Part shown: one piece after another, positions 1-64,000 of the stretch
Layout of the letters: each line of letters starts with the position of its first letter
Numbering within the stretch: position 1 is the stretch's first letter
From: Phenylobacterium sp.
Lineage (GTDB): Bacteria > Pseudomonadota > Alphaproteobacteria > Caulobacterales > Caulobacteraceae
Direction of reading: 5' to 3'
Length of the DNA stretch: 64,000 nt
NCBI RefSeq assembly: GCF_013911965.1
Contig: NZ_JACESE010000001.1
Coordinates: 248,001-312,000, forward strand
The notes under the pieces: generated by a model
What the model saw: only the letters and a program-made list of their open reading frames with translations
Database searches by the model: none
Told to the model about the DNA's origin: nothing
Translations under genes and position numbers: made by a program

Positions 1-469
1 CCTGATCGCGCGGCGGATCGCGCCGATCGCCATCGCCGTGGTGGCCAGCCCGGACTACCTGGCCCGGCATGGAACCCCGGAGACGCCGCAGGACCTTCAG
101 CGCCACGACGCCGTGGGCCAGCCCGACGAGGTGTGGCGCTTCGGCGAAGGCGCGCGGGCGCTCGCCCTGCGCCCAAGGATCCGCTTCCAGGCCGATAGCG
201 GCCAGGCGCTTCTGGCCGCCGCCGTGGCCGGGGTGGGCGTGGCCATGCTGCCGACCTTCCTGTGCGGTCCGGCCATCGCCTCGGGCGAACTCGTCGCCCT
301 GGTGCGCGACCACCCCATCCCGGAGGCCGGCCTCTATGTCGTGCGTCCGCCGCCGGCCGACCATGCGCCGCGCAAGGTCCGCCGGCTGACCGAAGTCCTG
401 CTGGAGCACTTCGGCGGCGAGCCGGTCTGGGACGCCTGCTACGAGGCGCTGCGCCAGGCCGCGCCCTAG
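1..469 (+). CDS. LysR-family transcriptional regulator, C-terminal part
   Basis: The reading frame is open from base 2 and has no start inside the window, so only the C-terminal part of the protein is present. The visible part reads as a LysR substrate-binding domain: the stretch VVASPDYLARHGTP followed by a short D-x-L linker and the late segment GVGVAMLPTFLC are typical of the effector-binding lobe of this family. LysR proteins bind DNA through an N-terminal helix-turn-helix, which here lies upstream of base 1. The stop codon overlaps the stop of the convergent porin-like gene by three bases. The regulated target cannot be seen. Confidence 0.85.
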   Translation, partial: LIARRIAPIAIAVVASPDYLARHGTPETPQDLQRHDAVGQPDEVWRFGEGARALALRPRIRFQADSGQALLAAAVAGVGVAMLPTFLCGPAIASGELVALVRDHPIPEAGLYVVRPPPADHAPRKVRRLTEVLLEHFGGEPVWDACYEALRQAAP

Positions 470-2004
470 AAGGCGACGTTGGCGCCGGCCAGGAGGACCG
501 TGGTGCGGCCGTCGGCGTCGCTCCAGGTCACGCCCGGCCCGAGGTTGCCGCCGCTGAGGAAGTTGAGCGGCACGTATCCCTTCACCAGCACCACCTCGGA
601 GAACAGCTTCACGTGCGAAGCCGGGAAGGCGGCGAGGCCGAAGACCAGCTGGTCCTGCCGATGCCAGGGCGCGCCCTCGGGCCCGGCGATGTAGGTGGAG
701 AACTCGCCGGATAGGTGCAGCTCGTGGCCGCCCAGGTCGGCGGCGTAGCGGGCGCCGACGCCCCAGCTCGTCACCTTGCTGGCCTCGAACTGGTTCAGCG
801 GCGGGGTCGGATTGAAGGTGCCCGGCCACTCCTCGAGCGTCTTGGCGAACTCGGCGTTGGCGGTCCAGCGGTCGTAGTGGAGCTGGCCATAGACGGCGTA
901 GGCCGGATTGTCGTCCACGCACGGGTTGAAATGCACCACCGGGAAGGCGTGGCAGTAGGCGCTGCCGTGCAGATAGGAGGCGCCGGCCATCAGGTCGCGC
1001 CCCTCCCCGCCCAGGTCGAAGGTGTAGTTGGCGTCGACCACGAAGTTGTTCAGGCGGCTCGGCACGTTCGTGCCCTCCACCGAGGTGGCCACCGAGCGGA
1101 ACTGCGAGCCGCCCTGCACCGCTTCGACCGCCACGTTCAGGCCATCGCCCGAATAGCCGGCGAGCGCGCCCCAGGCGAGGCCGCCGAAGGCGTGCCAGAC
1201 GGTCGAGGCCGTGAAGGGGCTGACCGTGTCCATCAGGCCGAAGGGCGCCTCCATCTTGCCGACGGCCGCGTACCAGGGGCTTTCCGCCAGATCGCCGAAC
1301 AGGACATAGCCCTTGCGCAGCTGCATCTGGTTGCGGGTGAGCGCGGTGATGGTGCCCGAGCCGAAGCTCTGCTCCGGATCGTAGAGCAGCTCGGCATAGG
1401 CCGTGATCCAGGGCGTCACATTGGCCGTGACGCTGAGCTGGGCCGAGTGCAGCACCGCTTCGGACGCCGTCTCGCCGATCTGGTTGGCCGAGGTGGGATG
1501 GCGCATCAGGTAGCCGAACTTCGAGTTCCGGTTCGTCTCCTGATAGTCGACCAGGGCGGTGATCGCCCCGCCCAGATAGACGCCGCCGTCGCGCAGGTCG
1601 CCCTGGCGGCGCGCGTCCAGCAGCATCAGCGGCTTGCGGCTCGTATGGGTGGTCGGGTCGAGCATGCGGTAGGTGACGTCGCTGGCCCGGCTGATGAAGT
1701 AGCCGGAATTCAGCTCGACACGGGCCTCGACCGTGTCGTTGACGGGCGTCGGCGCCTCGACCTCGGGAACCGGCACGGCCGGCGGCGCATCGGCCGCGGC
1801 GGCCGGTGCGGTGGCGACGGGCCCGGGCAGGACCGGCGCGCCGCCGGCCTTGAGGCTCTCCACCTCCTGGCGGAGCGCCTGGTTTTCCTGCTCCAGCCGC
1901 TCCAGCCGGCGCAGAACATCGTCGAGACTCTGGGCCTGACCGACAGCCGGAGTCAGCCCGTACGCAATCGCCGCGACCGAAGCCGCGCGCAGCCAAACTT
2001 TCAT
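466..2004 (-). CDS. Outer-membrane porin-like protein with N-terminal coiled coil
   Basis: 512 residues. An N-terminal signal peptide ends near AVGQAQ (residue 24). A short coiled coil follows (LRRLERLEQENQALRQEVESL, roughly residues 31-51), then an Ala/Pro-rich linker, then a long stretch of alternating polar and aromatic segments that ends in a terminal Phe. That is the usual signature of an outer-membrane beta barrel. The layout matches alphaproteobacterial porin-like proteins with a trimerising periplasmic helix. The substrate cannot be inferred. The ATG is preceded by a purine-rich GGGGGGATCA. It is convergent with the LysR gene. Confidence 0.7.
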   Translation of the reverse strand: MKVWLRAASVAAIAYGLTPAVGQAQSLDDVLRRLERLEQENQALRQEVESLKAGGAPVLPGPVATAPAAAADAPPAVPVPEVEAPTPVNDTVEARVELNSGYFISRASDVTYRMLDPTTHTSRKPLMLLDARRQGDLRDGGVYLGGAITALVDYQETNRNSKFGYLMRHPTSANQIGETASEAVLHSAQLSVTANVTPWITAYAELLYDPEQSFGSGTITALTRNQMQLRKGYVLFGDLAESPWYAAVGKMEAPFGLMDTVSPFTASTVWHAFGGLAWGALAGYSGDGLNVAVEAVQGGSQFRSVATSVEGTNVPSRLNNFVVDANYTFDLGGEGRDLMAGASYLHGSAYCHAFPVVHFNPCVDDNPAYAVYGQLHYDRWTANAEFAKTLEEWPGTFNPTPPLNQFEASKVTSWGVGARYAADLGGHELHLSGEFSTYIAGPEGAPWHRQDQLVFGLAAFPASHVKLFSEVVLVKGYVPLNFLSGGNLGPGVTWSDADGRTTVLLAGANVAF

Positions 2005-2107
2005 TGATCCCCCCCGGGACGCCCTGGGATTCCGAACGGTGGAATCCCGAAGGGCCGGGACTTAGGGGCGCAAATCTTGCCCAGAGGTTAACGCCGGCGA
2101 GGCCGCC

Positions 2108-3928
<1,821 letters not shown>

Positions 3929-4067
3929 GTAATGGGCGTCCGGGAAATCGTGCGGCGAATTCGATGCTGCGGCGACCGTCCGACCAATATGCCGAGGGCT
4001 CCAGGGCCGCCGCCGGGTTCGAACCTACAGTATGGACACGCCCTGAGCCAGAACCTCCGGGCGGCGG

Positions 4068-4532
4068 TCAGAAGTCGGCGCGGTGGCTGCCCGGCGGGTC
4101 GATGGCGCAGCCGACGCCGCCGTCGCGCAGGGTCAGGGTGACCGGCTTTCCGACGCCCACGCGATAGGTCTTCTCGCCGCCTGCGTTCACCACGTGCAGC
4201 ACGTCCGGCCCCGTGAAGTGGCAGGCGTGGAAGAGGCCCCCGCCCGGCAACACCCCGTCCTTCAGCTCGGCGCAGTCGGCGTGGCCGATGCGGCGGCTGA
4301 TCTGGGCGCCGCCATAGTCGAAGGTCATCATCTTCGGGCGCGCTCCGTCGGCATAGGGCGAGGCGCCTTCCGGGCAGGGCGGACCCGAACTCGTCCAGCG
4401 CGCCAGCTCCTGGGCGTGGCTGCGCGACATCATGGCGTAGACGCCGCCCAGCACGACGACGGCCAGGACGGCCATGATCACATAGCTGACGGCGCCGAGC
4501 TTCTTCTGCGCGGGATCGAACGGGCTGGGCAT
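4068..4532 (-). CDS. Membrane-anchored hypothetical protein
   Basis: 154 residues. A short cytoplasmic N-terminus is followed by one strong transmembrane segment (about residues 16-35, SYVIMAVLAVVVLGGVYAMM). The remainder is periplasmic, with four Cys residues (PPCP, ADCAEL, HACHF, VGCAI) that could form two disulfides. I do not recognise the family. It lies between the monooxygenase and the LuxR-type gene on the same strand, with about 140 bases of unassigned sequence before the monooxygenase start. Confidence 0.6.
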   Translation of the reverse strand: MPSPFDPAQKKLGAVSYVIMAVLAVVVLGGVYAMMSRSHAQELARWTSSGPPCPEGASPYADGARPKMMTFDYGGAQISRRIGHADCAELKDGVLPGGGLFHACHFTGPDVLHVVNAGGEKTYRVGVGKPVTLTLRDGGVGCAIDPPGSHRADF

Positions 4533-4602
4533 GGGGCGAGCATCTTCTCCGGACGAAGCGACGCCGCCACCGTCGCGGGCGCTGGAAAAAATGCAACCCT
4601 GC

Positions 4603-5682
4603 TCATGCGGTCCCCAGGGCCACCCCAGCCAGCAGGGCGGCCAGTTCCGCCTGGCGGGCGCAGCCTGTTTTCTCCAGCACCCGGCGCAGCTGGTTGCGCA
4701 CCGTATTGAGCGAGACCCCGCCGGCCTCGGCCAGGTCTTCCAGACCCTGGCCGCGGGCGACGCCCTGGGCGATGCGGGCCTCGGCCGGCGTGAGATCGAA
4801 GAGCGAGCGCAGCAGGTCGGCCGCCGGCGCCCGGTCCCGCGAGACCGGCGTCATGAGAAGCAGGGCGAAACTCTGGCCGAAGATGTCGTGCGCCGAGCGC
4901 CGGACCGGAATGAGGTGCAGCACGAGGGCGGGCCGGCCCAGGCTGTCCCGCAGGGGGTAACTGGACCGGCTGTCGCCCGGCTCGGCGTGGATGGCCTTCA
5001 GGCCGGCGCTCAGCAGATCCTGCGCCGCCTTGTCGGCGAGCGCCAGCCGCTGGCCCGCGCCGAACTTGACCTGCTCGGTCTGGTCGGCGGCCCAGGCGTT
5101 GGCCTCGATCACCCGCCCCGTCTCGTCCAGCAGCAGGGCCGGCAGGCGCAGGGCGTCCAGCGCCTCGCGCGCGCCCTGCGCCCGCTGAAGGCTGAGCCGT
5201 GCGCTGACCAGGGCGCTCCGCGCCAGATGGGGCCGCAGAGCATTCAGCGCCGAGACGTGGTCCGGCTCCACCGGTCCCCGCTCCAGCGTGCGCTCGACGC
5301 TGAAGACGATGGAATCGCCGGTGGGGAGCTGGAGGCCGGTCCCGGCCGACCAGCCCAGGCCGCGGGGACGGAAGAAGTCGCGATAGATGGGATCGGCGCC
5401 GATCTCCTCCTCGCTCCAGAAGTCCTGTTCGACGAAGAAGGCCGGCGCAGCCTGGCTCATGAGGCAGGGACGCCGCGGGCAGCGCATGAACCAGCCGTCG
5501 TTGACGTAGTCCTCGAAAACGTCGCGGACGGAATCGGAGGCGGTCCAGCAGAGCGCCTTGCGCGCGGAAAACAGCAACCCGCCCCGGCAGTCGGTCATCC
5601 GGGCCAGGTCGTCGAGCACCGAGGGCCACAGCTCAGGCACGACGGCGCATTCGTAGATCCGGTCGATCAGGTCGCTCTGCAT
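4603..5682 (-). CDS. LuxR-type helix-turn-helix transcriptional regulator
   Basis: 359 residues. The C-terminal 65 residues form a LuxR-type DNA-binding domain: LTPAEARIAQGVARGQ, then the recognition region GVSLNTVRNQLRRVLEKTG. Upstream are a GAF/PAS-like sensory half and a second PAS-like block (DALRLPALLLDETGRVIEANAWA). This is the layout of the single-component LuxR regulators that are common in Caulobacterales. It has no receiver domain, so it is not a classical response regulator. The ligand and targets are unknown; the adjacent membrane protein and monooxygenase are candidates by proximity only. Confidence 0.8.
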   Translation of the reverse strand: MQSDLIDRIYECAVVPELWPSVLDDLARMTDCRGGLLFSARKALCWTASDSVRDVFEDYVNDGWFMRCPRRPCLMSQAAPAFFVEQDFWSEEEIGADPIYRDFFRPRGLGWSAGTGLQLPTGDSIVFSVERTLERGPVEPDHVSALNALRPHLARSALVSARLSLQRAQGAREALDALRLPALLLDETGRVIEANAWAADQTEQVKFGAGQRLALADKAAQDLLSAGLKAIHAEPGDSRSSYPLRDSLGRPALVLHLIPVRRSAHDIFGQSFALLLMTPVSRDRAPAADLLRSLFDLTPAEARIAQGVARGQGLEDLAEAGGVSLNTVRNQLRRVLEKTGCARQAELAALLAGVALGTA

Positions 5683-5767
5683 CTCGGGTCCTGGGGTTGG
5701 GGCGCGCCAGGGCGGCGCCGAGGCCGTGCAAGGGCGCGAAACCGTCCCGCCGCCAGCGCCATCGGTC

Positions 5768-6391
5768 TCATCCGGGCCGCGCCTCGCCCCACTCGTTCCA
5801 GCCGAGCATCCGCGGCGCCTTGGGCAGGTACATGGATTCCAGCCGCGCGATGGCCAGGCCGGCGCCGCGAATCGTCCCGGCCACCGGGCGAGTCAGATGG
5901 CATCCGCCGGCCAGCCGCTTCCACACCGGTTCGACGCGGCGCTGCCACCTGGCGACGCCGGGATCGGGCGCCAGCCCATGTTCGCAGAAGAGCAGGCGGC
6001 CGGACGGCTTCAGCACCCGCCGCGCCTCGGCCAGGGCGGCGGCCGGCGAGGCGACCGAGCAGAGGGTGAAGGTGCAGACGACGGTGTCGAAGCTCCCATC
6101 CTCCAGCGGCAGGGCCTCGGCCGTTCCCTCCAGGAGGCTGACCTTCAATCCTTCCGCCCGGGGCGCGGCGGCGGCCCGCGCGCGCAACTCGGCGGAAGGA
6201 TCGACGCCGACCACCTCATCGACCCCGGCGGGATCGTAGAAGGCGAGGTTCAGCCCGCCGCCGACGCCGAGCTCCAGCACCCGGCCGCGGGCCAGGGGCA
6301 CGACCTTGGCGCGCTGCTTCATGACCGCCGGGCTGGCGCAGGCCAGGCAGATGACGCGGGGCAGGACGTGGCGGTCGTAGAACGATGTCAT
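5768..6391 (-). CDS. Class I SAM-dependent methyltransferase
   Basis: 207 residues with a canonical Rossmann-type methyltransferase core. Motif I is VLELGVGGGLN, the acidic loop is VVGVDPSAELRARA, and later motifs are EALPLEDGSFDTVVC and RVLKPSGRLLFCEHG. The N-terminus (FYDRHVLPRVICLAC) and the C-terminal RMLGWNEWGEA resemble the small METTL7-like/phospholipid-type methyltransferases. These use S-adenosylmethionine in the cytoplasm or at the membrane face. The acceptor is unknown. The start is 68 bases from the divergent histidine phosphatase gene. Confidence 0.8.
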   Translation of the reverse strand: MTSFYDRHVLPRVICLACASPAVMKQRAKVVPLARGRVLELGVGGGLNLAFYDPAGVDEVVGVDPSAELRARAAAAPRAEGLKVSLLEGTAEALPLEDGSFDTVVCTFTLCSVASPAAALAEARRVLKPSGRLLFCEHGLAPDPGVARWQRRVEPVWKRLAGGCHLTRPVAGTIRGAGLAIARLESMYLPKAPRMLGWNEWGEARPG

Positions 6392-6459
6392 CGAACGCCA
6401 AGTGGTAGGGGCTCGCGAGCGACCTGTCCACGCAGGCCGGCGGCGGCTAGCGTCGCGCC

Positions 6460-7006
6460 ATGGCCCTGATCTTCGTCACCCATCCCGAAGTGGAGATCGA
6501 TCCCGCCGTTCCCGTCCCGCGCTGGCGGCTGTCCGACCGCGGGGTGGCGCGGATGCGGGCCTTCGTCGCCTCCGACGTCGTCGCGGGGGTCTCGGCGGTG
6601 TGGGCCAGCACGGAGACGAAGGCCATCGAGGCCGCCGGCCTGCTTGCCGCCCGCCACGGCCTGCCCGTCCAGGTCCGGGAGGACCTCGGCGAGAACGACC
6701 GCAGCGCGACCGGCTTCGTCCCGCCCGACCCGTTCGAGCGCCTGGCTGACGCCTTCTTCGCCCATCCGGAGGAGAGCGTCCGCGGCTGGGAAACGGCCGC
6801 CGCCGCCCAGGGCCCTGCAGGCTCACCCCGGCCCCGGCGATGTCGCCATCGTCGCCCACGGCGGCGTCGGAACCCTCCTGCTCTGCCACCTCAAGGGCCT
6901 CCCCATCGCCCGCGCCCACGACCAGCCCCACCAGGGCTGCTGGTGGCGCCATGACCCGAAGAGCGGCGCGGCGCCGGAGGGTTGGGCGTCGATCGCGACG
7001 CGGTGA
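6460..7006 (+). pseudogene. Histidine phosphatase family protein, frameshifted
   Basis: The first frame (from 6460) begins MALIFVTHPEVEIDPAVPVP, which fits the branch of the phosphoglycerate-mutase superfamily that has THP in place of RHG. It stays convincing to RGWETAAAAQ near 6810. The second half of the fold, with the catalytic VAIVAHGGVGTLLLC, is in the +1 frame from about 6810 to the stop at 7006. A single indel in or beside the GCCCAGGGCCC run at 6804-6814 explains both halves. Either the gene is broken or the base calls are wrong there; the protein is otherwise full length. Confidence 0.7.
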
Positions 7007-7016
7007 GGGGCCGTGC

Positions 7017-7163
7017 CTACAGCGGCTTCCGCAGCCAAAGGACGAGGTCGTCGTCCACCCGCACCATGGCGCCGGGCTCGGCGGGTTCGGCGGGTTCGGC
7101 GGGTTCGTTGTTCCAGGTCAGGCCCGCGCCGTCCGGCAGATAGCCCCGCCGCACATAGAGCCG
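7017..7163 (-). pseudogene. GNAT acetyltransferase C-terminal remnant
   Basis: Read on the minus strand, the last 48 codons give RLYVRRGYLPDGAGLTW, then an expanded EPA repeat, then MVRVDDDLVLWLRKPL and a stop. RLYVRRGYxPDGxGL is the end of a GNAT acetyltransferase fold. A TAG codon (7164-7166) lies directly upstream and homology ends there, so the acetyl-CoA-binding N-terminal part is gone. The EPA codons are a 9-base tandem repeat (about 7078-7106). The break coincides with the start of the atypical segment carrying the RelA/SpoT gene. Confidence 0.6.
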
Positions 7164-7309
7164 CTAGAGCGCAACTCGCTTGATGCCCTAGGAGCTTGAT
7201 CGTTGAAAGAACGTCAGTCCCCTTGGAAGACAGACGGTCGAGTTCTACTAGAATCGATGGATGAACCGGTTCCGAACTGTATCAGTAGCTCATTCACTGG
7301 GAGGGGCGC

Positions 7310-8353
7310 ATGCCATTCGTTGAGCCTGGCGCATACTCAAAAGGCCAGTTGGATCGCGCGGGCGAGCGTATTCGTTCGGGCAGTGGCACCCCCAATGACA
7401 TGGCCCTTCTAGACAACTGGCGAGCTTCACACCTGTATGTGCTGAACACCTTTCAATCGTCCTTGCGCTTCCGTCGAAGCCGGTTCGAGCAGGGTGAGAA
7501 GATCACGATCGCCCAGAGGCTGAAGCGTAGGCCCACGATTATCGACAAGCTCGGGCGAGAGCAGGGCATGTCGCTCTCTCGCATGCACGACATCGCAGGC
7601 TGTCGACTGATCTTCCCGGATCTCGCGACAATGTTCTCCTTTCGGGAGGGCGTATTGTCCTCACGCGCTGCCCATGAGCTTGTCGGTGGAAAAGACCGTT
7701 ACAACTACATCGATACGCCCAAGGCTTCCGGATATCGCGGGATCCACGACGCCTACAAGTACAATGTTGGCTCGACGGGTGGAGTAAAATGGAACGGTCT
7801 ACGGGTTGAGATTCAGTACAGAACCGTCGTGCAGCATGCGTGGGCGACGGCGGTAGAGATCAGCGATATTGTTAATGCCACTAGGTTAAAATTTAGCCAA
7901 GCTAACAAAGATATTAGTAGATTGTTCCTACTTTGCAGCGAAATATTGGCTCGCGCTCACGAGGATTGCGATGGATTTTGCGGCGATCTATCAACCGTAG
8001 ATTTGCTTCGTGAATATTATGATTTAGAAGGCGATCTTCACGCGATATTGCGACTCCGCAATTTGACATCTTCTGAGTTTCAGAGATTTGCGCGATCATC
8101 TCGCCTTTTCATTTTGATCAATTACACATCGGGCGATATGGAGGGAAAACTTGTCGCGGAAGGTTTTGCTGACAACGCCAGCGCCGTCTCCAGGTACTCA
8201 GAGGTCGAAGCTGAACTGCAGGACGTTGCGGACGTAGTACTTGTCGGCGCAAGCCAGCAAGATGCGATCAAACTGGCCTATACCAACTACTTCTCCGACG
8301 CATCCGGATTCATTGTCGCGCTTGATGAGGCGGTGGCTAAGCTGCAGGGCTGA
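7310..8353 (+). CDS. RelA/SpoT-domain protein (lone alarmone-synthetase-like, possible toxSAS)
   Basis: 347 residues. The synthetase fold is complete in outline: RLKRRPTIIDKL (about 80-91), MHDIAGCRLIF (about 100-110), the ATP/GTP-site strand YIDTPKASGYRGIH (about 140-153) and VEIQYRTVVQHAWA (about 169-182). No HD hydrolase, TGS or ACT domain is present. The C-terminal 150 residues are not a recognised regulatory module. Stand-alone synthetases of this kind include housekeeping (p)ppGpp synthases and toxSAS toxins, which make (pp)pApp or pyrophosphorylate tRNA. The gene is visibly poorer in GC than its surroundings (worst at 7860-8110) and lies between gene remnants, which suggests transfer. 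No separate antitoxin gene is apparent. Confidence 0.75.
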   Translation: MPFVEPGAYSKGQLDRAGERIRSGSGTPNDMALLDNWRASHLYVLNTFQSSLRFRRSRFEQGEKITIAQRLKRRPTIIDKLGREQGMSLSRMHDIAGCRLIFPDLATMFSFREGVLSSRAAHELVGGKDRYNYIDTPKASGYRGIHDAYKYNVGSTGGVKWNGLRVEIQYRTVVQHAWATAVEISDIVNATRLKFSQANKDISRLFLLCSEILARAHEDCDGFCGDLSTVDLLREYYDLEGDLHAILRLRNLTSSEFQRFARSSRLFILINYTSGDMEGKLVAEGFADNASAVSRYSEVEAELQDVADVVLVGASQQDAIKLAYTNYFSDASGFIVALDEAVAKLQG

Positions 8354-8490
8354 GGCGCGCCGCCTTCGCGAGGCTGTTCGCGGTCTGGTCCGGCGCGTTT
8401 CCATCGCGCCGCTCACCCAAGAGAGAGGCGGCTCCGTCAACATCCAGATTGAGGGCACGCTGGACGGGCTGCTCGCGGAACGCTGCGAGA
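8340..8490 (+). pseudogene. Serine site-specific recombinase, C-terminal remnant
   Basis: In the frame that overlaps the end of the RelA/SpoT gene, the translation RAEARRLREAVRGLVRRVSI followed by PLTQERGGSVNIQIEGTLDGLLA matches the C-terminal tail of large serine recombinases, in which a LREAVRxLV helix is followed by a short beta hairpin and an ExxGxLxxLL end. No catalytic or zinc-ribbon part is present upstream, and no natural stop is found before the tRNA gene. It is best read as the leftover end of an integrase beside its tRNA target. The match is by motif recall and is short. Confidence 0.5.
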
Positions 8491-8508
8491 ACAATAGGTG
8501 GGGAGGTG

Positions 8509-8585
8509 TGGTAGCTGGGGGCGGGCTCGAACCGCCGACCTGTGGGTTATGAATCCACCGCTCTAACCAGCTGAGCTACCCAGCC
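8509..8585 (-). tRNA. tRNA-Met (CAT), elongator-like
   Basis: 77 bases including an encoded CCA at 8509-8511. The acceptor stem pairs GGCTGGG with CCCAGCT (one G-U pair). The D arm is GCTC/GAGC, the anticodon loop is TTCATAA with anticodon CAT, and the T arm carries GTTCGAGC. A73 is present. The sequence agrees with alphaproteobacterial elongator tRNA-Met. The base pair closing the anticodon loop is an A-C mismatch, which is slightly irregular. The 3' end points into the remnant island, which is the usual arrangement at a tRNA attachment site. Confidence 0.93.
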
Positions 8586-8690
8586 ACGGGTTCGCGCCGC
8601 TGACGCGCGAGGCGCGGTTTATAGGGATTCCCGAAGGCTGCATCAAGCGGCTTGGGCGCGGCGAAAAGCCCGGCTAGGTTCGCGCCCGGC

Positions 8691-9719
8691 ATGAGCGTGC
8701 TTCATCTTCTGGGAACGGCCGGGGACGGCGGGGCGGAGACCTACTTCGTCGATCTGGTCTGCGCCCTTTCGGCCGGCGGCGTGGCCCAGGCCGCGGCCCT
8801 GCGCGCCCATGCGGGGCGGCAGGCGGCGCTGAAGGCCGCCGGCGTGGCGACCGACTGCTTCGCCTTTGGCGGCCCGCTCGACCTCTTCACGCGCGGCAAG
8901 GTCGCCCGTTTCGCCCAAACCCACGACGTGAAGGTGGCGCTCGCCTGGATGAACCGGGCCGCGCGCCATACGCCCAAGGGACCCTGGGCGCGGATCGGCC
9001 GGCTGGGCGGCTACTACAAGCTGAAATACTACCGCGACTTCGACTTTCTGGTGGCCAACACCGAGGACATCGCCGACTGGATCGTGGCCCAGGGCTGGCC
9101 CGCCGGTAAGGTGCGCCACATCCCCAACTTCGCCGACGCCCCCGCCGAGGTCGGACCGGTCGACCGCGCCAGCCTGAACACGCCCAGGGACGCCTGCCTG
9201 CTGCTCTCCATGGGCCGGCTGCACGAGGCCAAGGCCCATGACGTGACGCTGAACGCCCTGACCCGCCTGCCCGAGGCCTATCTGTGGATCGCCGGGGCCG
9301 GGCCGGAGGAGGCCAAGCTGAAAGCCCTGGCGCTCGGCCTGGGCGTCAACGACCGCGTGCGGTTCCTGGGCTGGCGCAACGATCCCTCGGCCCTCTACCG
9401 GGCGGCCGACCTCTGCGTCTTCCCCTCGCGCTACGAGCCGCTGGGAAATGTGGTGATCCAGGCCTGGGCACACGGCCTGCCCGTGGTGGCCGCCGCCAGC
9501 CAGGGGCCGGGCGCCCTGATCACCGACGGCGAGGACGGCCTGCTCGTCCCCGTCGACGACGCCGAGGCCCTGGCCGCCGCCGTCCGCCGCGCCCTGGACG
9601 AGCCCATGCTGCGCATCCGCATGGCCCAGAACGGCCTGGCCCGGGTGGAGGCGGAATTCAGCCAGGCCGCCGTGGTCGCGCAGTGGCGCGAGCTCTTCGC
9701 CGATTTCGGAGAGAGCTGA
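8691..9719 (+). CDS. Glycosyltransferase family 4 (GT-B fold)
   Basis: 342 residues from ATG 8691 (MSVLHLLGTAGDGGAETYFVD). The GGAE loop near residue 13 and the C-terminal block VFPSRYEPLGNVVIQAWAHG are typical of retaining GT4 enzymes, which transfer a sugar from a nucleotide-sugar donor. The usual EX7E pair is changed here: the first Glu (YEP) is present but the second position is Gln (VIQAW). The stop overlaps the start of the asparagine synthetase gene (TGATG), so the two are translationally coupled and probably act in one surface polysaccharide or glycolipid pathway. Confidence 0.85.
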   Translation: MSVLHLLGTAGDGGAETYFVDLVCALSAGGVAQAAALRAHAGRQAALKAAGVATDCFAFGGPLDLFTRGKVARFAQTHDVKVALAWMNRAARHTPKGPWARIGRLGGYYKLKYYRDFDFLVANTEDIADWIVAQGWPAGKVRHIPNFADAPAEVGPVDRASLNTPRDACLLLSMGRLHEAKAHDVTLNALTRLPEAYLWIAGAGPEEAKLKALALGLGVNDRVRFLGWRNDPSALYRAADLCVFPSRYEPLGNVVIQAWAHGLPVVAAASQGPGALITDGEDGLLVPVDDAEALAAAVRRALDEPMLRIRMAQNGLARVEAEFSQAAVVAQWRELFADFGES

Positions 9720-11419
9720 TGTGCGGCATCGCCGGCGTTCTGGACGGGGAGGTCTCCGCCCGCCCGATGATCGAGGCCCTGACCCACCGCGGCCCGGACG
9801 GCGTGCGCGTGGAGGACCGGCCGGGCGCCTCGCTCGCCCATGCGCGGCTCTCCATCATCGACCTCGAGGGCGGCTGGCAGCCCCTGCACGCCGCGGGCGG
9901 CACGGTCATCGGCAATGGCGAGATCTACAACTATGTGGAGCTGACCGAGCAGTTCGGCCTGGCGGGCGACCTGGCCACCGGCTCGGATTTCGAGCCCCTG
10001 CTGCATCTCTACGAAAAGGAGGGCCCCGCCGCCTTCCGCCGGCTGCGCGGCATGTACGCGTTCTGCCTGATCGGGGCCGACGGCCGCACCTGGCTGGCGC
10101 GCGACCCCTTCGGCATCAAGCCGCTCTATGTGATGGAGCTGGAGACGGGCCTGGCCTTCGCCTCCCAGCCGCGGGCCTTCCTGGACGCCGGCCTGGCGCC
10201 GCGGGAGATGCGGGAGGCGCCGGCGCGCGAACTGCTGGCCTTCAGCTACACGCTGGGCGAGGAGACCATCTTCCCCGGCGTGCGCCGCCTGGCGCCGGGC
10301 GAGATCTGCGAAGTGGCGGACGGCCGCATCGTCTCGCGCCAGGTGCGGTCCGCCCTGCCCGCGCCTGGCGTCCGCCGCGCGCCCACCGACGAACAGGCGC
10401 TGATCGGGCGGCTCGACGCGGTGCTGGAGGACAGCGTCCGCGTCCACCAGCGCTCGGACGTGCCCTACGGCCTCTTCCTCTCCGGCGGGATCGACTCCGC
10501 CGCCGTGGCCACCCTGATGGCCCGGCTGAAAGAACGGCCGGTCACCGCCTTCACCTGCGGCTTCGAAGCGCCCGGCGCCAGGGACGAGCGCGGCCAGGCC
10601 GAGCGGGTGGCCCGCGCCCTCGACCTCGACTGGCGCGAGATCCGCTTCGGCGAAGAGGACTTCTGGAGCCTGCTGCCGGGCGTGGCCGCCGCCCTGGACG
10701 ATCCCACCGCCGACTATGCGACCCTGCCGACCTACAAGCTCGCCGCCGCGGCCAGGGGAACGCTCACCGTCGTGCTGACCGGCGAGGGCGGCGACGAGCT
10801 CTTCGGCGGCTATGGCCGTTACCGCCGCGCCCTGCGGCCGGCCTGGCTCGGCGGCCGGGCGGCCGAGCCCAGGCCCGACGACCCCGCCCCTCTTGAGCGC
10901 TGGCGCGCCCAGGCCAAGGCGCCGCCGGGCCTGACCCGCCTGCAGCAGGCGCAGTACGCCGACATCGCCACCTGGCTGCCGAACGACCTGCTGACCAAGC
11001 TCGACCGTTGCCTGATGGCGCATGGGCTGGAGGGACGCACGCCCTTCCTGGACCCGGAGGTCGCCGCCTTCGCCTTCCCCCTGCCCGACCGGTTCAAGGT
11101 GCGGGGCCGCTACGGCAAATGGCTGGTGCGCAAGTGGCTGGAGGGCGCCTGCCCGGCCGCCGAGCCCTGGGCGCGCAAGCAGGGCTTCACCGTCCCCGTC
11201 GGCGCCTGGGTCGCGCCGCGCGCCGAGGCGATCGCCGCGCGCATCGGCGACGTGGCCGCCGTCCGGCGGCTGATGAGCGCGGAGGCGGCCGCAGCCGCCA
11301 TCCGCAGCGGAGAGGCCTCGAAGGCCTGGCCGCTGCTCTTTTTCGCGCTGTGGTCGCTCATACATCTGGAGGACGCCGCCCCGGCGCAGGCGCTCGAGGC
11401 GCTCGCCGGAACGATCTGA
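9719..11419 (+). CDS. asnB: Asparagine synthase (glutamine-hydrolysing)-like amidotransferase
   Basis: 566 residues starting [10 protein letters not shown], which leaves Cys2 as the glutaminase nucleophile. An N-terminal Ntn glutaminase domain (motifs [25 protein letters not shown]) is followed by a synthetase domain with the pyrophosphate loop [11 protein letters not shown] and the later [17 protein letters not shown]. Such enzymes move ammonia from glutamine to an adenylated carboxylate. It is coupled to a glycosyltransferase and is close to the length of exopolysaccharide-associated amidotransferases, so a sugar acid rather than free aspartate may be the substrate. That is inference; both domains look complete. 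Confidence 0.85.
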
Positions 11420-11460
11420 GCCGCCGCGCTTTGCAAAGCCGGACCGAAGGGAGACCGCTC

Positions 11461-12708
11461 GTGCGACACCTGCTTCTCACCACCGCCTGCGCCGCCATTC
11501 TCGCCGCCTGTGGCGGCTCGGACGGAAACGCCCAGCAGTCCGCCGCCCCGGCGCCGTCGGGCGAGCCGTGGGAGACCCGGCCGGCCAACGCGCCGTCGCA
11601 GCAGCCCGCCTTCCCCGGCCAGACCCGCGCGCCGGAGGTCTCGGCCGATGTCGACTATCAGGTGGTGACCGTCGCCGACGGGCTGGAGAAGCCCTGGGCC
11701 GTCACCTTCCTGCCGGACGGCCGCATGCTGGTGACCGAGAAGCCCGGCCGCCTGCGCATCGTCACCGGGGCCGGCGAGCTCTCGCAGCCGGTCGCCGGCC
11801 TGCCCGAGGTGGACGCCCGCGACCAGGGCGGCCTGCTGGACGTGGTGCTCGATCCCGACTTCGACGAGAATCGGCTGATCTACTGGAGCTATGCCGAGCC
11901 CCGCGGCGGCGGTCAGAACGCCACCGCCGTGGCCCGCGGACGCCTCGTCGAGGGCGGGGGCGCGCCGCGGGTCGAGGACGTGCAGGTCATCTACCAGCAG
12001 CAGCCAGCGATGGATTCCACCAAGCACTTCGGCAGCCGGCTCGTCTTCGACCGCGAGGGCCATCTCTATGTGGCGCTCGGCGAGCGTTCGATCATGGCTG
12101 GCCGCGTGCAGGCCCAGCAGATGGACTCCGCACTGGGCAAGATCGTGCGGATCAATCCCGACGGCTCGATCCCCGAAGACAACCCCTTCGTCGGCCAGGA
12201 AGGCGCGCGGCCGGAGATCTTCGCGCTCGGAGTCCGCAACGTGCAGGCCGCCGCCCTGCACCCGGAGACCGGCAAGCTGTGGGAGATCGAGCACGGCGCC
12301 CGCGGGGGCGACGAGCTCAACATCATCGAAGCCGGCAAGAACTACGGCTGGCCGACCATCACCTACGGGCTGGAATATTCCGGCGGTCCGATCGGCGAAG
12401 GCCTCACCCAGAAGGAAGGGATGGAGCAGCCGGCCTATTACTGGGATCCGGTGATCGCGCCCTCCGGCATGGTCTTCTACCAGGGCGACATGTTCCCCGC
12501 CTGGCGGGGCAGCCTGTTCGTCGGCGCGCTGAAGGACAAGCATCTCGTCCGACTGACCCTCGACGGCGAGCGCGTGACCGGCGAGGACCGCCTGCTCACC
12601 GATGTCGGCGAGCGCATCCGCGACGTCGCGGTCGGGCCCGACGGGGCGATCTACGTCGCCACCGACAGCGCCCAGGGCCGCATCCTGAAGCTGGTCCCGG
12701 CGGGGTGA
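11461..12708 (+). CDS. PQQ-dependent aldose/sorbosone dehydrogenase-like lipoprotein
   Basis: 415 residues from GTG 11461, which has GAAGGGAG as ribosome-binding site. The signal peptide carries a lipobox (ILAAC, Cys near residue 20), so the mature protein is probably a lipoprotein. The body is a six-bladed propeller of the GSDH/sorbosone dehydrogenase family: [57 protein letters not shown] and [21 protein letters not shown] are the family landmarks. These oxidise sugars in the periplasm with PQQ as cofactor. The gene follows the asparagine synthetase gene by 41 bases and may belong to the same transcription unit. Confidence 0.85.
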
Positions 12709-12736
12709 GTTGGGCGGCGCAGCCTAGGCCCCCTCA

Positions 12737-12862
12737 GTCACCTTCGGTGACAGCTCCCCCTCGCTGAGGGGGAGCATCTTTCCGGACTGAGCTCGCCATT
12801 ACCGCAGCGCAGATCCTCCCCCTCCTTGAGGGGGAGGTGGCCCGAAGGGCCGGAGGGGGTCT
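12737..12862. repeat. REP-like hairpin cluster, possible terminator
   Basis: Four perfect stems lie in a row. GTCACC/GGTGAC encloses TTC (12737-12751). CTCCCCCTC/GAGGGGGAG encloses GCT (12754-12774). CCTCCCCCTC/GAGGGGGAGG encloses CTT (12815-12837). GGCCC/GGGCC encloses GAA (12839-12851). This composition is typical of intergenic REP elements scattered in Caulobacterales genomes. The cluster lies just after the sugar dehydrogenase stop and may end its transcript. The rest of 12709-13044 has no convincing gene. Confidence 0.7.
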
Positions 12863-13044
12863 GTAGCGCGACACTTGGTTTCGGAGCAGCGGACAGATGG
12901 TTCCGGAGTCGTTTGAAAATGCCGCGCAATGTGAGGGGTGTGACCTTCTGAGGTCGTGATGTGAAGCTCGGGGCCATCAAAAGTGCCCTGACCTCCAGCC
13001 GCACCGCGGCGAGGATGGGGCCGCTCAAGACGAGGACCCCAAGC

Positions 13045-13398
13045 ATGCGCCTACCCGAGAACCACCCTCTGGCCGCCGACCTTCAGGCCGCCCGCTGGCA
13101 GATCGAGCGGACCACAGCACTGTTCGCGCCGCCACCCCTCAAGAATATCCGCAGCGCCATGGAAAACATCCACGGCCTCATCGAACCGACTTCCGAGACA
13201 GACCAGGCGATGGTGGCTGTGCTTGAGGCCGCCGCCGCGCTTTACAACTCTGTCAATCGTCCCGGGGCGCTGGCGACCAGCGCGGCGGTCGAAGAAAGCA
13301 AGGCGTCAGCCCTAAGAACGGTGGACCAGCTAGAAGAGGCGTTGACGCACGCCCGCCCCAACGAGGTGGCGCGGCATATCGGCGTCGACTGGGTTTAG
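13045..13398 (+). CDS. Small hypothetical protein at the prophage edge
   Basis: 117 residues if started at ATG 13045 (MRLPENHPLAADLQAARW); an upstream in-frame start at 12961 would add 28 residues that look non-coding. The protein is mostly helical and has no membrane segment or known motif. Its stop overlaps the end of the convergent zinc-ribbon gene by four bases, which suggests that it belongs to the prophage, possibly as a cargo gene. I do not recognise it. Confidence 0.45.
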   Translation: MRLPENHPLAADLQAARWQIERTTALFAPPPLKNIRSAMENIHGLIEPTSETDQAMVAVLEAAAALYNSVNRPGALATSAAVEESKASALRTVDQLEEALTHARPNEVARHIGVDWV

Positions 13399-13679
13399 GC
13401 CGACAGCCCGTCCGTCCGCGGCGGCCGGTAGTGGCAGGCTCCGTCGGTCCAGCACTCCAGGTCGGTTTCGTGGCCCCAGAGCTGGCCCATGACGGAGACG
13501 CCGCGCGGGCGGCCGCAGGTGGGGCAGTCGAAGTGGCCGGCGCGCTGTAGCTCCTCGACGGTCCAGCCGTTGAAGGCCCTGCACACGGCGCTCAAAGGCA
13601 CTTCGATGCGCGCTCGACACCCGTTGCAGCCGGCCTGCAGGCGCAGGCCGCGCTGGCGGCAATAGCCGATGGTCCGCAT
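13395..13679 (-). CDS. Zinc-ribbon-like phage protein
   Basis: 94 residues with two CxxC pairs (CNGC near residue 18, CPTC near residue 51) and further Cys/His in the C-terminal part (ECWTDGACHY). This pattern suggests a bound zinc ion. The WTVEELQRAGHFDCPTCGRPR segment resembles small zinc-ribbon proteins from alphaproteobacterial prophages, but I cannot name a family. It is the last minus-strand gene at the distal end of the late operon. Confidence 0.55.
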   Translation of the reverse strand: MRTIGYCRQRGLRLQAGCNGCRARIEVPLSAVCRAFNGWTVEELQRAGHFDCPTCGRPRGVSVMGQLWGHETDLECWTDGACHYRPPRTDGLSA

Positions 13680-13686
13680 GGGCGGG

Positions 13687-13806
13687 TCAGCGCTTGGAGG
13701 GCTTCTGGGGCTTCGGCTTGGGCAGAGGCTGGGTCAGGATCACCTTCCCGTCCTCCACGATGGTCCCAACGATCGGCACGTAGCCCGGCGGCGGCTTCTT
13801 CGCCAT
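13687..13806 (-). CDS. Small Lys/Pro-rich protein
   Basis: 39 residues (MAKKPPPGYVPIVGTIVEDG, then a basic KPKPQKPSKR tail). The ATG at 13806 is preceded by GGAGATCCTGCAA, a good ribosome-binding site at normal spacing. The gene fits exactly between the methylase gene and the zinc-ribbon gene on the same strand. A basic, proline-rich peptide of this size may bind nucleic acid. No family is known to me. Confidence 0.4.
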   Translation of the reverse strand: MAKKPPPGYVPIVGTIVEDGKVILTQPLPKPKPQKPSKR

Positions 13807-13828
13807 TTGCAGGATCTCCATAGGCACG

Positions 13829-13853
13829 CCGACGCCGCCTTCTACGGCGTCGG
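13829..13853. other. Stem-loop between methylase and small-protein gene
   Basis: CCGACGCCG and CGGCGTCGG form a perfect 9-bp stem around a 7-base loop (CCTTCTA). It lies 11 bases downstream of the methylase stop on the minus strand and has no T-tract. It may stabilise or attenuate the distal late transcript. Confidence 0.4.
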
Positions 13854-13864
13854 GCGGCCCAGGA

Positions 13865-14683
13865 TCAACGGCCAGGTCGCCGCGGCTGGATGATCACCTC
13901 GGCCGCGGCCGTCGCGCCCTTGCCGGTCAGGCCGTACTGGGTGGCCACCGAGGCGATCTCGAATGCGGCGAAGATCTTCCGCACCTCCGGCCGGTCATTC
14001 AGCGACAGCACGAAATGGCCCTGCAGGCCGGCCAGCACCTCGGCCATGGCCTCGAACTCCTCACGGCCGAAGAGGGCCGCGCCATAGTCGCCCTCGCAGC
14101 CCCAGTAGGGCGGGTCGAGGTAGAACAGGGTCTCGGGCGTGTCGTAGCGGGCGATGAACTCCCGCCAGGGCAGACGCTCGACCACAACCCCGCCCAGTCG
14201 CTCGTGCAGGTCCTCGAGTACGACGCCCAGGCGAGCGACGTCGAACCGGCCGGGCCGGTGGTGGCTGACGCCGAAGCTGCGTCCGGTCACCTTTCCGCCG
14301 AAGGCCGTGCGCTGGAGATAGAGGAAGCGCGCCGCGCGCTGCAGATCGGTCAGGGTGCGGGGATCGACGGCCAGCAGGCGCTCGAACTCAGCCCGGCTGG
14401 TCAGCTTGAACTGCAGCTCGGCCCGGAAGTAGCCGTAGTGCTCCTGCAGCACCCGATAGAAGGTCCAGACGTCGTCCGACAGGTCATTGATGACCTCGGC
14501 CGGGGGCCGCGATCGACGCCGCAGAAAGACGCCGCCCATGCCGACGAAGGGCTCGGCATAGGTCCGGTGGGGAATGGTCTCGATGATCTCGACCAGGCGG
14601 CGGGCCAGGTTGCGCTTGCCGCCGATATAGGGCGCCGCCGGTTTGACCGGCCGGACGGGCGCGAAGGGGGGACTCGACTCCAT
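13865..14683 (-). CDS. D12-class DNA N6-adenine methyltransferase
   Basis: 272 residues. AAPYIGGKRNLARRLVEII opens the fold, PFVGMGGVFLRR is the SAM-binding motif I, and FYLDPPYWGCEGDYG carries the catalytic DPPY. This order (motif I first, DPPY late) is the alpha/D12 class to which Dam and phage T4 Dam belong. Such phage enzymes methylate adenine in phage DNA to evade host restriction or to mark it for packaging. The target sequence cannot be read from the protein. No restriction endonuclease is adjacent, so it is an orphan methylase. Confidence 0.88.
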   Translation of the reverse strand: MESSPPFAPVRPVKPAAPYIGGKRNLARRLVEIIETIPHRTYAEPFVGMGGVFLRRRSRPPAEVINDLSDDVWTFYRVLQEHYGYFRAELQFKLTSRAEFERLLAVDPRTLTDLQRAARFLYLQRTAFGGKVTGRSFGVSHHRPGRFDVARLGVVLEDLHERLGGVVVERLPWREFIARYDTPETLFYLDPPYWGCEGDYGAALFGREEFEAMAEVLAGLQGHFVLSLNDRPEVRKIFAAFEIASVATQYGLTGKGATAAAEVIIQPRRPGR

Positions 14684-14741
14684 TTATGAACATTGCTCGA
14701 CTGGCCCCGCCGGTCGGACCGGTGGCGGGGCGAAAGGGGGC

Positions 14742-14820
14742 GTGCACCCCCCGGACGTGCGGGGTGCAAGCCCGCGGCTCTGGGCGTTGGCGCGCCCAGA
14801 CCCCCGTCGATTTCGACGGG
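14742..14820. promoter_or_regulatory. Dyad-rich upstream region of the plus-strand membrane gene
   Basis: Two inverted repeats lie between the divergent methylase and membrane-protein genes. TGCACCCC and GGGGTGCA are separated by 10 bases (about 14742-14767). CCCGTCGA and TCGACGGG are separated by 2 bases (14803-14820), ending 7 bases before ATG 14828. The second could be an operator covering the start region, or an mRNA hairpin hiding the ribosome-binding site. Confidence 0.4.
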
Positions 14821-14827
14821 AATATTG

Positions 14828-15514
14828 ATGATGGACGAACCTCGTACGCGGCTCCTGAAACGTCGCGAGGAGCTTCGTAAGCAGCTTGCTCTCTATGAGA
14901 CGGACTTGCGGTGGGGGGCTTGGAGCGACCGCGACCTCATCGCGAGGAAGATTCGAGAGACCGAACAGGATTTGGACTCTGTCGAACTCGCGATCGCGCA
15001 AACGGGCTTTACTGACGCCCTCGATGCCGTGGCGCGCGAAGCTGCAAGGGCGGCGCAGGAGAACGCAACCTTCTGGTTCCGGCGCTTCATGCTCTCCCTC
15101 CAGATCGGCAATGGCGCGGGCTTCCTCGCCGCTGCAGCCATCGTTGGGCAGGCGGATGCATCGGCGATCCATTTGGCTGCCGTTCTTGCGTGGGCACCCG
15201 CGGCGTATTTCGCCGTCGGCACCGCCGCCGCAGGTCTGCTCCCTTTGATCATGGCGGCTCATGCGTGGGCGCGAGATAACCCACGGGGCCGATACGCGGC
15301 GAACGCGGGAGGCCTGTTCCTGACGGTTCTCGCTGCGGGCCTTTTCGCCTGCGGGATGACGAGCGTGGTGTGGGAGCTGCGTCAGCTCGGGCAACCGGCG
15401 GTCACCCAAGCCGAGGCTCCCGCACCTGCACCCAGCCCCGCCCCTGCGCCGCCTGCCGGCGATCAAAGCGGTAGCCCCGCCGGCGCAGCACCTCCCAAGG
15501 CATCGGCTCGGTGA
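14828..15514 (+). CDS. Membrane protein with N-terminal coiled coil (plus-strand prophage gene)
   Basis: 228 residues from ATG 14828 (a second ATG follows directly). Residues 1-55 are charged and helical (RLLKRREELRKQLALYE). Then come three or four hydrophobic segments (about 85-105, 110-150 and 165-190) and a Pro/Ala-rich tail of about 45 residues. The gene runs against the late operon and its 3' end overlaps the transglutaminase-like gene by 113 bases. Position and topology would fit a lysogenic-conversion protein or a holin-like protein; I cannot choose between them. Confidence 0.55.
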   Translation: MMDEPRTRLLKRREELRKQLALYETDLRWGAWSDRDLIARKIRETEQDLDSVELAIAQTGFTDALDAVAREAARAAQENATFWFRRFMLSLQIGNGAGFLAAAAIVGQADASAIHLAAVLAWAPAAYFAVGTAAAGLLPLIMAAHAWARDNPRGRYAANAGGLFLTVLAAGLFACGMTSVVWELRQLGQPAVTQAEAPAPAPSPAPAPPAGDQSGSPAGAAPPKASAR

Positions 15515-15961
15515 AGCGGTTGTCCAGGACGTAGGTCCCCTCGGCCGAGTCCACCGTCAGGACGGCGTGGAAGCCTCCGGTCTCGACCCAGCAGGTGGCC
15601 AGGCGCAGGGCCGCCAGCGGCCAGCCGCGGCCGAGCAGCGCCAGCTGCTTGGCGAGCGCATAGTCCTCGCAGTCGCCGCCGGCGGTGTCGATCGGCGTCC
15701 AGTGGTCGAGCCGGCCATAGCGCTCCAGGTCGACGCGATAAGGCCGCGCATTGATCTCCGCGTTGACGGCCGTCAGCTCGGCCCAGCCCGCCTCGCCCAG
15801 GCTCAGCACCGCGGCGTCTCCGGCGCGCGGGCGCACAGGTCGGTCCAGCCGGCGGGCGCCAAGGTCCAGTCGCCGTCGGGCATGGGCGAGGCCGCCGGCG
15901 GCCGACCGGCGCAGGCGGCCAGCAGCAGGGCCAGGGCGAGCAGGCTAAAGCCCCATTTCAT
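15402..15961 (-). pseudogene. Transglutaminase-like cysteine peptidase (BTLCP), split by a frameshift
   Basis: The 5' part (15961-15803) encodes MKWGFSLLALALLLAACAG, a signal peptide with a possible lipobox, then LAPAGWTDLCARAPETPRC and a stop. The rest of the fold is in another frame (15836-15402): AAVLSLGEAGWAELTAVN, then GGDCEDYALAK with the catalytic Cys, GGFHAVLTV with the His and YVLDNRF with the Asp. Bacterial BTLCP proteins have exactly this order in one chain, so one indel near 15810-15830 separates the halves. Either the gene is broken, or a recoding or sequencing error is present. Its place after the tail-fibre genes is unusual. Confidence 0.6.
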
Positions 15962-16277
15962 CCGCCACCGCCACAAAGATGTCCGAGGGGTGCGGCGGAT
16001 CGCTCGGCGGGGCCGCGGCCTCCAGCAGATCCACGCTGTCCGCATAAAGCCGGACGCCCGAAGGACCGCAGTCGTGCAGAGGTTCGGCGGGTTCCACGGC
16101 GAACGCAGCGAGCGCGGGGTGAAGGTCCAGGCACCGCTGCTGCACGTCGATCCGGACGCCCGGCAGGACGCCCAAGATCGGACGGAAGGCGTTGCCCTCC
16201 GCGTCCGTCTGCTCGGGGCCGTACTCGTAGCCTATCACCTGGGCGACCATGGTGGGGCTGAAGACAAGATCAGGCAT
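15945..16277 (-). CDS. Hypothetical phage late protein
   Basis: 110 residues (MPDLVFSPTMVAQVIGYEYG). There is no signal peptide or clear membrane segment. It overlaps the fibre gene upstream by 8 bases and the lipoprotein start downstream by 17 bases, so it is part of the late operon. I do not recognise it; position suggests a tail-tip accessory or fibre-assembly protein. Confidence 0.5.
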   Translation of the reverse strand: MPDLVFSPTMVAQVIGYEYGPEQTDAEGNAFRPILGVLPGVRIDVQQRCLDLHPALAAFAVEPAEPLHDCGPSGVRLYADSVDLLEAAAPPSDPPHPSDIFVAVADEMGL

Positions 16278-17571
16278 TAGAAACCCTCGCGCTCAGATCC
16301 CGCAGGGCAGCGTCCGAGATGTCGCCGTTCCAGATGGCGAAGCGGGACATTTTGTTGTTGCCGATGTTGGCGACGCCCTGCGAGGCGCCAAGGAGACCAA
16401 GCGTGGTGAGCGGCGGCAGCGCGGTTGCGTTGTTCCCGCCCGAAAGCGGGCCGCCATTGAGGGACATGGCGTAGTCCCCAGCCTTGCACCGCCACGCCAC
16501 CGTCTCCCAGGTCCCAGCTACCGCGGGCGTGTTCGTGGTGAAGATGTTGACGTCACCGACACGGACAATCAGCGAAGAGGTAGTGGTGGCGCGCCGCCAC
16601 AGGACGCGGTTCATGGGTCCGGCTGCCGAGGCAAACTCGAACGCCACGGGGAAGGGGCTCTCGCTAGCCCCGTCAGCGGCCGCCCAGAAGACCCGGGCGA
16701 CGCCGTAGTGCGTCGGGTCTGCATACAGTCCGCCGATGCGGTAGTCGGTCGCGGTGCGCGTGGCGGCAAGGTTGTCGTTGTCGATGGGCGGACTAGCGAT
16801 GTAAGGGCCGGGCTGGATCGAGATGCCCAGGAGGCGGATAGTCTCGCCCACCACGGGGCTCCCAGGACCAACGCCAGTGTTGTTGATCCCGCCCGTGAAG
16901 TTCGGGGTCCAATGGAAGACGAGGCGTCGGATGGACGCCGTTTCCATGACGTTCTCGATAAGGGTGAATGTTCCTGCGGTTTGGGTGCCGCTGGCCACCG
17001 GCGCGTCCAGAAGCCCCACGTAGTACGAGATATTCGTCGTCGCCTGGTCTCGTACCCCGACATATATGCGCCCGCTGGTGCCGGCGACCACGCGAACGAC
17101 GACGCTGTAGAGCTGCCCAGCAACTACAGATTGGCCGTTCGGTATGGTGAGGCGGTTCCAGTTGGCCCCGTTCGACGCAACATCGGCGGACTGGAAGATG
17201 CCGGAGTAGGTTGGTCCGCTGGTTTTTTGAACCTCAACGGGCGTAACTCCCCACGCTGCCTCAGCCGGGCGGCAGGACAGGGGGAGGATCTCCTGGCGCG
17301 CCTCCCAGCTCTCCAGGCCGTCATCACCGATCGCTGGATCGTTGGCGGCCCAGGCGCGCCAGTCACCATTGATTCTCGCCCTGGCGAACCCCGCGCCTCC
17401 GGCTGACGAAAACTGTCGGACCTGACGGGCGGTCGGATAGATGATCCCCTCGCGCTTGAAGAACGGCCGATAGCCCGTTTCCGAGTCGCCCTTGAAGCGC
17501 AGATCCAGGATCGCGCCGGGCGAGGGATCGAACCGCCGCAGCGAGGCGGCCAGGGCGCCCTGGATCGACAT
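16270..17571 (-). CDS. Phage tail fibre / spike-like protein with C-terminal lectin-like domain
   Basis: 433 residues from ATG 17571 (MSIQGALAASLRRFDPSPG), whose start overlaps the previous stop. The middle part repeats beta-rich segments (GQLYSVVVRVVAGTSGRIYVG; GETIRLLGISIQPG). The end (WETVAWRCKAGDYAMSLNG, then FAIWNGDISDAALRDLS) resembles the closing strand of a concanavalin-like jelly roll. Proteins like this sit at the tail tip and bind host surface glycans. The assignment rests on composition and position. Confidence 0.55.
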   Translation of the reverse strand: MSIQGALAASLRRFDPSPGAILDLRFKGDSETGYRPFFKREGIIYPTARQVRQFSSAGGAGFARARINGDWRAWAANDPAIGDDGLESWEARQEILPLSCRPAEAAWGVTPVEVQKTSGPTYSGIFQSADVASNGANWNRLTIPNGQSVVAGQLYSVVVRVVAGTSGRIYVGVRDQATTNISYYVGLLDAPVASGTQTAGTFTLIENVMETASIRRLVFHWTPNFTGGINNTGVGPGSPVVGETIRLLGISIQPGPYIASPPIDNDNLAATRTATDYRIGGLYADPTHYGVARVFWAAADGASESPFPVAFEFASAAGPMNRVLWRRATTTSSLIVRVGDVNIFTTNTPAVAGTWETVAWRCKAGDYAMSLNGGPLSGGNNATALPPLTTLGLLGASQGVANIGNNKMSRFAIWNGDISDAALRDLSARVSNA

Positions 17572-18149
17572 CAGGCCACCGCGCCCAGCTCGAGCAGCGT
17601 CGCCTTGGCGGATCCCGGTCCGAACGCGTCCCGAGTCGAGACGATCGCCCGCACGATGCCGTCGGCCGCCTTGAACGGTATGCCGCCCGTCGTGGTCGAC
17701 AGGACACCGGCGTATTCCAGGCAGGTGCCGCCAGGCGCGTCGCTGGCGCGCGGCGAGGTGAAGTCGATCAGGCCCCGGCGCGAGACCCGGTTGGACCACA
17801 GCAGCGGGTGCGGCGCGTTGTCGGCCGCCGGCGCTGCCGCCGGGGCTGCGTCGTGGATGTGGGCCACGAACCGTGGGGCGGTGACCCCGACGTCCTCGCG
17901 GATCAGGCGCGCGTGGGTGATGAAGCCGGCCTTCAGCCCCGCCGCGCCGAAGTTGAACTCGAAGATGGCCGTGTCGGCCGCGCCGATCGCGTCGCCGGCG
18001 ACGTACGCCGTGGTGTCGGCCGGCCGGATCAGCGTCGCCTGCAGGACGATGATCTCGGAGTGGTGCATCGGCCGGTCGATCCCGTCCGGCCCCTCGTTGG
18101 CGGCGACCTTCTTCAGGCCTTCGGGAGTCTGCATCGAGATATGGGTCAT
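17571..18149 (-). CDS. Phage tail-tip region hypothetical protein
   Basis: 192 residues (MTHISMQTPEGLKKVAANEG). It is beta-rich and without Cys clusters. The stop overlaps the start of the next fibre gene, which indicates coupled translation. I know no family name; the neighbourhood indicates a tail-fibre or fibre-connector component. Confidence 0.5.
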   Translation of the reverse strand: MTHISMQTPEGLKKVAANEGPDGIDRPMHHSEIIVLQATLIRPADTTAYVAGDAIGAADTAIFEFNFGAAGLKAGFITHARLIREDVGVTAPRFVAHIHDAAPAAAPAADNAPHPLLWSNRVSRRGLIDFTSPRASDAPGGTCLEYAGVLSTTTGGIPFKAADGIVRAIVSTRDAFGPGSAKATLLELGAVA

Positions 18150-18159
18150 GGGATCACCT

Positions 18160-19215
18160 TCAGAGCAGGACGAGAGCGGCGATCCCGCTGGCGTCAGGGT
18201 CGTTAAAGAGGGTGCGGTCGAGCACGCCCTCGGGCAGCTCGGCGTCGCCGCCGTGGAAGACGGCGAGCGTGGCGGTCAGCCGGCGGATGACGCCGAACCG
18301 GTATCGGGTGGTCACGGCCAGGACGCCTTCGGGTGCGCCGACGTCTTCCAGGCCCGGCCGGATTTCGACCGGCGCCGCGCCGGCCATCAGCACGCCGCAG
18401 ACGAAGCCCGGCGGCAGGGTGTCGATGTAGCAGATGGCCCGCTCATCGCTGGTGAAGACCAGCATCTTGCGGTCGTCGGCGGCCGAGAGGACGTGGCTCT
18501 GGGCGGCGATCTCCTGCTCGGCCAGGTCCAGGGTAAGCGCCACGCTCGCCTGATAGAGCGGCCCCAAAACGTCCAGTTCGGCCCGCACGGCGTCGGAGAC
18601 CGGCTTGTCGGCGTCGGCCGTGTTGTCGACGTTGCTGAGCCCGAGATCGCCCTTGTCATAGGCCAGAGCCACCTTCAGGGCCGCTCGGCTGATGGCGCCC
18701 TGCAGGCCGACGACGGAGACCACCTGGTCGGTGTTGTCGATCTTGTCCCAGGTCAGGCCATTAGAGGCGATCAGATCGCCCACCTGCCAGTCGGCCTCGC
18801 CGTCGATCGGCGTCCCGCCGGCGACGGTGACCTTGTAGTAGTGCCCCTTGTTGGCGGCCGAGGCGGCGGGAATCGCCGGCGTGTTCGTCGCCGCGTTCCA
18901 GACCCCCTGATAGCTCATGGCCCCCAGCACGGCGGCCGGCAGTTGGGAGGTCGGCACCTTCCCGTCCGCCCCCAGGCTCGGATAGCCATTGGCGACGCCG
19001 CGCTTGGCGGCGTTCTCCGGCACGAAGCCGCCATCCTTGATCCGCGTGCCCGTGGCGCCGTCGAACAGGGCGACGTTGCCGTTGGTCGCGCCGACCGGGC
19101 CGTCCACGCTGCCCGAGGAGAGACCCTGCGGCCCCTCGACGCCGGCGATCACGATGGTGCGGCCCTCGGCGACCAGCTGGTCGGGCTCGATGAGCGTGAC
19201 GACTTTCGTGGTCAT
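18160..19215 (-). CDS. Phage tail fibre protein
   Basis: 351 residues. YPSLGADGKVPTSQLPAAVLG is a motif seen again and again in phage tail fibres, where it precedes a trimeric shaft. Also visible are VGATNGNVALFDGATGTRIKDGG and YYKVTVAGGTPIDGEADWQVGD, which are typical of carbohydrate-binding fibre repeats. The C-terminal 150 residues probably form the tip domain. The role is host recognition at the virion tail. Confidence 0.65.
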   Translation of the reverse strand: MTTKVVTLIEPDQLVAEGRTIVIAGVEGPQGLSSGSVDGPVGATNGNVALFDGATGTRIKDGGFVPENAAKRGVANGYPSLGADGKVPTSQLPAAVLGAMSYQGVWNAATNTPAIPAASAANKGHYYKVTVAGGTPIDGEADWQVGDLIASNGLTWDKIDNTDQVVSVVGLQGAISRAALKVALAYDKGDLGLSNVDNTADADKPVSDAVRAELDVLGPLYQASVALTLDLAEQEIAAQSHVLSAADDRKMLVFTSDERAICYIDTLPPGFVCGVLMAGAAPVEIRPGLEDVGAPEGVLAVTTRYRFGVIRRLTATLAVFHGGDAELPEGVLDRTLFNDPDASGIAALVLL

Positions 19216-19217
19216 CC

Positions 19218-19550
19218 TCAGAGCCCCTTCTGGATCTTGGCCGTGGCCAGGAAGGTATGGCGGTCGACTGTCGAGGCGGCGGGCCGCACGTTCAGCTCCA
19301 GGCGGGCATCGCCGGCGGGCCAGGTCTCGGTCACCGCCTCAGGGATGGTCCAGGTGACGACGTGGGCGTCGACCGAGACGTACTGGCTGAGATCGACGGC
19401 CTGGATGTGAGGCGGCTTCAGTATGAGACGGATATCCATCTCGCTGACGTCATCGGGGCTCTCCTCGGAGCCCAGGTAGAACTCGACGCTTTCGGCCCAG
19501 CCGGCCGAGGTGAGCACGTGGTAGGCTTTGGCGCGGTTGGCGACGCCCAT
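19218..19550 (-). CDS. Hypothetical phage tail-region protein
   Basis: 110 residues (MGVANRAKAYHVLTSAGWAE), predicted mainly beta with a few helices. It lies between two fibre genes with only 1-2 bases of spacing and is therefore co-translated with them. No family is recognised. Confidence 0.5.
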   Translation of the reverse strand: MGVANRAKAYHVLTSAGWAESVEFYLGSEESPDDVSEMDIRLILKPPHIQAVDLSQYVSVDAHVVTWTIPEAVTETWPAGDARLELNVRPAASTVDRHTFLATAKIQKGL

Positions 19551-19551
19551 G

Positions 19552-20178
19552 TCAGTCGAGCCTCACGATGATGATCTCGCCATTGCCGCCGGCCTGGCAG
19601 GGATTGTTGTTGTTGAGGGAGCCGCCGGCCCCGACGCCGGCGACCGTGTCGGCCGGATTGGTGGGTGGGCCGTCGCCGCCCTTCAGGCCGTCAAGCCCGG
19701 GCGCGCCGGCCCCGCCGTTGACGGAAGGGCTGGCCGCGCCGCCGTCTGCGCCCAGGCCAGGCTGGCCGCCGGCCGAGCCGGCGAGGTTCAGGTCGCCGCC
19801 TTCGGCCACGCCGCCTTGGCCGACCAGGCCGCCGGCCGGCTGCCCGCCCTTGCCGCCACGCACCACCCGGCCGTCGGCGAAGGTCGCCGTGGTGTCGGTC
19901 GCCGTGTTCAGCGCGCCGCGGCCGATCGCCAGGACGACGGCTTCGCCGGCCAGGACGTGGCGGGTGACTACGGCGAGCCCGCCCGACCCGCCGCCGCTCG
20001 GCACGGTGTTCAGCGCCCAACCGCCCGGGCCGCGCACATAGAACTTCCAGCGGCCCGTCGCCGGGCAGACCCAGGTCGCCGCCCCCGGCCCGAACCGGAA
20101 GACGGCGACGCTGAGCGCCTGGCCAGAACGGCTGGCGTTCATGCGCTGGGAAACGCGCCGGGAGCGCAAACTCCGCAT
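19552..20178 (-). CDS. Glycine-rich phage tail protein
   Basis: 208 residues from ATG 20178, which overlaps the upstream stop. After a basic N-terminus and the segment WVCPATGRWKFYVRGPGGW, the protein is extremely rich in Gly, Asn and Ala (VSG-like runs such as GAGGSLNNNNPCQAGGNGE) and ends IIIVRLD. Glycine-rich domains of this kind, closing with a short beta strand, occur at the tips of many phage fibres. It is likely a receptor-binding or fibre-tip protein. Confidence 0.6.
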   Translation of the reverse strand: MRSLRSRRVSQRMNASRSGQALSVAVFRFGPGAATWVCPATGRWKFYVRGPGGWALNTVPSGGGSGGLAVVTRHVLAGEAVVLAIGRGALNTATDTTATFADGRVVRGGKGGQPAGGLVGQGGVAEGGDLNLAGSAGGQPGLGADGGAASPSVNGGAGAPGLDGLKGGDGPPTNPADTVAGVGAGGSLNNNNPCQAGGNGEIIIVRLD

Positions 20179-20606
20179 CAGGCGGCCTCGACCTGGAACT
20201 CTTCGATCTCGGCGTCGAAGACGATGCCGGCCGCCAGCTGGACGCCGATGGCCACCCAGATCTGGTCGCCGGCCTGGCACTTCAGCGGCACCGAGTCCGA
20301 CCAGCCGAGATCGGTCTCGATGATGTGGGCCGTCGCGGTGAGGTTGGCCGCGTTCATGGTGCGCGCCCTGATCAGCTGGGCCACGGTCGGCGCGGCGGGC
20401 TTCACGCGGTAGACGGCCAGCCGCGTGGCCGTGACGGTCCCCCGCGGATTGGCGGTGATCTTGGTGATCAGGGCGCCGCCATCGCCGGCTTCGTAGAGCA
20501 GGACCGCGTCGTCCACATTGGCGTCGTCAGCTTTGGCGGCCGTGCAGATCGCCTGGGCGGTCTTGATCGCCTGGGGATAGGGGATGTCGTTGACTTTGAG
20601 GGCCAT
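20178..20606 (-). CDS. Hypothetical phage tail-region protein
   Basis: 142 residues (MALKVNDIPYPQAIKTAQAI). The C-terminal half (GWSDSVPLKCQAGDQIWVAIG) resembles the beta sandwich of small tail-associated proteins. It lies in the middle of a run of overlapping tail genes. No specific family is recognised. Confidence 0.5.
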   Translation of the reverse strand: MALKVNDIPYPQAIKTAQAICTAAKADDANVDDAVLLYEAGDGGALITKITANPRGTVTATRLAVYRVKPAAPTVAQLIRARTMNAANLTATAHIIETDLGWSDSVPLKCQAGDQIWVAIGVQLAAGIVFDAEIEEFQVEAA

Positions 20607-20609
20607 GGG

Positions 20610-20936
20610 TCAGCTCACCGAGAGGCAGAAGAGGAACTTGGCCCGGCGCTCGAGCGCGTCGATCCGGGCGGGGTCGATGGCGGCGGCGAAGCCGGCGGCC
20701 TCGTCGGCCGAGGCTTGGGCAGCGCCGGCGGCAAGGGCCGCGGCCTGGGCGTTGCCTTCGACGGAGAGGACCAGGTTCACCGCGCTGGCGATGTCGCTGG
20801 CCACCGCGCCCACGTCGGCCAGGGCGGCCGGGAAGTTGGTCACGTGGCCGTTGCCGGCCAGGCCGCCGGGATTGGCCGGCGAGATCAGACCGGAGTTGTA
20901 GTAGCCGTCGGCCAGGCGCTCGAGGGCGGTGCTCAT
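20610..20936 (-). CDS. Hypothetical alanine-rich phage tail-region protein
   Basis: 108 residues. The middle is an Ala-rich helix (AAALAAGAAQASADEAAGFAA) followed by IDALERRAKFLFCLSVS at the C-terminus, so a helical bundle or coiled coil is likely. The start overlaps the end of the upstream gene by four bases. Confidence 0.5.
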   Translation of the reverse strand: MSTALERLADGYYNSGLISPANPGGLAGNGHVTNFPAALADVGAVASDIASAVNLVLSVEGNAQAAALAAGAAQASADEAAGFAAAIDPARIDALERRAKFLFCLSVS

Positions 20937-21802
20937 GCCAGGATCTCGCTGAAGGTGGCGGCCAGCTGGTGGGCGTGCTCGTAGGTGAAGCGCGGCCCGG
21001 GCGGCTGCTCGAAGTTGGCGGGGAAGGTCTCGCGCACCCGCGTCGGCTCATGGTCGGCGTCAGGCATGAAGATGACCGGGCGCGTCACCCGCACCCGCGC
21101 CGCGGCGTCGAACCAGCGATAGGCCTCGGTCGTCGTCAGGCCGGCATAGGTGACGGCGAGCTGCCGGCGCGGATCGCGCTCCTCGTTGAAGCGACGGCCA
21201 GACGGCCCTTCCTCGACCTGGTCGCGGGCCTTGAGCGTCAGGCTGCGGCCGCGCTCGTAGTTGAAGGCCGGCGACCAGCTGGACGCGATCCAGAGGCCGC
21301 CGAGGTCGAACCAGCCGTCGGGATGGGTGACGTCGTCGATCTCGATCCGGACCGCCGCGGCCAGCACCGGCTCGGGCGTGATCCAGAGATGCCGCGGGAA
21401 GAGGTCGATCTCCTCCTCCGTGATCTGGCCCGTCCACCAGTTGGACGCTTCCCATTCGAGCGCCGCGGAGTCGAAGAGCCGGCCGTAGACGTCGGTCCAG
21501 TCCGTCTGCAGGGCGGGCTCATCCCAGGTCCCGCCGACGCCGCGCACCGTCAGGCGGAAACGGGCCGCGAGGCTCAGCGTGTGGAAGAGCAGCGCCAGGA
21601 AGTTGATCGCCCGCGGCGCGGCCAGCTCCGCCTCGAACCAGCAGCTCTCCAGGTCGGTGGCGTCGAGCTGGCGGGACGGGGCGGCCACATAGCGGTCGTC
21701 AGTGGTCAGGTTGGTCAGCGGAAGATCCGTCGACCAGGTCGAGCCGCCGGTCAGCGTCGCCGTCCTGGCCAGGTTGATGTCGGTGATCTTGCCCAGCGCC
21801 AT
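20933..21802 (-). CDS. Phage tail protein, possible carbohydrate-binding
   Basis: 289 residues from ATG 21802, two bases after the upstream stop. The N-terminal half (GSTWSTDLPLTNLTTDDRYV, then ESCWFEAELAAPRAINFLAL) reads like a discoidin-type beta sandwich as found in tail-tip proteins. The C-terminal half contains TEAYRWFDAAARVRVTRPV. Siphoviruses of alphaproteobacteria often carry such a gene after the tape measure and hub proteins. The function is inferred from position. Confidence 0.55.
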   Translation of the reverse strand: MALGKITDINLARTATLTGGSTWSTDLPLTNLTTDDRYVAAPSRQLDATDLESCWFEAELAAPRAINFLALLFHTLSLAARFRLTVRGVGGTWDEPALQTDWTDVYGRLFDSAALEWEASNWWTGQITEEEIDLFPRHLWITPEPVLAAAVRIEIDDVTHPDGWFDLGGLWIASSWSPAFNYERGRSLTLKARDQVEEGPSGRRFNEERDPRRQLAVTYAGLTTTEAYRWFDAAARVRVTRPVIFMPDADHEPTRVRETFPANFEQPPGPRFTYEHAHQLAATFSEILA

Positions 21803-21804
21803 GG

Positions 21805-23361
21805 TCAGCCCCACAGCGTCCAGACGACGCGGTCGCGGCCAGGCCGGAACAGCTCCTCGCCGATCAGCACGAAGCGCTCATCGATGCCGCGCGGCGGATA
21901 GACCAGGCGCACCGTGGCGCCCAGCGGCACGGCCAGGACATCGGCGTCGAGCTGCAGGGTCACTCGGTACTGCTGCCGCGGCTGGCCGTCGGGGCGCAGG
22001 CCGAAGAGGACGAGCAGCTGGTCGGCCAGGGCTTGGGCGGCCGCCTCCTGGCGCAGGGCCGTCGTGACCTCGAGCTTGCGCCAGGTCGAAGGCCGCCGCG
22101 CCTTCAGCTCGGCGTCGGAGGCGGTCGCCCAGCGGTGCTCTTCGGCCAGGGCGGCTTCGGTGGCGGTGTCCCGCAACACCGGCGCCAGGTCGCCGCGGGA
22201 GAAAGTGGTGTAGATCCGGCCCCACCCCACGCGGGCCTCGGCCACCGGCAGCGGCGCGGCCTCATCGCCGGCCAGCGCCACGACCTGGTCGGCCTCGATG
22301 GCGAAGGTCTCGGCCGCCGCCGGCGGGCCGAAGAGGATGGCCTGCCAGACGCCCAGGCGGTCGGGCAGCAGGGCGGCCGGGACGGAGCGGGCGATCGCGG
22401 CAGCCGCATCGGACGTCCGCACGCCATCATTGGCCCAGATGCCCACCACGGCGTCGTGCGCGAGGCCGGCGATCGACTCGCCGATCCGCTCGGCCGCCAC
22501 GCCCGCGCGGGCCAGTAGGCGGGCGAGCACGAGGCCGGCGGTTTCGACATAGCCGCCTTCGGCGTCGCCCTTCAGGCCGAAGGTGACTGTGCCGACGGGG
22601 TCGCCGTTGAGCTTCAGGAGGCCGCGCGACAGGTCGGTGACATAGGACGCCGCCGCCGGCAGGGCCGCATCGAAGGCCCCGCCCGCCAGATCGCCCTGGT
22701 CGGCATAGCCAGCCGCGCCGCCGCGGTCGAAGATCTGCTCGGATCCGGCCGCCAGCCCGTCGTGCAGCTGGTAGACGCGCGCGCCGGCATTGACCTGAGG
22801 GGCCGGCAGGTGGGCGTCGCGAAGATCTCCGAGCGCCAGCGGCTTGGCCCGGCCCTTCAGCCCGTCGGCCGCGCCCTCGTAGAGAACGCCGGCCTCGCCG
22901 TTCGTGCCGGCATAGGTCTCCGGATTGGCGGCGCGATCGAGCTCGATCCGCGCGTCGTAGAGGGCGATGCGGGCGCGCGACGGCGCGCTCGAGCTCACGC
23001 CCATGGTGGGGGCCGTGGCTTCGCCGGCGAACACGGGGACGGCCGTGGCGAAGTCTGAGCCCGCCTCCCAGCGCCAGACCCGCACGCCGCCCCAGCTGTG
23101 GCCACGATAGGCGTCCAGGCCGCCGTCGGCGTTGGCCAGCGTCATGACGCCCAGGCCGATGCCGGGCGAGAGCGAGGCGAGATCCTCGAAGAGGTCCCGG
23201 CGCAGGCTGGGCGGCTCGATCAGCCGGTCGTCCCAGGCGGTGTTCGGCCGAAGGCTGTCGTTCGGCCCGAACGGCCGCACGGCGCGGTCGGCGAACCGCA
23301 GGGTGTGGGCCTGGCCCTCCGGGCTCGTCAGGTCCACCTCGACCAGGATCACCGCGCTCAT
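21805..23361 (-). CDS. Phage tail hub / tip protein
   Basis: 518 residues. It follows the tape-measure gene directly (4-base overlap), the position of the distal tail or hub protein in siphoviruses. The N-terminal part (MSAVILVEVDLTSPEGQAHT) recalls distal-tail proteins. The long C-terminal part carries repeated beta segments and ends in RFVLIGEELFRPGRDRVVWTLWG. No enzymatic motif was found. It probably initiates tail-tube assembly together with the tape measure. Confidence 0.55.
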   Translation of the reverse strand: MSAVILVEVDLTSPEGQAHTLRFADRAVRPFGPNDSLRPNTAWDDRLIEPPSLRRDLFEDLASLSPGIGLGVMTLANADGGLDAYRGHSWGGVRVWRWEAGSDFATAVPVFAGEATAPTMGVSSSAPSRARIALYDARIELDRAANPETYAGTNGEAGVLYEGAADGLKGRAKPLALGDLRDAHLPAPQVNAGARVYQLHDGLAAGSEQIFDRGGAAGYADQGDLAGGAFDAALPAAASYVTDLSRGLLKLNGDPVGTVTFGLKGDAEGGYVETAGLVLARLLARAGVAAERIGESIAGLAHDAVVGIWANDGVRTSDAAAAIARSVPAALLPDRLGVWQAILFGPPAAAETFAIEADQVVALAGDEAAPLPVAEARVGWGRIYTTFSRGDLAPVLRDTATEAALAEEHRWATASDAELKARRPSTWRKLEVTTALRQEAAAQALADQLLVLFGLRPDGQPRQQYRVTLQLDADVLAVPLGATVRLVYPPRGIDERFVLIGEELFRPGRDRVVWTLWG

Positions 23362-26300
23362 CTTGCCACCGCCGTTTTCAGGTAGGCGTTGCCGAGCCGC
23401 GTCTCGGTCGTCAGGTCGGCGACGCTGAAGGCCAGGCTGGCCATTGCGCCCTCAGTGGCGGTCAGCCGCTCGTCCATGACCGCCGGCAGGGCTTCGGCGG
23501 CCGCTCGAAGGGCCTTCAAGTCCTCCGTGAGCGCCCCATGATGGCGGTCGAGGACCGCGACGATGGCGCTGCGCAGCTCCACCAGGGCGGCCAGGTGCCG
23601 GTCGGTCTGCTGGCCCGCCGTATCTGCATAGAGCTGGCCGAGCGTCGGCAGGTTGACCACCAGCACGGGCGCCGCGGCCGAGGCGTCGTCGTTGGCCGGG
23701 TTCATCACCGCCAGGGCGGTGTTGGCCGAGATCTGGCTGAGCAGGGCCTGCAGCTCGCCCATGCCGGCGATCGTCGCTGGGGCAGCGGCCGAGGACGGCG
23801 CGGTGTAGTCGATCAGGCCGCCGACCTCGCCGCGCACGCGGTTGACCAGGGCCAGCCGATCCTGGGCCGAGAGCGTCGCCTCCCGGTCGGCCGAGAGCAG
23901 GCGGTCGGCATAGGCGGTCAGGTTCCCCAGCGCGTCGGTGTCCCCCATGCGGGCGGCGCGATAGACCTCCTCGTACTGCCGCAGCGCCTCGGCCCGCTCG
24001 GCCTGGGGCGACAGCTCGGCGAAGTCGGAGACGGCGAGTTGGTCGATCCACTGCTGCAGGCGCGGCGCCATGCGGGCGAAGGCCTCGGCCGTCTCGTCCG
24101 CCGCGCTCTTCAGCTCGCCGAAGACGTTGGCCAGCTCCAGTTGGCGGAGCAGCTCCAGCTGCTGCAGGACGTCGGGCGACAGGGCGCCCTGGGCGATCAG
24201 CGCCTCGGCCTCGGCCCGCATCTGGGCGATCTCGTCCTCGACTCGCTTGACCTTGAAGCCCTGGGGGTTGGTCAGCTCCAGGATGCGGTCCTCGATGGAG
24301 GTGCGCAGGCCTGCGGCCCGCTCCAGGGCCTCGCTGGCGCTGTCGGCCGCCTCGCCCAGGCGCTCGAGCGCGTCTTCCACCTGCAGGTCGCGCAGCTGGT
24401 CGATCTTGGTCAGGACGTCGCCGCTGACCAGGCCGGCGGTGATCAGCTCGTCCGCCTGGGCCTTCAGCGCCTGGTAGCTGGCCTCGATCGCCGCCAGCGC
24501 CTGCTTGCGCTCGAACTCGGCCGGGTTGGTCAGCTGCAGAATGGCGTCTTCGACCGACTCCGCGATGCTCCGGCCCGCGGCGATCTTGGTGGCGGCCTCT
24601 TCCAAGCTCTCAGCCTGCAGCACCACGCGCTTCTCGGCCTCAGAGAGGTCCGACGCGCCAGCCTCGATGGCGCGGATGATGGTGGCCCGCACGATCTCGG
24701 CCGCCAGCGCTTCCGGATCGTCGTAGTTGGAGAACTGAGCGCCGGTGTTGAACCCACCGCCGTCGCCGCCGAAATAGCCCTGGCCCAGCCTGCCGGTGTT
24801 CTTCCCTTGAACGTAGCCGATGGAGGTCGGGCCGCTGAACTGGGTCAGATCCAGCTTGAAGAGGTCCGCGGCGGCGTTGAGGCTCTGCACGATCGCCTGG
24901 GCGGCCGTGTTCATCTCCGACAACGGACCGTCGTCCAGTTCCTGCCCGCCCGTGACGGCGAACTGCCCATCCCGGACGCCGATGTCCGCCCGGGCATAGG
25001 GTCGCTTATCGTCCTTGAAGAGAGACCCGAGCGCCAGGCCAGCGATCGCGCCAATGGGCCCGAGGACAGCGGCGCTCATCATCATGGTGCCGAGGCCGCC
25101 AGCCAGCGCTGCACTCGCACCAAGGGCTGTAGCGGCATTGGCGACGCCAGCGCCAATCCAGCCGCCCGCCATGGTTCCGGCGAGTGCTCCGCCAGCGAGC
25201 GAGCCAGCGGTTGATAGGCCGAGGTCTAGGTTCTGATTCCCACTCCCGAGACCCATCGATTGGCCGATGGCAGACCCCACGGACTGACCAGCAATCGTGT
25301 TGCCGAGTAGCCTGCCAATGTCGGCGCCTTTGAGCCCGCCGATGGCCTGAGACAGGCCGCTGACCTCGCCCACGACGGCATTGATAATCAGCTCGATCGG
25401 CTCAGCCAGCAGCGAGTCATAGACCGCCTCGCGCAGCTTGCGCTCGGCATAGTCGGCGATCTGGTCGAAGCCGATCTCGCCCGACTCGATGAAGGCCGCG
25501 CGGAGATCTTCCTTCAGGCGGCCGATGGCCTGGGCCGACTCCTCTTCCTCCAGCTCGCGGCCGGCGAGGATGCGGGCGCGGATCTTCGCCTCCTCCTCGG
25601 TGAGACCGTTCATCTCGATCTGCTGGCGCAGCAGGATGTCGCGCGCGCGGCGCTCGATCTCGCGCTCGCGCACCGTCATGCGGGCGAGGTTCAGCTCGCG
25701 CTGGCGCTCCTCGTTGGCGGCGGCGAGGTCGCCGACGACGCGCTCCTCGTAGAGGGCCTCAGCCTTCTCCCGCAGCAGGGCGATCTGCTCGGCCGTGAGG
25801 GTGGTGCCGTGGCGCTCCAGCTCCTGGCGGACGAACTCTTCCTTCTGCCAGGCCAGGGTGGCCTTGATGCCGCCCTCGATCGCCTCGGTCCGCGCCCGCT
25901 CGGCCGCGATGCGGCGGTCCAGGTCCTGAACGGCGCCCGCCACCCGCTGGGCCTTGTCGGTGGCGATGGCCTGGCGCTCGCGCGCCTCGGCCGCAGCGAC
26001 CGCCGCGGCGGCGGCCTCCCGCTGGGCGCCGGAGAGTTCGCCCAGGCTCGTGACGCCCAGGTCCATCAGGACGCGCAGGCCCGCCTCCTTGACGGCCAGC
26101 GCCTCAAGCGCGGCCTCGCCCTGGGCCGCGGCCACGGACCGCTCCTCGAGGAGCTTCGTCTCCACCTTCAGCTGGGCGGCGATCTCGCGGGCGCGTTCGA
26201 GGCGGCGTTCGGCGGCGCGATCGGCCTTGCTGTCCTCAGCTGACCCGCCGCCGCCGTCGGCCGGCGGTCTCGGGGGCGCGAACGAGGCCGTGTCCCGCGC

Positions 26301-28136
26301 GATGGCTTCCTGCGCCAAGGCGGCGAGCTTGTCGGCCTCCGACTGCCGCTGGGCGATCTTGGCTTGCAGCGCCGCGACCGCTGGATCTTCCACCATGGAG
26401 GCCTTGGCCTCGGCGACGATGTCGGCCGGCAGCCCCGCCTCTCCCGCGCTGGCCGCCAGCAGGCCCATTGAGCGACTGCGGGTGCGCTCGGCCTCCTTCC
26501 GAAGGTCGGCGACGTCGGCTTGGGCGTCGGCGTGCCGGAGCAAAAGCTGGTTGACGAGGGCGTTCTTCGCCTGTGCGGCGACATAGGCGTACTTGTCGCC
26601 CAGGCCCGCGAGGGAGAACGCCAGGTCTTCGGTTGGTTTGACCGACTTGCCGGATTCGGACCCGAACTTGGCCAGCGCCTCGGCCGCGTCGAGGCCGGCC
26701 GCCTCGGCCTCGGCCAACGCGAGGCCGATCTGCAGAGACCGATCTTCGAAGGCCGCGCCCTCCTTTTGTGCGGCGGCCATCCGGTCCATCAGCCACCAGA
26801 CCACGCCGCCGGCGGCGGTGAAGGCGATGCCCCACGGCCCGCCCAGCAGCCCCACAATGCCGCTCGCCGCGGCATTGAAGCCCTGCATGCCCGGCGTGGC
26901 GTTGCGGGAGGCGAGCGCGAGCTGCGCTTTGGCAGCCGCGAGGCGCTGGGTCTGGGTGGTGCTGGCCACCAGGGCCGGAACGGCGCGGATCTCGGCTTGA
27001 ATCTGCGCGACCGTCGCCGCGGCGGCCTCCCGGGTGGCCATCGCCTCGGCCCGCGCGGCGGCCGTCTTGCGCAGGATCTCCGTCGTGACGCCGGCGAGGT
27101 ATCGGGCCAGCGTCAGCGTCGTCAGCGCGCCGGCGGCGAAGGTCACCGCCTCGATATGCTCCACCAGGAAGGCGGCGGCCTCGGCGGCCGTGCCGAAGGC
27201 CTCGCCCAGGGTCTGGCCCAGCTCGCGGGCGGCGGCCAGGGTCTCCGGGTCCTGGATCTCGGCGTTAAAGGCGGCCAGGCCTTCGGTCATGCCGGTCAGG
27301 AAGCCCTCGCCGCCGGCGGCGCTGAGATCGAATAGCGCGGTCTTGGTGGCGGCCATCTCCCGGCGCGCCAGCCCGAGCGGGGTGATCATCTGCGCTTGGA
27401 CGGCCTCGCCGAACTCGCTGCGCAGCTGCTGGGCGAACCTCGGCAGGAAGTCGCGGGCCAGCAGATCGCCGCTGGAGACCAGCTCGATAAAGGCCTCCGA
27501 CGTCAGGCCCATGGCCCGGGCGGCGATCTGGGTCGCGCCGGGAATGGCCTCGGCCAGTTGGCCGCGCACCTCCTCCATGGAGACCACGCCCTTGGACGCG
27601 ATCTGGCTGACGGCCTCGAGCGCGCGCTTCTGCTGCTCGGTGGAGCGGTTCAACGCCGTGCCGGCCTCCACCAGGCCGAGCCAGATCTCGCGCGTCGCCT
27701 CGCCGGCCAGCACGGTGCCGTTGGTGGCCCCGGCCAGGCTCATAAAGCCTTCCACCTGGTTCTGGACCACCAGGCCGAGCCGCTCCGACTCCTTGCGCAG
27801 GAAGGCGGTCTCGGCCGCCGCCCCTTGAGCGCCGCCGGCGACGGCCGACAGGCCGGTGGAGAAGCCCTGCGCCTGCTGCGCCGACTCCGACAGATGGCCG
27901 GCCAGCTCCCGCAGGCCCAGCGCCGCGAAGGCCGAGGCCAGACCCATGGCCGCCGTGCGGGCGCCGGTCGCCGAGCGTTCGAACCGGTCGGCCCCGGCCG
28001 CGGCGTTGGTAAGCCCGCCCTGGGCCGTGCGGCCCTTGGCCCCCACGCCCTCAAGGGCGCGCTCGGTCGACTGGGCGGCCGCGACGGCCCCCTTGGCGTC
28101 GCCGTCGATCCGCAGGCGGGCGCGAAGGTCGCTCAT
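23358..28136 (-). CDS. Phage tail tape-measure protein
   Basis: 1592 residues, the longest protein of the prophage. The N-terminal SMEEVRGQLAEAIPGATQIA is the signature of the tape-measure domain TIGR02675. Hydrophobic segments at about residues 430-455 (GLLGGPWGIAFTAAGGVVWWL) and near 985-1040 (Gly/Ala-rich) are typical of the portion that inserts into the host membrane. Long coiled coils rich in Ala, Glu and Arg fill the rest. The protein sets tail length and helps DNA entry. The size implies a long, flexible siphovirus tail. Confidence 0.93.
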   Translation of the reverse strand: MSDLRARLRIDGDAKGAVAAAQSTERALEGVGAKGRTAQGGLTNAAAGADRFERSATGARTAAMGLASAFAALGLRELAGHLSESAQQAQGFSTGLSAVAGGAQGAAAETAFLRKESERLGLVVQNQVEGFMSLAGATNGTVLAGEATREIWLGLVEAGTALNRSTEQQKRALEAVSQIASKGVVSMEEVRGQLAEAIPGATQIAARAMGLTSEAFIELVSSGDLLARDFLPRFAQQLRSEFGEAVQAQMITPLGLARREMAATKTALFDLSAAGGEGFLTGMTEGLAAFNAEIQDPETLAAARELGQTLGEAFGTAAEAAAFLVEHIEAVTFAAGALTTLTLARYLAGVTTEILRKTAAARAEAMATREAAAATVAQIQAEIRAVPALVASTTQTQRLAAAKAQLALASRNATPGMQGFNAAASGIVGLLGGPWGIAFTAAGGVVWWLMDRMAAAQKEGAAFEDRSLQIGLALAEAEAAGLDAAEALAKFGSESGKSVKPTEDLAFSLAGLGDKYAYVAAQAKNALVNQLLLRHADAQADVADLRKEAERTRSRSMGLLAASAGEAGLPADIVAEAKASMVEDPAVAALQAKIAQRQSEADKLAALAQEAIARDTASFAPPRPPADGGGGSAEDSKADRAAERRLERAREIAAQLKVETKLLEERSVAAAQGEAALEALAVKEAGLRVLMDLGVTSLGELSGAQREAAAAAVAAAEARERQAIATDKAQRVAGAVQDLDRRIAAERARTEAIEGGIKATLAWQKEEFVRQELERHGTTLTAEQIALLREKAEALYEERVVGDLAAANEERQRELNLARMTVREREIERRARDILLRQQIEMNGLTEEEAKIRARILAGRELEEEESAQAIGRLKEDLRAAFIESGEIGFDQIADYAERKLREAVYDSLLAEPIELIINAVVGEVSGLSQAIGGLKGADIGRLLGNTIAGQSVGSAIGQSMGLGSGNQNLDLGLSTAGSLAGGALAGTMAGGWIGAGVANAATALGASAALAGGLGTMMMSAAVLGPIGAIAGLALGSLFKDDKRPYARADIGVRDGQFAVTGGQELDDGPLSEMNTAAQAIVQSLNAAADLFKLDLTQFSGPTSIGYVQGKNTGRLGQGYFGGDGGGFNTGAQFSNYDDPEALAAEIVRATIIRAIEAGASDLSEAEKRVVLQAESLEEAATKIAAGRSIAESVEDAILQLTNPAEFERKQALAAIEASYQALKAQADELITAGLVSGDVLTKIDQLRDLQVEDALERLGEAADSASEALERAAGLRTSIEDRILELTNPQGFKVKRVEDEIAQMRAEAEALIAQGALSPDVLQQLELLRQLELANVFGELKSAADETAEAFARMAPRLQQWIDQLAVSDFAELSPQAERAEALRQYEEVYRAARMGDTDALGNLTAYADRLLSADREATLSAQDRLALVNRVRGEVGGLIDYTAPSSAAAPATIAGMGELQALLSQISANTALAVMNPANDDASAAAPVLVVNLPTLGQLYADTAGQQTDRHLAALVELRSAIVAVLDRHHGALTEDLKALRAAAEALPAVMDERLTATEGAMASLAFSVADLTTETRLGNAYLKTAVAR

Positions 28137-28890
28137 CGCTGCGCCGCCCGTTCTTCGCGCCAGGCGGCCAGGGCTTCGGCCTCCATCACCTGCAGGCGGC
28201 GGAAGTCGCCCGCGCCGATCTCGCCCAGGCCGGTCAGGGCGGCCGTCTCACGGATGACGCCGTAGTCGAGGCCGGTCTGCACCAGGCGCGCGGCGCTCAT
28301 GGTCGAGAGGCTGGAGATCCGCCACTGGGTGGCCAGCGCCATGAAGAGCCGCACGGCGAGCGCGTTCTCACCGAACACCACGAAGGGCGCATCGGGCGCG
28401 GCCATGGCGGCGAAGGTCGCCGTGGCCTTGGCGCGGTCTGCGGGCGTCATGCCGAAGGCGGCGAGATCGGCGTCGAAGCCGTCGACCTCCGCAGGCGTCA
28501 GCTCGGTGGCGGTTCGGCGGCCGACGGCGAGCAGCCGCGCCGCCTCGGTCAGTTTTTTGCCGCCACCCCTTGGGCGAAGCGCGTATAGGCCCCGACCAGG
28601 CCGGCGCGCACATAGGGCCGGCCGAGCATCTGGGCGCGCAGCTCCGGCGTCAGCGTGGTCTCCTCGCTGGCCGCCAGGCCCAGCCAGAAGCCCTCGATCC
28701 AGGCATAGGGCCGCGAACCTTCCGCCGCCTCGGCCGTGAGCGCGGCGGTCTCCGCCTCGTCCAGCAGCTTGAAGCGGGCCATGAAGCTCTGCTCCACCGT
28801 CTCGCCACCGTCCGTCGGCACGCGGACGAGCACGGGCCAGTCCGCCTCGAGCGGCTGCCCGAGGGCCTGGAAGTCGAATTTCGCGCCCAT
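28133..28890 (-). CDS. Tail assembly chaperone GT, made by -1 frameshift
   Basis: The G frame (28890-28549) ends GVAAKN-stop, while the T frame, open to 28133, carries LTEAARLLAVGRRTATELTP through EALAAWREERAAQR. A -1 slip on AAAAAAC joins 113 G residues to 139 T residues, giving a 252-residue G-T protein. This is the widely conserved arrangement of tail-assembly chaperones between tube and tape-measure genes. GT escorts the tape measure during tail assembly and is not part of the virion. The T part ends inside the tape-measure start (4-base overlap). Confidence 0.8.
28549..28890 (-). CDS. Tail assembly chaperone G (unshifted product)
   Basis: 113 residues (MGAKFDFQALGQPLEADWPV). This is the major product, made when the ribosome does not slip. 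DEAETAALTAEAAEG and AWIEGFWLGLAASEET fit the tail-chaperone fold of HK97/lambda-like phages. It binds the tape measure in excess over GT. Confidence 0.8.
   Translation of the reverse strand: MGAKFDFQALGQPLEADWPVLVRVPTDGGETVEQSFMARFKLLDEAETAALTAEAAEGSRPYAWIEGFWLGLAASEETTLTPELRAQMLGRPYVRAGLVGAYTRFAQGVAAKN
28552..28558 (-). promoter_or_regulatory. Slippery heptamer for programmed -1 frameshift
   Basis: On the minus strand the mRNA reads GCA AAA AAC TGA, that is A-AAA-AAC followed at once by the zero-frame stop. This X-XXY-YYZ heptamer lets both tRNAs re-pair one base back, after which translation continues CTG ACC GAG in the T frame. The stop directly after the slip site fits the family's usual design. 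Confidence 0.8.
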
Positions 28891-28984
28891 GGATCATGAT
28901 CTCCCTGCGGGGCTTGGGTTTGGTCGCAAAGAGCGCGCGGAGCAGTCGGCCCCGCGCGCCCAACTGGGCGAGGCGCGGCGGGCC

Positions 28985-29917
28985 TCAGGTCAGGACGAGC
29001 GAGATCTCGTCGTCGACCGACAGGCCCGAGGGCTTGGGCATCAGGTCGACCTCGCTCACATGCACGCCGCGATCGTCGGAGTAGGTCGGCATGCCGGTCT
29101 CGGCCTTGACGTTCAGCGTCAGGATCTGGCCGGCGACCGTCCCGTGCGTCAGGGCCAGCGTGGAGAGCGTGTTGGCCAGGCGCAGGGCCTCGAAGTTCAG
29201 GTCGTCGGGCGAGAGCGAGGAGACCCGCAGGCGGCCGCTCCAGGTCCGCGCGCCTACCAGGTCCACCGACTTCTGGTTCGGGCGGTCGCTGAAAAGGACG
29301 TTGTCGCTCTGCTCGAGCGTCAGGCTGCGCAGCGGCGGCTCGATCGCGCCGATCGAGAACAGGGTCGAGCCCTGCGAAACCGGCTTCAGGTCCTTCCAGC
29401 CGGTGAAGTCGGCGTCGCCATGGACGAGCGGCTCGCCGGCGTCGACCGGCATCAGCAGGCCGCGCAGGGCGAAGTTGGCCAGCGGGCGCTGGCCCTCCTC
29501 GAAGGTGAAGCCGACGCGGCCGCGGGCGCCCACCAGCTGGTGGAGGTGGATGCCGTCGCGCCAGATCGGCGCGACCGAGGGGCTGGCGGCCGGGTCGGCG
29601 GCGAGGCTGTAGGTCACCGAGACGCCGGCGGCGATGGTCTCGGCCCAGCCGCACGCCTTGAACAGGGCGCCCCACTTGGGCGCGGTGCCGGCGGCGGCCG
29701 AGCCGCCCAGGGGCACGGAGAAGGTCAGCTCGGCATGTTCGCCGTAGCTGAAGCCGCGCACGCCGCCCAGGCCGGGCTTGGCCGGCGCGCCCGTGACCAC
29801 CTGGCCGATCGGGCGGAAGGCGACGTTCTCGCCCCAGATCACGTCGGCGGCGGCCGCCGCGGCGCCCTCGCCGTAGTTGGCCTCGGCCTTGATGAGGAGA
29901 AGTTGGCGGTCGGCCAT
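28985..29917 (-). CDS. Phage major tail tube protein
   Basis: 310 residues. It precedes the chaperone pair, where siphoviruses place the tube protein. ALTHGTVAGQILTLNVKAETG and GFSYGEHAELTFSVPLGGSA are typical of the long beta-hairpin tube proteins of Mu/lambda-type hybrids. It polymerises into the hollow tail tube through which DNA passes. About 95 bases follow before the chaperone start, containing a GC-rich inverted repeat. Confidence 0.75.
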   Translation of the reverse strand: MADRQLLLIKAEANYGEGAAAAAADVIWGENVAFRPIGQVVTGAPAKPGLGGVRGFSYGEHAELTFSVPLGGSAAAGTAPKWGALFKACGWAETIAAGVSVTYSLAADPAASPSVAPIWRDGIHLHQLVGARGRVGFTFEEGQRPLANFALRGLLMPVDAGEPLVHGDADFTGWKDLKPVSQGSTLFSIGAIEPPLRSLTLEQSDNVLFSDRPNQKSVDLVGARTWSGRLRVSSLSPDDLNFEALRLANTLSTLALTHGTVAGQILTLNVKAETGMPTYSDDRGVHVSEVDLMPKPSGLSVDDEISLVLT

Positions 29918-29918
29918 G

Positions 29919-30152
29919 TCAGGCGTCCTTCGCGGTCGGGGCCGGCGCGGCCGGCGGCGGGTTGGCGGGAGCCTCGGCCTTGGCCGCCGGCGGCGGCGCG
30001 GGCTCGAGCTGGGCTTGGATGTGCGCCGGCACGTCGGCGCCGGCGGCCTCGCAGGCCTGAGCGATCGCCCGGGCGCTGTCGGCCGGCAGACGCGGCGGCG
30101 CGGCGGGATTGACGAAGGTGCGCGCGGGCGCGGCGGACTTGCGGCGGCTCAT
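29919..30152 (-). CDS. Small Ala/Pro-rich phage protein
   Basis: 77 residues with a basic start (MSRRKSAAPARTF) and an Ala/Pro-rich C-terminal half (EPAPPPAAKAEAPANPPP). It may be disordered. It lies one base upstream of the tube gene and overlaps the tail-terminator-like gene by four bases. No family is recognised. Confidence 0.45.
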   Translation of the reverse strand: MSRRKSAAPARTFVNPAAPPRLPADSARAIAQACEAAGADVPAHIQAQLEPAPPPAAKAEAPANPPPAAPAPTAKDA

Positions 30153-30586
30153 GACTGGTGTCCGTAGGTGGCTTGGAAGGTCAGGCTGAACTCGAAGAGG
30201 TGGAGCCAGCGGCCGCCGTCCTGGCCGGCCGAGTACTGCAGCAGGCTCGAGCCGGCGTACTGGATGGGCGTGGCCGCCTCCGGCGGGCTCCAGCCTCGCA
30301 GGGCGGCCTTCAGCTGGTCGCGCGCGGGCTCGAACTGCTCGAAACCGCCAGGAAAGGTCAGGGCCAGCGTCACGGCGAAGCGCCAGCGCTCCGTCTGACT
30401 GACCATGAAGCTGGCCTCGGTGACCGGGTCGGCGCGGTCGGCGAGCGGCGTCACCAGGGCCGTGACGTCCGGCCCCAGCGCCAGCATCTCGGCGGCCTGG
30501 CGCGCATCGGTGCCGGTCTCAACCTGGATCAGGGCCGGGCAGCGCAGGCGAAGGCGCTCGGCGACGGCCTTGTAGAACCCCTCCAT
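30149..30586 (-). CDS. Tail terminator / completion-like protein
   Basis: 145 residues (MEGFYKAVAERLRLRCPALI). Size, position directly before the tube gene, and the C-terminal WLHLFEFSLTFQATYGHQS fit the gp37/tail-terminator group that caps the growing tail tube in Mu-like and siphovirus hybrids. Sequence similarity is weak, so the name is inferred from context. Confidence 0.55.
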   Translation of the reverse strand: MEGFYKAVAERLRLRCPALIQVETGTDARQAAEMLALGPDVTALVTPLADRADPVTEASFMVSQTERWRFAVTLALTFPGGFEQFEPARDQLKAALRGWSPPEAATPIQYAGSSLLQYSAGQDGGRWLHLFEFSLTFQATYGHQS

Positions 30587-31101
30587 CAGGCTGCTCCCGA
30601 CGCGGCGGCGCGCGCCAGGTGGTCGCCCACGATGTCGCCGATCGCCAGGCGGTCAGCGTCGGAGAGGCCGAGATAGGGCCGCGCCGGGATGGTCACGCTC
30701 TGCACCTGGACGAAGGCGCCACTGGCCAGGGTGAAGTTAAGCGCCTCGCCCTTGGCCGTGATCACGCCGCCGGTCTGGTGGATGGCGGCATAGTCGGCCG
30801 CGATGCCGCCCGCGCCGATCTCGACGGCGGAGTCGCCGTCCAGGCGGTAGTGGACGCTGTCGCGCAGGTAGGCGTTGCGCACAAGCGTCGGCTTGCCCGT
30901 GAGCTTGGAGGCCAGAGACTGCGGCCAGGCCGAGCCGTCCGGGGCGATGTTGGTCTCGAAGCGGTCGAGGGTGGAGCTTTCCAGCTCGGCCCCGATGTCG
31001 TCCATGACCGGGCGCAGGTTGGCCCCCAGTTCGCGCAGCGCCCGCAGGGCCGCGCCCGCGCCGGCGTCCTCGAGTTGGATCTCTATGGCGACGCCGCTCA
31101 T
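30586..31101 (-). CDS. Phage virion morphogenesis protein (Mu gpG-like)
   Basis: 171 residues. SSTLDRFETNIAPDGSAWPQSL and IPARPYLGLSDADRLAIGDI are the two hallmark segments of the virion-morphogenesis family (Mu gpG, P2 tail-completion S-like), which completes head-to-tail joining. The start overlaps the stop of the gp36-like gene. The assignment is strong on motifs. Confidence 0.82.
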   Translation of the reverse strand: MSGVAIEIQLEDAGAGAALRALRELGANLRPVMDDIGAELESSTLDRFETNIAPDGSAWPQSLASKLTGKPTLVRNAYLRDSVHYRLDGDSAVEIGAGGIAADYAAIHQTGGVITAKGEALNFTLASGAFVQVQSVTIPARPYLGLSDADRLAIGDIVGDHLARAAASGAA

Positions 31102-31541
31102 CGGCCGCGCCCGAGATAGCTAGAGAGGCCGGCGTCGTCGAAGATCCGCGAGGGACCGGCATGCTGCACGCCCGAGCTGGTCGTCTGCGCCGGGACGTCC
31201 TCGCCCACCACACCGCCGCCCAGCACGGCGACGCCCTTGGCCACGTCGCGCGCCCAGGCGCGCCAACGGGACGCCGCCGCCTTCACCTGGTCACGGCCCT
31301 GCCGGTCGAGCGCCTCGCGGGCCAGCGCGATCGCGGCCTGGGTCGCCGTCGCCGGCGCGGGCGTGAGCGGCGTGGAGTAGCGGGACGCGAAATAGGTGTC
31401 GAGTTCGTCCGAGGCGTCGTCCAACGCCTGGCCGATCCGGCCGGCATCGTAGCCGGTTTCCGGAGGCGCGGCGCGGACCAGCGCGACGGCTTCGGCCTCG
31501 CTGACGCTCTCCACGAACTGCTGGACGGTGGCGTAGGCCAT
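31098..31541 (-). CDS. Mu gp36-like protein (DUF1320)
   Basis: 147 residues (MAYATVQQFVESVSEAEAVA). The N-terminal helix pair and IGQALDDASDELDTYFASRY match the DUF1320/gp36 family, which sits at the head-tail interface of Mu-like phages. Gene order after the capsid supports it. Confidence 0.8.
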   Translation of the reverse strand: MAYATVQQFVESVSEAEAVALVRAAPPETGYDAGRIGQALDDASDELDTYFASRYSTPLTPAPATATQAAIALAREALDRQGRDQVKAAASRWRAWARDVAKGVAVLGGGVVGEDVPAQTTSSGVQHAGPSRIFDDAGLSSYLGRGR

Positions 31542-31543
31542 GG

Positions 31544-32224
31544 TCAGGCGTTCCGACGCCCCTTGGCCGCCTTGGGCTTGGAAGCGCCGGAGGCCTTCGC
31601 CTCCGGCTCCGCCGCACCCACCTGCGCCTCCGCAGGTGAAGCGTCCGGCTCGGCCGTGATGCCGGCGGCCGAGCCGTCCGAGGCGGCGACGTTGTCGGCC
31701 GCCTGGGGACCAAGCGGCTCAGCCGCACTCCCGGACGCCGGCGCGTCCGCGGTCCCTTCGGAAAAGTTGGGAGCGGGGGCGGGACTCGAACCCGCGACCT
31801 CCTGGTTATGAGCCAGGTGAGCTGCCAGCTGCTCTACCCCGCTGGAATTGTCGCCGCCGGCGATAGCCCAGGCGCGGAGCGTCAGCTCGTGAAGCCGGCC
31901 GCCGAGGCTCTCCAGGCCCGCGAAGGCGGCCCGCAGCCGCTCATGGACGAGGGCGGCGACGGCGTCGGCCTCGCTCTCGACGGTGATCAAGACCGCTTCG
32001 AGGACAGGCTGAAGGCCGATCAGACCCTCTTCGACGTGGGCGAGGGCCGCCGCCAGGGCGGGCGGCGTCTCCGCCACATCGGCCCGCTCGGCCGTCCGGG
32101 CGGCGAGTCGGGCGTTCGCCAGCTCGAGGGGAATGTCGCCCTCGGGGCCGGCGGTCAGAACCGCGCCCTCGGCGTGCGTCACGCCGCCGAAGGTCAGGCC
32201 GATGTGGAGAAGACGGATCTGCAT
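31544..32224 (-). CDS. Hypothetical head-region protein with an embedded tRNA gene
   Basis: 226 residues. Residues 1-125 are folded and helical (MQIRLLHIGLTFGGVTHAEG, then ALAHVEEGLIGLQPVLEA). Around residues 127-153 the frame runs straight through the tRNA at 31768-31843, giving the artefact-like SGVEQLAAHLAHNQEVAGSS. The remainder is Ala/Glu/Ser-rich and ends in a basic KPKAAKGRRNA. Either the tRNA was inserted in frame into a real gene, or the gene ends earlier in a way I cannot see. It lies between capsid and gp36-like genes and overlaps neither. Confidence 0.5.
   Translation of the reverse strand: MQIRLLHIGLTFGGVTHAEGAVLTAGPEGDIPLELANARLAARTAERADVAETPPALAAALAHVEEGLIGLQPVLEAVLITVESEADAVAALVHERLRAAFAGLESLGGRLHELTLRAWAIAGGDNSSGVEQLAAHLAHNQEVAGSSPAPAPNFSEGTADAPASGSAAEPLGPQAADNVAASDGSAAGITAEPDASPAEAQVGAAEPEAKASGASKPKAAKGRRNA
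31768..31843 (-). tRNA. Phage-borne tRNA(CAT), initiator-like
   Basis: 76 bases with a complete cloverleaf: acceptor AGCGGGG/CCCCGCT, D arm GAGC/GCTC, anticodon stem CCTGG/CCAGG around CTCATAA (anticodon CAT), variable AGGTC, T arm GCGGG TTCGAGT CCCGC, then C73 and an encoded CCA. The body resembles bacterial initiator tRNA (GGCTCATAACC, AGCAGC loop), but the 1-72 pair is A-T instead of the usual mismatch, the anticodon stem has two rather than three G-C pairs next to the loop, and the discriminator is C. It could also be a tRNA-Ile that needs lysidine modification. Confidence 0.85.
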
Positions 32225-32227
32225 CGA

Positions 32228-33163
32228 TCAGGCCGCGGCGATCGCGTCTTGGAAGAGGTAGCCGCAGTTGGGAGCGGTGATCAGCTCCTTGCGGCGATCT
32301 TCGACCTGGACGCGCAGCGAGCCCTCGATGCCGATCTTCGGCTCCGGGATTTCGCGGGTGGCGAACCGCTGGCCCATCGGCACGGTCATGCCGAACGTCA
32401 TGCCGCGCTCGTTGTTGGCGAGCGGGTTGATGTACAGGAAGGCCGCGTGGTTGCCCCAGGCGCGCTGCAGGTTGACCGGCTGGCCCTTCTTGGCGGTGTT
32501 CACGCGCGCCGAGCCGATCAGGATCTTCTTGATCTCCAGCATGTCGGCCAGGTCCTGCAGGCGGGCCTTACCCACCGTGGACGCCGCCCCGTAGAGCTTG
32601 GTGATCAGCTTCGGATGGGTGGCGATCTTGTTCCACACCGACCGACCCATCACGCCCATGTTCGGGCGCATCAGCGGGATGTCCAGCGCGTCCCACATGG
32701 CCTGGAAGGGATCGGAGTCCGGGTCGGACCACTGATCGGCGCCGGCCAGCTGGGTCTTATGGCCGGCGGCGTAGGAGGCCGGCGCATGCACCAGGCCGGC
32801 GACGTCCACCTCGCGCCGCAGCACCATCAGCTCGGTGACGGTCTCGGTGGCGTGCGCCTTGGGGTCGTAACCCTGGGGCGCATTGTCGAGGTCCGACATC
32901 GGGATCAGGTCGGAGAGCGCGTGGGGAACGACCTTGGAGGTCTCCTCGGTCGCGCTGACCTCGATCGTGTTCGCCTCGGAGCGGCGGCCGATGCGGGTGT
33001 CGGGCACGGTCTGGCCCTCGCCCTCGGCGTAGCGGAGGTAGGTGAACTCCTCCGTCTTCACCGGCGAGGCGTAAGGCAGCACCTGGTCGGCGATCATCTC
33101 CTCGTTGGTGTAGGCGAGAGCGATGCCGGTCAGGGTGGGGTTGACGGGGAAGGGGCGGGCCAT
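32228..33163 (-). CDS. Phage major capsid protein
   Basis: 311 residues. MARPFPVNPTLTGIALAYTN, VDVAGLVHAPASYAAGHK and the C-terminal EDRRKELITAPNCGYLFQDA are recurrent in major capsid proteins of Mu-like prophages (HK97 fold). It lies directly after the DUF2190 gene, as expected. It assembles into the icosahedral head. Confidence 0.87.
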   Translation of the reverse strand: MARPFPVNPTLTGIALAYTNEEMIADQVLPYASPVKTEEFTYLRYAEGEGQTVPDTRIGRRSEANTIEVSATEETSKVVPHALSDLIPMSDLDNAPQGYDPKAHATETVTELMVLRREVDVAGLVHAPASYAAGHKTQLAGADQWSDPDSDPFQAMWDALDIPLMRPNMGVMGRSVWNKIATHPKLITKLYGAASTVGKARLQDLADMLEIKKILIGSARVNTAKKGQPVNLQRAWGNHAAFLYINPLANNERGMTFGMTVPMGQRFATREIPEPKIGIEGSLRVQVEDRRKELITAPNCGYLFQDAIAAA

Positions 33164-33208
33164 GGCGGCGAGATCCTGGATCGTTGAAGGAGTGGGAGCG
33201 GGCGCGCC

Positions 33209-33589
33209 TTAGGCGGGCGTGGTCTTCGAGCCGGGCGAGGCCAGGTACTCGGCGACGTCGCCGGCGACGTAGGAGCCCTGGACGATGCCGGCGGTCCGGC
33301 AGCTGGCGCCGGCGGCCGGCGCGGCGGTGACCGCCTTGCCGTTGGCGTCGGAGGTGATCTCCAGGCCCCGGGTCAGATTGCCGCCAGCCTCGACCTCGAT
33401 GTGCGTGCCGAGCTGGTAGACGTCGACGATGTCGCCGGCGGCCTTGGCGCCCAGACTGTCGGAGACGCCGATGATCGCGTCGGTCGAGGCGGTGGCCTGC
33501 ACGACCGTGCCTTCGGCGCTGAACTTGACGAAACGGCGCCCCGCGATCGCGGCGCCGGCGGTGAAGGGGGAAGCGGGAAGATTGCGCAT
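33209..33589 (-). CDS. Capsid decoration protein (DUF2190-like)
   Basis: 126 residues. AGRRFVKFSAEGTVVQATAS, DAIIGVSDSLGAKAAGDIVD and ITSDANGKAVTAAPAAG match the small beta-rich DUF2190 proteins that coat capsids in Mu-like phages. The position between protease/scaffold and capsid genes fits. Confidence 0.82.
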   Translation of the reverse strand: MRNLPASPFTAGAAIAGRRFVKFSAEGTVVQATASTDAIIGVSDSLGAKAAGDIVDVYQLGTHIEVEAGGNLTRGLEITSDANGKAVTAAPAAGASCRTAGIVQGSYVAGDVAEYLASPGSKTTPA

Positions 33590-33608
33590 GGTCTTTCCTT
33601 GCGCGGGC

Positions 33609-34712
33609 CTAGAGGCGCGCGGCGGCTTGTGAGGGGGAGAGGTGCTCGCCGCGGGCGGCAGCCTCGGCGATCAGCTCGCGGATGCGCGAGGCGATCTGCG
33701 GGGCCGCCATGGCGTCGGCGGGGTCGAACCCGTCGGGCCGGGCGAACTCGGCGAACTGGATGCTCACGCCCAGGCCGTCCAGCAGCTCGCGCAGCTCGGC
33801 GCGCGGATCGGCGCCAGCCTCGGCGAACTCCACGGTCGTGTCGCCGCCAAGGCGGGCGAACAGGGCCGCGGCGCGGTCGCGCTGCGCCGGCGGAAGCCGA
33901 CCCTCGCTCACCAGGCCGTCCAGGAAGACGCCGTCCTCGGCGCGCGCGGCGGCGCGGTCGGCTTCGGCGAAGGCCGCCTCACGCTTGGCGACATCGGCCT
34001 CACGTGCGGCCAGCGCGGCTTCGCGATCGGCGTCCGCCTGCGGCGCATCGGCGCCGGGCTCACCGCCCTCGCTTGCGCTCGCCGAGATCGCCGGCGTCGT
34101 CTCCTGGCCCGTGGTCGGCTCCTGGCCGCCCTCGGCGAAGCCGGGCTGGGCGGGCTCACGCTCGATGTTGTCGATGGCGTAGCTCGGGATGACGCGGTCG
34201 GCGTCCTCGAGGCCGAACTTCTCGATGAAGAAGTCGCGGACGCCGCGCAGGATGTCCTTCACCCAGTAGCCGTCGGCCGCGCCGAAGGCGACGAAGCCGG
34301 CCTCTTCCTCGGAGAAGGCGGCCCGCAGGCCCTTCACGGACGGCGGGGTGGCGCCGAGATAGCCGATGTGGCGCAGATACCAGGTCCCGGGCTTGGGGTT
34401 CCGGGAGTCGTCCGGCGCATAGAAGGCGGCCGAGGTGTAGCGGTAGCGGCCGGCCTCGACGCCCTCGGCGAAGGCGGGATCGACCTTCTCGTACTCCGGC
34501 ACCAGCGCGCCGGCCTCATCGACCCGCAGGCCCTTCACCCAGCCCCAGGCGGGATCGTCCATCTTCGGATGGCCGAGCACGATCGGCGCAGCCGACAGGG
34601 CCGGGTCATAGCTGGCGGCGATCTCGGCGACCTGGGCTTCGCTGAACTCGTAGACCTTGCCGTCCACGGCCCGGTGCTTGCCGGGTTTGAAGGCCTGGAT
34701 CGATTGGAGCAT
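33609..34712 (-). CDS. Prohead protease / scaffold (Mu gpI-like)
   Basis: 367 residues. The N-terminal block (VYEFSEAQVAEIAASYDPAL, APIVLGHPKMDDPAWGWVKG, GRYRYTSAAFY) matches the Mu I protease, which matures the prohead. The C-terminal 150 residues are Ala/Glu/Arg-rich helix, typical of the scaffold that in Mu is also made as the separate Z protein from an internal start. The whole gene appears intact. Confidence 0.85.
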   Translation of the reverse strand: MLQSIQAFKPGKHRAVDGKVYEFSEAQVAEIAASYDPALSAAPIVLGHPKMDDPAWGWVKGLRVDEAGALVPEYEKVDPAFAEGVEAGRYRYTSAAFYAPDDSRNPKPGTWYLRHIGYLGATPPSVKGLRAAFSEEEAGFVAFGAADGYWVKDILRGVRDFFIEKFGLEDADRVIPSYAIDNIEREPAQPGFAEGGQEPTTGQETTPAISASASEGGEPGADAPQADADREAALAAREADVAKREAAFAEADRAAARAEDGVFLDGLVSEGRLPPAQRDRAAALFARLGGDTTVEFAEAGADPRAELRELLDGLGVSIQFAEFARPDGFDPADAMAAPQIASRIRELIAEAAARGEHLSPSQAAARL

Positions 34713-35087
34713 GGGCGTGACGACTCTTCAGACAGATCCGCGGTCGCCGCTGGACGACCGCTGCATTGAGCGTCACTGTGGATCGCGCCGGCCGCGCCGT
34801 AGCCCGGACAATTGTCCGCCCCTGCGGTCCTCAACCCACCTGCGGCCGGCGACCCTCCTTCCGATCTCGAACGCGCCTCGAACGCCCTCGAACGGCCTGA
34901 GAGCCCCGTTCAGGGGGTGTCAGCGGCCTTCGGAGCGTCCAAGGGGTCTCGGGCGTTCCTGGGGCGCTTCTGGCGAGCGTTGCATTCGGAGCCTTCGAGG
35001 CACATATTTGGGAGGCGCTGTCGCCCCCGGCGACGGGCTCCAGAGCAGCGCCACTGAGGCCCGGAGGTCGCCCCTCGCGGGCCTCTT
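34713..35087. other. Gene-free gap between gpF and gpI genes, with repeats
   Basis: No gene is convincing in these 375 bases. They contain the perfect palindrome CGGACAATTGTCCG (34805-34818), three TCGAACG copies at 34867, 34878 and 34888 spaced 11 and 10 bases (about one helical turn), and a hairpin at the gpF end. A short plus-strand reading frame (34812-35057) has atypical composition and no recognisable features. In Mu this junction has no gap. It could hold a late promoter or an operator. Confidence 0.4.
35056..35085 (+). terminator. Hairpin downstream of the gpF gene
   Basis: GAGGCCCG and CGGGCCTC form a perfect 8-bp stem with a 14-base loop. A short TTTC tract follows on the plus strand, while the minus-strand reading (the direction of gpF) has no U tract. 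It could act on plus-strand transcription, or as a processing or pausing hairpin just after the gpF stop at 35088. Confidence 0.4.
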
Positions 35088-36034
35088 TCATTTCCGTCGA
35101 TAGACGAGGGTGCCGACCCGGAAGCCCTGACTGGTCGCCGCCTCCTGGGTCGCGGGCTTGTCTCGCTTGCCGGGGCCGAAGGCCGTCGCCCCCATCCAGA
35201 CGCCGCGCGCCGCGCCCTCGTGGAAGGCCAGGACGAACAGGCGGCGGCCGGTCTCGCCCATGGCGTCGAACGCTCCGACATAGGTCCGCACCATCACAGA
35301 TGAGCCGTCGTCCCGCGCCTGAAGGGAGACCCAGATCTCGTCGGGGTCGCGCAGCACGGCGCCGAAGATCTCCGCCAGCTCGGCGCGCGAGGCGAGACCA
35401 GGCTTTGCGCCGACGCTGGCGCCGGCCGGATCGTGGCGCTCGAACATGCGCTGACCCAGCACGACGGGCAGTTGGGCGCGGTCGATGAAGACCTCGCCTT
35501 CTCCTTTGCCCACCACCTTGGACATGGCTTCGAAGACCGCTTGAGGATCGGCGGGCAGATCCGGGCGGACCTTTACGTCGGGCGGCAATGGGCGCGGCGC
35601 GGGCGGCGGTGGAAGCGCGCGGGGCCGGCGATCGCCCGCCACATAGGCCCGCTGCGGCTCCGGCATCGCCGGCGGCGCCAGGCCGGCGAGCCGCGCCTCG
35701 CCCACATTGTAGTCGAAGCCCTTGTCGATGCCCTTGGGGACCAGCGAGGTCTCGCCCGTGCGGCGGTTGGTCCAGGGGACCTGGTCGTAGGCGCCGGCCG
35801 CCTTCAGCTCGGCCTCCGAGGTGACCGCCTCCGCCCGCCGGCTTGAGGTGACGTAGCACTTACAGCCCCAGCCGTTGGGCGTGTAGTGCGTCTTCCAGAA
35901 GGGATGGGTCACCGGCAGGGTTATCTTGTCCCAGGCCTTGTGGTGCTCGCGCGGGTGCTCCTGCGGGGTGTGGTGGTAGGTGGCGTACGGCCGCGTCGAG
36001 GCCGAGCGCATGAACCGCTCCCACCGCCCGCCAC
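35088..36034 (-). pseudogene. Head morphogenesis protein gpF, 5'-truncated, with C-terminal PBECR-type nuclease domain
   Basis: The frame has no natural start. From the junction near 36034 it reads GGRWERFMRSASTRPYATYH, then HHKAWDKITLPVTHPFWKTH and YTPNGWGCKCYV. This is the middle and end of the Mu gpF / SPP1 gp7 family, so about 200-250 N-terminal residues are gone. The only ATG (36011) lies inside this block. The last 130 residues (GEVFIDRAQLPVVLGQRMFE, LRDPDEIWVSLQ, SVMVRTYVGAFD) resemble the phage-associated barnase/EndoU/colicin-like nuclease domain fused to gpF in many prophages. Confidence 0.72.
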
Positions 36035-36295
36035 GCTACGCGCATCCTTGGCGCCAGGCTCGACCACCAGCGGACGGGCGACGACGGCGAGGCGCCGCTG
36101 CTGGAAGGTCGCGTGGACCTGGCCGTCGCGGCGGATCTCCCGATAGAGGTCCCAGCGAGAGCCGAGACCCCGCAGGACGCTGTCCTCGTGGTCGAGCAAC
36201 GGACCGAAGAAAGGGCGCGTGATGTCGCGGCCGTCCTGGGAGGTGGCGATCTCCTGGAGATCGGGCCGCGCGGCTGCGGGCTCTTCGTCGGCCAT
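36035..36295 (-). pseudogene. Portal protein (Mu gp29/DUF935-like), N-terminal remnant
   Basis: The first 85-87 residues are DUF935-like: DLQEIATSQDGRDITRPFFG, DGQVHATFQQRRLAVVARPL and VVEPGAKDARS. After that the frame changes into the middle of gpF, read out of frame, with an artificial end at 35921. A full portal has about 450-550 residues, so most of it is deleted. The portal is the head's DNA-entry ring, and no phage with a head can be made without it. The gene starts right after the terminase stop, the correct place. Confidence 0.8.
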
Positions 36296-36296
36296 G

Positions 36297-37970
36297 TCAG
36301 TACCCGTGGAGCAGGAGTTCGGAGGCCGCGACGCCGAAGCCGCGGCTCTCGACCAGCACCGGATCGCTCGGCAGGACGGAGCCGGTGCTTGCGAAGTCGA
36401 TCTCGCCGGCGACGCCCTGGCGCAGGGCGAAGACGGACATCACCAGGGCGACGGCGGCGTCGGCGTGGCGCTTGAGGTCCGCCGAGGCTTTCGAGAGCGC
36501 GGCGTCCTCGCCCTTTGATGTGGCGCGCTCTTCCGGAATCGTCGGCACGCCGCCCTGAACCTTGACGGCCCGCAGGTCGGCGCTGGTGTCCCGGTCGCGG
36601 GGGATCTTGAAGCGGCTGTCCTCGAAGCGCTGCTTCACCGGCGGACCATGCTCGCGCCACCAGGCGGTGTTGGTGTTCAGCACCGCCAGGACGCGGGCGC
36701 CAAAGGCCTGGACGAGGCGCTCGGCCAGATAGAGGCCGTTGCCTTGGCCATCGATCGCCGCCCGCCATCGCCGCAGGCGATGGAGCAGGTACTTCCAGAG
36801 GTACTCCTGCTCGGTGAAAGGCACGTTGCGCATCTCGACGACGAAGGGCGTCCGCAGCGATCGGTCCGGCTCCTCGACCAGCGGCCAGATGACCGAGAGG
36901 TCGGAACGCCGGGCGAAGTCGCCGCCGACGCTGACGATGTCGTGCGCGCCGAACTTGCGGATCTCGGGCAGCAGGTGCGCCTCGCACCACTCCCGGATGA
37001 AGGCCTGCCGCAGGTGGTCCGGCTGGAAGGTGAAGGCGTCTTCGCAAGCCAGGCGAAGGACCGGGATCGCCGGGTCCTCGGCCCGCTCGATCTCATCGAA
37101 GGTGAGCCACGAGCCGGTGCCCTTGGATGGGATGCAGTCCAGCTCCTCGGCGGCGTGGACCCCGTAGAGCTTGCGGATCTTCGCGACCCACGCCTCCCGT
37201 CCCTCGGCCGTCAGCGGCAGGCCGCGGATCTTCGCCACCCGTTCGTACATGCCGTCGGCCACGGCGTCGGCGAAGGTGATGCGCTGGACGACGCCTTCCT
37301 GCTCGCCAGCGTGGATCCTCTGGATCAGCTTGTTGAAGTCGCTGTCCACCCCGTGATGCGAGGACATGATGACGACCGAGCCGCCGAGCATGACCAGCGC
37401 CATGGCGGCCTTCACCAGGTCGTCCAGGCTGTTGACGAAGGCGCCCTCGTCGATGCGGACCCGGCCCTGCTTGCCCCGCAGAGAACGCGGCGCGCTGGAG
37501 AGCGCCTGGATGCTGAAGCCGGAGGCGAAGTCGATCCGGAAGGCCTTGATCTGCTTCGTCTCGTCCTGACCGGGCACCTCGTCCTCGAACATCATCTCGC
37601 CGACCGCGGCGTCGATGCCCATGAAGGCCTTGGCGAAGCCGGCGCAGGCCTGGATGTACTCCCGCGCCATGTCCTGGCTGTAGGAGATGTAGAGCGTGTC
37701 CTCGCCGCCCGCGCTCCGATCGGTGGCGGACGTGATCACGTCATCGCCGGCGAAGGCCCAGGTGATCCCGACCCGGCGGCTCTTCTCGATGACGACCAGC
37801 TCGTGCTGGTGCGATAGGGCGACGGCCTTCTTCTGGTACTCGTGGAAGACGCCTTCCACGCCCAGCAGCTGCACCGCCTCGACAACCGACAGGGCGACGT
37901 TCGAGGCTGTCGCCGCCACCTCGGCGGCGCGAGCCTCACGCGCTTGGGACTCGTCCTGCAGCTCGCTCAT
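36297..37970 (-). CDS. Terminase large subunit (Mu gp28-like)
   Basis: 557 residues. The Walker-A-like region VVIEKSRRVGITWAF (about 59-73) and the acidic strand GRVRIDEGAFVNSLDDL are the ATPase landmarks of this terminase branch. GSVVIMSSHHGVDSDFNKL is the coupling motif that follows. The C-terminal nuclease half carries DFARRSDLSVIWPLVE. It powers DNA packaging into the head. It appears full length and intact. Confidence 0.87.
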   Translation of the reverse strand: MSELQDESQAREARAAEVAATASNVALSVVEAVQLLGVEGVFHEYQKKAVALSHQHELVVIEKSRRVGITWAFAGDDVITSATDRSAGGEDTLYISYSQDMAREYIQACAGFAKAFMGIDAAVGEMMFEDEVPGQDETKQIKAFRIDFASGFSIQALSSAPRSLRGKQGRVRIDEGAFVNSLDDLVKAAMALVMLGGSVVIMSSHHGVDSDFNKLIQRIHAGEQEGVVQRITFADAVADGMYERVAKIRGLPLTAEGREAWVAKIRKLYGVHAAEELDCIPSKGTGSWLTFDEIERAEDPAIPVLRLACEDAFTFQPDHLRQAFIREWCEAHLLPEIRKFGAHDIVSVGGDFARRSDLSVIWPLVEEPDRSLRTPFVVEMRNVPFTEQEYLWKYLLHRLRRWRAAIDGQGNGLYLAERLVQAFGARVLAVLNTNTAWWREHGPPVKQRFEDSRFKIPRDRDTSADLRAVKVQGGVPTIPEERATSKGEDAALSKASADLKRHADAAVALVMSVFALRQGVAGEIDFASTGSVLPSDPVLVESRGFGVAASELLLHGY

Positions 37971-38314
37971 GGGCCGGCCGTCGGCGTTGTCGGCGACACG
38001 GCCTCGCTGACCTGGTCGATGCGCACGCCCAGGATCTGCGCACGGACGGTGCGGGCCGTTTCAGCCGACCAGCCGAGCTGGCCGTCGACCTTCAGGAACG
38101 GCTTGCCCTGCCGGTTCAACGCGCGCTGCAGGATCTTGATCGCCGCCGTCGTGCCGCCGTTGACCGCCTGGTCGAACATGGCGGCGTCATAGGGACGCGG
38201 CAGGCTCCACAGCTCAGGGCCGATGAAGAAGTGCTTCAGGTAGATCGAGCGGGCGAGCCGATCATGCACCCGCTGGATCACATCGCGGGACAGTTGGAAC
38301 CAGCTCCCGGTCAT
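37967..38314 (-). CDS. Short endolysin-like protein (C-terminal GH108/PG-binding-3 type)
   Basis: 115 residues, bounded by an in-frame stop just upstream of ATG 38314. SIYLKHFFIGPELWSLPRPY, AAMFDQAVNGGTTAAIKILQ and FLKVDGQLGWSAETARTV match the second half of phage lysozymes of the GH108/TtsA type, where a peptidoglycan-binding helix bundle ends the protein. The N-terminal catalytic half with its Glu is absent, so it may be a truncated endolysin. The alternative, a small terminase gp27-type protein, fits the position but not the motifs. Confidence 0.5.
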   Translation of the reverse strand: MTGSWFQLSRDVIQRVHDRLARSIYLKHFFIGPELWSLPRPYDAAMFDQAVNGGTTAAIKILQRALNRQGKPFLKVDGQLGWSAETARTVRAQILGVRIDQVSEAVSPTTPTAGP

Positions 38315-38967
38315 TCAGAGCCACCTTCGCCCGCGGCAAGGCTCGCCCGCAGCAGCTCGCCGGCGGCCGCGATCATCTTGTCCAGCTCGCCTTCGCTGAC
38401 GCCCTGCAGGCGCGCCGGCGGCTCCCCGAGCTGGCGCAGCTGGGCGTTATGCAGGCGGGCCTTCAGCGTCCAGACTTGCCGGTCCGGTTTGATCAGCGAC
38501 AGATCCTGGCTCCAGCCGGCGCGCTCGGCCATGGCCTTCAGCGCCTCGATCAGGCGGTAGCCCTGCGCCTGGTCGGCCCACTGCAGCCGATCGACGCCCA
38601 GCTGGCGCTTGGCGAAGGCTTCCAGGCTGGCCTCGGTGGACGAGCGAACCACGCCCAGGTTCCAGAGCGAGATCCACATGGCTCGCGCCTTCAGGGCGAC
38701 CGGATGGGTCGCGGCCTTGCGGCGGGAAACGGGCGCCGTACCCGTTCTCGCCCGGGCGGCGGGCTTCGGCCTCCATCCCAGCCGCTTGAACTCGGCCAGC
38801 ACGGCATCGAGCTGGGCGTCGGTGCAATCGCCGGCCGAGCGATGGCCGCCGGTCACCCGCTCGATCACGTCGCGGCGGGCGTCCTCGTCCAGGGCCAGCT
38901 CCTTGGCCGCCAGATGGATCTTGGCCAGCATGGCGTGGCGGCCGCTGAAGGCGCGGGCGGCGGTCAT
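38311..38967 (-). CDS. GemA-family regulatory protein (Mu gp16-like)
   Basis: 218 residues from ATG 38967, which overlaps the stop of the upstream gene (ATGA). RHAMLAKIHLAAKELALDED, RDVIERVTGGHRSAGDCTD and WISLWNLGVVRSSTEASLEAF are the GemA/gp16 family segments. In Mu, GemA modulates host gene expression and DNA supercoiling in the early-middle phase. An N-terminal reading frame extends further but lacks coding character. Confidence 0.82.
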   Translation of the reverse strand: MTAARAFSGRHAMLAKIHLAAKELALDEDARRDVIERVTGGHRSAGDCTDAQLDAVLAEFKRLGWRPKPAARARTGTAPVSRRKAATHPVALKARAMWISLWNLGVVRSSTEASLEAFAKRQLGVDRLQWADQAQGYRLIEALKAMAERAGWSQDLSLIKPDRQVWTLKARLHNAQLRQLGEPPARLQGVSEGELDKMIAAAGELLRASLAAGEGGSE

Positions 38968-39245
38968 GACAGCCCCGCCTTGGCTTCGTTCGCCTCCGCG
39001 ACCAGGCGCTCCCAGGCGAGGTGCTTCGCGCGGTGCGCCTGGTCCAGCTGGTTGGGAGACGCGAACAGCCCGTCGTCGCCGAGACGGCGCACCGCCCGGG
39101 CGGCCACGCTGTAGGCCTTCCGCGCTTCCGGGGTCGCCAAGCGGGCGCACTTGCCGCAGATGATCCTGGTGCCGGGCTCGTAGCGATCGGCAGGCGCCGT
39201 GCGACGGCAGGTCAGCACCTCGCAGGGGATGCGTCCGGGCTTCAT
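38964..39245 (-). CDS. Small zinc-ribbon-like phage protein
   Basis: 93 residues from ATG 39245. Four Cys (PCEVLTCRR and IICGKCARL, about residues 8-30) suggest zinc binding. The remainder is helical (LDQAHRAKHLAWERLVAEAN). It is the gene just before GemA in the early operon, with ATGA overlaps on both sides. Possibly a regulator. Confidence 0.5.
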   Translation of the reverse strand: MKPGRIPCEVLTCRRTAPADRYEPGTRIICGKCARLATPEARKAYSVAARAVRRLGDDGLFASPNQLDQAHRAKHLAWERLVAEANEAKAGLS

Positions 39246-39529
39246 GCGCTTGCTCCCGCCCGATAGATCAGGCGCGTCTGCAGCGTCTCTTCGGCGAGCT
39301 TCCAGCCATCCTTCGCGCGGCGCAGGCGCACCTTCAGCGTGAAAGGCTGGCCCTTTTCGTCCGAAAAGTCGGCCGACCAGGTCATGCTGGCGCCGCCCTG
39401 GCTCACACGGACCGTCGCCGGCGGCGTCCAACCGACCGCCGCCATGCGAAAGAGCCCTTCGATGGCCGGGCTCCAGGCCACCACTTTTGTCTGACGCGCC
39501 GGCCGGCGCGAGATCTTGCGGCGAGCCAT
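39242..39529 (-). CDS. Hypothetical early phage protein
   Basis: 95 residues from ATG 39529 (MARRKISRRPARQTKVVAWS). A basic N-terminus is followed by alternating beta strands (ASMTWSADFSDEKGQPFTLK). No family is recognised. It is coupled to neighbours on both sides. Confidence 0.45.
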   Translation of the reverse strand: MARRKISRRPARQTKVVAWSPAIEGLFRMAAVGWTPPATVRVSQGGASMTWSADFSDEKGQPFTLKVRLRRAKDGWKLAEETLQTRLIYRAGASA

Positions 39530-39765
39530 CAGCGCGGCTCCTCGTGAAGCGGGATGACGGAGACGATGGTCCCCTGGCGCGCGACCAGCCGGACACCGAG
39601 GCTGGGCAGCTGCAGGCCGGCCGCGCCCTTGGCGATCCATCCCTGCGGGTCGCAGGCCAGGATCGCTTGCCGGGCGCGCTCGACGTTCTGGCCCTCGACC
39701 CGCTCCAGCCAGCGGATGACGGCGTGATCGGTGACGCGAACGATGTGGCGGATTGGGAAGCTCAT
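39529..39765 (-). CDS. Hypothetical early phage protein
   Basis: 78 residues from ATG 39765 (MSFPIRHIVRVTDHAVIRWL). The segment VTDHAVIRWLERVEGQNVER is a small helical motif seen in phage and toxin-like proteins with a basic helix. It ends LHEEPR. The role is unknown. Starts upstream of 39765 give no coding signal. Confidence 0.45.
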   Translation of the reverse strand: MSFPIRHIVRVTDHAVIRWLERVEGQNVERARQAILACDPQGWIAKGAAGLQLPSLGVRLVARQGTIVSVIPLHEEPR

Positions 39766-40256
39766 GAGCCACCGCCGAGTTGTTCGACTTCGCGAGAGAG
39801 CGCCTGCACCCGCGCCGCCCACTGTTCACGGTTCGCCAGAGCGCTGGCCGCTGCCTTCTCCGCCGCCGCCGCGCTGCGGCGGGCCTGGCGAAGGGCGCGG
39901 GTCAGGTGGCGCCGTTGCGGCGATGGCAGGTTGAGGTCGGGGACAGGCACGCCGAGGATCTCCCGGCAGATCTCCTCGACAGCGGTCAGCTCAGACGCCT
40001 CCCCACGGCGGCAACGAACCGAGGCGGCGCCGGCAGCCTCGTAAGCGCCCACAAGAGTCAGGCCGAGCGCCTCACAGAGCTGGATCCATGAGCGGTCCGG
40101 CCGCAGCGCCCGGGCCAGCATCGCAGCCCGCTGGCGCGCCTCGACCGCCGCGCCGCGAGGCGCACGGTCGGCCCGCATGGCTTCGACGGTAATGCCGGCC
40201 TGCTCGGCTACAGCGGCGACCACCTCGGCGATGCGGACCTTGCGGGGCGTCAGCAT
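39762..40256 (-). CDS. Phage protein with DnaA domain-IV-like HTH
   Basis: 164 residues from ATG 40256. Residues 5-75 (RIAEVVAAVAEQAGITVEAM, then AAVEARQRAAMLARALRPD, RSWIQLCEALGL) resemble DnaA domain IV, the helix-turn-helix that contacts DnaA boxes. No AAA+ ATPase part is present. The C-terminal 60 residues are a coiled coil (HLTRALRQARRSAAAAEKAA). A stand-alone DnaA-C domain might bind DnaA boxes in the phage or host origin. The match is by motif recall. Confidence 0.5.
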   Translation of the reverse strand: MLTPRKVRIAEVVAAVAEQAGITVEAMRADRAPRGAAVEARQRAAMLARALRPDRSWIQLCEALGLTLVGAYEAAGAASVRCRRGEASELTAVEEICREILGVPVPDLNLPSPQRRHLTRALRQARRSAAAAEKAAASALANREQWAARVQALSREVEQLGGGS

Positions 40257-40257
40257 G

Positions 40258-40497
40258 TCACGCCGCCTCCGCCTCGCCCTGGGCCAGGCGCTCCGCCATG
40301 GCGCGGCGCATGGCCTCCAGCGCGGTGCGCAGCACCTGCCACTCGGCCTCGGTGACCACGGCTTCGCGGCGATAGGTGACGAACCGCTGGCCGATCTCGG
40401 CCACCGTCTCGGCCTCAAAGGGCGACAGCGCCTCGGCCGCCCGGCCGAGCAGGACGCCCGAGGAGATGATGTCCAGCACTTCGGGATCGCGGAGCAT
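40258..40497 (-). CDS. Small hypothetical early phage protein
   Basis: 79 residues, all-helical (LRDPEVLDIISSGVLLGRAA, ALEAMRRAMAERLAQGEAE). It starts at an ATG overlapping the upstream stop. No family is recognised. Confidence 0.45.
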   Translation of the reverse strand: MLRDPEVLDIISSGVLLGRAAEALSPFEAETVAEIGQRFVTYRREAVVTEAEWQVLRTALEAMRRAMAERLAQGEAEAA

Positions 40498-40703
40498 CAG
40501 TGGACCTCCGTCATCGGGGTGGCGGCCACCTGGGCGGCCTTGTCGGCGACCTGATTCAGGGTGGCGGCGACCTTGCGGGCCTGCTCGGGCGCCATGACCA
40601 GGATGGCGAGCTTGCCCCCCTGGCTGTTCAGCAGGCGCAGGTGGACCAGGCCGTGGGCGTCCACGGCCAGGCCGATGGCCTGGGAGATGGCGGGCCGTTC
40701 CAT
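40497..40703 (-). CDS. Small hypothetical early phage protein
   Basis: 68 residues from ATG 40703; an upstream GTG at 40706 is also possible. AIGLAVDAHGLVHLRLLNSQ is followed by GKLAILVMAPEQARKVAATL, a beta-beta-helix arrangement. It overlaps both neighbours. Unknown. Confidence 0.45.
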   Translation of the reverse strand: MERPAISQAIGLAVDAHGLVHLRLLNSQGGKLAILVMAPEQARKVAATLNQVADKAAQVAATPMTEVH

Positions 40704-41404
40704 CACGCCGCCGCCAGATCGATGGTGACCAGCTGCCAGGGAGCGCTGGTGCTCGCGCGACGATGGAACCGGAAATACTCCTTGGTCCCGATCGGGCGGA
40801 TGCTGTCGGTGACCGCCTTCATGGCGCGCTTCCAGCGCTCGTCCTCGATGCGGTAGCGCAGCAGCGAGAACATTCGGGCCGGCGAGACGTCGTTCTGCTT
40901 GTCCACGTTGAAGGCGTTCTGGACGATGGTGCGCAGCTCAGCGCCGGTCTCCGACGACCAGTCCAGCAGGCACTCGTCCACGAGCGCCTTGGCCGCCTGG
41001 AGTTCCGGCCCGAAGGTCAGGCTCGCCTGGGCGTGGCGGGCCTCTTCGCCCTGCAGCAGCAGCAGGCCTTCGTCCTGCAGGCACACGTCCCAGAGCCACA
41101 GGCAGCCGGTCGCCCGCACGAAGGCGATGAAGCGGACCAGGCTGATGTTGTGGGTGGTCTTGGACGGTGCGGTGTAGGCGTAGAGCTGCTGCGGCGTGAC
41201 CTCGTCGTCGCCCAGCAGCTCGGTCATCTCGGCGGCGATGACCGGAACCGTCTTCCCGCTCTCGCGGACGGCCTCCATCATCGACATGGAGATCTGGCGC
41301 TTCATGTCGAGCGCCTTGGGCAGGCTCTGCGGCGCCCGCACCGGCCAGACCCGCTCGACGTCGAACAGATCGCCCGTCCGATTGTCCCCCTTGGCCTTAG
41401 CCAT
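40703..41404 (-). CDS. Hypothetical early phage protein
   Basis: 233 residues from ATG 41404 (MAKAKGDNRTGDLFDVERVW). SMMEAVRESGKTVPVIAAEM, then QLYAYTAPSKTTHNISLVRF, suggests helical folds. I do not recognise a family; the length and position upstream of the small genes match early genes of unknown role in Mu-like phages. Confidence 0.5.
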   Translation of the reverse strand: MAKAKGDNRTGDLFDVERVWPVRAPQSLPKALDMKRQISMSMMEAVRESGKTVPVIAAEMTELLGDDEVTPQQLYAYTAPSKTTHNISLVRFIAFVRATGCLWLWDVCLQDEGLLLLQGEEARHAQASLTFGPELQAAKALVDECLLDWSSETGAELRTIVQNAFNVDKQNDVSPARMFSLLRYRIEDERWKRAMKAVTDSIRPIGTKEYFRFHRRASTSAPWQLVTIDLAAA

Positions 41405-41499
41405 GGGCGACCTCCGTCCCGGTTGGCCGCCGCCGCAGGGGTGCAACCGCACCTCGCGCCGTTATCCTGCGACGGGCGAATCTCCGGGAGGGCGCGGCG

Positions 41500-41856
41500 T
41501 TGGACGAAATCTTGGACCGCTTGGGCTCACTGGAAGCCCTCGTGGAGGCCATTTCCGGCGACGCCGTACCAGCGGCGACCGCCAACACAGCGTTTCTCGC
41601 CGCAATCGTGGCGGCGCTCGTACGCCACAACGCGATTTCGGTGATCCATGTCGAGGACGCGCTCGCGGCGCAGCGGAAGCTCATTGAGAGTCTCCGGGCG
41701 CAGAGCGTGAACATGAATCTTGAGGTCGCAGCTCACGACGACCTCGAACGGAAGCTAAGTACCGCTCTTTCCTGGCAAGATATCGATCTCGCTCGTCCGC
41801 CCCCATGGGAAACTCATGCGGGACCGGGTCAACCTTGGGCGCCAGCCAACGATTGA
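41500..41856 (+). CDS. Hypothetical plus-strand gene inside the early region
   Basis: 118 residues from TTG 41500, preceded by GGGAGG at slightly long spacing. DEILDRLGSLEALVEAISGD, then ALVRHNAISVIHVEDALAAQ, then KLIESLRAQSVNMNLEVAAH give a plausible helical protein. It occupies the 530-base gap between two minus-strand early genes and runs against them. It may be a lysogen-expressed gene. The TTG start is uncertain. Confidence 0.4.
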   Translation: MDEILDRLGSLEALVEAISGDAVPAATANTAFLAAIVAALVRHNAISVIHVEDALAAQRKLIESLRAQSVNMNLEVAAHDDLERKLSTALSWQDIDLARPPPWETHAGPGQPWAPAND

Positions 41857-41933
41857 AGCGCCGCGGACCGACCCACTGGCGCACCGGACCTAGAAGACCT
41901 GCTAAAGCGCGACGGATGGATGGCGAAAGGCGC

Positions 41934-42902
41934 TCACGCATCGTCGCCTCCCAGCAGGTCGGTCTCGACCTCTTCGACCGCCTTGGGCGCCACGCGCGCC
42001 TGATAGGCGCCGTACTCCGGCGCATCCGTCGGGATCACCGCCCAGCCCTTGGGCAGGGAAAGCCCCGCTAGCCGGTCCAGGACCGCTCGGCGCTGACTGG
42101 GCGTGGCGACCTTCCAGAGCTTCTCGAACTCGCCGGGGATGTCGCGCGCCTTGGCCTTGGCGGCCGGCGGCGGCTTCCCAGCCGCGATCGCCACCGCCGC
42201 CGAGACGTTCTTCGTCTGGCCGGCCAGCAGCGGCTCCAGCGCCGCGGCCTGTAGGGCCGGATCGCCGAGGCCGGCGAGGCCCCAGAGAACCCCCTCAGCC
42301 TTCGCAATCCAGGTCCCGTGTATGCGGGCGCGAAGCTCGGGGGAGAGGCCATTAATGGTCGCCCAGGCGCGCTTCACCGTGGACTCTGACAGGCCGACCT
42401 CGCCCGCCGTATCGACGGCGAAGCCCATGGTCTGGGGCGCCCCGCCCGTAAATTGGGTAATGTTTACCTCTTTTTTCGGGCGGCCCCGTTTGCGCTGGAG
42501 GGTCCCTTCCTCAACGCTGATCCGGTCCGGAAACCGGCGGCTCCAAACGGCGAACCGCGCCTCGAGCATCTCCGCCCGCTCGAGCGGCGTGAGGCCGCGA
42601 CGGACCAGGTTCTCGTCGATCTCGATCTGACGCGCTTCGTCGTCGCTCAGCGGCCGGATCGTCGCTGGGATGGTGGCCCGGCCCAGGCCGCGCATGGCGG
42701 CCAGGCGGTGGGCGCCGGCGACCAGCTCGTACCGCTGCTCGCCCTCCTCGCCTGCGATGGGGCGGACCAGAATGGATCCGAAGAACACCGTCTCCTGGAT
42801 GGCGACCTGCAGGTTCTGGACGGCGGCGGGATCGACCGGGCGAAGCCGCGGGCCGACGCTGATCATCGAAATCGGCAGGTCAACAGGCGCTGCGGAGGCC
42901 AT
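41934..42902 (-). CDS. ParB-like N-terminal domain protein
   Basis: 322 residues from ATG 42902. The ParB core is clear: LRPVDPAAVQNLQVAIQET, QRYELVAGAHRLAAMRGLG (box II region) and EIDENLVRRGLTPLERAEML. A likely helix-turn-helix follows (DTAGEVGLSESTVKRAWATI). The C-terminal dimerisation part of chromosomal ParB is not obvious. ParB proteins are CTPases that load on parS sites. No ParA gene is adjacent, so a transcription or replication role is as likely as partition. Confidence 0.75.
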   Translation of the reverse strand: MASAAPVDLPISMISVGPRLRPVDPAAVQNLQVAIQETVFFGSILVRPIAGEEGEQRYELVAGAHRLAAMRGLGRATIPATIRPLSDDEARQIEIDENLVRRGLTPLERAEMLEARFAVWSRRFPDRISVEEGTLQRKRGRPKKEVNITQFTGGAPQTMGFAVDTAGEVGLSESTVKRAWATINGLSPELRARIHGTWIAKAEGVLWGLAGLGDPALQAAALEPLLAGQTKNVSAAVAIAAGKPPPAAKAKARDIPGEFEKLWKVATPSQRRAVLDRLAGLSLPKGWAVIPTDAPEYGAYQARVAPKAVEEVETDLLGGDDA

Positions 42903-43606
42903 CAGAGACCGCCCCCCCGCGCGCGCTTCAACTCGTCCAGCCGAAGCCACCAGCGATGCAAGGTGCTGCGGCTTGGCGTCCTTGCGGGACCGAACCGCTC
43001 CCTCATCCCCGCCAGGACGTCATCGATCCGGCCTTGACGATGGGTCGCCAGAATGTGCTGCCGGACCTCCACATCCCCGAAGAGGGCTGGGCGTCGTCCG
43101 GGCCGAAGTTCCGCCCACACATCGGCGTGCGTCAGCGCCAGGGCGCGTGCGCCGTGATCGCCGTCGCGCAGCCGCTGCCCCAGCCCCTCCAGCGCATCGA
43201 GCCGTTCGGTGAGACGCGCGAGCTGGGCGGCGACGGGGTCGCCGGCCGCGATGGGCGTCACGTCGCCTCGGGGCGCCGCCTGAAGCTCCCCGCGACGCCA
43301 GGCCATGAAGACCTCGATCACCTGGCGGCGCACCTCGGCCGCCTCCGGCGTCCGGGCGAACATGCAGACCAGCAGGGCCTGCGCTTCGTTCAGGAGATAT
43401 TCGGTAGTCGGGCGCCCGCCGGCCTTACCCGAGGTTTTCGCCACGGTGGCGAGAACCCCTAGGTCCGCGAGTTCGTCGGCGTTCCTGCGGATCAGGTTTC
43501 GAACATTGCTGACGCGCTCGAATCCGAGGCGCTCCCCCAATTCCAGGTCGCGCACCCGCGGCTCTGCGGCCATCACGTACAGGTCGGATATCGCCAGGGG
43601 GCGCAT
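42902..43606 (-). CDS. Rha/antirepressor-like phage regulatory protein
   Basis: 234 residues. GGRPTTEYLLNEAQALLVCM followed by RRQVIEVFMAWRRGELQ is the Rha/phage regulatory-protein core. The C-terminal part ends PARTPSRSTLHRWWLRLDEL, a second helix-turn-helix-like segment. It occupies the place where Mu has its transposase. The coding DNA at 43433-43457 holds a near-perfect 12-bp dyad identical in one arm to a dyad of the 44.7 kb array. Overlap with the ParB gene start indicates coupling. Confidence 0.5.
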   Translation of the reverse strand: MRPLAISDLYVMAAEPRVRDLELGERLGFERVSNVRNLIRRNADELADLGVLATVAKTSGKAGGRPTTEYLLNEAQALLVCMFARTPEAAEVRRQVIEVFMAWRRGELQAAPRGDVTPIAAGDPVAAQLARLTERLDALEGLGQRLRDGDHGARALALTHADVWAELRPGRRPALFGDVEVRQHILATHRQGRIDDVLAGMRERFGPARTPSRSTLHRWWLRLDELKRARGGGL

Positions 43607-43608
43607 GT

Positions 43609-43848
43609 CTAGCAGCCCCGCGCTTTTGGACGTTGGGTGGATGCGGTTTCCGCGCTAATTCCTGCATCGGAGATCAGCCGCTTACGCCACTCCTGGGCGC
43701 AGGGGCCATTTGTGCGGCCGCGAAGGACCTGGATCAGGTAGCTGGCGCTGACGCTGTTCTCCGCCGACCACGCCCTCAGAGAGGAACCTTGTCGAATGAA
43801 GCCGATGCGCACCTCGCGCAGCAGATCGGGGCCTGGGCTCGGGGTCAT
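43609..43848 (-). CDS. Small HTH regulator (Ner-like position)
   Basis: 79 residues. SLRAWSAENSVSASYLIQVL is a helix-turn-helix like that of Mu Ner and other short phage repressors. The gene is first in the minus-strand early operon and faces the repressor across the 79-bp operator region. Ner in Mu turns down early transcription. The start at 43848 gives the full helix. Confidence 0.6.
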   Translation of the reverse strand: MTPSPGPDLLREVRIGFIRQGSSLRAWSAENSVSASYLIQVLRGRTNGPCAQEWRKRLISDAGISAETASTQRPKARGC

Positions 43849-43862
43849 GATTGTTAACGTCG

Positions 43863-43921
43863 CTCACGTGCAATGGATGTTCACGCGTGAACACTCTAGC
43901 GACAAGCGTTCACGTGTAAAC
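43863..43921. promoter_or_regulatory. Operator region with three related dyads between repressor and Ner-like gene
   Basis: Dyad 2 is TGTTCACGCGTGAACA (43878-43893), a perfect 16-bp palindrome. Dyad 3 is GTTCACGTGTAAAC (43908-43921), imperfect. Dyad 1 is a weaker CTCACGTGCA (43863-43872). The centres are 18 and 29 bases apart. The layout fits cooperative binding by the repressor and/or the Ner-like protein over divergent promoters. The half-site GTTCACG also resembles the parS half-site, which makes the phage ParB-like protein a further candidate. Confidence 0.6.
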
Positions 43922-43927
43922 AATTAA

Positions 43928-44416
43928 ATGGCTGTGGCGGACGACATCGAGGCGTTGCGGGTCGCGCTGAACGCAAAGAACGACTCCGAGCTAGCTCGTC
44001 AGTTGGGCGTAAATCGCTCCGCTATTTCGCAGTGGCGCGACCGCGGCGCAGTGCCGAATAAGTATTTGCAGCTATTGGTTAGCCCAGCAGCCGCCGATTA
44101 CGGGCGCGCGCTCGACGCCGCCCTGCGACTGCACATATTCGGTCGCGTCGAGGCGGCATATTGGTTGCGCGCCGCCCTCGCAGTCTTTCCCTTCGATGAG
44201 ATGAAAGAGGCGAACGTTGACGCCGTCTTCCTCGACAATGTTGAGCAGGCAATGATGCAGCTTATGGGGCTCGCAATCACGGCCACGAACGTCGGCCTTA
44301 AGCAGGAACTTTGCCGCGACGCGGCTGACTGCGATCGGGTGATCCAGATCCTCAAGACGGACTTCGCCGATGAGATCGAGCGGATCGCCAGCCTCTTGGT
44401 GAGCGGTGGCGGCTAG
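43928..44416 (+). CDS. Phage repressor-like HTH protein
   Basis: 162 residues from ATG 43928. DSELARQLGVNRSAISQWRD is a clear helix-turn-helix near residues 18-37. The remaining 120 residues (RALDAALRLHIFGRVEAAYW, AVFLDNVEQAMMQLMGLAIT) are helical and do not look like a LexA-type protease. It is divergent from the early operon and the only plus-strand gene at this end, as expected for the lysogeny repressor. DNA binding to the adjacent dyads is inferred. Confidence 0.65.
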   Translation: MAVADDIEALRVALNAKNDSELARQLGVNRSAISQWRDRGAVPNKYLQLLVSPAAADYGRALDAALRLHIFGRVEAAYWLRAALAVFPFDEMKEANVDAVFLDNVEQAMMQLMGLAITATNVGLKQELCRDAADCDRVIQILKTDFADEIERIASLLVSGGG

Positions 44417-44447
44417 GTCGAGCGCCGGAATGCAGGCGTGCGCCATA

Positions 44448-44806
44448 GGGGGTTTGCCGCACGGTGCGGCAAACCCCCAGTCGACGTCTCCCCGATCGGC
44501 CGCATCCTGGGCTCCCTGACCCTCCGCCGCGCGTCATAGGTTTGCCCCACCGTGGGGCAAACCCCCAGCGGATCATCGCTTCAGATTGAAGCGATGATCG
44601 GATTGGCGCCGCAGATCGCGGGGCCGATGCAGACGTGCCCCACCATAGGGCGCGCCACGGTGGCGCACGTCGCCCTGGCGACCCAGTACGGCCACGCTGA
44701 AGGGGTTTTCGCCACGGTGGCGAAAACCCAGCGGATCATCGCCCCACGGTGGGGCGATGATCGCCAGATCCAGGATCATCGTTCCACCGTGGAACGATGA
44801 TCCTGG
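44448..44806. repeat. Array of seven perfect dyads with covarying arms
   Basis: Centres lie at 44463, 44551, 44585, 44659, 44716, 44748 and 44788. Arms (left halves) are: GGGGGTTTGCCGCAC (1); GGTTTGCCCCAC (2); GATCATCGCTTCA, 3-base spacer (3); GCGCCAC (4); GGGTTTTCGCCAC (5); GATCATCGCCCCAC (6); CCAGGATCATCGTTCCAC (7). The matching right arms are exact reverse complements, so arm changes are compensated. All but dyad 3 have the core CAC-N-GTG. Outer arms fall into two types, GGTTT and GATCATCG. No gene is convincing here. Confidence 0.9.
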
Positions 44807-44829
44807 CCAGACCGGCGGCCCAGACCGCC

Positions 44830-44962
44830 TTCCCAGTTCGAGTTCGACTTCGGCCCGGCCAGATCGGCCCGACCGATTCTTATCCATTTGTCTTTCTTAG
44901 CGTTTTCGGAACTGGGAACGCCCGGCGAAACTGGGAAGGACATTTCCCAGTTCGTTTCCCAG
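44830..44962. repeat. Repeated nonamer AACTGGGAA in both orientations
   Basis: Copies of AACTGGGAA lie at 44910-44918 and 44929-44937. The inverted TTCCCAGTT lies at 44830-44838 and 44944-44952, and a partial TTCCCAG at 44956-44962. The 44929/44944 pair forms a dyad with a 6-base spacer. An AT-richer stretch (44876-44905) lies between copies and could contain a promoter. No gene is seen. Confidence 0.7.
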
Positions 44963-45045
44963 ATCCGGCGAGGCCTGGCCCGCGCTGAGGCCTCTGTTCA
45001 CCCACGCCTCGAACACCCTTCGAGCGACCTTCAAACCCGTTCCGA

Positions 45046-45243
45046 CCTTGATTCATAAGGGCCGGCGGCCCAACGGCCGCGCCGCCCTCGAAGGCCCCTA
45101 CGCGCCGCCTCGAATGTCTAACCGCCACTCCGGTTTTGACTGTCTAAATCGCGCCAGATCGCCCGATCCGCCCGATATCCCTGGACACAGCCCTGCCGGC
45201 CTCCAGCCCCGCCCGACGCGCCCCCGAGCCTTGATTCACAAGG
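45046..45243. repeat. Duplicated 15-mer CCTTGATTCAYAAGG
   Basis: CCTTGATTCATAAGG (45046-45060) and CCTTGATTCACAAGG (45229-45243) are direct copies 183 bases apart. The second is itself an inverted repeat (CCTTG/CAAGG). Related CTCGAA words lie around 45009, 45086 and 45108. No gene is convincing from 44963 to 45326. Confidence 0.6.
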
Positions 45244-45326
45244 CCCCGTCCCATGATGTTCAGGGTCATTCCAGGTCATCCCAGCCACTCCAGGACCATG
45301 TGTCTGCCTACAGGGTCTGCGGCCCC

Positions 45327-46448
45327 TCAGGCCTCCGCCAGACCCAACCGCCCCGCCACCTCCTCCCCGATCGCCAGGGACGAGGTGAGGCCCGGGCTTT
45401 CGATGCCGAAGAGGGCGACGAGCCCCTGCAGGCCATGCGCCTCCGGGCCGTCGATGCGGAAGTCGGGATGCGGCTCGCCCGGGCCGTGCAGCTTGGGCCG
45501 GATGCCGGCATAGTCGGGGGAGAGGGAGTCGTCGGGCAGGGCCGGCCAGAACTTGCGCACATAGGCGTAGAAGCCCGCCGCCGCGTCGGGATCGACGCTG
45601 TAGTCCAGTTCGTCGACGAAGATCAGGTCGGGCCCGAACACGGCCTGGCCGCCCAGGTCGCGCCGATAGTGGGTGCCGAGCGCGCCGGGGATGGGCGGCG
45701 GATAGATCAGGCGGGCGAAGGGCGCCTTGCCCTGCAGGCGGAAATAGCGGCCCTTGCCGTAGTGGCCTTCGGGGATTTCCTCCCGCGGGAAGCCCTCGAT
45801 CGCGCCGGCCACGGCCTGGGCCGAGAGGCCGGGCGCGGTGACCAGCAGGCGCGCGCTGAGGCTCGTCGGCTCCGCCCCGCCGGCCCGAATGCGCCAGCCG
45901 CCGCCCGGCAGCGGCTCGGCGCCTTCGAAAGGGGTGGAGAGCACGACGGCCCCGCCGCCGGCCTCGATCTCGCCCTGCAAGGCCAGCATGTAGCCGTGGC
46001 TGTCGAAGACCCCGCTCTGCGGCGAGATCAGGGCGGCGTCACAGGACAGCTCCGGCTCCAGGGCCAGCGCCTGGGCCTTGGAGAGCAGCTCCATGCCCTC
46101 CACGTCGTTGATGCGCGCCTGCTCCAGGATCGGCTCGAGCCGTGCGACCTCGTCGGCCCCGTTGGCCACCACCAGCTTGCCGCAGCGGTCGAAGGCGATG
46201 TTGCGGGCCTCCAGGAACGGATAGAGCATCCGCCGCCCCTGCACGCAGAGCCGCGCCTTCAGCGAGCCCGTCGGATAGTAGAGCCCGCCGTGGATCACCT
46301 CGGAATTGCGCGAGGAGACGCCCTGGCCGATGGCCACATCCTGCTCGAGCACCACGACGGTGAGGCCCCGCCGGGTCAGCGCATATCCGCAGGCGAGCCC
46401 CACGGCGCCCGCGCCCACCACCAGGGCGTCGAAATCGAAATCGGCCAT
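45327..46448 (-). CDS. FAD-dependent oxidoreductase, L-2-hydroxyglutarate oxidase-like
   Basis: 373 residues from ATG 46448; the in-frame TTG two codons earlier is less likely. The Rossmann motif DALVVGAGAVGLACGYALTR is followed by SSRNSEVIHGGLYYPTGSLK, which is characteristic of the LhgO/YgaF branch of the DAO superfamily. The C-terminus has GIRPKLHGPGEPHPDFRI and FGIESPGLTSSLAIG. Such enzymes oxidise L-2-hydroxyglutarate or related acids. The gene lies just outside the prophage and is intact. Confidence 0.8.
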   Translation of the reverse strand: MADFDFDALVVGAGAVGLACGYALTRRGLTVVVLEQDVAIGQGVSSRNSEVIHGGLYYPTGSLKARLCVQGRRMLYPFLEARNIAFDRCGKLVVANGADEVARLEPILEQARINDVEGMELLSKAQALALEPELSCDAALISPQSGVFDSHGYMLALQGEIEAGGGAVVLSTPFEGAEPLPGGGWRIRAGGAEPTSLSARLLVTAPGLSAQAVAGAIEGFPREEIPEGHYGKGRYFRLQGKAPFARLIYPPPIPGALGTHYRRDLGGQAVFGPDLIFVDELDYSVDPDAAAGFYAYVRKFWPALPDDSLSPDYAGIRPKLHGPGEPHPDFRIDGPEAHGLQGLVALFGIESPGLTSSLAIGEEVAGRLGLAEA

Positions 46449-46486
46449 GGGCAAGCCCTAGCCCGGCTCGCGTGCCGGCGGAAGCC

Positions 46487-47155
46487 TCAGTCGGGCTGGA
46501 AGTAGAGGCGCACCGTCTCACGGAACATCATCGCCTGGCGGCTGATGGCGCTGTTGTCGTCCAGCGCCTTGGCCAGCGTCATGCCGCCATAGGTGAAGGC
46601 GAGAATGGAGTCCGCCAGGTCCACCATGGCGAGCTTGCCCCGTGGCGGATAGACCGCGGCGATCTCCTCCAGCCAGCCGACAAAGCGCTCGCGCCAGTCG
46701 ATGACGCTGTCGACGGTGAGCCGCCGCATCTCGCGGTCGAAGGATTGGTCCTGGAAAGTGACGGTGGCGACGAAGCAGCCGGGATGAGAGTCGGGGATGT
46801 CCTCCATCGCTTCGGCATAGAGTTTTAGGAAGATGAGGAAGCTGTGTAGCGGATCGTCGGAGAGTTCCCGCGCCCGCTCGGCCATGTCGTCGAGAAAGCT
46901 GGCGTTCTCGCTGGTATAGCGGGCGATCAACTGCCGGGCGAGATCGGTCTTGTCCTTGAAATGGTAGAAGAAGCCGCTCTTGGTGATGCCGGCCGCCTCG
47001 ACCAGCTCCTCGATCGAGGTGGCGGCGAATCCTTTGCGGATTACGCTGTCATAGGCGAAATCCAGAATCCGATCGCGCGTGCGCTCGCCCTTGGGCTTTT
47101 GAGCCGCAGGGGACCGTACCGCAGGTGCAGTTTTGGTGAGGCTCGGGCTGGCCAC
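46487..47155 (-). CDS. TetR-family transcriptional regulator
   Basis: 222 residues from GTG 47155. RTRDRILDFAYDSVIRKGFA, TSIEELVEAAGITKSGFFYH and FKDKTDLARQLIARY form the TetR DNA-binding domain. The C-terminal domain is of TetR type and may bind a small hydrophobic ligand. It is divergent from the TTC38-like gene; the spacer has a tandem AATTCCA and a GAATTC centre near 47190-47215 as possible operator. The N-terminal 25 residues are basic and low-complexity. Confidence 0.82.
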   Translation of the reverse strand: MASPSLTKTAPAVRSPAAQKPKGERTRDRILDFAYDSVIRKGFAATSIEELVEAAGITKSGFFYHFKDKTDLARQLIARYTSENASFLDDMAERARELSDDPLHSFLIFLKLYAEAMEDIPDSHPGCFVATVTFQDQSFDREMRRLTVDSVIDWRERFVGWLEEIAAVYPPRGKLAMVDLADSILAFTYGGMTLAKALDDNSAISRQAMMFRETVRLYFQPD

Positions 47156-47297
47156 GGCCAGGCTCCTTCTTCTCGCTGGCGCTGCAGATACTTGAATTCC
47201 AACTAAAATTCCAGCGTTCGCCGAACCGACCGCGCACCTGCTAGAGGTTGAACCGCCGGAGCTCTACTCCTCTCGGCCTGAACGAGGAGACAGAAAC

Positions 47298-48599
47298 GTG
47301 CAGATTCGAGATCATCAGGGGCTGGAATTGTCTGGAGCGAGCCGGTTTTCGGCAGATGCGTACCGACAGGCCGTCCATGCCTACCATTGCTATGCCGGCG
47401 AGCCCTTCGCGCCGCTGGAGGCGGCCCTGGCCGACAGTCCGGACTTCGTCATGGCCCATGTGCTGAAGGCCTACATGACGCTTCTGGGCGGCAGCGCCGC
47501 GACCGCCGTCATTGGGTCCGAAGCCTTCGCCGCGGCCAAAGACTTGCCGGCCACGCGGCGCGAGCAGGGGCATCTGGCGGCGATCGGCAGCCTCCTGGCC
47601 GGCGAGATCCGGGCCGCCGGACGCATTCTGGAGGATGTGAGCCTGGAATTTCCCCGCGACGTGCTGGCCCTCCAGGCGGGCCAGCTCATGGACTTCCTGG
47701 TCGGAGACAGCCGCAATCTGCGCGACCGGATCGGCCGCGCCCTGCCCGCCTGGTCCGAAGGCATGCCCGACCACCACGCCGTCCTGGGCATGCACGCCTT
47801 CGGGCTGGAGGAGACCGCGCTCTATGACCGCGCCGAGGCGGCCGGCCGCCGGGCCGTCGAGCTGGAGCCCCGCAACAACTGGGCTCAGCACGCCGTGGCC
47901 CACGTGCTGGAGATGCAGGACCGCCGGGCCGACGGGATCGCCTGGATGCGGACGGAGAACGCCGCCTGGGCGCCGGAGAGCATGCTGGCCGTCCACAACT
48001 GGTGGCACCTCGCCCTCTTCCACCTCGGCCTGGGGGACGTGGACTCCGTCCTCGCCCTCTATGACGGGCCCATCTACGGGACCCCGTCGGACATGACCTT
48101 CGACATGGTGGACGCCGCCGCCCTGCTCTGGCGGCTGAAGCTGATGGGCGTCGAGGCGGGCGACCGCTGGGCGCGCCTGGCCGAGGTCTATGCCGGCACG
48201 TCGCGCGGCCAGTACGCCTTCGACGACGCCCACGCCATGATGGCCTTCGTGGGCGCCGGGCGGGCGGACGACGCCAAGGCCGTGCTGGAGGCGCAAGCCG
48301 CCGCGGCGGCCGGGCCGGGGGACAACGCCCTGTTCGCCGCCGAGGTGGGCCGGCCGGTCTGCGAGGCGCTCTTCGCCTTCGGTCAGGGCGACTACGCCAG
48401 GGCGAGCGACCTGCTGCGGGGCGTGCGCCACCGGCTGCAGCGGTTCGGCGGCAGCCACGCCCAGCGGGACGTCTTCGACCTGACGCTCATCGAAGCCGCC
48501 CGTCGCGGCGGCGATCAGAGCCTGGAGCGGGCGCTGCGGGCCGAGCGGGCGGCGGCCAATCCCCTGGCGCCGGGGCGGGGCGTCGTGCTGGCGGCGTGA
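47298..48599 (+). CDS. Tetratricopeptide-repeat protein, TTC38-like
   Basis: 433 residues from GTG 47298, with GAGGAG seven bases upstream. YRQAVHAYHCYAGEPFAPLE, GMHAFGLEETALYDRAEAAG, NNWAQHAVAHVLEMQDR and HNWWHLALFHLGLGD form a helical-repeat scaffold as in the TTC38 family. Related bacterial proteins are probably cytoplasmic. Catalysis is not established in the family. It is divergent from the TetR gene, which may control it. Confidence 0.78.
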   Translation: MQIRDHQGLELSGASRFSADAYRQAVHAYHCYAGEPFAPLEAALADSPDFVMAHVLKAYMTLLGGSAATAVIGSEAFAAAKDLPATRREQGHLAAIGSLLAGEIRAAGRILEDVSLEFPRDVLALQAGQLMDFLVGDSRNLRDRIGRALPAWSEGMPDHHAVLGMHAFGLEETALYDRAEAAGRRAVELEPRNNWAQHAVAHVLEMQDRRADGIAWMRTENAAWAPESMLAVHNWWHLALFHLGLGDVDSVLALYDGPIYGTPSDMTFDMVDAAALLWRLKLMGVEAGDRWARLAEVYAGTSRGQYAFDDAHAMMAFVGAGRADDAKAVLEAQAAAAAGPGDNALFAAEVGRPVCEALFAFGQGDYARASDLLRGVRHRLQRFGGSHAQRDVFDLTLIEAARRGGDQSLERALRAERAAANPLAPGRGVVLAA

Positions 48600-48633
48600 A
48601 GACAGCCGCCGCGCCGCTCCCGCAAGAGCGTCA

Positions 48634-48657
48634 ACCCCCGGGCTTGGCCCCGGGGGT
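48634..48657. terminator. GC-rich inverted repeat between convergent genes
   Basis: ACCCCCGGG and CCCGGGGGT enclose a 6-base loop. It lies between the convergent TTC38-like and iorAB genes and could stop transcription from both sides, though it lacks a T tract. The rest of 48600-48750 shows further GC-rich repeats, and no gene. Confidence 0.45.
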
Positions 48658-48750
48658 CCCCGCCGCGGGCGGGCGAGAGCGCGAGAGGCCCTCTCGGCGC
48701 AGGCCGAGGGTGACGACGGCGGGGGTTCAGACGCTCAGTCTGACCCCGGC

Positions 48751-51700
48751 TCAGGCCGCCACCGGCGTCTCCGCCCGCTCCCACTTCGCCCACAGCGCCT
48801 TGGCCTTCGCCTTGGCCGGGCCGACCGAGGCTTCCTTGATGTGGCCGAAGCCTCGGATGTCCTGCGGGACCTCGGCGATCTCGACGGCCAGCGGCAGACG
48901 ATCGGCCGAGAGTTCGGCGGTCAGCCGGTCGAGGTCGGCCTCGTAGTCGGCGATCAGCTGGCGCTCCATCTTCCGCTCCTCGGTGCGGCCGAAGGGGTCG
49001 AAGGCCGTGCCCCGCAGCCCCTTCATCTTGGCCAGGACCGGGAAGGCGGCGTCCAGCATCCAGCCGCCGAAGGCGATCTTCTTCGGATTTCCGCGGTCGT
49101 CCTTGGGCGCCAGGATCGGCGGGGCGAGCCAGACCTTGGCCTTGCCGCCCTTGAAGGTCCCGGCGCGATAGGCGTCGAAGCGGCCGTCCGTATAGAGGCG
49201 GGCGACCTCGTACTCGTCCTTGTAGGCCATCAGCTTGTAGAGGTTGATGGCGACCGCGCGGGTCAGGGCCTCGGAGCCGAAGGGCGCCTCCGCCCGGGCG
49301 ACAGCCGCCACCCGGTCGGAATAGCGGCGGGCATAGGCGCCGTTCTGATAGGCGGCCAGTTCGCGCGTGCGATGGGCGATCAGTTCGGCCAGCGGCAGGG
49401 TCTCGGGCGTGGCCACGTCGGCCTCGCGCCGGCCGCGGCTCTGCGGGTCATGGGCGGCGCGCCGGCCCATTTCGAAGGCCTGCAGGTTCGCCTCGGCCGC
49501 CACCCCGTTCAGGCGGATGGCCCGGTAGAGGGCGCGGCTGGAGACGGGGATGACGCCCTTCTGCCAGGCGAAGCCCAGCATGATCATATTGGCGAAGATG
49601 GCGTCGCCCAGCTCGGTCTCGGCCATGTGCTGGGCCGGCGTCTCGTCATAGGCCTTCACCGCGGCCGAGATGCGCCGGGCCATGCCGCCGGAATCGAAGC
49701 GCACGTCGCGGTCGGTGACGAAGTCGGCGGTGGGCGACAGGTCGGCGTTGCCGAAGCCCAGGGTGCGGTCCTTGGCGTAGAGGGCGAGCGCGTCGGCGCC
49801 GGCCGCCACCATGACGTCGCAGGCGATCAGCACATGGGCGCTCGCCGCCGGCGTGCGGCCGCCCACCACGCTGTGTTCGCCATCGCCGATGCGGACGTGG
49901 CTGAAGACCGCCCCGCCCTTCTGGGCGAGGCCGGTCATGTCGACGACGGAGGCGGCCTTGCCGTCCACGTGCGCGGCCATGGCCAGGATGGAGGCCGTGG
50001 TCGTCACGCCCGTGCCGCCGACGCCGGTGAAGACGATGTTCTTGACGCCCGCCGACGGCTCGAAGTTGGGCAGGGGCGTGGAGTCGGCCGTCAGGGCCGG
50101 CAGCCTGGCCGCGTGCGGATTCTCCGCCCCCTCGAGCGTGATGAAGGAGGGGCAGAAGCCGTCGAGGCAGGAATAGTCCTGATTGCAGGTCGACTGGTTG
50201 ATCTTCCGCTTGCGGCCGAACTCGGTGTTCAGCGGCTCGACCGACACGCAGTTCGAGGCGCGCGAGCAGTCGCCGCAGCCCTCGCAGACCAGCGGATTGA
50301 TCATCACCCGCTGCTCGGCCTTGGCCATGGTCCCGCGCTTGCGCCGGCGGCGCTTCTCGGTGGCGCAGACCTGATCGTAGAGGAGGACGGTGACGCCATC
50401 CGTATCGCGAAGCTGGCGCTGCACGGCCATCAGATCGGACCGCGGCTTGACCTCAACGCCGGGGGCCAGGTCGGTGACGCCTTTGTAGCGGTCGGGATCG
50501 TCGGCCACGATCACCGTGCGGACCACGCCCTCGGCGGCGAGCTGGCGGGTGATCTGCGCCGGCGTGAAGCCGCTTTCGGCCGCCTGTCCGCCCGTCATGG
50601 CGACGGCGTCGTTGAACAGCAGCTTGTAGGTGACGTTGGCGCCGGCCGCGACGGCGGCCCGGATGGCGAGCGAGCCGGAGTGGTTGTAGGTGCCGTCGCC
50701 CAGATTGACGAAGACGTGCTTCTCCGAGGTGAAGGGCGCGGCCCCCACCCAGCTCAGCCCCTCGCCGCCCATATGGCTGTTCAGGTCGGTGTTGGGGTCG
50801 GAGAAGCTCGCCATGTAGTGGCAGCCGATGCCGGCGAGCGCCTTGGAGCCTTCCGGCAGGCGGGTCGATGTGTTGTGCGGGCAGCCCGAGCAGAAGAAGG
50901 GTTTGCGCTGCTGGTCCGAGGACAGGCTGACGGCGGCCACGCCCGCGGCCGAGACGCGGTTCAGATAGTCATAGACACCGTCCATGTGCGGACCCGGCGG
51001 CAGGCGGTCGGCGATGGCGAGCGCGATCTCGGCCACCGACAGGGCGCCCAGCTCCGAGAGCAGCGGATGGCCCTGCTCGTCGGCCTTGCCGATGATCTTC
51101 GGCCGCGCCTGGGCCGGCAGGTCGTAAAGCGCCGCGCGGGCCTGCCCCTCGATCAGGGGGCGCTTGTGCTCGATGACCATCAGGGTTTCGAGCCCGGCGG
51201 CGAAGGCGCGCAGGCCGGTGGGCTCCAGGGGCCAGGGCATGCCCACCTTGTAGATGGAGACGCCGAGGTCGGCGGCCTGGGCGGCGCTGATCCCCATGGC
51301 CGCGAAGGCCTCGACCACGTCCTTGTAGGCCTGGCCCTGGCAGACGACGCCCAGCCGCGGGCGGGGCGAGGCGAGCGTCACGCGGTCGATCCGGTTGGCG
51401 CGGGCGAACGCCAGGGCGGCGGGGATCTTGTAGGTGCGGAGCCGCTGCTCCTTCTCCATCGGCTGGTCCTTCAGCCGGATGCCCAGGCCCCCCGCGGGCA
51501 TGTCGAACTTCGGCAGGACGAACTGGTGACGCGCCAGCGAGGCGTCGATCGTCATGCCCGAATCCATCGTGTCGGCGAGCGCGATCAGCCCCACCCACAG
51601 GCCGGAGAAGCGCGACAGGGCATAGCCCATCAGGCCGTAGTCCAGCACCTCCTGCACGTCGGCCGGCGACAGGACCGGCATCTCGAAGTCCTGGAAGGCG

Positions 51701-52182
51701 AACTCCGACTGGGACGGCAGGGTGGAGGACTTGCAGTTGTGGTCGTCGCCGGCCACGGCGACCACGCCGCCCTTGGGCCAGGTCCCGGCGAAGTTGGCGT
51801 GCTTGAAGGCGTCGCCCGTGCGGTCCACGCCCGGCGCCTTGCCGTACCACATGCCGAAGACGCCGTCGTACTTGGGGCCGGCGAACAGGTTCGCCTGCTG
51901 GCTGCCCCAGACGGCGGTGGCGGCCAGGTCCTCGTTCAGGCCTTCCTTGAACACGACATGGGCGGCCGACAGGTGCTTGCCCGCGCGATGGGCCTGCTGG
52001 TCGAGCCCGCCCAGCGGCGAGCCGCGATAGCCGGACAGAAAGCCCGCCGTATTCAGTCCTGCGGCCTGGTCGAGCCTGTGCTGGTCGAGCAGCACCCGGA
52101 CGAGGGCCTGCACACCGGTGATGAAGACGCGACCCTCGGTGAGCAGAAACTTGTCGTCCAGCGTCACTTCGTTGTGGCGCAT
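48751..52182 (-). CDS. Indolepyruvate ferredoxin oxidoreductase, fused alpha-beta
   Basis: 1143 residues. N-terminal half: TPP-dependent 2-oxoacid oxidoreductase domains (GYRGSPLGGLDQQ, KEGLNEDLAATAVWG, CSGCPHNTSTRLPEG, HMGGEGLSWVG, the TPP motif GDGTYNHSGSLAIRAA). A Cys-rich block follows (LVCEGCGDCSRASNC, then CNQDYSCLDGFC) that may bind Fe-S. The C-terminal gamma domain has GVGGTGVTTTASILAMAAHV. The enzyme converts arylpyruvates to acyl-CoA with ferredoxin reduction. The fused form is common in Alphaproteobacteria. The start is ATG 52182. Confidence 0.9.
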   Translation of the reverse strand: MRHNEVTLDDKFLLTEGRVFITGVQALVRVLLDQHRLDQAAGLNTAGFLSGYRGSPLGGLDQQAHRAGKHLSAAHVVFKEGLNEDLAATAVWGSQQANLFAGPKYDGVFGMWYGKAPGVDRTGDAFKHANFAGTWPKGGVVAVAGDDHNCKSSTLPSQSEFAFQDFEMPVLSPADVQEVLDYGLMGYALSRFSGLWVGLIALADTMDSGMTIDASLARHQFVLPKFDMPAGGLGIRLKDQPMEKEQRLRTYKIPAALAFARANRIDRVTLASPRPRLGVVCQGQAYKDVVEAFAAMGISAAQAADLGVSIYKVGMPWPLEPTGLRAFAAGLETLMVIEHKRPLIEGQARAALYDLPAQARPKIIGKADEQGHPLLSELGALSVAEIALAIADRLPPGPHMDGVYDYLNRVSAAGVAAVSLSSDQQRKPFFCSGCPHNTSTRLPEGSKALAGIGCHYMASFSDPNTDLNSHMGGEGLSWVGAAPFTSEKHVFVNLGDGTYNHSGSLAIRAAVAAGANVTYKLLFNDAVAMTGGQAAESGFTPAQITRQLAAEGVVRTVIVADDPDRYKGVTDLAPGVEVKPRSDLMAVQRQLRDTDGVTVLLYDQVCATEKRRRRKRGTMAKAEQRVMINPLVCEGCGDCSRASNCVSVEPLNTEFGRKRKINQSTCNQDYSCLDGFCPSFITLEGAENPHAARLPALTADSTPLPNFEPSAGVKNIVFTGVGGTGVTTTASILAMAAHVDGKAASVVDMTGLAQKGGAVFSHVRIGDGEHSVVGGRTPAASAHVLIACDVMVAAGADALALYAKDRTLGFGNADLSPTADFVTDRDVRFDSGGMARRISAAVKAYDETPAQHMAETELGDAIFANMIMLGFAWQKGVIPVSSRALYRAIRLNGVAAEANLQAFEMGRRAAHDPQSRGRREADVATPETLPLAELIAHRTRELAAYQNGAYARRYSDRVAAVARAEAPFGSEALTRAVAINLYKLMAYKDEYEVARLYTDGRFDAYRAGTFKGGKAKVWLAPPILAPKDDRGNPKKIAFGGWMLDAAFPVLAKMKGLRGTAFDPFGRTEERKMERQLIADYEADLDRLTAELSADRLPLAVEIAEVPQDIRGFGHIKEASVGPAKAKAKALWAKWERAETPVAA

Positions 52183-52323
52183 CGCAAAATCTTTCCCTTT
52201 GGGGCTCCCTAATTGATTAGAAGATCATATAAGAAGGCCGCAATTGCTTACCAAAGGCGTGCCCCCACCGTTCGGTTCCGGGGCACGAAGTGGGCGCGAG
52301 TGGGCATAAAGCGGGAGAAAAAC

Positions 52324-52821
52324 GTGTCCGAGACTCTCGATGCGGTCGATGCCAAGATTCTCGACCTGATCCAGCACGACGCAGGTCTGTCCGTCGCCGA
52401 GATCGCCGAGAGGGTCGGATTGTCCTCCAGCCCCTGCTGGCGGCGCATCAAGCGGCTGGAGGATGCAGGCGTCATCCAGCGCCGGGTCACCATCCTGGAC
52501 CGCGAGCGCCTCGGCCTGGGCTTCGAAGTCTATTGCACCGTCAAGCTGTCCCTGCCGACGCGCGACAATCTCGACGCCTTCGAACAGGCCATCGGCAAGC
52601 TGCCGGAGGTGGTCCAGTGCGCCACTGTCACCGGCGCGGCCGACTACGAGCTGCGCATCGTCACCCGCGACATGCACGCCTTCGACAACTTCCTGCGCGA
52701 CCAGATCCTGTCGCTCGGCCTCGTCTCCAACATCGAAAGCCGCATCGTCATCCGCAGCGTGAAGAACACCACGGCGGCCCCGCTCGGCCTGGTGAGCCCC
52801 TATGTGAGCGCGCAGGGTTAG
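52324..52821 (+). CDS. Lrp/AsnC-family transcriptional regulator
   Basis: 165 residues from GTG 52324, which has GGGAG upstream. LDAVDAKILDLIQHDAGLSV, VGLSSSPCWRRIKRLEDAG (helix-turn-helix) and the RAM ligand domain GAADYELRIVTRDMHAFDNF are complete. Divergent from the indolepyruvate oxidoreductase gene across a 141-bp AT-rich spacer. The local partner suggests control by an aromatic or branched-chain amino acid, which is inference. Confidence 0.88.
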   Translation: MSETLDAVDAKILDLIQHDAGLSVAEIAERVGLSSSPCWRRIKRLEDAGVIQRRVTILDRERLGLGFEVYCTVKLSLPTRDNLDAFEQAIGKLPEVVQCATVTGAADYELRIVTRDMHAFDNFLRDQILSLGLVSNIESRIVIRSVKNTTAAPLGLVSPYVSAQG

Positions 52822-52862
52822 GCTGGGGCCACGACATCAGGCCGCCAGAACCCGCCCCTCCC

Positions 52863-53291
52863 TCATGGCTCGGGCGGCGGTTTCGCCCCTTGCTTCCGGT
52901 CGAACCGCTCGTTGGCGCGTTGCAGGTCGCCTTCGTGCCGGAGGGCCCAGTCGTAAAGCGCGAGGAGCGGGTTCTTAAGCGTCCTGCCCAGCGGCGTGAT
53001 CGAATAGACGACGGCGATGGGCGAGGCGGTAAGAACCTGCCGGTCGATGAGCCCGTTACGCTCAAGCCGTCGCAACGTGTCGGTGAGCGCCTTCTGGGTG
53101 ACGCCGTCGAGGCGCCGCTTGAGTGCATTGAAGCGCTTGGGTTCCTCGCAGAGAAAGGTGAGAACCAGGATCGACCACTTGTGGGCGATCTGCTCAAGCA
53201 CCGGCCTCACGATCGGCACGGTCTCGATCACCTCCTCTTCTGTGTACGGCAGGGTTGCCTCGGCGAGGCCTAGGCGAACCGTAGCGCCCAA
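52863..53291 (-). CDS. HxlR-family transcriptional regulator
   Basis: 142 residues. KWSILVLTFLCEEPKRFNAL, LDGVTQKALTDTLRRLERNG and VVYSITPLGRTLKNPLLAL are the HxlR winged-helix signature. The final LDALYDW-type helix follows. Such regulators respond to aldehydes, quinones or disulfide stress. The Cys in FLCEEPKRF is the usual redox-active position for this family. Confidence 0.87.
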   Translation of the reverse strand: MGATVRLGLAEATLPYTEEEVIETVPIVRPVLEQIAHKWSILVLTFLCEEPKRFNALKRRLDGVTQKALTDTLRRLERNGLIDRQVLTASPIAVVYSITPLGRTLKNPLLALYDWALRHEGDLQRANERFDRKQGAKPPPEP

Positions 53292-53369
53292 TTGACACCA
53301 GGCGCCCAGGTCATACCGCTTTGTCTCGCCATGAGCTCTCGGACCAGGCGGCCGCGGACATGCGCCAGG

Positions 53370-54350
53370 TCAAGCCGACGCCGCTTGCATCGCCGTCAGG
53401 CCATCTTGCCAGCTCACGACCGGCGCATAGCCGAGTTCTGAACGGGCGCGCCGGTCCGAGATCGTGAAATCGTAGCCGACCAGCCGCAGCATCTGCCGCG
53501 TGAGCGGCGGATGACCCTTCAGACGCAAGATGCGCCAGGCGCCTTCCATCAAGGTCGCGATCAGCCACGCCGCTCCGATCGGGACGTCCCGGGCGTCCAC
53601 CTTGACGCCGCGGCTGGCGAGCAAGGCGGTCATGACCTCTCGCATTGTGCGGTCTTCACCGTCGGTGACGAAGTAGGCCCGGCCGCCCGGAGATCGTGCG
53701 GCCGCAAGGATCGCGCAATGACACACGTTGTCGACATGTGCGGTCGACATCATCTGCCGCCCGCCGCCGGGCCATGCGAAACGGCCCGCTGCGACGTCCC
53801 TCGCGACCTCCTCCAACATGGGCATGCCTGGCCCCCAGATGAGCGGCGGCATGATCACTGTCGTTCTCATCCCCCGAGGCGCGTCGGCCTGGACCACAAG
53901 CCTCATCGCCCGAGCCTTGCTGGCCAGATAGGGGGCCCAGGCGGGATAGGCGAGCGGCGCATCTTCCGTCACGCCCGTCATTGCGCGCCGCCTTCCCATC
54001 ACGACGCCGGCGGCCGCGATTTGGACGAAGCGTTTGACCCCCGCGTCTGAGGCTGCGGCGAGCAGGTTGCGAGTGCCCTCCACATTCACACGTTCGAACT
54101 CCGCCGGGGGTGCCCACATCGTGAAGAGCGCAGCGCAATGGAAAACCGCATCCGCACCCGCCACACCGGGGCGAAGCGAGGAGATGTCGCCGAGGTCGCC
54201 CTGGACCGGCTCGGCGCCGAGCGCCAGGAGACGGTCGGCGTCTTTGGGCGATCGATACAGCGCTCTGACGGTCCAGCCGTCGCGGAGCAGCGTTTCCACG
54301 AGCCTGCCGCCCAGCAGCCCGGTCCCTCCGGTCACGAACGCGATCGCCAT
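53370..54350 (-). CDS. NAD-dependent epimerase / 3-beta-HSD-like short-chain dehydrogenase
   Basis: 326 residues. The glycine-rich motif AFVTGGTGLLGGRLVETLL and the catalytic YLASK (Tyr-x-x-x-Lys) are present; the sugar-binding loop RTTVIMPPLIWGPGMPM follows. It resembles the extended SDR family (3-beta-hydroxysteroid dehydrogenase/dihydroflavonol reductase-like). It is divergent from a TetR gene, with an operator-like dyad between the two starts. Confidence 0.82.
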   Translation of the reverse strand: MAIAFVTGGTGLLGGRLVETLLRDGWTVRALYRSPKDADRLLALGAEPVQGDLGDISSLRPGVAGADAVFHCAALFTMWAPPAEFERVNVEGTRNLLAAASDAGVKRFVQIAAAGVVMGRRRAMTGVTEDAPLAYPAWAPYLASKARAMRLVVQADAPRGMRTTVIMPPLIWGPGMPMLEEVARDVAAGRFAWPGGGRQMMSTAHVDNVCHCAILAAARSPGGRAYFVTDGEDRTMREVMTALLASRGVKVDARDVPIGAAWLIATLMEGAWRILRLKGHPPLTRQMLRLVGYDFTISDRRARSELGYAPVVSWQDGLTAMQAASA

Positions 54351-54398
54351 TGGGGCGCCTCCTTAAGACACCCATCGGTATGCGCCGGACGAATCCGA

Positions 54399-54422
54399 AT
54401 TACAATCTACTATTTTTGTAAT
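54399..54422. promoter_or_regulatory. TetR operator-like dyad
   Basis: ATTACAA and TTGTAAT are separated by 10 bases. It lies in the 117-base AT-rich spacer between the divergent epimerase gene and the TetR gene. The size and spacing fit a TetR dimer, so autoregulation and control of the epimerase are likely. Confidence 0.55.
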
Positions 54423-54467
54423 CTTGATCCTGTTGCATACAGGTTGGGCGGAGCCTATCCGGGGGCC

Positions 54468-55088
54468 ATGCCCCCTTCGCCCTCCAACGCGCTCACAGCC
54501 TCATCCATCCTGGAAGCCGCGAAGGCGCTGGTCCGCCGCTTTGGCGAGACGAAGACAAACATGGTCGACATTGGCCGCGCCTTGGGGGTCAGCCACGCCG
54601 CGCTCTACCGCCTCTATCGGTCGAAGGGGGCGATCATGGATGCGATCGTCGAAGAAGCGATGCGCGACGAGGAGGCCCTAGCCGTCGCGCATGTCGCAGG
54701 CGACGGCCCCGCCGCCGACCGGTTGCTGGCCATGCTTCTCGATCTCCACCGCCGCAAGCGCGAGCGTTTCATCGGCGATCGCGAGATCCACGACCTCTAT
54801 CGGCGGATTCTGGTCGAGCGCCCCGACATGATCGCCGCCTACACCGAGCGTATGACGGCGCTCATCGCGCGACTCATCGCGCAAGGGGTCGAGCGCGGCG
54901 AGTGGAAGGTCGATGACGTCGACATCGCTTCAGGTGTGGTTCGAGACGCCGTGACCATATTCATTCATCCGGCCTTGGTCGCACAGCTCATCACGGCGGA
55001 CGCCCCGATCGAGACGATGCTGCGGGACACGGTGGCGACGCTGTCGCGGGCGTTCGAAGCCGGAATGGACTATCGCTCCCCCGCCTAG
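54468..55088 (+). CDS. TetR-family transcriptional regulator
   Basis: 206 residues from ATG 54468. ASSILEAAKALVRRFGETKT, NMVDIGRALGVSHAALYRLY and RSKGAIMDAIVEEAM form the TetR headpiece. The C-terminal domain is helical (LLDLHRRKRERFIGDREIHD). It is divergent from the epimerase gene and probably represses it. The upstream frame extends to 54138 but lacks coding character. Confidence 0.85.
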   Translation: MPPSPSNALTASSILEAAKALVRRFGETKTNMVDIGRALGVSHAALYRLYRSKGAIMDAIVEEAMRDEEALAVAHVAGDGPAADRLLAMLLDLHRRKRERFIGDREIHDLYRRILVERPDMIAAYTERMTALIARLIAQGVERGEWKVDDVDIASGVVRDAVTIFIHPALVAQLITADAPIETMLRDTVATLSRAFEAGMDYRSPA

Positions 55089-55097
55089 GCGCCGCTC

Positions 55098-56465
55098 TCA
55101 ACGATAGCGCGCCGCGGGCCCGCTCGCAGGCCTGGACAACTCGGCCACAAAGGCTTCGTGCGTCGGCACGCTGGGGTCGTTCAGCCCCACCGCCAGGGCT
55201 TCGGCTTCGTCGATCAGGCGCCGGACCTCGTCGGTGAAGCCGGCGCCGAGGCGCAGGAGGGCGGCGGCGCGGGCGCGGACCAGCAGGAGGGCGGCGACCG
55301 GATGGCGCGCCGAAAGCTGTTCGGCCCATTGGGGCAGGTCGTTCCACGCGCCGCGCAGCTCGCCCCTGCGCGCGGCGATCAGGGTCGCGGCCTCCCGGTG
55401 AGCCGGCCATGCCATCAGGAAGGCGAGCGCCCGCATCAGGTCCCCGTACGCCGCGGCGATGGCGAAGGCGCGGTCCAGAGCCACCACGTCCTCGAAGTCC
55501 GGCAGCTTGGCGAGCAAGGCCCGCAGCGTGTCGACTGAGAGCGTTCGCTCGAACAGCGCCCAGCGCGCGGCGTCGGCGGCGGCCGCGTCGCCTTCGGCCT
55601 CCAGCACAGCGATCTCGGCGACGCACCAGGCCTCCGACTGCGGCTCTGGTCCAGCGGCGGCCCGGCCCCGCGCCGGCCGCGCGGCGGGGCTGGACACCCG
55701 CGCCGCCTCCAGCGCCGCCCGCGCGGGCTCGGCCCGGCCGGCCAGCGCCAGGCGCCGGGCGATCTCGGCGCCCATGTCGGGCTTCTTCCGGTCGGCCTCG
55801 GAGAGGGAGGCGATCCAGAGGTCCAGGTCGCCGGCCCGGTCGGCCAGCCGGCGCACCACAAGGGCCAGGCGTCCCGTGGGCGGCGGGCGGCCTTCGGTGA
55901 GGTCGCGCAGCAGCGCCTGCGCGAGCGCCGGGCTCAGCTCGCCTGCGCAACGGCCGATCCACACCGCCCAGTCCGACAGCCGGGTGGTCAGGGGCTCGCT
56001 GAGGACCGGGGCTGCGATCTCCGGCCCCAGCCGCGAGGCGAGCGCGGCCAGGTCGTGAGCGGCGGCGTCGAAGATCTGGGCCAGCTCGCCCTTCGGGTCC
56101 TGCACGCGGCGGGTGAGGCCGGGATAGAGATCGAACCAGGCCACCAGTCGGTCCAGCGCCAGCGCCGGCTCCATCTCCGCCAGCCGCCCGACGATCATGC
56201 TCAGCAGGGTCTTCAGTTCGGCCAGCAGCTCCGGCCGCTTGCGCCAGGAGACCCGCGTCCGGCTGGCCTCCAGCGCGGCCAGGCGCTTGTCCAGTTCGAA
56301 GGCCAGGTCGGCGGCGCCCACCTCGGCGGCCAGCTCCATGCGCAGGCGACGCGTCAGGGCGGGACTGGCCGTCTCCACCAGGATCGCGGCCAGCCGTTCG
56401 GCGCCCAGGGCGGCCAGATTGGCCTCTGACAGGGTCTTCTTTCCGCTCGACGCGCGACGCACCAT
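55098..56465 (-). CDS. Hypothetical helical-repeat protein, DUF6880-like
   Basis: 455 residues. It starts MVRRASSGKKTLSEANLAAL and is composed of helical pairs (LDRLVAWFDLYPGLTRRVQD, ALDRAFAIAAAYGDLMRALA). The DUF6880 family has this length and SEANLxxLGxERLAxIL start. No catalytic motif was seen. It may be a scaffold protein. Convergent with the TetR gene. Confidence 0.6.
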   Translation of the reverse strand: MVRRASSGKKTLSEANLAALGAERLAAILVETASPALTRRLRMELAAEVGAADLAFELDKRLAALEASRTRVSWRKRPELLAELKTLLSMIVGRLAEMEPALALDRLVAWFDLYPGLTRRVQDPKGELAQIFDAAAHDLAALASRLGPEIAAPVLSEPLTTRLSDWAVWIGRCAGELSPALAQALLRDLTEGRPPPTGRLALVVRRLADRAGDLDLWIASLSEADRKKPDMGAEIARRLALAGRAEPARAALEAARVSSPAARPARGRAAAGPEPQSEAWCVAEIAVLEAEGDAAAADAARWALFERTLSVDTLRALLAKLPDFEDVVALDRAFAIAAAYGDLMRALAFLMAWPAHREAATLIAARRGELRGAWNDLPQWAEQLSARHPVAALLLVRARAAALLRLGAGFTDEVRRLIDEAEALAVGLNDPSVPTHEAFVAELSRPASGPAARYR

Positions 56466-56635
56466 CGGCTCAGCGCACCGTGCGGAAGCGGCGGTTCAGA
56501 CGGTCGCGCGGCGGTTCGTGTCGGCCCATGGCCCTAGAACGCGGGAAAGCGGGGCGATGGCAAGCCGCAGGACCGGGATTGCGCACCAGCCGATCTGAAG
56601 CCCCGGCATCCACGCCATCGTTCACCGTGGCGCAA

Positions 56636-56938
56636 TCACACCCCCTCGAACAGCACACCGAGCGCGCCGCTGACCGCGTAGGCTTCGGCGTCCGACAGCA
56701 TACGGACGGGCTGCCGGCCGAGTTCGCGGAGCGGGACGGCGGCCATCTGCAGGGGCAGGAGCATGAACTCCGCCCCTTCGACCTCGAAGTGCGGCGTCAG
56801 CCGACTCGGCTGGGCGCCTTTCAGATCCGCCGCTGCGATGAGCGGAACGACCACGCGGGTGGCCGTGGGGTTCAGGAGATCGGATTGCACGTCCACGACG
56901 AGCACGCCGCTGGGCAGCCTGTAGACGCCGTTCTTCAT
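56636..56938 (-). CDS. ccdB: CcdB-family toxin
   Basis: 100 residues. MKNGVYRLPSGVLVVDVQSD, RVVVPLIAAADLKGAQPSRL and PHFEVEGAEFMLLPLQMAAV fit the CcdB fold. CcdB poisons DNA gyrase. C-terminal residues in classical CcdB that contact GyrA (W99-G100-I101) are not visible in this C-terminus (AYAVSGALGVLFEGV), so activity is uncertain. It overlaps the antitoxin stop by one base. Confidence 0.82.
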   Translation of the reverse strand: MKNGVYRLPSGVLVVDVQSDLLNPTATRVVVPLIAAADLKGAQPSRLTPHFEVEGAEFMLLPLQMAAVPLRELGRQPVRMLSDAEAYAVSGALGVLFEGV

Positions 56939-57183
56939 CAGAACTGGCGGTAGCGGCCCAGCAGGAGACCGTCCTGCTCCACCTTTTCATTGTACCAGTC
57001 GAAGAAGGGGCGGTTCTCGGCCTGCCAGCGCCGGGCGCGCTCGGCGGCGACCGCCATCTCCAGGCCGCTCTCGCAGGCCCGCGAAAGGTTGAGGCCGAGC
57101 GCCTTGGCCTCCTCGACGAGGGGCGCCGAGAGCGTCAGGTTCAAGCGCTGACGCGCCGAGATACGTGCGTTATCCATGCGCAT
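56938..57183 (-). CDS. ccdA: CcdA-family antitoxin
   Basis: 81 residues. ISARQRLNLTLSAPLVEEAK is the ribbon-helix-helix DNA-binding part, and RRWQAENRPFFDWYNEKVEQ (about 50-69) is the CcdB-binding helix, which matches CcdA closely. ATG 57183 or 57177 can serve as start. It is expected to autoregulate at the dyad over its start. Confidence 0.85.
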   Translation of the reverse strand: MRMDNARISARQRLNLTLSAPLVEEAKALGLNLSRACESGLEMAVAAERARRWQAENRPFFDWYNEKVEQDGLLLGRYRQF

Positions 57184-57196
57184 AGGATACGCGCAT
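57176..57196. promoter_or_regulatory. Dyad over the ccdA start
   Basis: ATGCGC and GCGCAT are separated by nine bases. It overlaps the start codon of ccdA and could be the autoregulatory operator of the CcdAB complex. The arms are short, so confidence is low. Confidence 0.4.
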
Positions 57197-57217
57197 CAGC
57201 GAGGCGCCGCCACCCCC

Positions 57218-58018
57218 TCACAACCCCGGCATCGGCGGCGGCAGGCCTGCCCGCTCGCGTACCGGCTCCCCTCCCCCGAACGCCGCGCAGCGGTCGTTGA
57301 AGCCGGCGGCGCCGAAGACCTCGACGCAGGCGCCGAGTTCGGCGTCTTCGATGCGGCCCTGGCGCGCCAGCCAGGCGCATTGGGCCGCCGAGCCGATCAG
57401 GTAGGAGCCGATGGGGCTTTCGCCGGGGCGGCGGCCGGGGATGGTGGGCGCGTCCAGGGAGGTGTCGGTGAAGGCCGGCGTGAAGACGAAGGGCGAGACC
57501 GAGACGGTGTGGGCGATCTCGTGAGCCAGGGTGTTCAGCGCGCAGGAGCGGACCACAGGGTCCTCGGCGCGCCACTGGGCGGCCACCTCCGGCGGCAGAT
57601 GGATCTCGCCGTCCTGGGTGAAATAGCCCACCCCGCCGCCGGCGGCGTAGTGCCAGGCGGCGTTGGCCTCGCCCTGCGTCATCAGGACGAGGCGCACGGG
57701 CAGGAAGCGGCCCTCGCTCCGCAGGCGTTCGAGCACCTCGGCGACGCTGCCTGCGCGGCGGTCGCGGGAGATATAGATGGGCTGGCCGCCCGCGCCGGCG
57801 GCCAGGGCTTGCGCGAACTGCGGCGTATCGAAGAGGCCGTAGGCGGTCTGGGCGGCGTCCAGCAGGTCGGCGCGGACCGCCGGCGGCAGATCTTCCGCCA
57901 CCTTCAGGTCCGAGCCGTCGTTCTGGCGCGTCACCTCGCGCACGAGGGACATTCCGCCGACGAGGAGGGCCAGCGCGGCGACGATCAGCAGGTGGCGGGG
58001 CGGACGGTAGGTCTGCAA
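57218..58018 (-). CDS. Membrane-anchored neutral zinc metallopeptidase
   Basis: 266 residues from TTG 58018, chosen because AAGGAG lies five bases upstream; the other reading adds eight residues without a ribosome-binding site. One N-terminal transmembrane segment (HLLIVAALALLVGGMSL) is followed by a periplasmic domain. NTLAHEIAHTVSVSPF holds the HExxH zinc motif. The Pro/Gly-rich C-terminus ends LPPPMPGL. The substrate is unknown. Confidence 0.72.
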   Translation of the reverse strand: MQTYRPPRHLLIVAALALLVGGMSLVREVTRQNDGSDLKVAEDLPPAVRADLLDAAQTAYGLFDTPQFAQALAAGAGGQPIYISRDRRAGSVAEVLERLRSEGRFLPVRLVLMTQGEANAAWHYAAGGGVGYFTQDGEIHLPPEVAAQWRAEDPVVRSCALNTLAHEIAHTVSVSPFVFTPAFTDTSLDAPTIPGRRPGESPIGSYLIGSAAQCAWLARQGRIEDAELGACVEVFGAAGFNDRCAAFGGGEPVRERAGLPPPMPGL

Positions 58019-58110
58019 GCAAACTCCTTCGACGCCGCACAAGGCGATGCAGGCCAGGGCGGCCGCGCCACCCTATATTGGCGCTGGACCGAGGCGACAG
58101 AGGGCGGACC

Positions 58111-59004
58111 ATGATCGATCTGGTAATTTCGCAGCGCAGGCGCGACCTGGGCGGATTCGAGGTGGGGCGGGTGCTGCCCTTCGCCAAACGGCGGATGGTC
58201 GGGCCCTTCATCTTCTTCGACCATATGGGGCCGGCGAGCTTCACGGCCGGCTTCCCGCGCACCGTCGACGTGCGGCCCCATCCGCATATCGGACTTTCGA
58301 CCCTCTCCTATCTCTACGAGGGCCAGATGACCCACCGCGACAGCGTGGGCGCCCACCAGGAGATCAAGCCCGGCGAGGTGAACTGGATGACGGCCGGAAG
58401 CGGCGTCACCCATTCCGAACGCTTCGAGCACCTGCGCAGCCACGGCGGGACCATGGACGGCATCCAGACCTGGATCGCCCTGCCGAACGGCGAGGAGGAG
58501 ATCGACCCCAGCTTCGCCCATTTCGACGTTTCCGACCTGCCGGCCTACGAGGCCGAGGGCCTGACCGCGCGGCTGATCGCCGGGGCGGCCTTTGGGGCCA
58601 AGGCGCCGGTGCCGGTGCGCTCGCCCATGTTCTACGTCCACTGGACCATGAAAGCCGGGGCGCGGGGCGAGCTTCCCGCCGAATACCCGGAGCGCGCGGC
58701 CTATGTCGCCCGCGGCGGTGTGGAGGTGGACGGCCGCACCTTCGGGGCCGGCGAGATGCTGGTCTTCGCTCCCGGTCAGCCGGTGGTGCTCACCGCGGCG
58801 ACCGACGCCATCGTCATGCTGCTCGGCGGGGAGCCGATCGGCGAGCGGTTCATTGAGTGGAACTTCGTCTCCTCGTCCAAGGCGCGGATCGAGCAGGCCA
58901 AGGCCGACTGGCGCGCCGGCCGCATGAAGCTGCCCGACGCCGACGATGAGGAGTTCATCCCCCTGCCCGGCGACCCGCCGCCGGAAGCCAATCCCATGTC
59001 CTGA
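58111..59004 (+). CDS. Pirin-family protein
   Basis: 297 residues. VGPFIFFDHMGPASFTAGFP, VRPHPHIGLSTLSYLYEGQM, THRDSVGAHQEIKPGEVNWM and TAGSGVTHSERFE are the bicupin pirin core; the metal-binding His residues are present (HPHIGL, HSE). Some pirins have quercetin dioxygenase activity and others regulate transcription. ATG 58111 follows GGCGGACC. The C-terminal tail (FIPLPGDPPPEANP) is short and disordered. Confidence 0.88.
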   Translation: MIDLVISQRRRDLGGFEVGRVLPFAKRRMVGPFIFFDHMGPASFTAGFPRTVDVRPHPHIGLSTLSYLYEGQMTHRDSVGAHQEIKPGEVNWMTAGSGVTHSERFEHLRSHGGTMDGIQTWIALPNGEEEIDPSFAHFDVSDLPAYEAEGLTARLIAGAAFGAKAPVPVRSPMFYVHWTMKAGARGELPAEYPERAAYVARGGVEVDGRTFGAGEMLVFAPGQPVVLTAATDAIVMLLGGEPIGERFIEWNFVSSSKARIEQAKADWRAGRMKLPDADDEEFIPLPGDPPPEANPMS

Positions 59005-59073
59005 CGGGCCCATATGCGAAGGGCGGCCGGCTTGCGCCGACCGCCCTCGCAGGTCCTGCAATGGCTCGCGCCC

Positions 59074-59895
59074 TCAGGCCGCGCTGAGCCGCCAGCCGCC
59101 GCCGGCGGCGGGACAGGCGGTGTAGCGTTCGGTCTGGGCCCGACCGACGCGGGGATACATGGTCTGCTGCACGACCTTGCAGTTGGCCTGGGCGTAGCCG
59201 CCGGTGCGGGCCGGCTGGACCACCCACTCGGCCACATAGCCGGTCACATAGCCGTTCTGCTCCACCAGCAGCCAGCGGTCGCCCGAGACGCGACCGGCGA
59301 CGTTGAACGTCTCACCGGCGCGAAGCTGGCCGACCACCGCCGAACTGGTCGTCGGGGCGGCGCGCAGGTTCACGGCGTTGCTGGTGGTGAACTGGGCGTT
59401 GGTCGGCTCGAAGGCCACGCGCAGCGGCTGCACGCGAGAGCCGTAGCGCAGGCTGGTGGACGAGGCCGGCTGGCCGTAGCTGACCGCCGAGGCCGCGCCG
59501 CCGACATTGGCGTCGATGATCTCCACCCGGCCGCTGACGCCGGTGGTCGGATCCTGCCAGGTCTGGGTGCGATTGGTGTTCAGGGCGGTCTCGAAGGCGT
59601 TGCGGGCGCGGGCCTGCTCGCTGACCTGCATGTTGCAGCCGATCCAGGAGCCGGCCGCTGCGCCCAGGCCCGCGCCCAGCACGGCGCCAAGCGCCCGCTC
59701 GTTCTTGCTGACCTGACTGCCCAGCAGGGCGCCGGCCACGCCGCCCAGCAGGGCGCCCGTCTCCTGGCGCTGGCCGGAGGCCTCGCAGTTGAAGAAGTTG
59801 CCCAGGGACGTCCCGCCGGTCTGGGCGGCGACGGGGGCCGGGACGGTGGCCAGCGCCACGGCGGCGACGGCCACGGGAAGCGTTACATAGCGCAT
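59074..59895 (-). CDS. Periplasmic SH3-domain / glycine-zipper protein
   Basis: 273 residues from ATG 59895. Signal peptide (MRYVTLPVAVAAVALATVPA). A glycine zipper follows (GALLGGVAGALLGSQVSKNE, then LGAVLGAGLGAAAGSWIG). The C-terminal SH3_3 domain (NAVNLRAAPTTSSAVVGQLR, AGETFNVAGRVSGDRWLLVE) resembles cell-wall-binding bacterial SH3 repeats. It probably acts in envelope integrity. Single-copy gene; the start is 79 bases from a Fur-like dyad on the other side. Confidence 0.8.
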   Translation of the reverse strand: MRYVTLPVAVAAVALATVPAPVAAQTGGTSLGNFFNCEASGQRQETGALLGGVAGALLGSQVSKNERALGAVLGAGLGAAAGSWIGCNMQVSEQARARNAFETALNTNRTQTWQDPTTGVSGRVEIIDANVGGAASAVSYGQPASSTSLRYGSRVQPLRVAFEPTNAQFTTSNAVNLRAAPTTSSAVVGQLRAGETFNVAGRVSGDRWLLVEQNGYVTGYVAEWVVQPARTGGYAQANCKVVQQTMYPRVGRAQTERYTACPAAGGGWRLSAA

Positions 59896-59973
59896 AGTCT
59901 GCTCCTCACGTGTCTGCCCCCACAACGCCCCGGCTGTCCCATAGGCTCCGCTGCGCACGAAGCCTTGACCAGA

Positions 59974-59993
59974 TTTGCGATTCATTCGCATTA
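59974..59993. promoter_or_regulatory. Fur-box-like dyad
   Basis: TGCGA and TCGCA are separated by TTCAT, with flanking AT-rich bases (ATT and TTATC). The form resembles alphaproteobacterial Fur boxes (TGCGAATNATTCGCA type). It lies 79 bases from the SH3-protein gene and 42 bases before the small plus-strand reading frame at 60035. No other evidence supports iron control. Confidence 0.4.
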
Positions 59994-60034
59994 TCTTCTT
60001 ACACCGGCGCGACGGAGGCGAAGGGAGAGATCCG

Positions 60035-60184
60035 ATGATGCTGCGCATGGCGGGCGACGCGATGCTGGTGCGTCTGATGCAGGCCGACCGGCCGCCGGGA
60101 TCGCGCCCGCGGCGGCCGGCGGGGTCCGCGCCGGCTACTCCGCCAGCGCCTTCCGCGTCTGCTCCCAGTACTGGGCGCCGGTGA
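60035..60184 (+). CDS. Possible small protein, overlapping pgsA end
   Basis: 49 residues (MMLRMAGDAMLVRLMQADRP, then an Arg/Pro/Ala-rich tail). AAGGGAGA lies six bases upstream, a strong ribosome-binding site, and the Fur-like dyad precedes it. The 3' end overlaps the pgsA gene on the other strand by 50 bases. The tail has the composition of a non-coding frame, so this may be spurious. Confidence 0.25.
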   Translation: MMLRMAGDAMLVRLMQADRPPGSRPRRPAGSAPATPPAPSASAPSTGRR

Positions 60185-60755
60185 TCACGGTCACCACCGC
60201 GGCCAGCCAGAAGAGGCCGTGCGCCACCAGGGTGACGGGACCCAGGGTCTCCGGCGTCATCGGCAGGCCGAACGCGCCCCAGGAGGCGACCAGCAGCTCG
60301 GCGCCGAGTGCGGTGAGCTGCAGCGCGGTCTTCCACTTGGCCAGCAGGGTGACCGGCAGCTTCACCCCCTTGCCGGCCCCCACCTCGCGAAGCGCGCTGA
60401 CCGTGAATTCCCGGAAGAGGATCAGGCCCGCCGGCAGGAAGACCATCGGCTGGGGACCGAGCGACATGAGGCCGAGGATGGCGCCGCAGACCAGCACCTT
60501 GTCGCCGATGGGGTCGAGGATGGCGCCCCAGACGGTGACCGCGTCGAACTTCCGCGCCAGCCAGCCGTCGAACCAGTCTGTGGTCGCGGCGATCACGAAG
60601 GCCCAGAAGGCCCAGCGCTGCAGGGCGAACTGGTCCTCCATGGTCAGGCGCTCGCTGAGCCATGGCGCGCCCCCGGCCGCGGTCGCCAGGGCCACGAACA
60701 TGAAGAGCGCCAGAATCAGACGCAGCGAGGTCAGGATGTTCGGCAGGGCTTTCAT
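60135..60755 (-). CDS. pgsA: CDP-diacylglycerol-glycerol-3-phosphate 3-phosphatidyltransferase
   Basis: 206 residues. The CDP-alcohol phosphatidyltransferase motif D-x2-D-G-x2-A-R-x8-G-x3-D-x3-D is present as DWFDGWLARKFDAVTVWGAI, then LDPIGDK. Four or more transmembrane segments follow and precede it. PgsA makes phosphatidylglycerol phosphate for membrane phospholipids. It is full length and intact. Confidence 0.92.
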   Translation of the reverse strand: MKALPNILTSLRLILALFMFVALATAAGGAPWLSERLTMEDQFALQRWAFWAFVIAATTDWFDGWLARKFDAVTVWGAILDPIGDKVLVCGAILGLMSLGPQPMVFLPAGLILFREFTVSALREVGAGKGVKLPVTLLAKWKTALQLTALGAELLVASWGAFGLPMTPETLGPVTLVAHGLFWLAAVVTVITGAQYWEQTRKALAE

Positions 60756-60775
60756 CGCTCAGGGCTCCGCGTCGA

Positions 60776-61042
60776 TCAGGTGAGCTCCACGGCCTTGGTC
60801 TGCTTGTTAAACACGCAGATCTTCCGCTCCTCGCCCTGGCGCAGCACCGCAACGCCATAGGATTCGGTGCCGAACGGATGGACCACGATGGTCGGGTTGC
60901 TCATGCCCTGGGCCTGGCCGGCGGCCAGGCAGGCGCTGCGCACCTCCGCGCGGAATTCGTTCCAGGCGTCGGGCGAACTGGCGCCGGCGGCGGCCGGAAT
61001 GGCGGCCAGGACAGAGGCGGCGAGGGCGAGGCGAAGCAGCAT
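60776..61042 (-). CDS. Small periplasmic hypothetical protein
   Basis: 88 residues from ATG 61042. Signal peptide (MLLRLALAASVLAAIPAAAG). Mature part has two Cys (SACLAAG and KICVFNK) and a FGTESYGVAVLRQGEERKIC block. No family name recognised. It lies between pgsA and uvrC on the same strand and may be co-transcribed with them. Confidence 0.6.
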   Translation of the reverse strand: MLLRLALAASVLAAIPAAAGASSPDAWNEFRAEVRSACLAAGQAQGMSNPTIVVHPFGTESYGVAVLRQGEERKICVFNKQTKAVELT

Positions 61043-61097
61043 GGGCGTCTCCTTGGTTTCGGGCCGACCATAACGCACAGGCCCGCTCTTCGGAGCG

Positions 61098-62957
61098 CTA
61101 TTTGCGGAAGAAGGCGTGGATCCGCTGGGCGAGCGCCTGACTCACGCCCTCGACCTTGGCCAGGTCCTCCACCGAGGCGCGGCTGACGCCCCGGGCTGAG
61201 CCGAAGGCGTGCAGAAGGGCGCGCTTGCGCCCCGGCCCCACCCCCTCGATTTCGTCCAGGGGGTTCTTCTTCATGTCGATGGCCCGGCGCGTGCGGTGGC
61301 TGCCGATGGCGAAGCGGTGGGCCTCGTCGCGCAGGCGCTGGAGGTAGTAGAGCACGGGCGACTTGGGCTCGAGCATGAAGGGCTCGCGCCCCTCCATGAA
61401 GAAGCGCTCCAGCCCGGCGTCCCGGTCCGGCCCCTTGGCCACGCCGACGACGGCGATGTCGTCGACGCCGAGATCGGCCATGATCTCCAGCGCCGCGGCG
61501 AGCTGTCCGGCGCCGCCGTCGATGAGGACGAGATCGGGCCGGGGCGGGCTCTCGCCGGCCTCCTCCTCCTTGACCAGACGGCCGAAGCGGCGGCGCAGCA
61601 CCTCGCGCATCATGCCGTAGTCGTCGCCCGGGGTGAGCTCCGTCCCCTTGATGTTGAACTTGCGGTACTGACTCTTCAGGAAGCCTTCGGGGCCGGCCAC
61701 GATCATGCCGCCGACGGCGTTGGTCCCCATGATGTGGCTGTTGTCATAGACCTCGATCCGCTCCGGACTCGCCTCCAGACCGAAGGCCTCGCAGACGCCG
61801 GCCAGCAGTTTCGACTGGGCCGAGCTCTCGGCCATCTTGCGGCCGAGCGCCTCGCGGGCGTTGGTCAGGGCGTGGTCGACCAGCTGGCGCTTCTCGCCCC
61901 GCTGGGGCTTGAGGATCTCCACCTTGCGCCCGGCCTTGAGCGCGAACGCCTCCGACAGCAGATCGCAATCGGCCGGCTCCACATTGGTCAGGATCAGGCG
62001 GGGGATGGGCTTGTCCTCGTAGAACTGGCCGAGGAAGGCGGCCATCACGTCGGCCTCCTCGTCGCTCTTGTCCACGCGCGGGAAGTAGGCGCGGTTGCCC
62101 CAGTTCTGGCCGGCGCGGAAGAAGAAGACCTGGACGCAGGCCTGGCCGCCCTCGCCGTGCAGGGCGATGACGTCGCCCTCCTCCAGGCTCTCGGGATTGA
62201 TCTGCGTCTCCTGGGCGACGGAGGCGAGCGCCCGGATGCGGTCGCGCAGGCGCGCGGCGCGCTCGAACTCCATGTCGTCGGAGGCCGCCTGCATCTCGGC
62301 CGACATGCGCGCCATCACCGCCCGGCTCTTGCCCCGCAGGAAGGCCTCGGCCTCCTCGACCAGGGCGCCGTAGTCCTCGATGGAGACCAGTCCCGTGCAC
62401 GGGGCGGCGCACCGCTTGATCTGGTGCAGCATGCAGGGCCGGGTCCGCGTCTCGTAGACGCTGTCGGAGCAGGACCGCAGCAGGAAGGCCTTCTGCAGGG
62501 TGTTCAGCGTCCGGTTCACCGCCCAGGCGCTGGCGAAGGGGCCGAAATAGTCGCCCTTGATGGTGTGGGCCCCGCGGTGCTTGCGCAGCTGCGGCGCCTC
62601 GTGGTCGCGGCGGATGACGATCTCGGGGAAGCTCTTGTCGTCCCGCAGCAGGACGTTGAAGCGCGGCTTGAGCTGCTTGATCAGGTTGATCTCGAGCAGC
62701 AGGGCGTCGGTCTCCGTCCGCGTGGTGACGAACTCCATCGACCGGGTCAGGTCGACCATCAGGGCGATGCGCTGGGTGTGGAAGCGCCCTTGCGCGTACT
62801 GGGTCACCCGCTTCTTCAGCGAACGCGCCTTGCCGACATAGAGGACCTCGCCGTCCTCGCCGATCATGCGATAGACGCCCGGCGCGTCGGGCAGGCGCTT
62901 GACTTCGTCCTTGATGAGGGCGGCGCCCGTCAACGGCGCGGCGGCGGTATCGACCAT
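61098..62957 (-). CDS. uvrC: UvrABC excinuclease subunit C
   Basis: 619 residues from ATG 62957. The GIY-YIG nuclease domain ([20 protein letters not shown], residues 25-45) is followed by Cys residues ([12 protein letters not shown]), the UVR domain ([20 protein letters not shown]), the UvrC RNase-H-like half ([38 protein letters not shown]) and C-terminal helix-hairpin-helix ([35 protein letters not shown]). It cuts the damaged strand on both sides during nucleotide excision repair. Confidence 0.93.
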
Positions 62958-63108
62958 GGGCCCGATATAGGCGGTTTGCGCAGGTTCAGACAGGTGCGCG
63001 CCTTCGTCGCCGCGGGAGAGCTTGATGCGCCGCCGGACGGCCGCTATTCGACTTTCGTTCTGGTGGATCGCTTGGCTCGTCAAAGCGTTACGCGACTGGG
63101 GGTAAGCT

Positions 63109-64000
63109 TTGCCGCAGATCGATTTCCGCACCCTTTTCGAGAATCTGCCCAGTCCGCACGTGGTGCTGGACCGGGGATTCCGCTTCGTGGAAGCCAATCT
63201 GGCCTATCAGGCGGTGACGGAGCGCAGCCGCGAGGAACTGCTCGGCCGCGGCATGTTCGAGCTGTTTCCCAACGAGGGCCCCAGCGGCCGCCAGCTTCGC
63301 GAATCCTTCGAGCGGGTGTTCGCCACCGGCCAGCCGGACACCCTGGCCCTCATTCCCTACGCCATCCCCCTGCCCCGTTCGCTCGGCGGCGGGTTCGAGA
63401 TGCGCTACTGGTCGGCCGTCCACACGCCCCTCTTCGACGAGGCGGGCGAGGTCGCCTTCCTCCTGCAGAACACGGTCGACGTGACCGACATCCAGCGCCT
63501 GAAGGACATGGCCTATGGCCCCGGCGGCGAACCGGCGCCCCAGCCGCCGGTGGAGGGCGCCACCCAGCTCCTCCAGCGCGCCCAGGAACTGCAGGAGACC
63601 AACCTCGTCCTGGTCGAGGAGACCAACCAGCTCCGCAACCTCTTCATGCAGGCGCCGAGCTTCATGGCCGTCCTGCTGGGCCCGGACTACACCTTCCGGC
63701 TGGTGAACAACGCCTACCAGCAGCTGGTCGGCCACCGCCCCCTGATCGGCAGGCCGCTGATGGAGGCCGTGCCCGAACTCCACGGACAGCCCTTCCCCGA
63801 CATCCTCGCCGAGGTGATGCGGACGGGACAGGCCTATATCGGCGCCGCGGCCAGCGTCATGCTGCAGCGTGCGCCGGACGCCGCAGCCGAGGAACGCTTC
63901 GTCGACTTCATCTTCCAGCCGATCTTCGACGCCCGCGGCGCGCCGTGGGGCGTCTTCGTCGAAGGCAGCGACGTCACCGATCGGATCCGGGCCGAGGAGC
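63109..64000 (+). CDS. PAS-domain sensor protein, N-terminal part
   Basis: The reading frame begins at TTG 63109, with GGGGGTAAG upstream as ribosome-binding site, and runs off the right edge. Two PAS domains are visible: one at [20 protein letters not shown], and one at [20 protein letters not shown], ending at a [15 protein letters not shown] linker. The linker between them is coiled coil ([20 protein letters not shown]). The architecture is that of sensor histidine kinases, whose catalytic part is beyond the window. It is divergent from uvrC. Confidence 0.75.

Follow-up and report, generated by a model that had tools for sequence, protein, structure and literature searches.

An array of seven palindromes beside a prophage repressor gene and its relatives inside Rha-like antirepressor genes

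Background

Antirepressors help to decide when a prophage awakens, and we know of no described DNA target of a Rha-like antirepressor. In RepABC replicons, palindromes with GTT...AAC outer arms and variable inner arms are read by RepB, and in Bacillus subtilis a parS site, which is nearly invariant, lies within the spo0J/parB gene. The palindromic incompatibility regions of RepABC replicons are described as unique to each replicon in the available part of the source (PMC9044938), and the specificity of ParB and Noc is switched by four residues (PMC7383237, available part). Palindromic DNA can also be part of coding sequence: Rickettsia palindromic elements of about 150 bp lie in frame in unrelated genes (PMC10969869, available part), and PARCELs are tandem 25-residue amphipathic coding repeats with dyad-symmetric DNA, which occur sporadically, are associated with mobile elements in some taxa, and in many cases lie in open reading frames (ORFs) with membrane-targeting sequences (PMC2996958, available part). 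The Rha family (PF09669, with members in phi80 and P22) is the kind of gene that carries the palindromes described below, and an intragenic palindrome is not mentioned in the available part of its description (PMC4936722).

The array analysed here lies in the window, i.e., the whole 64,000-nt stretch of DNA under study, and its coordinates are positions in that stretch. It resembles the RepABC palindromes, which are specific to their compatibility group (PMC9044938, available part). Unlike those, the array palindromes are longer, mostly have a 1-bp centre, have kin inside phage antirepressor genes, and stand beside a repressor gene; no RepABC genes were seen in the stretch read. As with parS in spo0J/parB, a palindromic site is found inside the gene of its own (here putative) binding protein; unlike parS, the rha palindrome varies widely and encodes a hypervariable loop. 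The palindromes share their in-frame position within coding sequence with the Rickettsia palindromic elements (PMC10969869, available part), but are 15-43 bp long and return at the same loop of a single gene family; ParB-like genes hold comparable ones. PARCELs were likewise rejected as an identification, as the ORFs of the array match no family and the loops hold one or two palindromes. Precedents thus exist singly for specificity palindromes, for sites in a regulator's own gene, and for palindromic coding elements, and none was found for the combination. What appears to be new here, judged from sequence comparison, is that most palindromes of the array are extragenic kin of palindromes that antirepressor genes carry within them. 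Searches of open-licence PMC papers brought up no description of them.

Methods

The palindrome score was defined as the number of matches minus twice the number of mismatches, with a centre of 0-5. For a palindrome-independent sample, IMG/VR was searched with the conserved peptide that follows the loop of Rha-like proteins (A3), and the 120 nt before the peptide were scored. The search yielded 40 loci, from which nine were dropped as duplicate loops (L196, L197, L212, L222, L225, L227, L228, L229, and L231) and two because of missing upstream sequence (L207 and L219), leaving 29. A second set was collected with the pattern GGTTTNNNNCACSGTGNNNNAAACC, which fixes the outer arms and the core only. 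For comparison with the array, 25 nt of each array element were aligned with 38 in-gene palindromes, and core-preserving shuffles served as control. The set of ParB-like genes (n = 11) comprised those of nine named Mu-like phages, of L014, and of the window; four unannotated fragments were left out.

Results

Structure and coding content of the array

Seven near-perfect palindromes were found at 44448-44806, all at the positions given by the original prediction, with arms of 7 to 18 bp and a centre of 1 bp in six and of 3 bp in one (Table 1). Odd-centred palindromes with arms of at least 7 bp gave 12 counts in the region, where five of the seven sites were entered under two gap settings, whereas 2000 first-order Markov resamplings averaged 0.11 counts and never exceeded 3; the palindrome density is thus far beyond chance. 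By their outer arms, elements 1, 2, and 5 are of a GGTTT type and elements 3, 6, and 7 of a GATCATCG type. The original prediction had recognised only these two kinds and has to be amended, since the fourth site belongs to neither and, with its imperfect ACGTC outer arm, makes up a third type. A CAC-S-GTG centre is common to six of the seven. A unit made up of a GGTTT-type palindrome, the linker CAGCG, and a GATCATCG-type palindrome is present twice (44539-44599 and 44703-44762, with two extra C in the first linker); its outer arms are kept, and its inner arms differ by changes that are mirrored in both arms. The dyad symmetry itself is maintained, in line with the original prediction.

The four ORFs of at least 60 amino acids that overlap 44448-44806 had no match in PHROG or Pfam at an E-value of 0.1, and the G+C content by codon position on the minus strand was unlike that of the neighbouring genes. 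Protein coding was rejected on the basis of the ORF searches and of this minus-strand pattern, and within the limits of these tests the block is gene-free, as originally described. The array contained no recognisable promoter-like site. Intrinsic terminators (a GC stem followed by a T run) were rejected as an identity of the palindromes: three terminator-like sites were predicted, as compared to a shuffle mean of 1.4, and the one that overlaps the array (44747-44731, minus strand) does not consist of one of the seven palindromes followed by a T tail. The array folds strongly as RNA (z -10.3).

Table 1 Coordinates of the array, of the surrounding prophage genes, and of related palindromes (positions in the window unless a locus is given)
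Feature	Position	Strand	Details
Array palindrome 1	44448-44478	no strand	GGTTT type, arm 15, 1-bp centre; best in-gene match 23/25 (L057)
Array palindrome 2	44539-44563	no strand	GGTTT type, arm 12; 23/25 vs loop palindromes of L048, L050, L056
Array palindrome 3	44571-44599	no strand	GATCATCG type, arm 13, 3-bp centre; 16/25 vs L206, weak
Array palindrome 4	44652-44666	no strand	Third type, GCGCCAC core, imperfect ACGTC outer arm, arm 7; 20/25 vs L224 and L232
Array palindrome 5	44703-44729	no strand	GGTTT type, arm 13; 25/25 vs L042, 24/25 vs own rha-like gene
Array palindrome 6	44734-44762	no strand	GATCATCG type, arm 14; 22/25 vs L209
Array palindrome 7	44770-44806	no strand	GATCATCG type, arm 18; 18/25 vs L209, weak
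Prophage repressor, CI-type HTH	43928-44416	+	PF07022, E 1.6e-6, 28.8 bits vs cut-off 22
Small HTH protein, Ner position	43609-43848	-	phrog_15281 2.4e-7, phrog_925 2e-4
Rha/antirepressor-like gene	42902-43606	-	PHROG 63 anti-repressor Ant, E 3.8e-9; phrog_373 6.3e-7; Pfam Phage_pRha 24.1 bits, curated cut-off 29.9
In-gene palindrome, 11/12 pairs	43433-43457	no strand	Inside rha-like gene, hypervariable loop, peptide GVLATVAKT
ParB-like gene	41934-42950	-	PF02195; phrog_3264 8.6e-39; no linker palindrome, best score 6
Fusion of early regulator (N-terminal part) and DUF3164 (C-terminal part), in frame	40703-41452	-	Protein family matches
Even-centred palindrome TGTTCACGCGTGAACA	43878-43893	no strand	Gap between repressor and Ner-like gene; likely repressor or Ner operator, unlike array
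Five TTCCCAGTTC-like repeats, both orientations	44830-44965	no strand	Probable transposase sites, prophage left end
Linker palindromes in ParB-like genes of Mu-like phages	L014:1920-1944, L033:5045-5067, L035:3093-3119, L037:3279-3301, L041:9404-9432, L272, L273

Prophage setting

The array belongs to a Mu-like prophage, where it is flanked by the repressor gene on one side and by the repeats of the left end on the other; it starts 31 bp past the stop codon of the repressor gene, whose 3' end points into it. The early genes run in the opposite direction, in the order small HTH protein, Rha-like, ParB-like, and early regulator-DUF3164 fusion. The locus accordingly has a divergent repressor/Ner-like pair, early genes, and end repeats as in a Mu-like left end, with the transposase genes absent from their place. 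The first part of the fusion protein is 62% identical over 129 residues to the early regulator of L014. In RcapMu, RcWaterboi, RR1-B, and StopSmel, parB is followed by a small gene and then by the transposase genes, and we therefore infer a deletion here: the genes of transposases A and B have apparently been lost from the window prophage, leaving the regulator-DUF3164 fusion. An RcapMu gene tried as the counterpart of DUF3164 showed no similarity. The originally described setting was recovered as regards the adjacent repressor gene and the transposase genes missing from their usual place after parB.

The array was also considered as the operator of the adjacent repressor and rejected, as the palindrome TGTTCACGCGTGAACA in the repressor/Ner-like gap, the probable operator, differs from all array arms. 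The corresponding gaps of RcapMu (L033:3160-3182) and RcWaterboi (L034:1815-1837) hold palindromes with a common centre, TTTACTAAA, and different, fully mirrored outer arms, which are perhaps immunity-specific operators.

Palindromes inside Rha-like antirepressor genes

The sole further copy found outside the array in its own genome lies in the rha-like gene (43433-43457). This gene matches the antirepressor families phrog_63 and phrog_373, and its conserved domain could be aligned over 29 sequences; it is called Rha-like because its 24.1 bits against PF09669 lie below the curated cut-off of 29.9. The loop that holds the palindrome is the longest consensus-free stretch inside the conserved domain of the protein alignment, and no relative of the Rha domain with a solved structure was found by sequence. 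Rha-like genes of the unrelated phages ctOK67 and phiKX1, identified by protein similarity, have a palindrome of this kind in the corresponding position.

In IMG/VR, the pattern GGTTTNNNNCACSGTGNNNNAAACC matched 18 stretches, the arms being perfect in 11, with one mismatch in one, and with two or three in six. Eight of the 11 perfect-arm stretches were in Rha-like genes and seven in the loop (gene assignment by translation); L052 has the GGTTTNNNNCACSGTGNNNNAAACC palindrome at the end of the domain and another palindrome in the loop. Of the remaining perfect-arm stretches, that of L054 was in a gene read as ParB-like and those of L046 and L047 were outside such genes. None of the six stretches with two or three mismatches was in a Rha-like gene. 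Among 398 Pseudomonadota genomes, only the genome of the array itself matched the pattern.

In the palindrome-independent sample, 13 of the 29 loops scored at least 10, as compared to 14 of 1467 windows taken elsewhere in these loci, the loci being partly interrelated (e.g., L214, L215, L218, and L233) and therefore not independent. At a score of at least 8, the numbers were 24 of 29 and 68 of 1467, the 24 including L210 and L230, whose palindrome lies at least 100 nt upstream and outside the loop. Five of the 29 loops scored only 5-6. A search of 289 genomes of the class gave 11 matches in five genomes, six of them with a loop palindrome and one of these six being the window itself; L070 is a partial match with a palindrome nearby. 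From the phage records retrieved with a consensus query, of which 11 of 45 were read, scores were taken without a control of their own, values of 5 to 7 being near the control mean of 5.1 of the palindrome-independent sample: ctOK67 scored 12, phiKX1 9, phiKX2 11, cta39025 12, Gordonia phage Cashline 8, Vibrio phage 242E40-1 6, and Javan62 5, and the Streptococcus satellites Javan564 10, Javan225 9, and Javan634 and Javan401 7. The in-gene palindromes are clear in alphaproteobacterial phages and many IMG/VR contigs; a Gordonia phage and some satellites of Streptococcus have them as well.

Two palindromes per Rha-like gene were observed in L052, L199, L204, and L205, the one at the domain end of L052 having 21-bp arms, and a repeated loop segment was seen in L044. 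Palindromes of the same kind that look extragenic lie at L047:2033-2134, L055:434-635, and L054:4911-4929; that of L047 adjoins a Rha-like gene whose loop, by eye, is without a palindrome. The other phage loci analysed, 1.3 to 14 kb in size, were searched for a second copy of their own loop palindrome (at most 6 mismatches), and none was found beyond tandem loop copies and one match at chance level in L202.

DNA-level constraint on the in-gene palindromes

Covariation was determined on 18 GGTTT-like in-gene rows, 17 of them distinct, which had been hand-picked as palindromes of that type; seven of the 18 came from the pattern that fixes the outer arms and the core and leaves four inner pairs free. 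In this set, 95.6% of cells were paired, as compared to 79.6% after shuffling (0/500 shuffles), 28 cells were changed on both sides, as compared to 8.8 (0/500), and the covariation score was 0.396, as compared to 0.114 (0/500) and to at most 0.09 when slid. The covariation proposed in the original prediction as a check on aligned copies was thus found, and two further measures were unremarkable, namely the pairs with changes on both sides (six of 12, reached by 34/500 shuffles) and the further pair types (reached by 223/500). Upon synonymous recoding with the protein fixed, the observed pairing was reached in less than 5% of draws for 33 of 37 palindromes; these had been chosen for being palindromic, so that selection enters into the test. 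Of the 38, one had no assigned frame.

The centre of the palindromes fell on codon position 3, 1, and 2 in 24, nine, and four cases, respectively. As all three positions are used, it is the DNA and not the peptide that is shared. Arm mismatches across the 38 palindromes were G.U in eight cases, A.C in ten, and other in eight, which gives no sign of RNA-type wobble, the numbers being small. With the mirrored arm changes, the three reading frames, and no excess of G.U taken together, the constraint looks to act at the level of DNA, beyond codon choice.

Array elements compared with in-gene palindromes

Elements 1, 2, 4, 5, and 6 matched in-gene palindromes at 20-25 of 25 positions, with at most 1.7% of core-preserving shuffles being as good. 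The values for elements 3 and 7 were 16/25 and 18/25, reached by 20% and 24% of shuffles, respectively, and the outer arms GATCATCG of these two equal those of the L206 loop. By this sequence comparison, five array palindromes are clearly, and two weakly, assignable to families of palindromes that code for the hypervariable loop in Rha-like proteins.

The outer arms GATCATCG are unspecific by themselves: a fixed-length pattern with these arms matched 54 stretches, with a single one in a Rha loop (L248, on the same contig as L206) and five with 4-5 of the 6 inner pairs in unrelated genes. Of at least 120 matches to an open-gap GATCATCG pattern, 80 were inspected, with arms of 11 in four and a Rha-like frame (by eye) in none. 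The full GATCATCG-type pattern had no match in 298 other genomes of the family or in IMG/VR.

Palindromes in ParB-like genes

A palindrome scoring at least 9 was present in seven of the 11 ParB-like genes, as compared to 22 of 115 equally long windows from other parts of the loci; at a score of at least 11, the numbers were five of 11 and six of 115, one of these six being the array. The excess is weaker than in rha. As read, the parB palindromes are located at the linker before the HTH, and their cores differ from those of the array, with AA-N-TT in four of seven. The Sinorhizobium phages StopSmel and Aussie have different ParB-gene palindromes at about the same place. In the Rha-bearing contigs L198, L199, L207, and L208, a palindrome was found in a frame read by eye as ParB-like.

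Searches for other copies and arrays

DNA similarity to the array was restricted to seven phage and five plasmid records, all weak (E 0.1 to 0.3), and a comparable array was absent from the two that were followed up (L234 and L235). Among 101 genomes of the genus, four weak matches besides the own genome were without odd-centred palindromes of the array kind, and a pattern for two adjacent GGTTT-type palindromes had no match in IMG/VR. A protein search of the genome contigs found no relatives of the repressor and the ParB-like protein. A REP or other dispersed host repeat was rejected, as only the array and the one copy in the rha-like gene were found in the own genome.

Discussion

Taken together, we tentatively read the array as a cluster of putative DNA recognition sites of the kind carried inside the coding sequences of Rha-like antirepressors, a reading that we hold at somewhat less than even confidence. 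Of the readings considered, the one proposed in the original prediction, with the palindromes as putative sites for dimeric proteins of one family that differ in their inner specificity, is the best supported. A dimeric DNA-binding protein, most likely the Rha-like protein itself, would read the palindromes, the shared outer arms being common to the sites and the variable inner arms setting the specificity. The in-gene copy would be an autoregulatory or loading site, and the array beside the repressor gene would bind the prophage's own and foreign antirepressors, and thereby titrate them or allow the prophage to respond to them. Support comes from the in-gene family in unrelated phages, the excess in peptide-selected loops, the covariation and recoding results, the use of three frames with no G.U excess, the matches of array elements to loops, the duplicated unit, and the precedent of replicon-specific palindromes in RepABC plasmids (PMC9044938, available part). 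Against it count the lack of a second palindrome copy in other phage loci, which is unusual for a repressor-type regulator, and the position of the array downstream of the repressor gene with no promoter-like site found in it, as well as the failure of the sequence search to find a solved relative of the Rha domain, the weak loop matches of elements 3 and 7, the five loops at 5-6, and the two of five covariation measures that were unremarkable (34/500 and 223/500).

A bolder version of the site reading, which we regard as unlikely, is that specificity is self-encoded: one stretch of DNA would code for the loop with which the antirepressor reads DNA and would at the same time be the palindromic site read by that protein, so that site and reader change together, and the array would be a register of own and foreign antirepressor sites with which rival phages are sensed or disarmed. 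If the palindromes are recognition sites, those in the loops give a concrete candidate site for each Rha-like protein, and, to judge from the array, a prophage may maintain sites that fit the antirepressors of other phages. It is unusual for the loop of a regulator to be under a constraint at the DNA level that exceeds codon choice.

Palindromic coding elements that move or are exchanged, in a loop that tolerates insertion in any frame, would account for the three occupied reading frames, for the genes with two palindromes (L052, L199, L204, and L205), and for the extragenic-looking copies in L047, L054, and L055, the array then being a non-coding cluster without a regulatory role. Known analogues insert in frame (Rickettsia palindromic elements; PMC10969869, available part) or are coding repeats with dyad symmetry (PARCELs; PMC2996958, available part). 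Still, the members differ by mirrored substitutions and are not copies of one master, and dispersed copies are missing from the own genome, which is also the only one of 398 with the GGTTT-type pattern; we consider this account rather unlikely, and the original suggestion of a palindrome family that spreads by copying is weakened by the mirrored substitutions and the lack of dispersed copies. For a packaging or attachment region, also proposed then, nothing was found in either case. The original interpretation was to fail if homologous regions showed the array as ordinary coding sequence; related palindromes are indeed mostly coding elsewhere, but they are kept as palindromes beyond codon choice.

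Control at the RNA level, in which the repressor transcript would end in the array and the array hairpins would pair with the matching self-complementary hairpins of rha mRNA so as to silence antirepressors, appears quite unlikely to us. The position of the array, which follows the repressor stop codon by 31 bp and lies in the reading direction of that gene, the strong RNA fold (z -10.3), and the 24/25 match of one element to the own rha loop fit such control, and antisense RNA control of antirepressors in P22 and P1 counts in its favour; against this, G.U was not favoured over A.C (eight vs ten), each palindrome folds on itself, and promoter or terminator signs for such a transcript were not found. 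A parS-like centromere or loading array read by the prophage's ParB-like protein is very unlikely: the adjacent parB-like gene, the palindromes scoring at least 9 in Mu-like ParB-like genes (7/11 vs 22/115 windows), and the group-specific palindromes of plasmid partition sites (PMC9044938, available part) are consistent with it, but the parB-gene palindromes have other cores (AA-N-TT in 4/7) and none is present in the window's own parB-like gene. A purely mutational origin, in which template switching perfects quasi-palindromes in unconstrained loops and spacers, would produce mirrored changes without selection; as palindromes of this quality are rare elsewhere in the loci (14/1467 windows at score 10), and cores are common to distant phages and to different frames, we judge it highly improbable. 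Palindromes are hard to assemble, but an assembly or sequencing artefact is hardly credible given seven different palindromes here and family members in many independent records.

Elsewhere in the window, two similar palindromes with 10-bp arms (CCCCCTC...GAGGGGG) were observed at 12753-12775 and 12815-12837, their starts being 62 bp apart.
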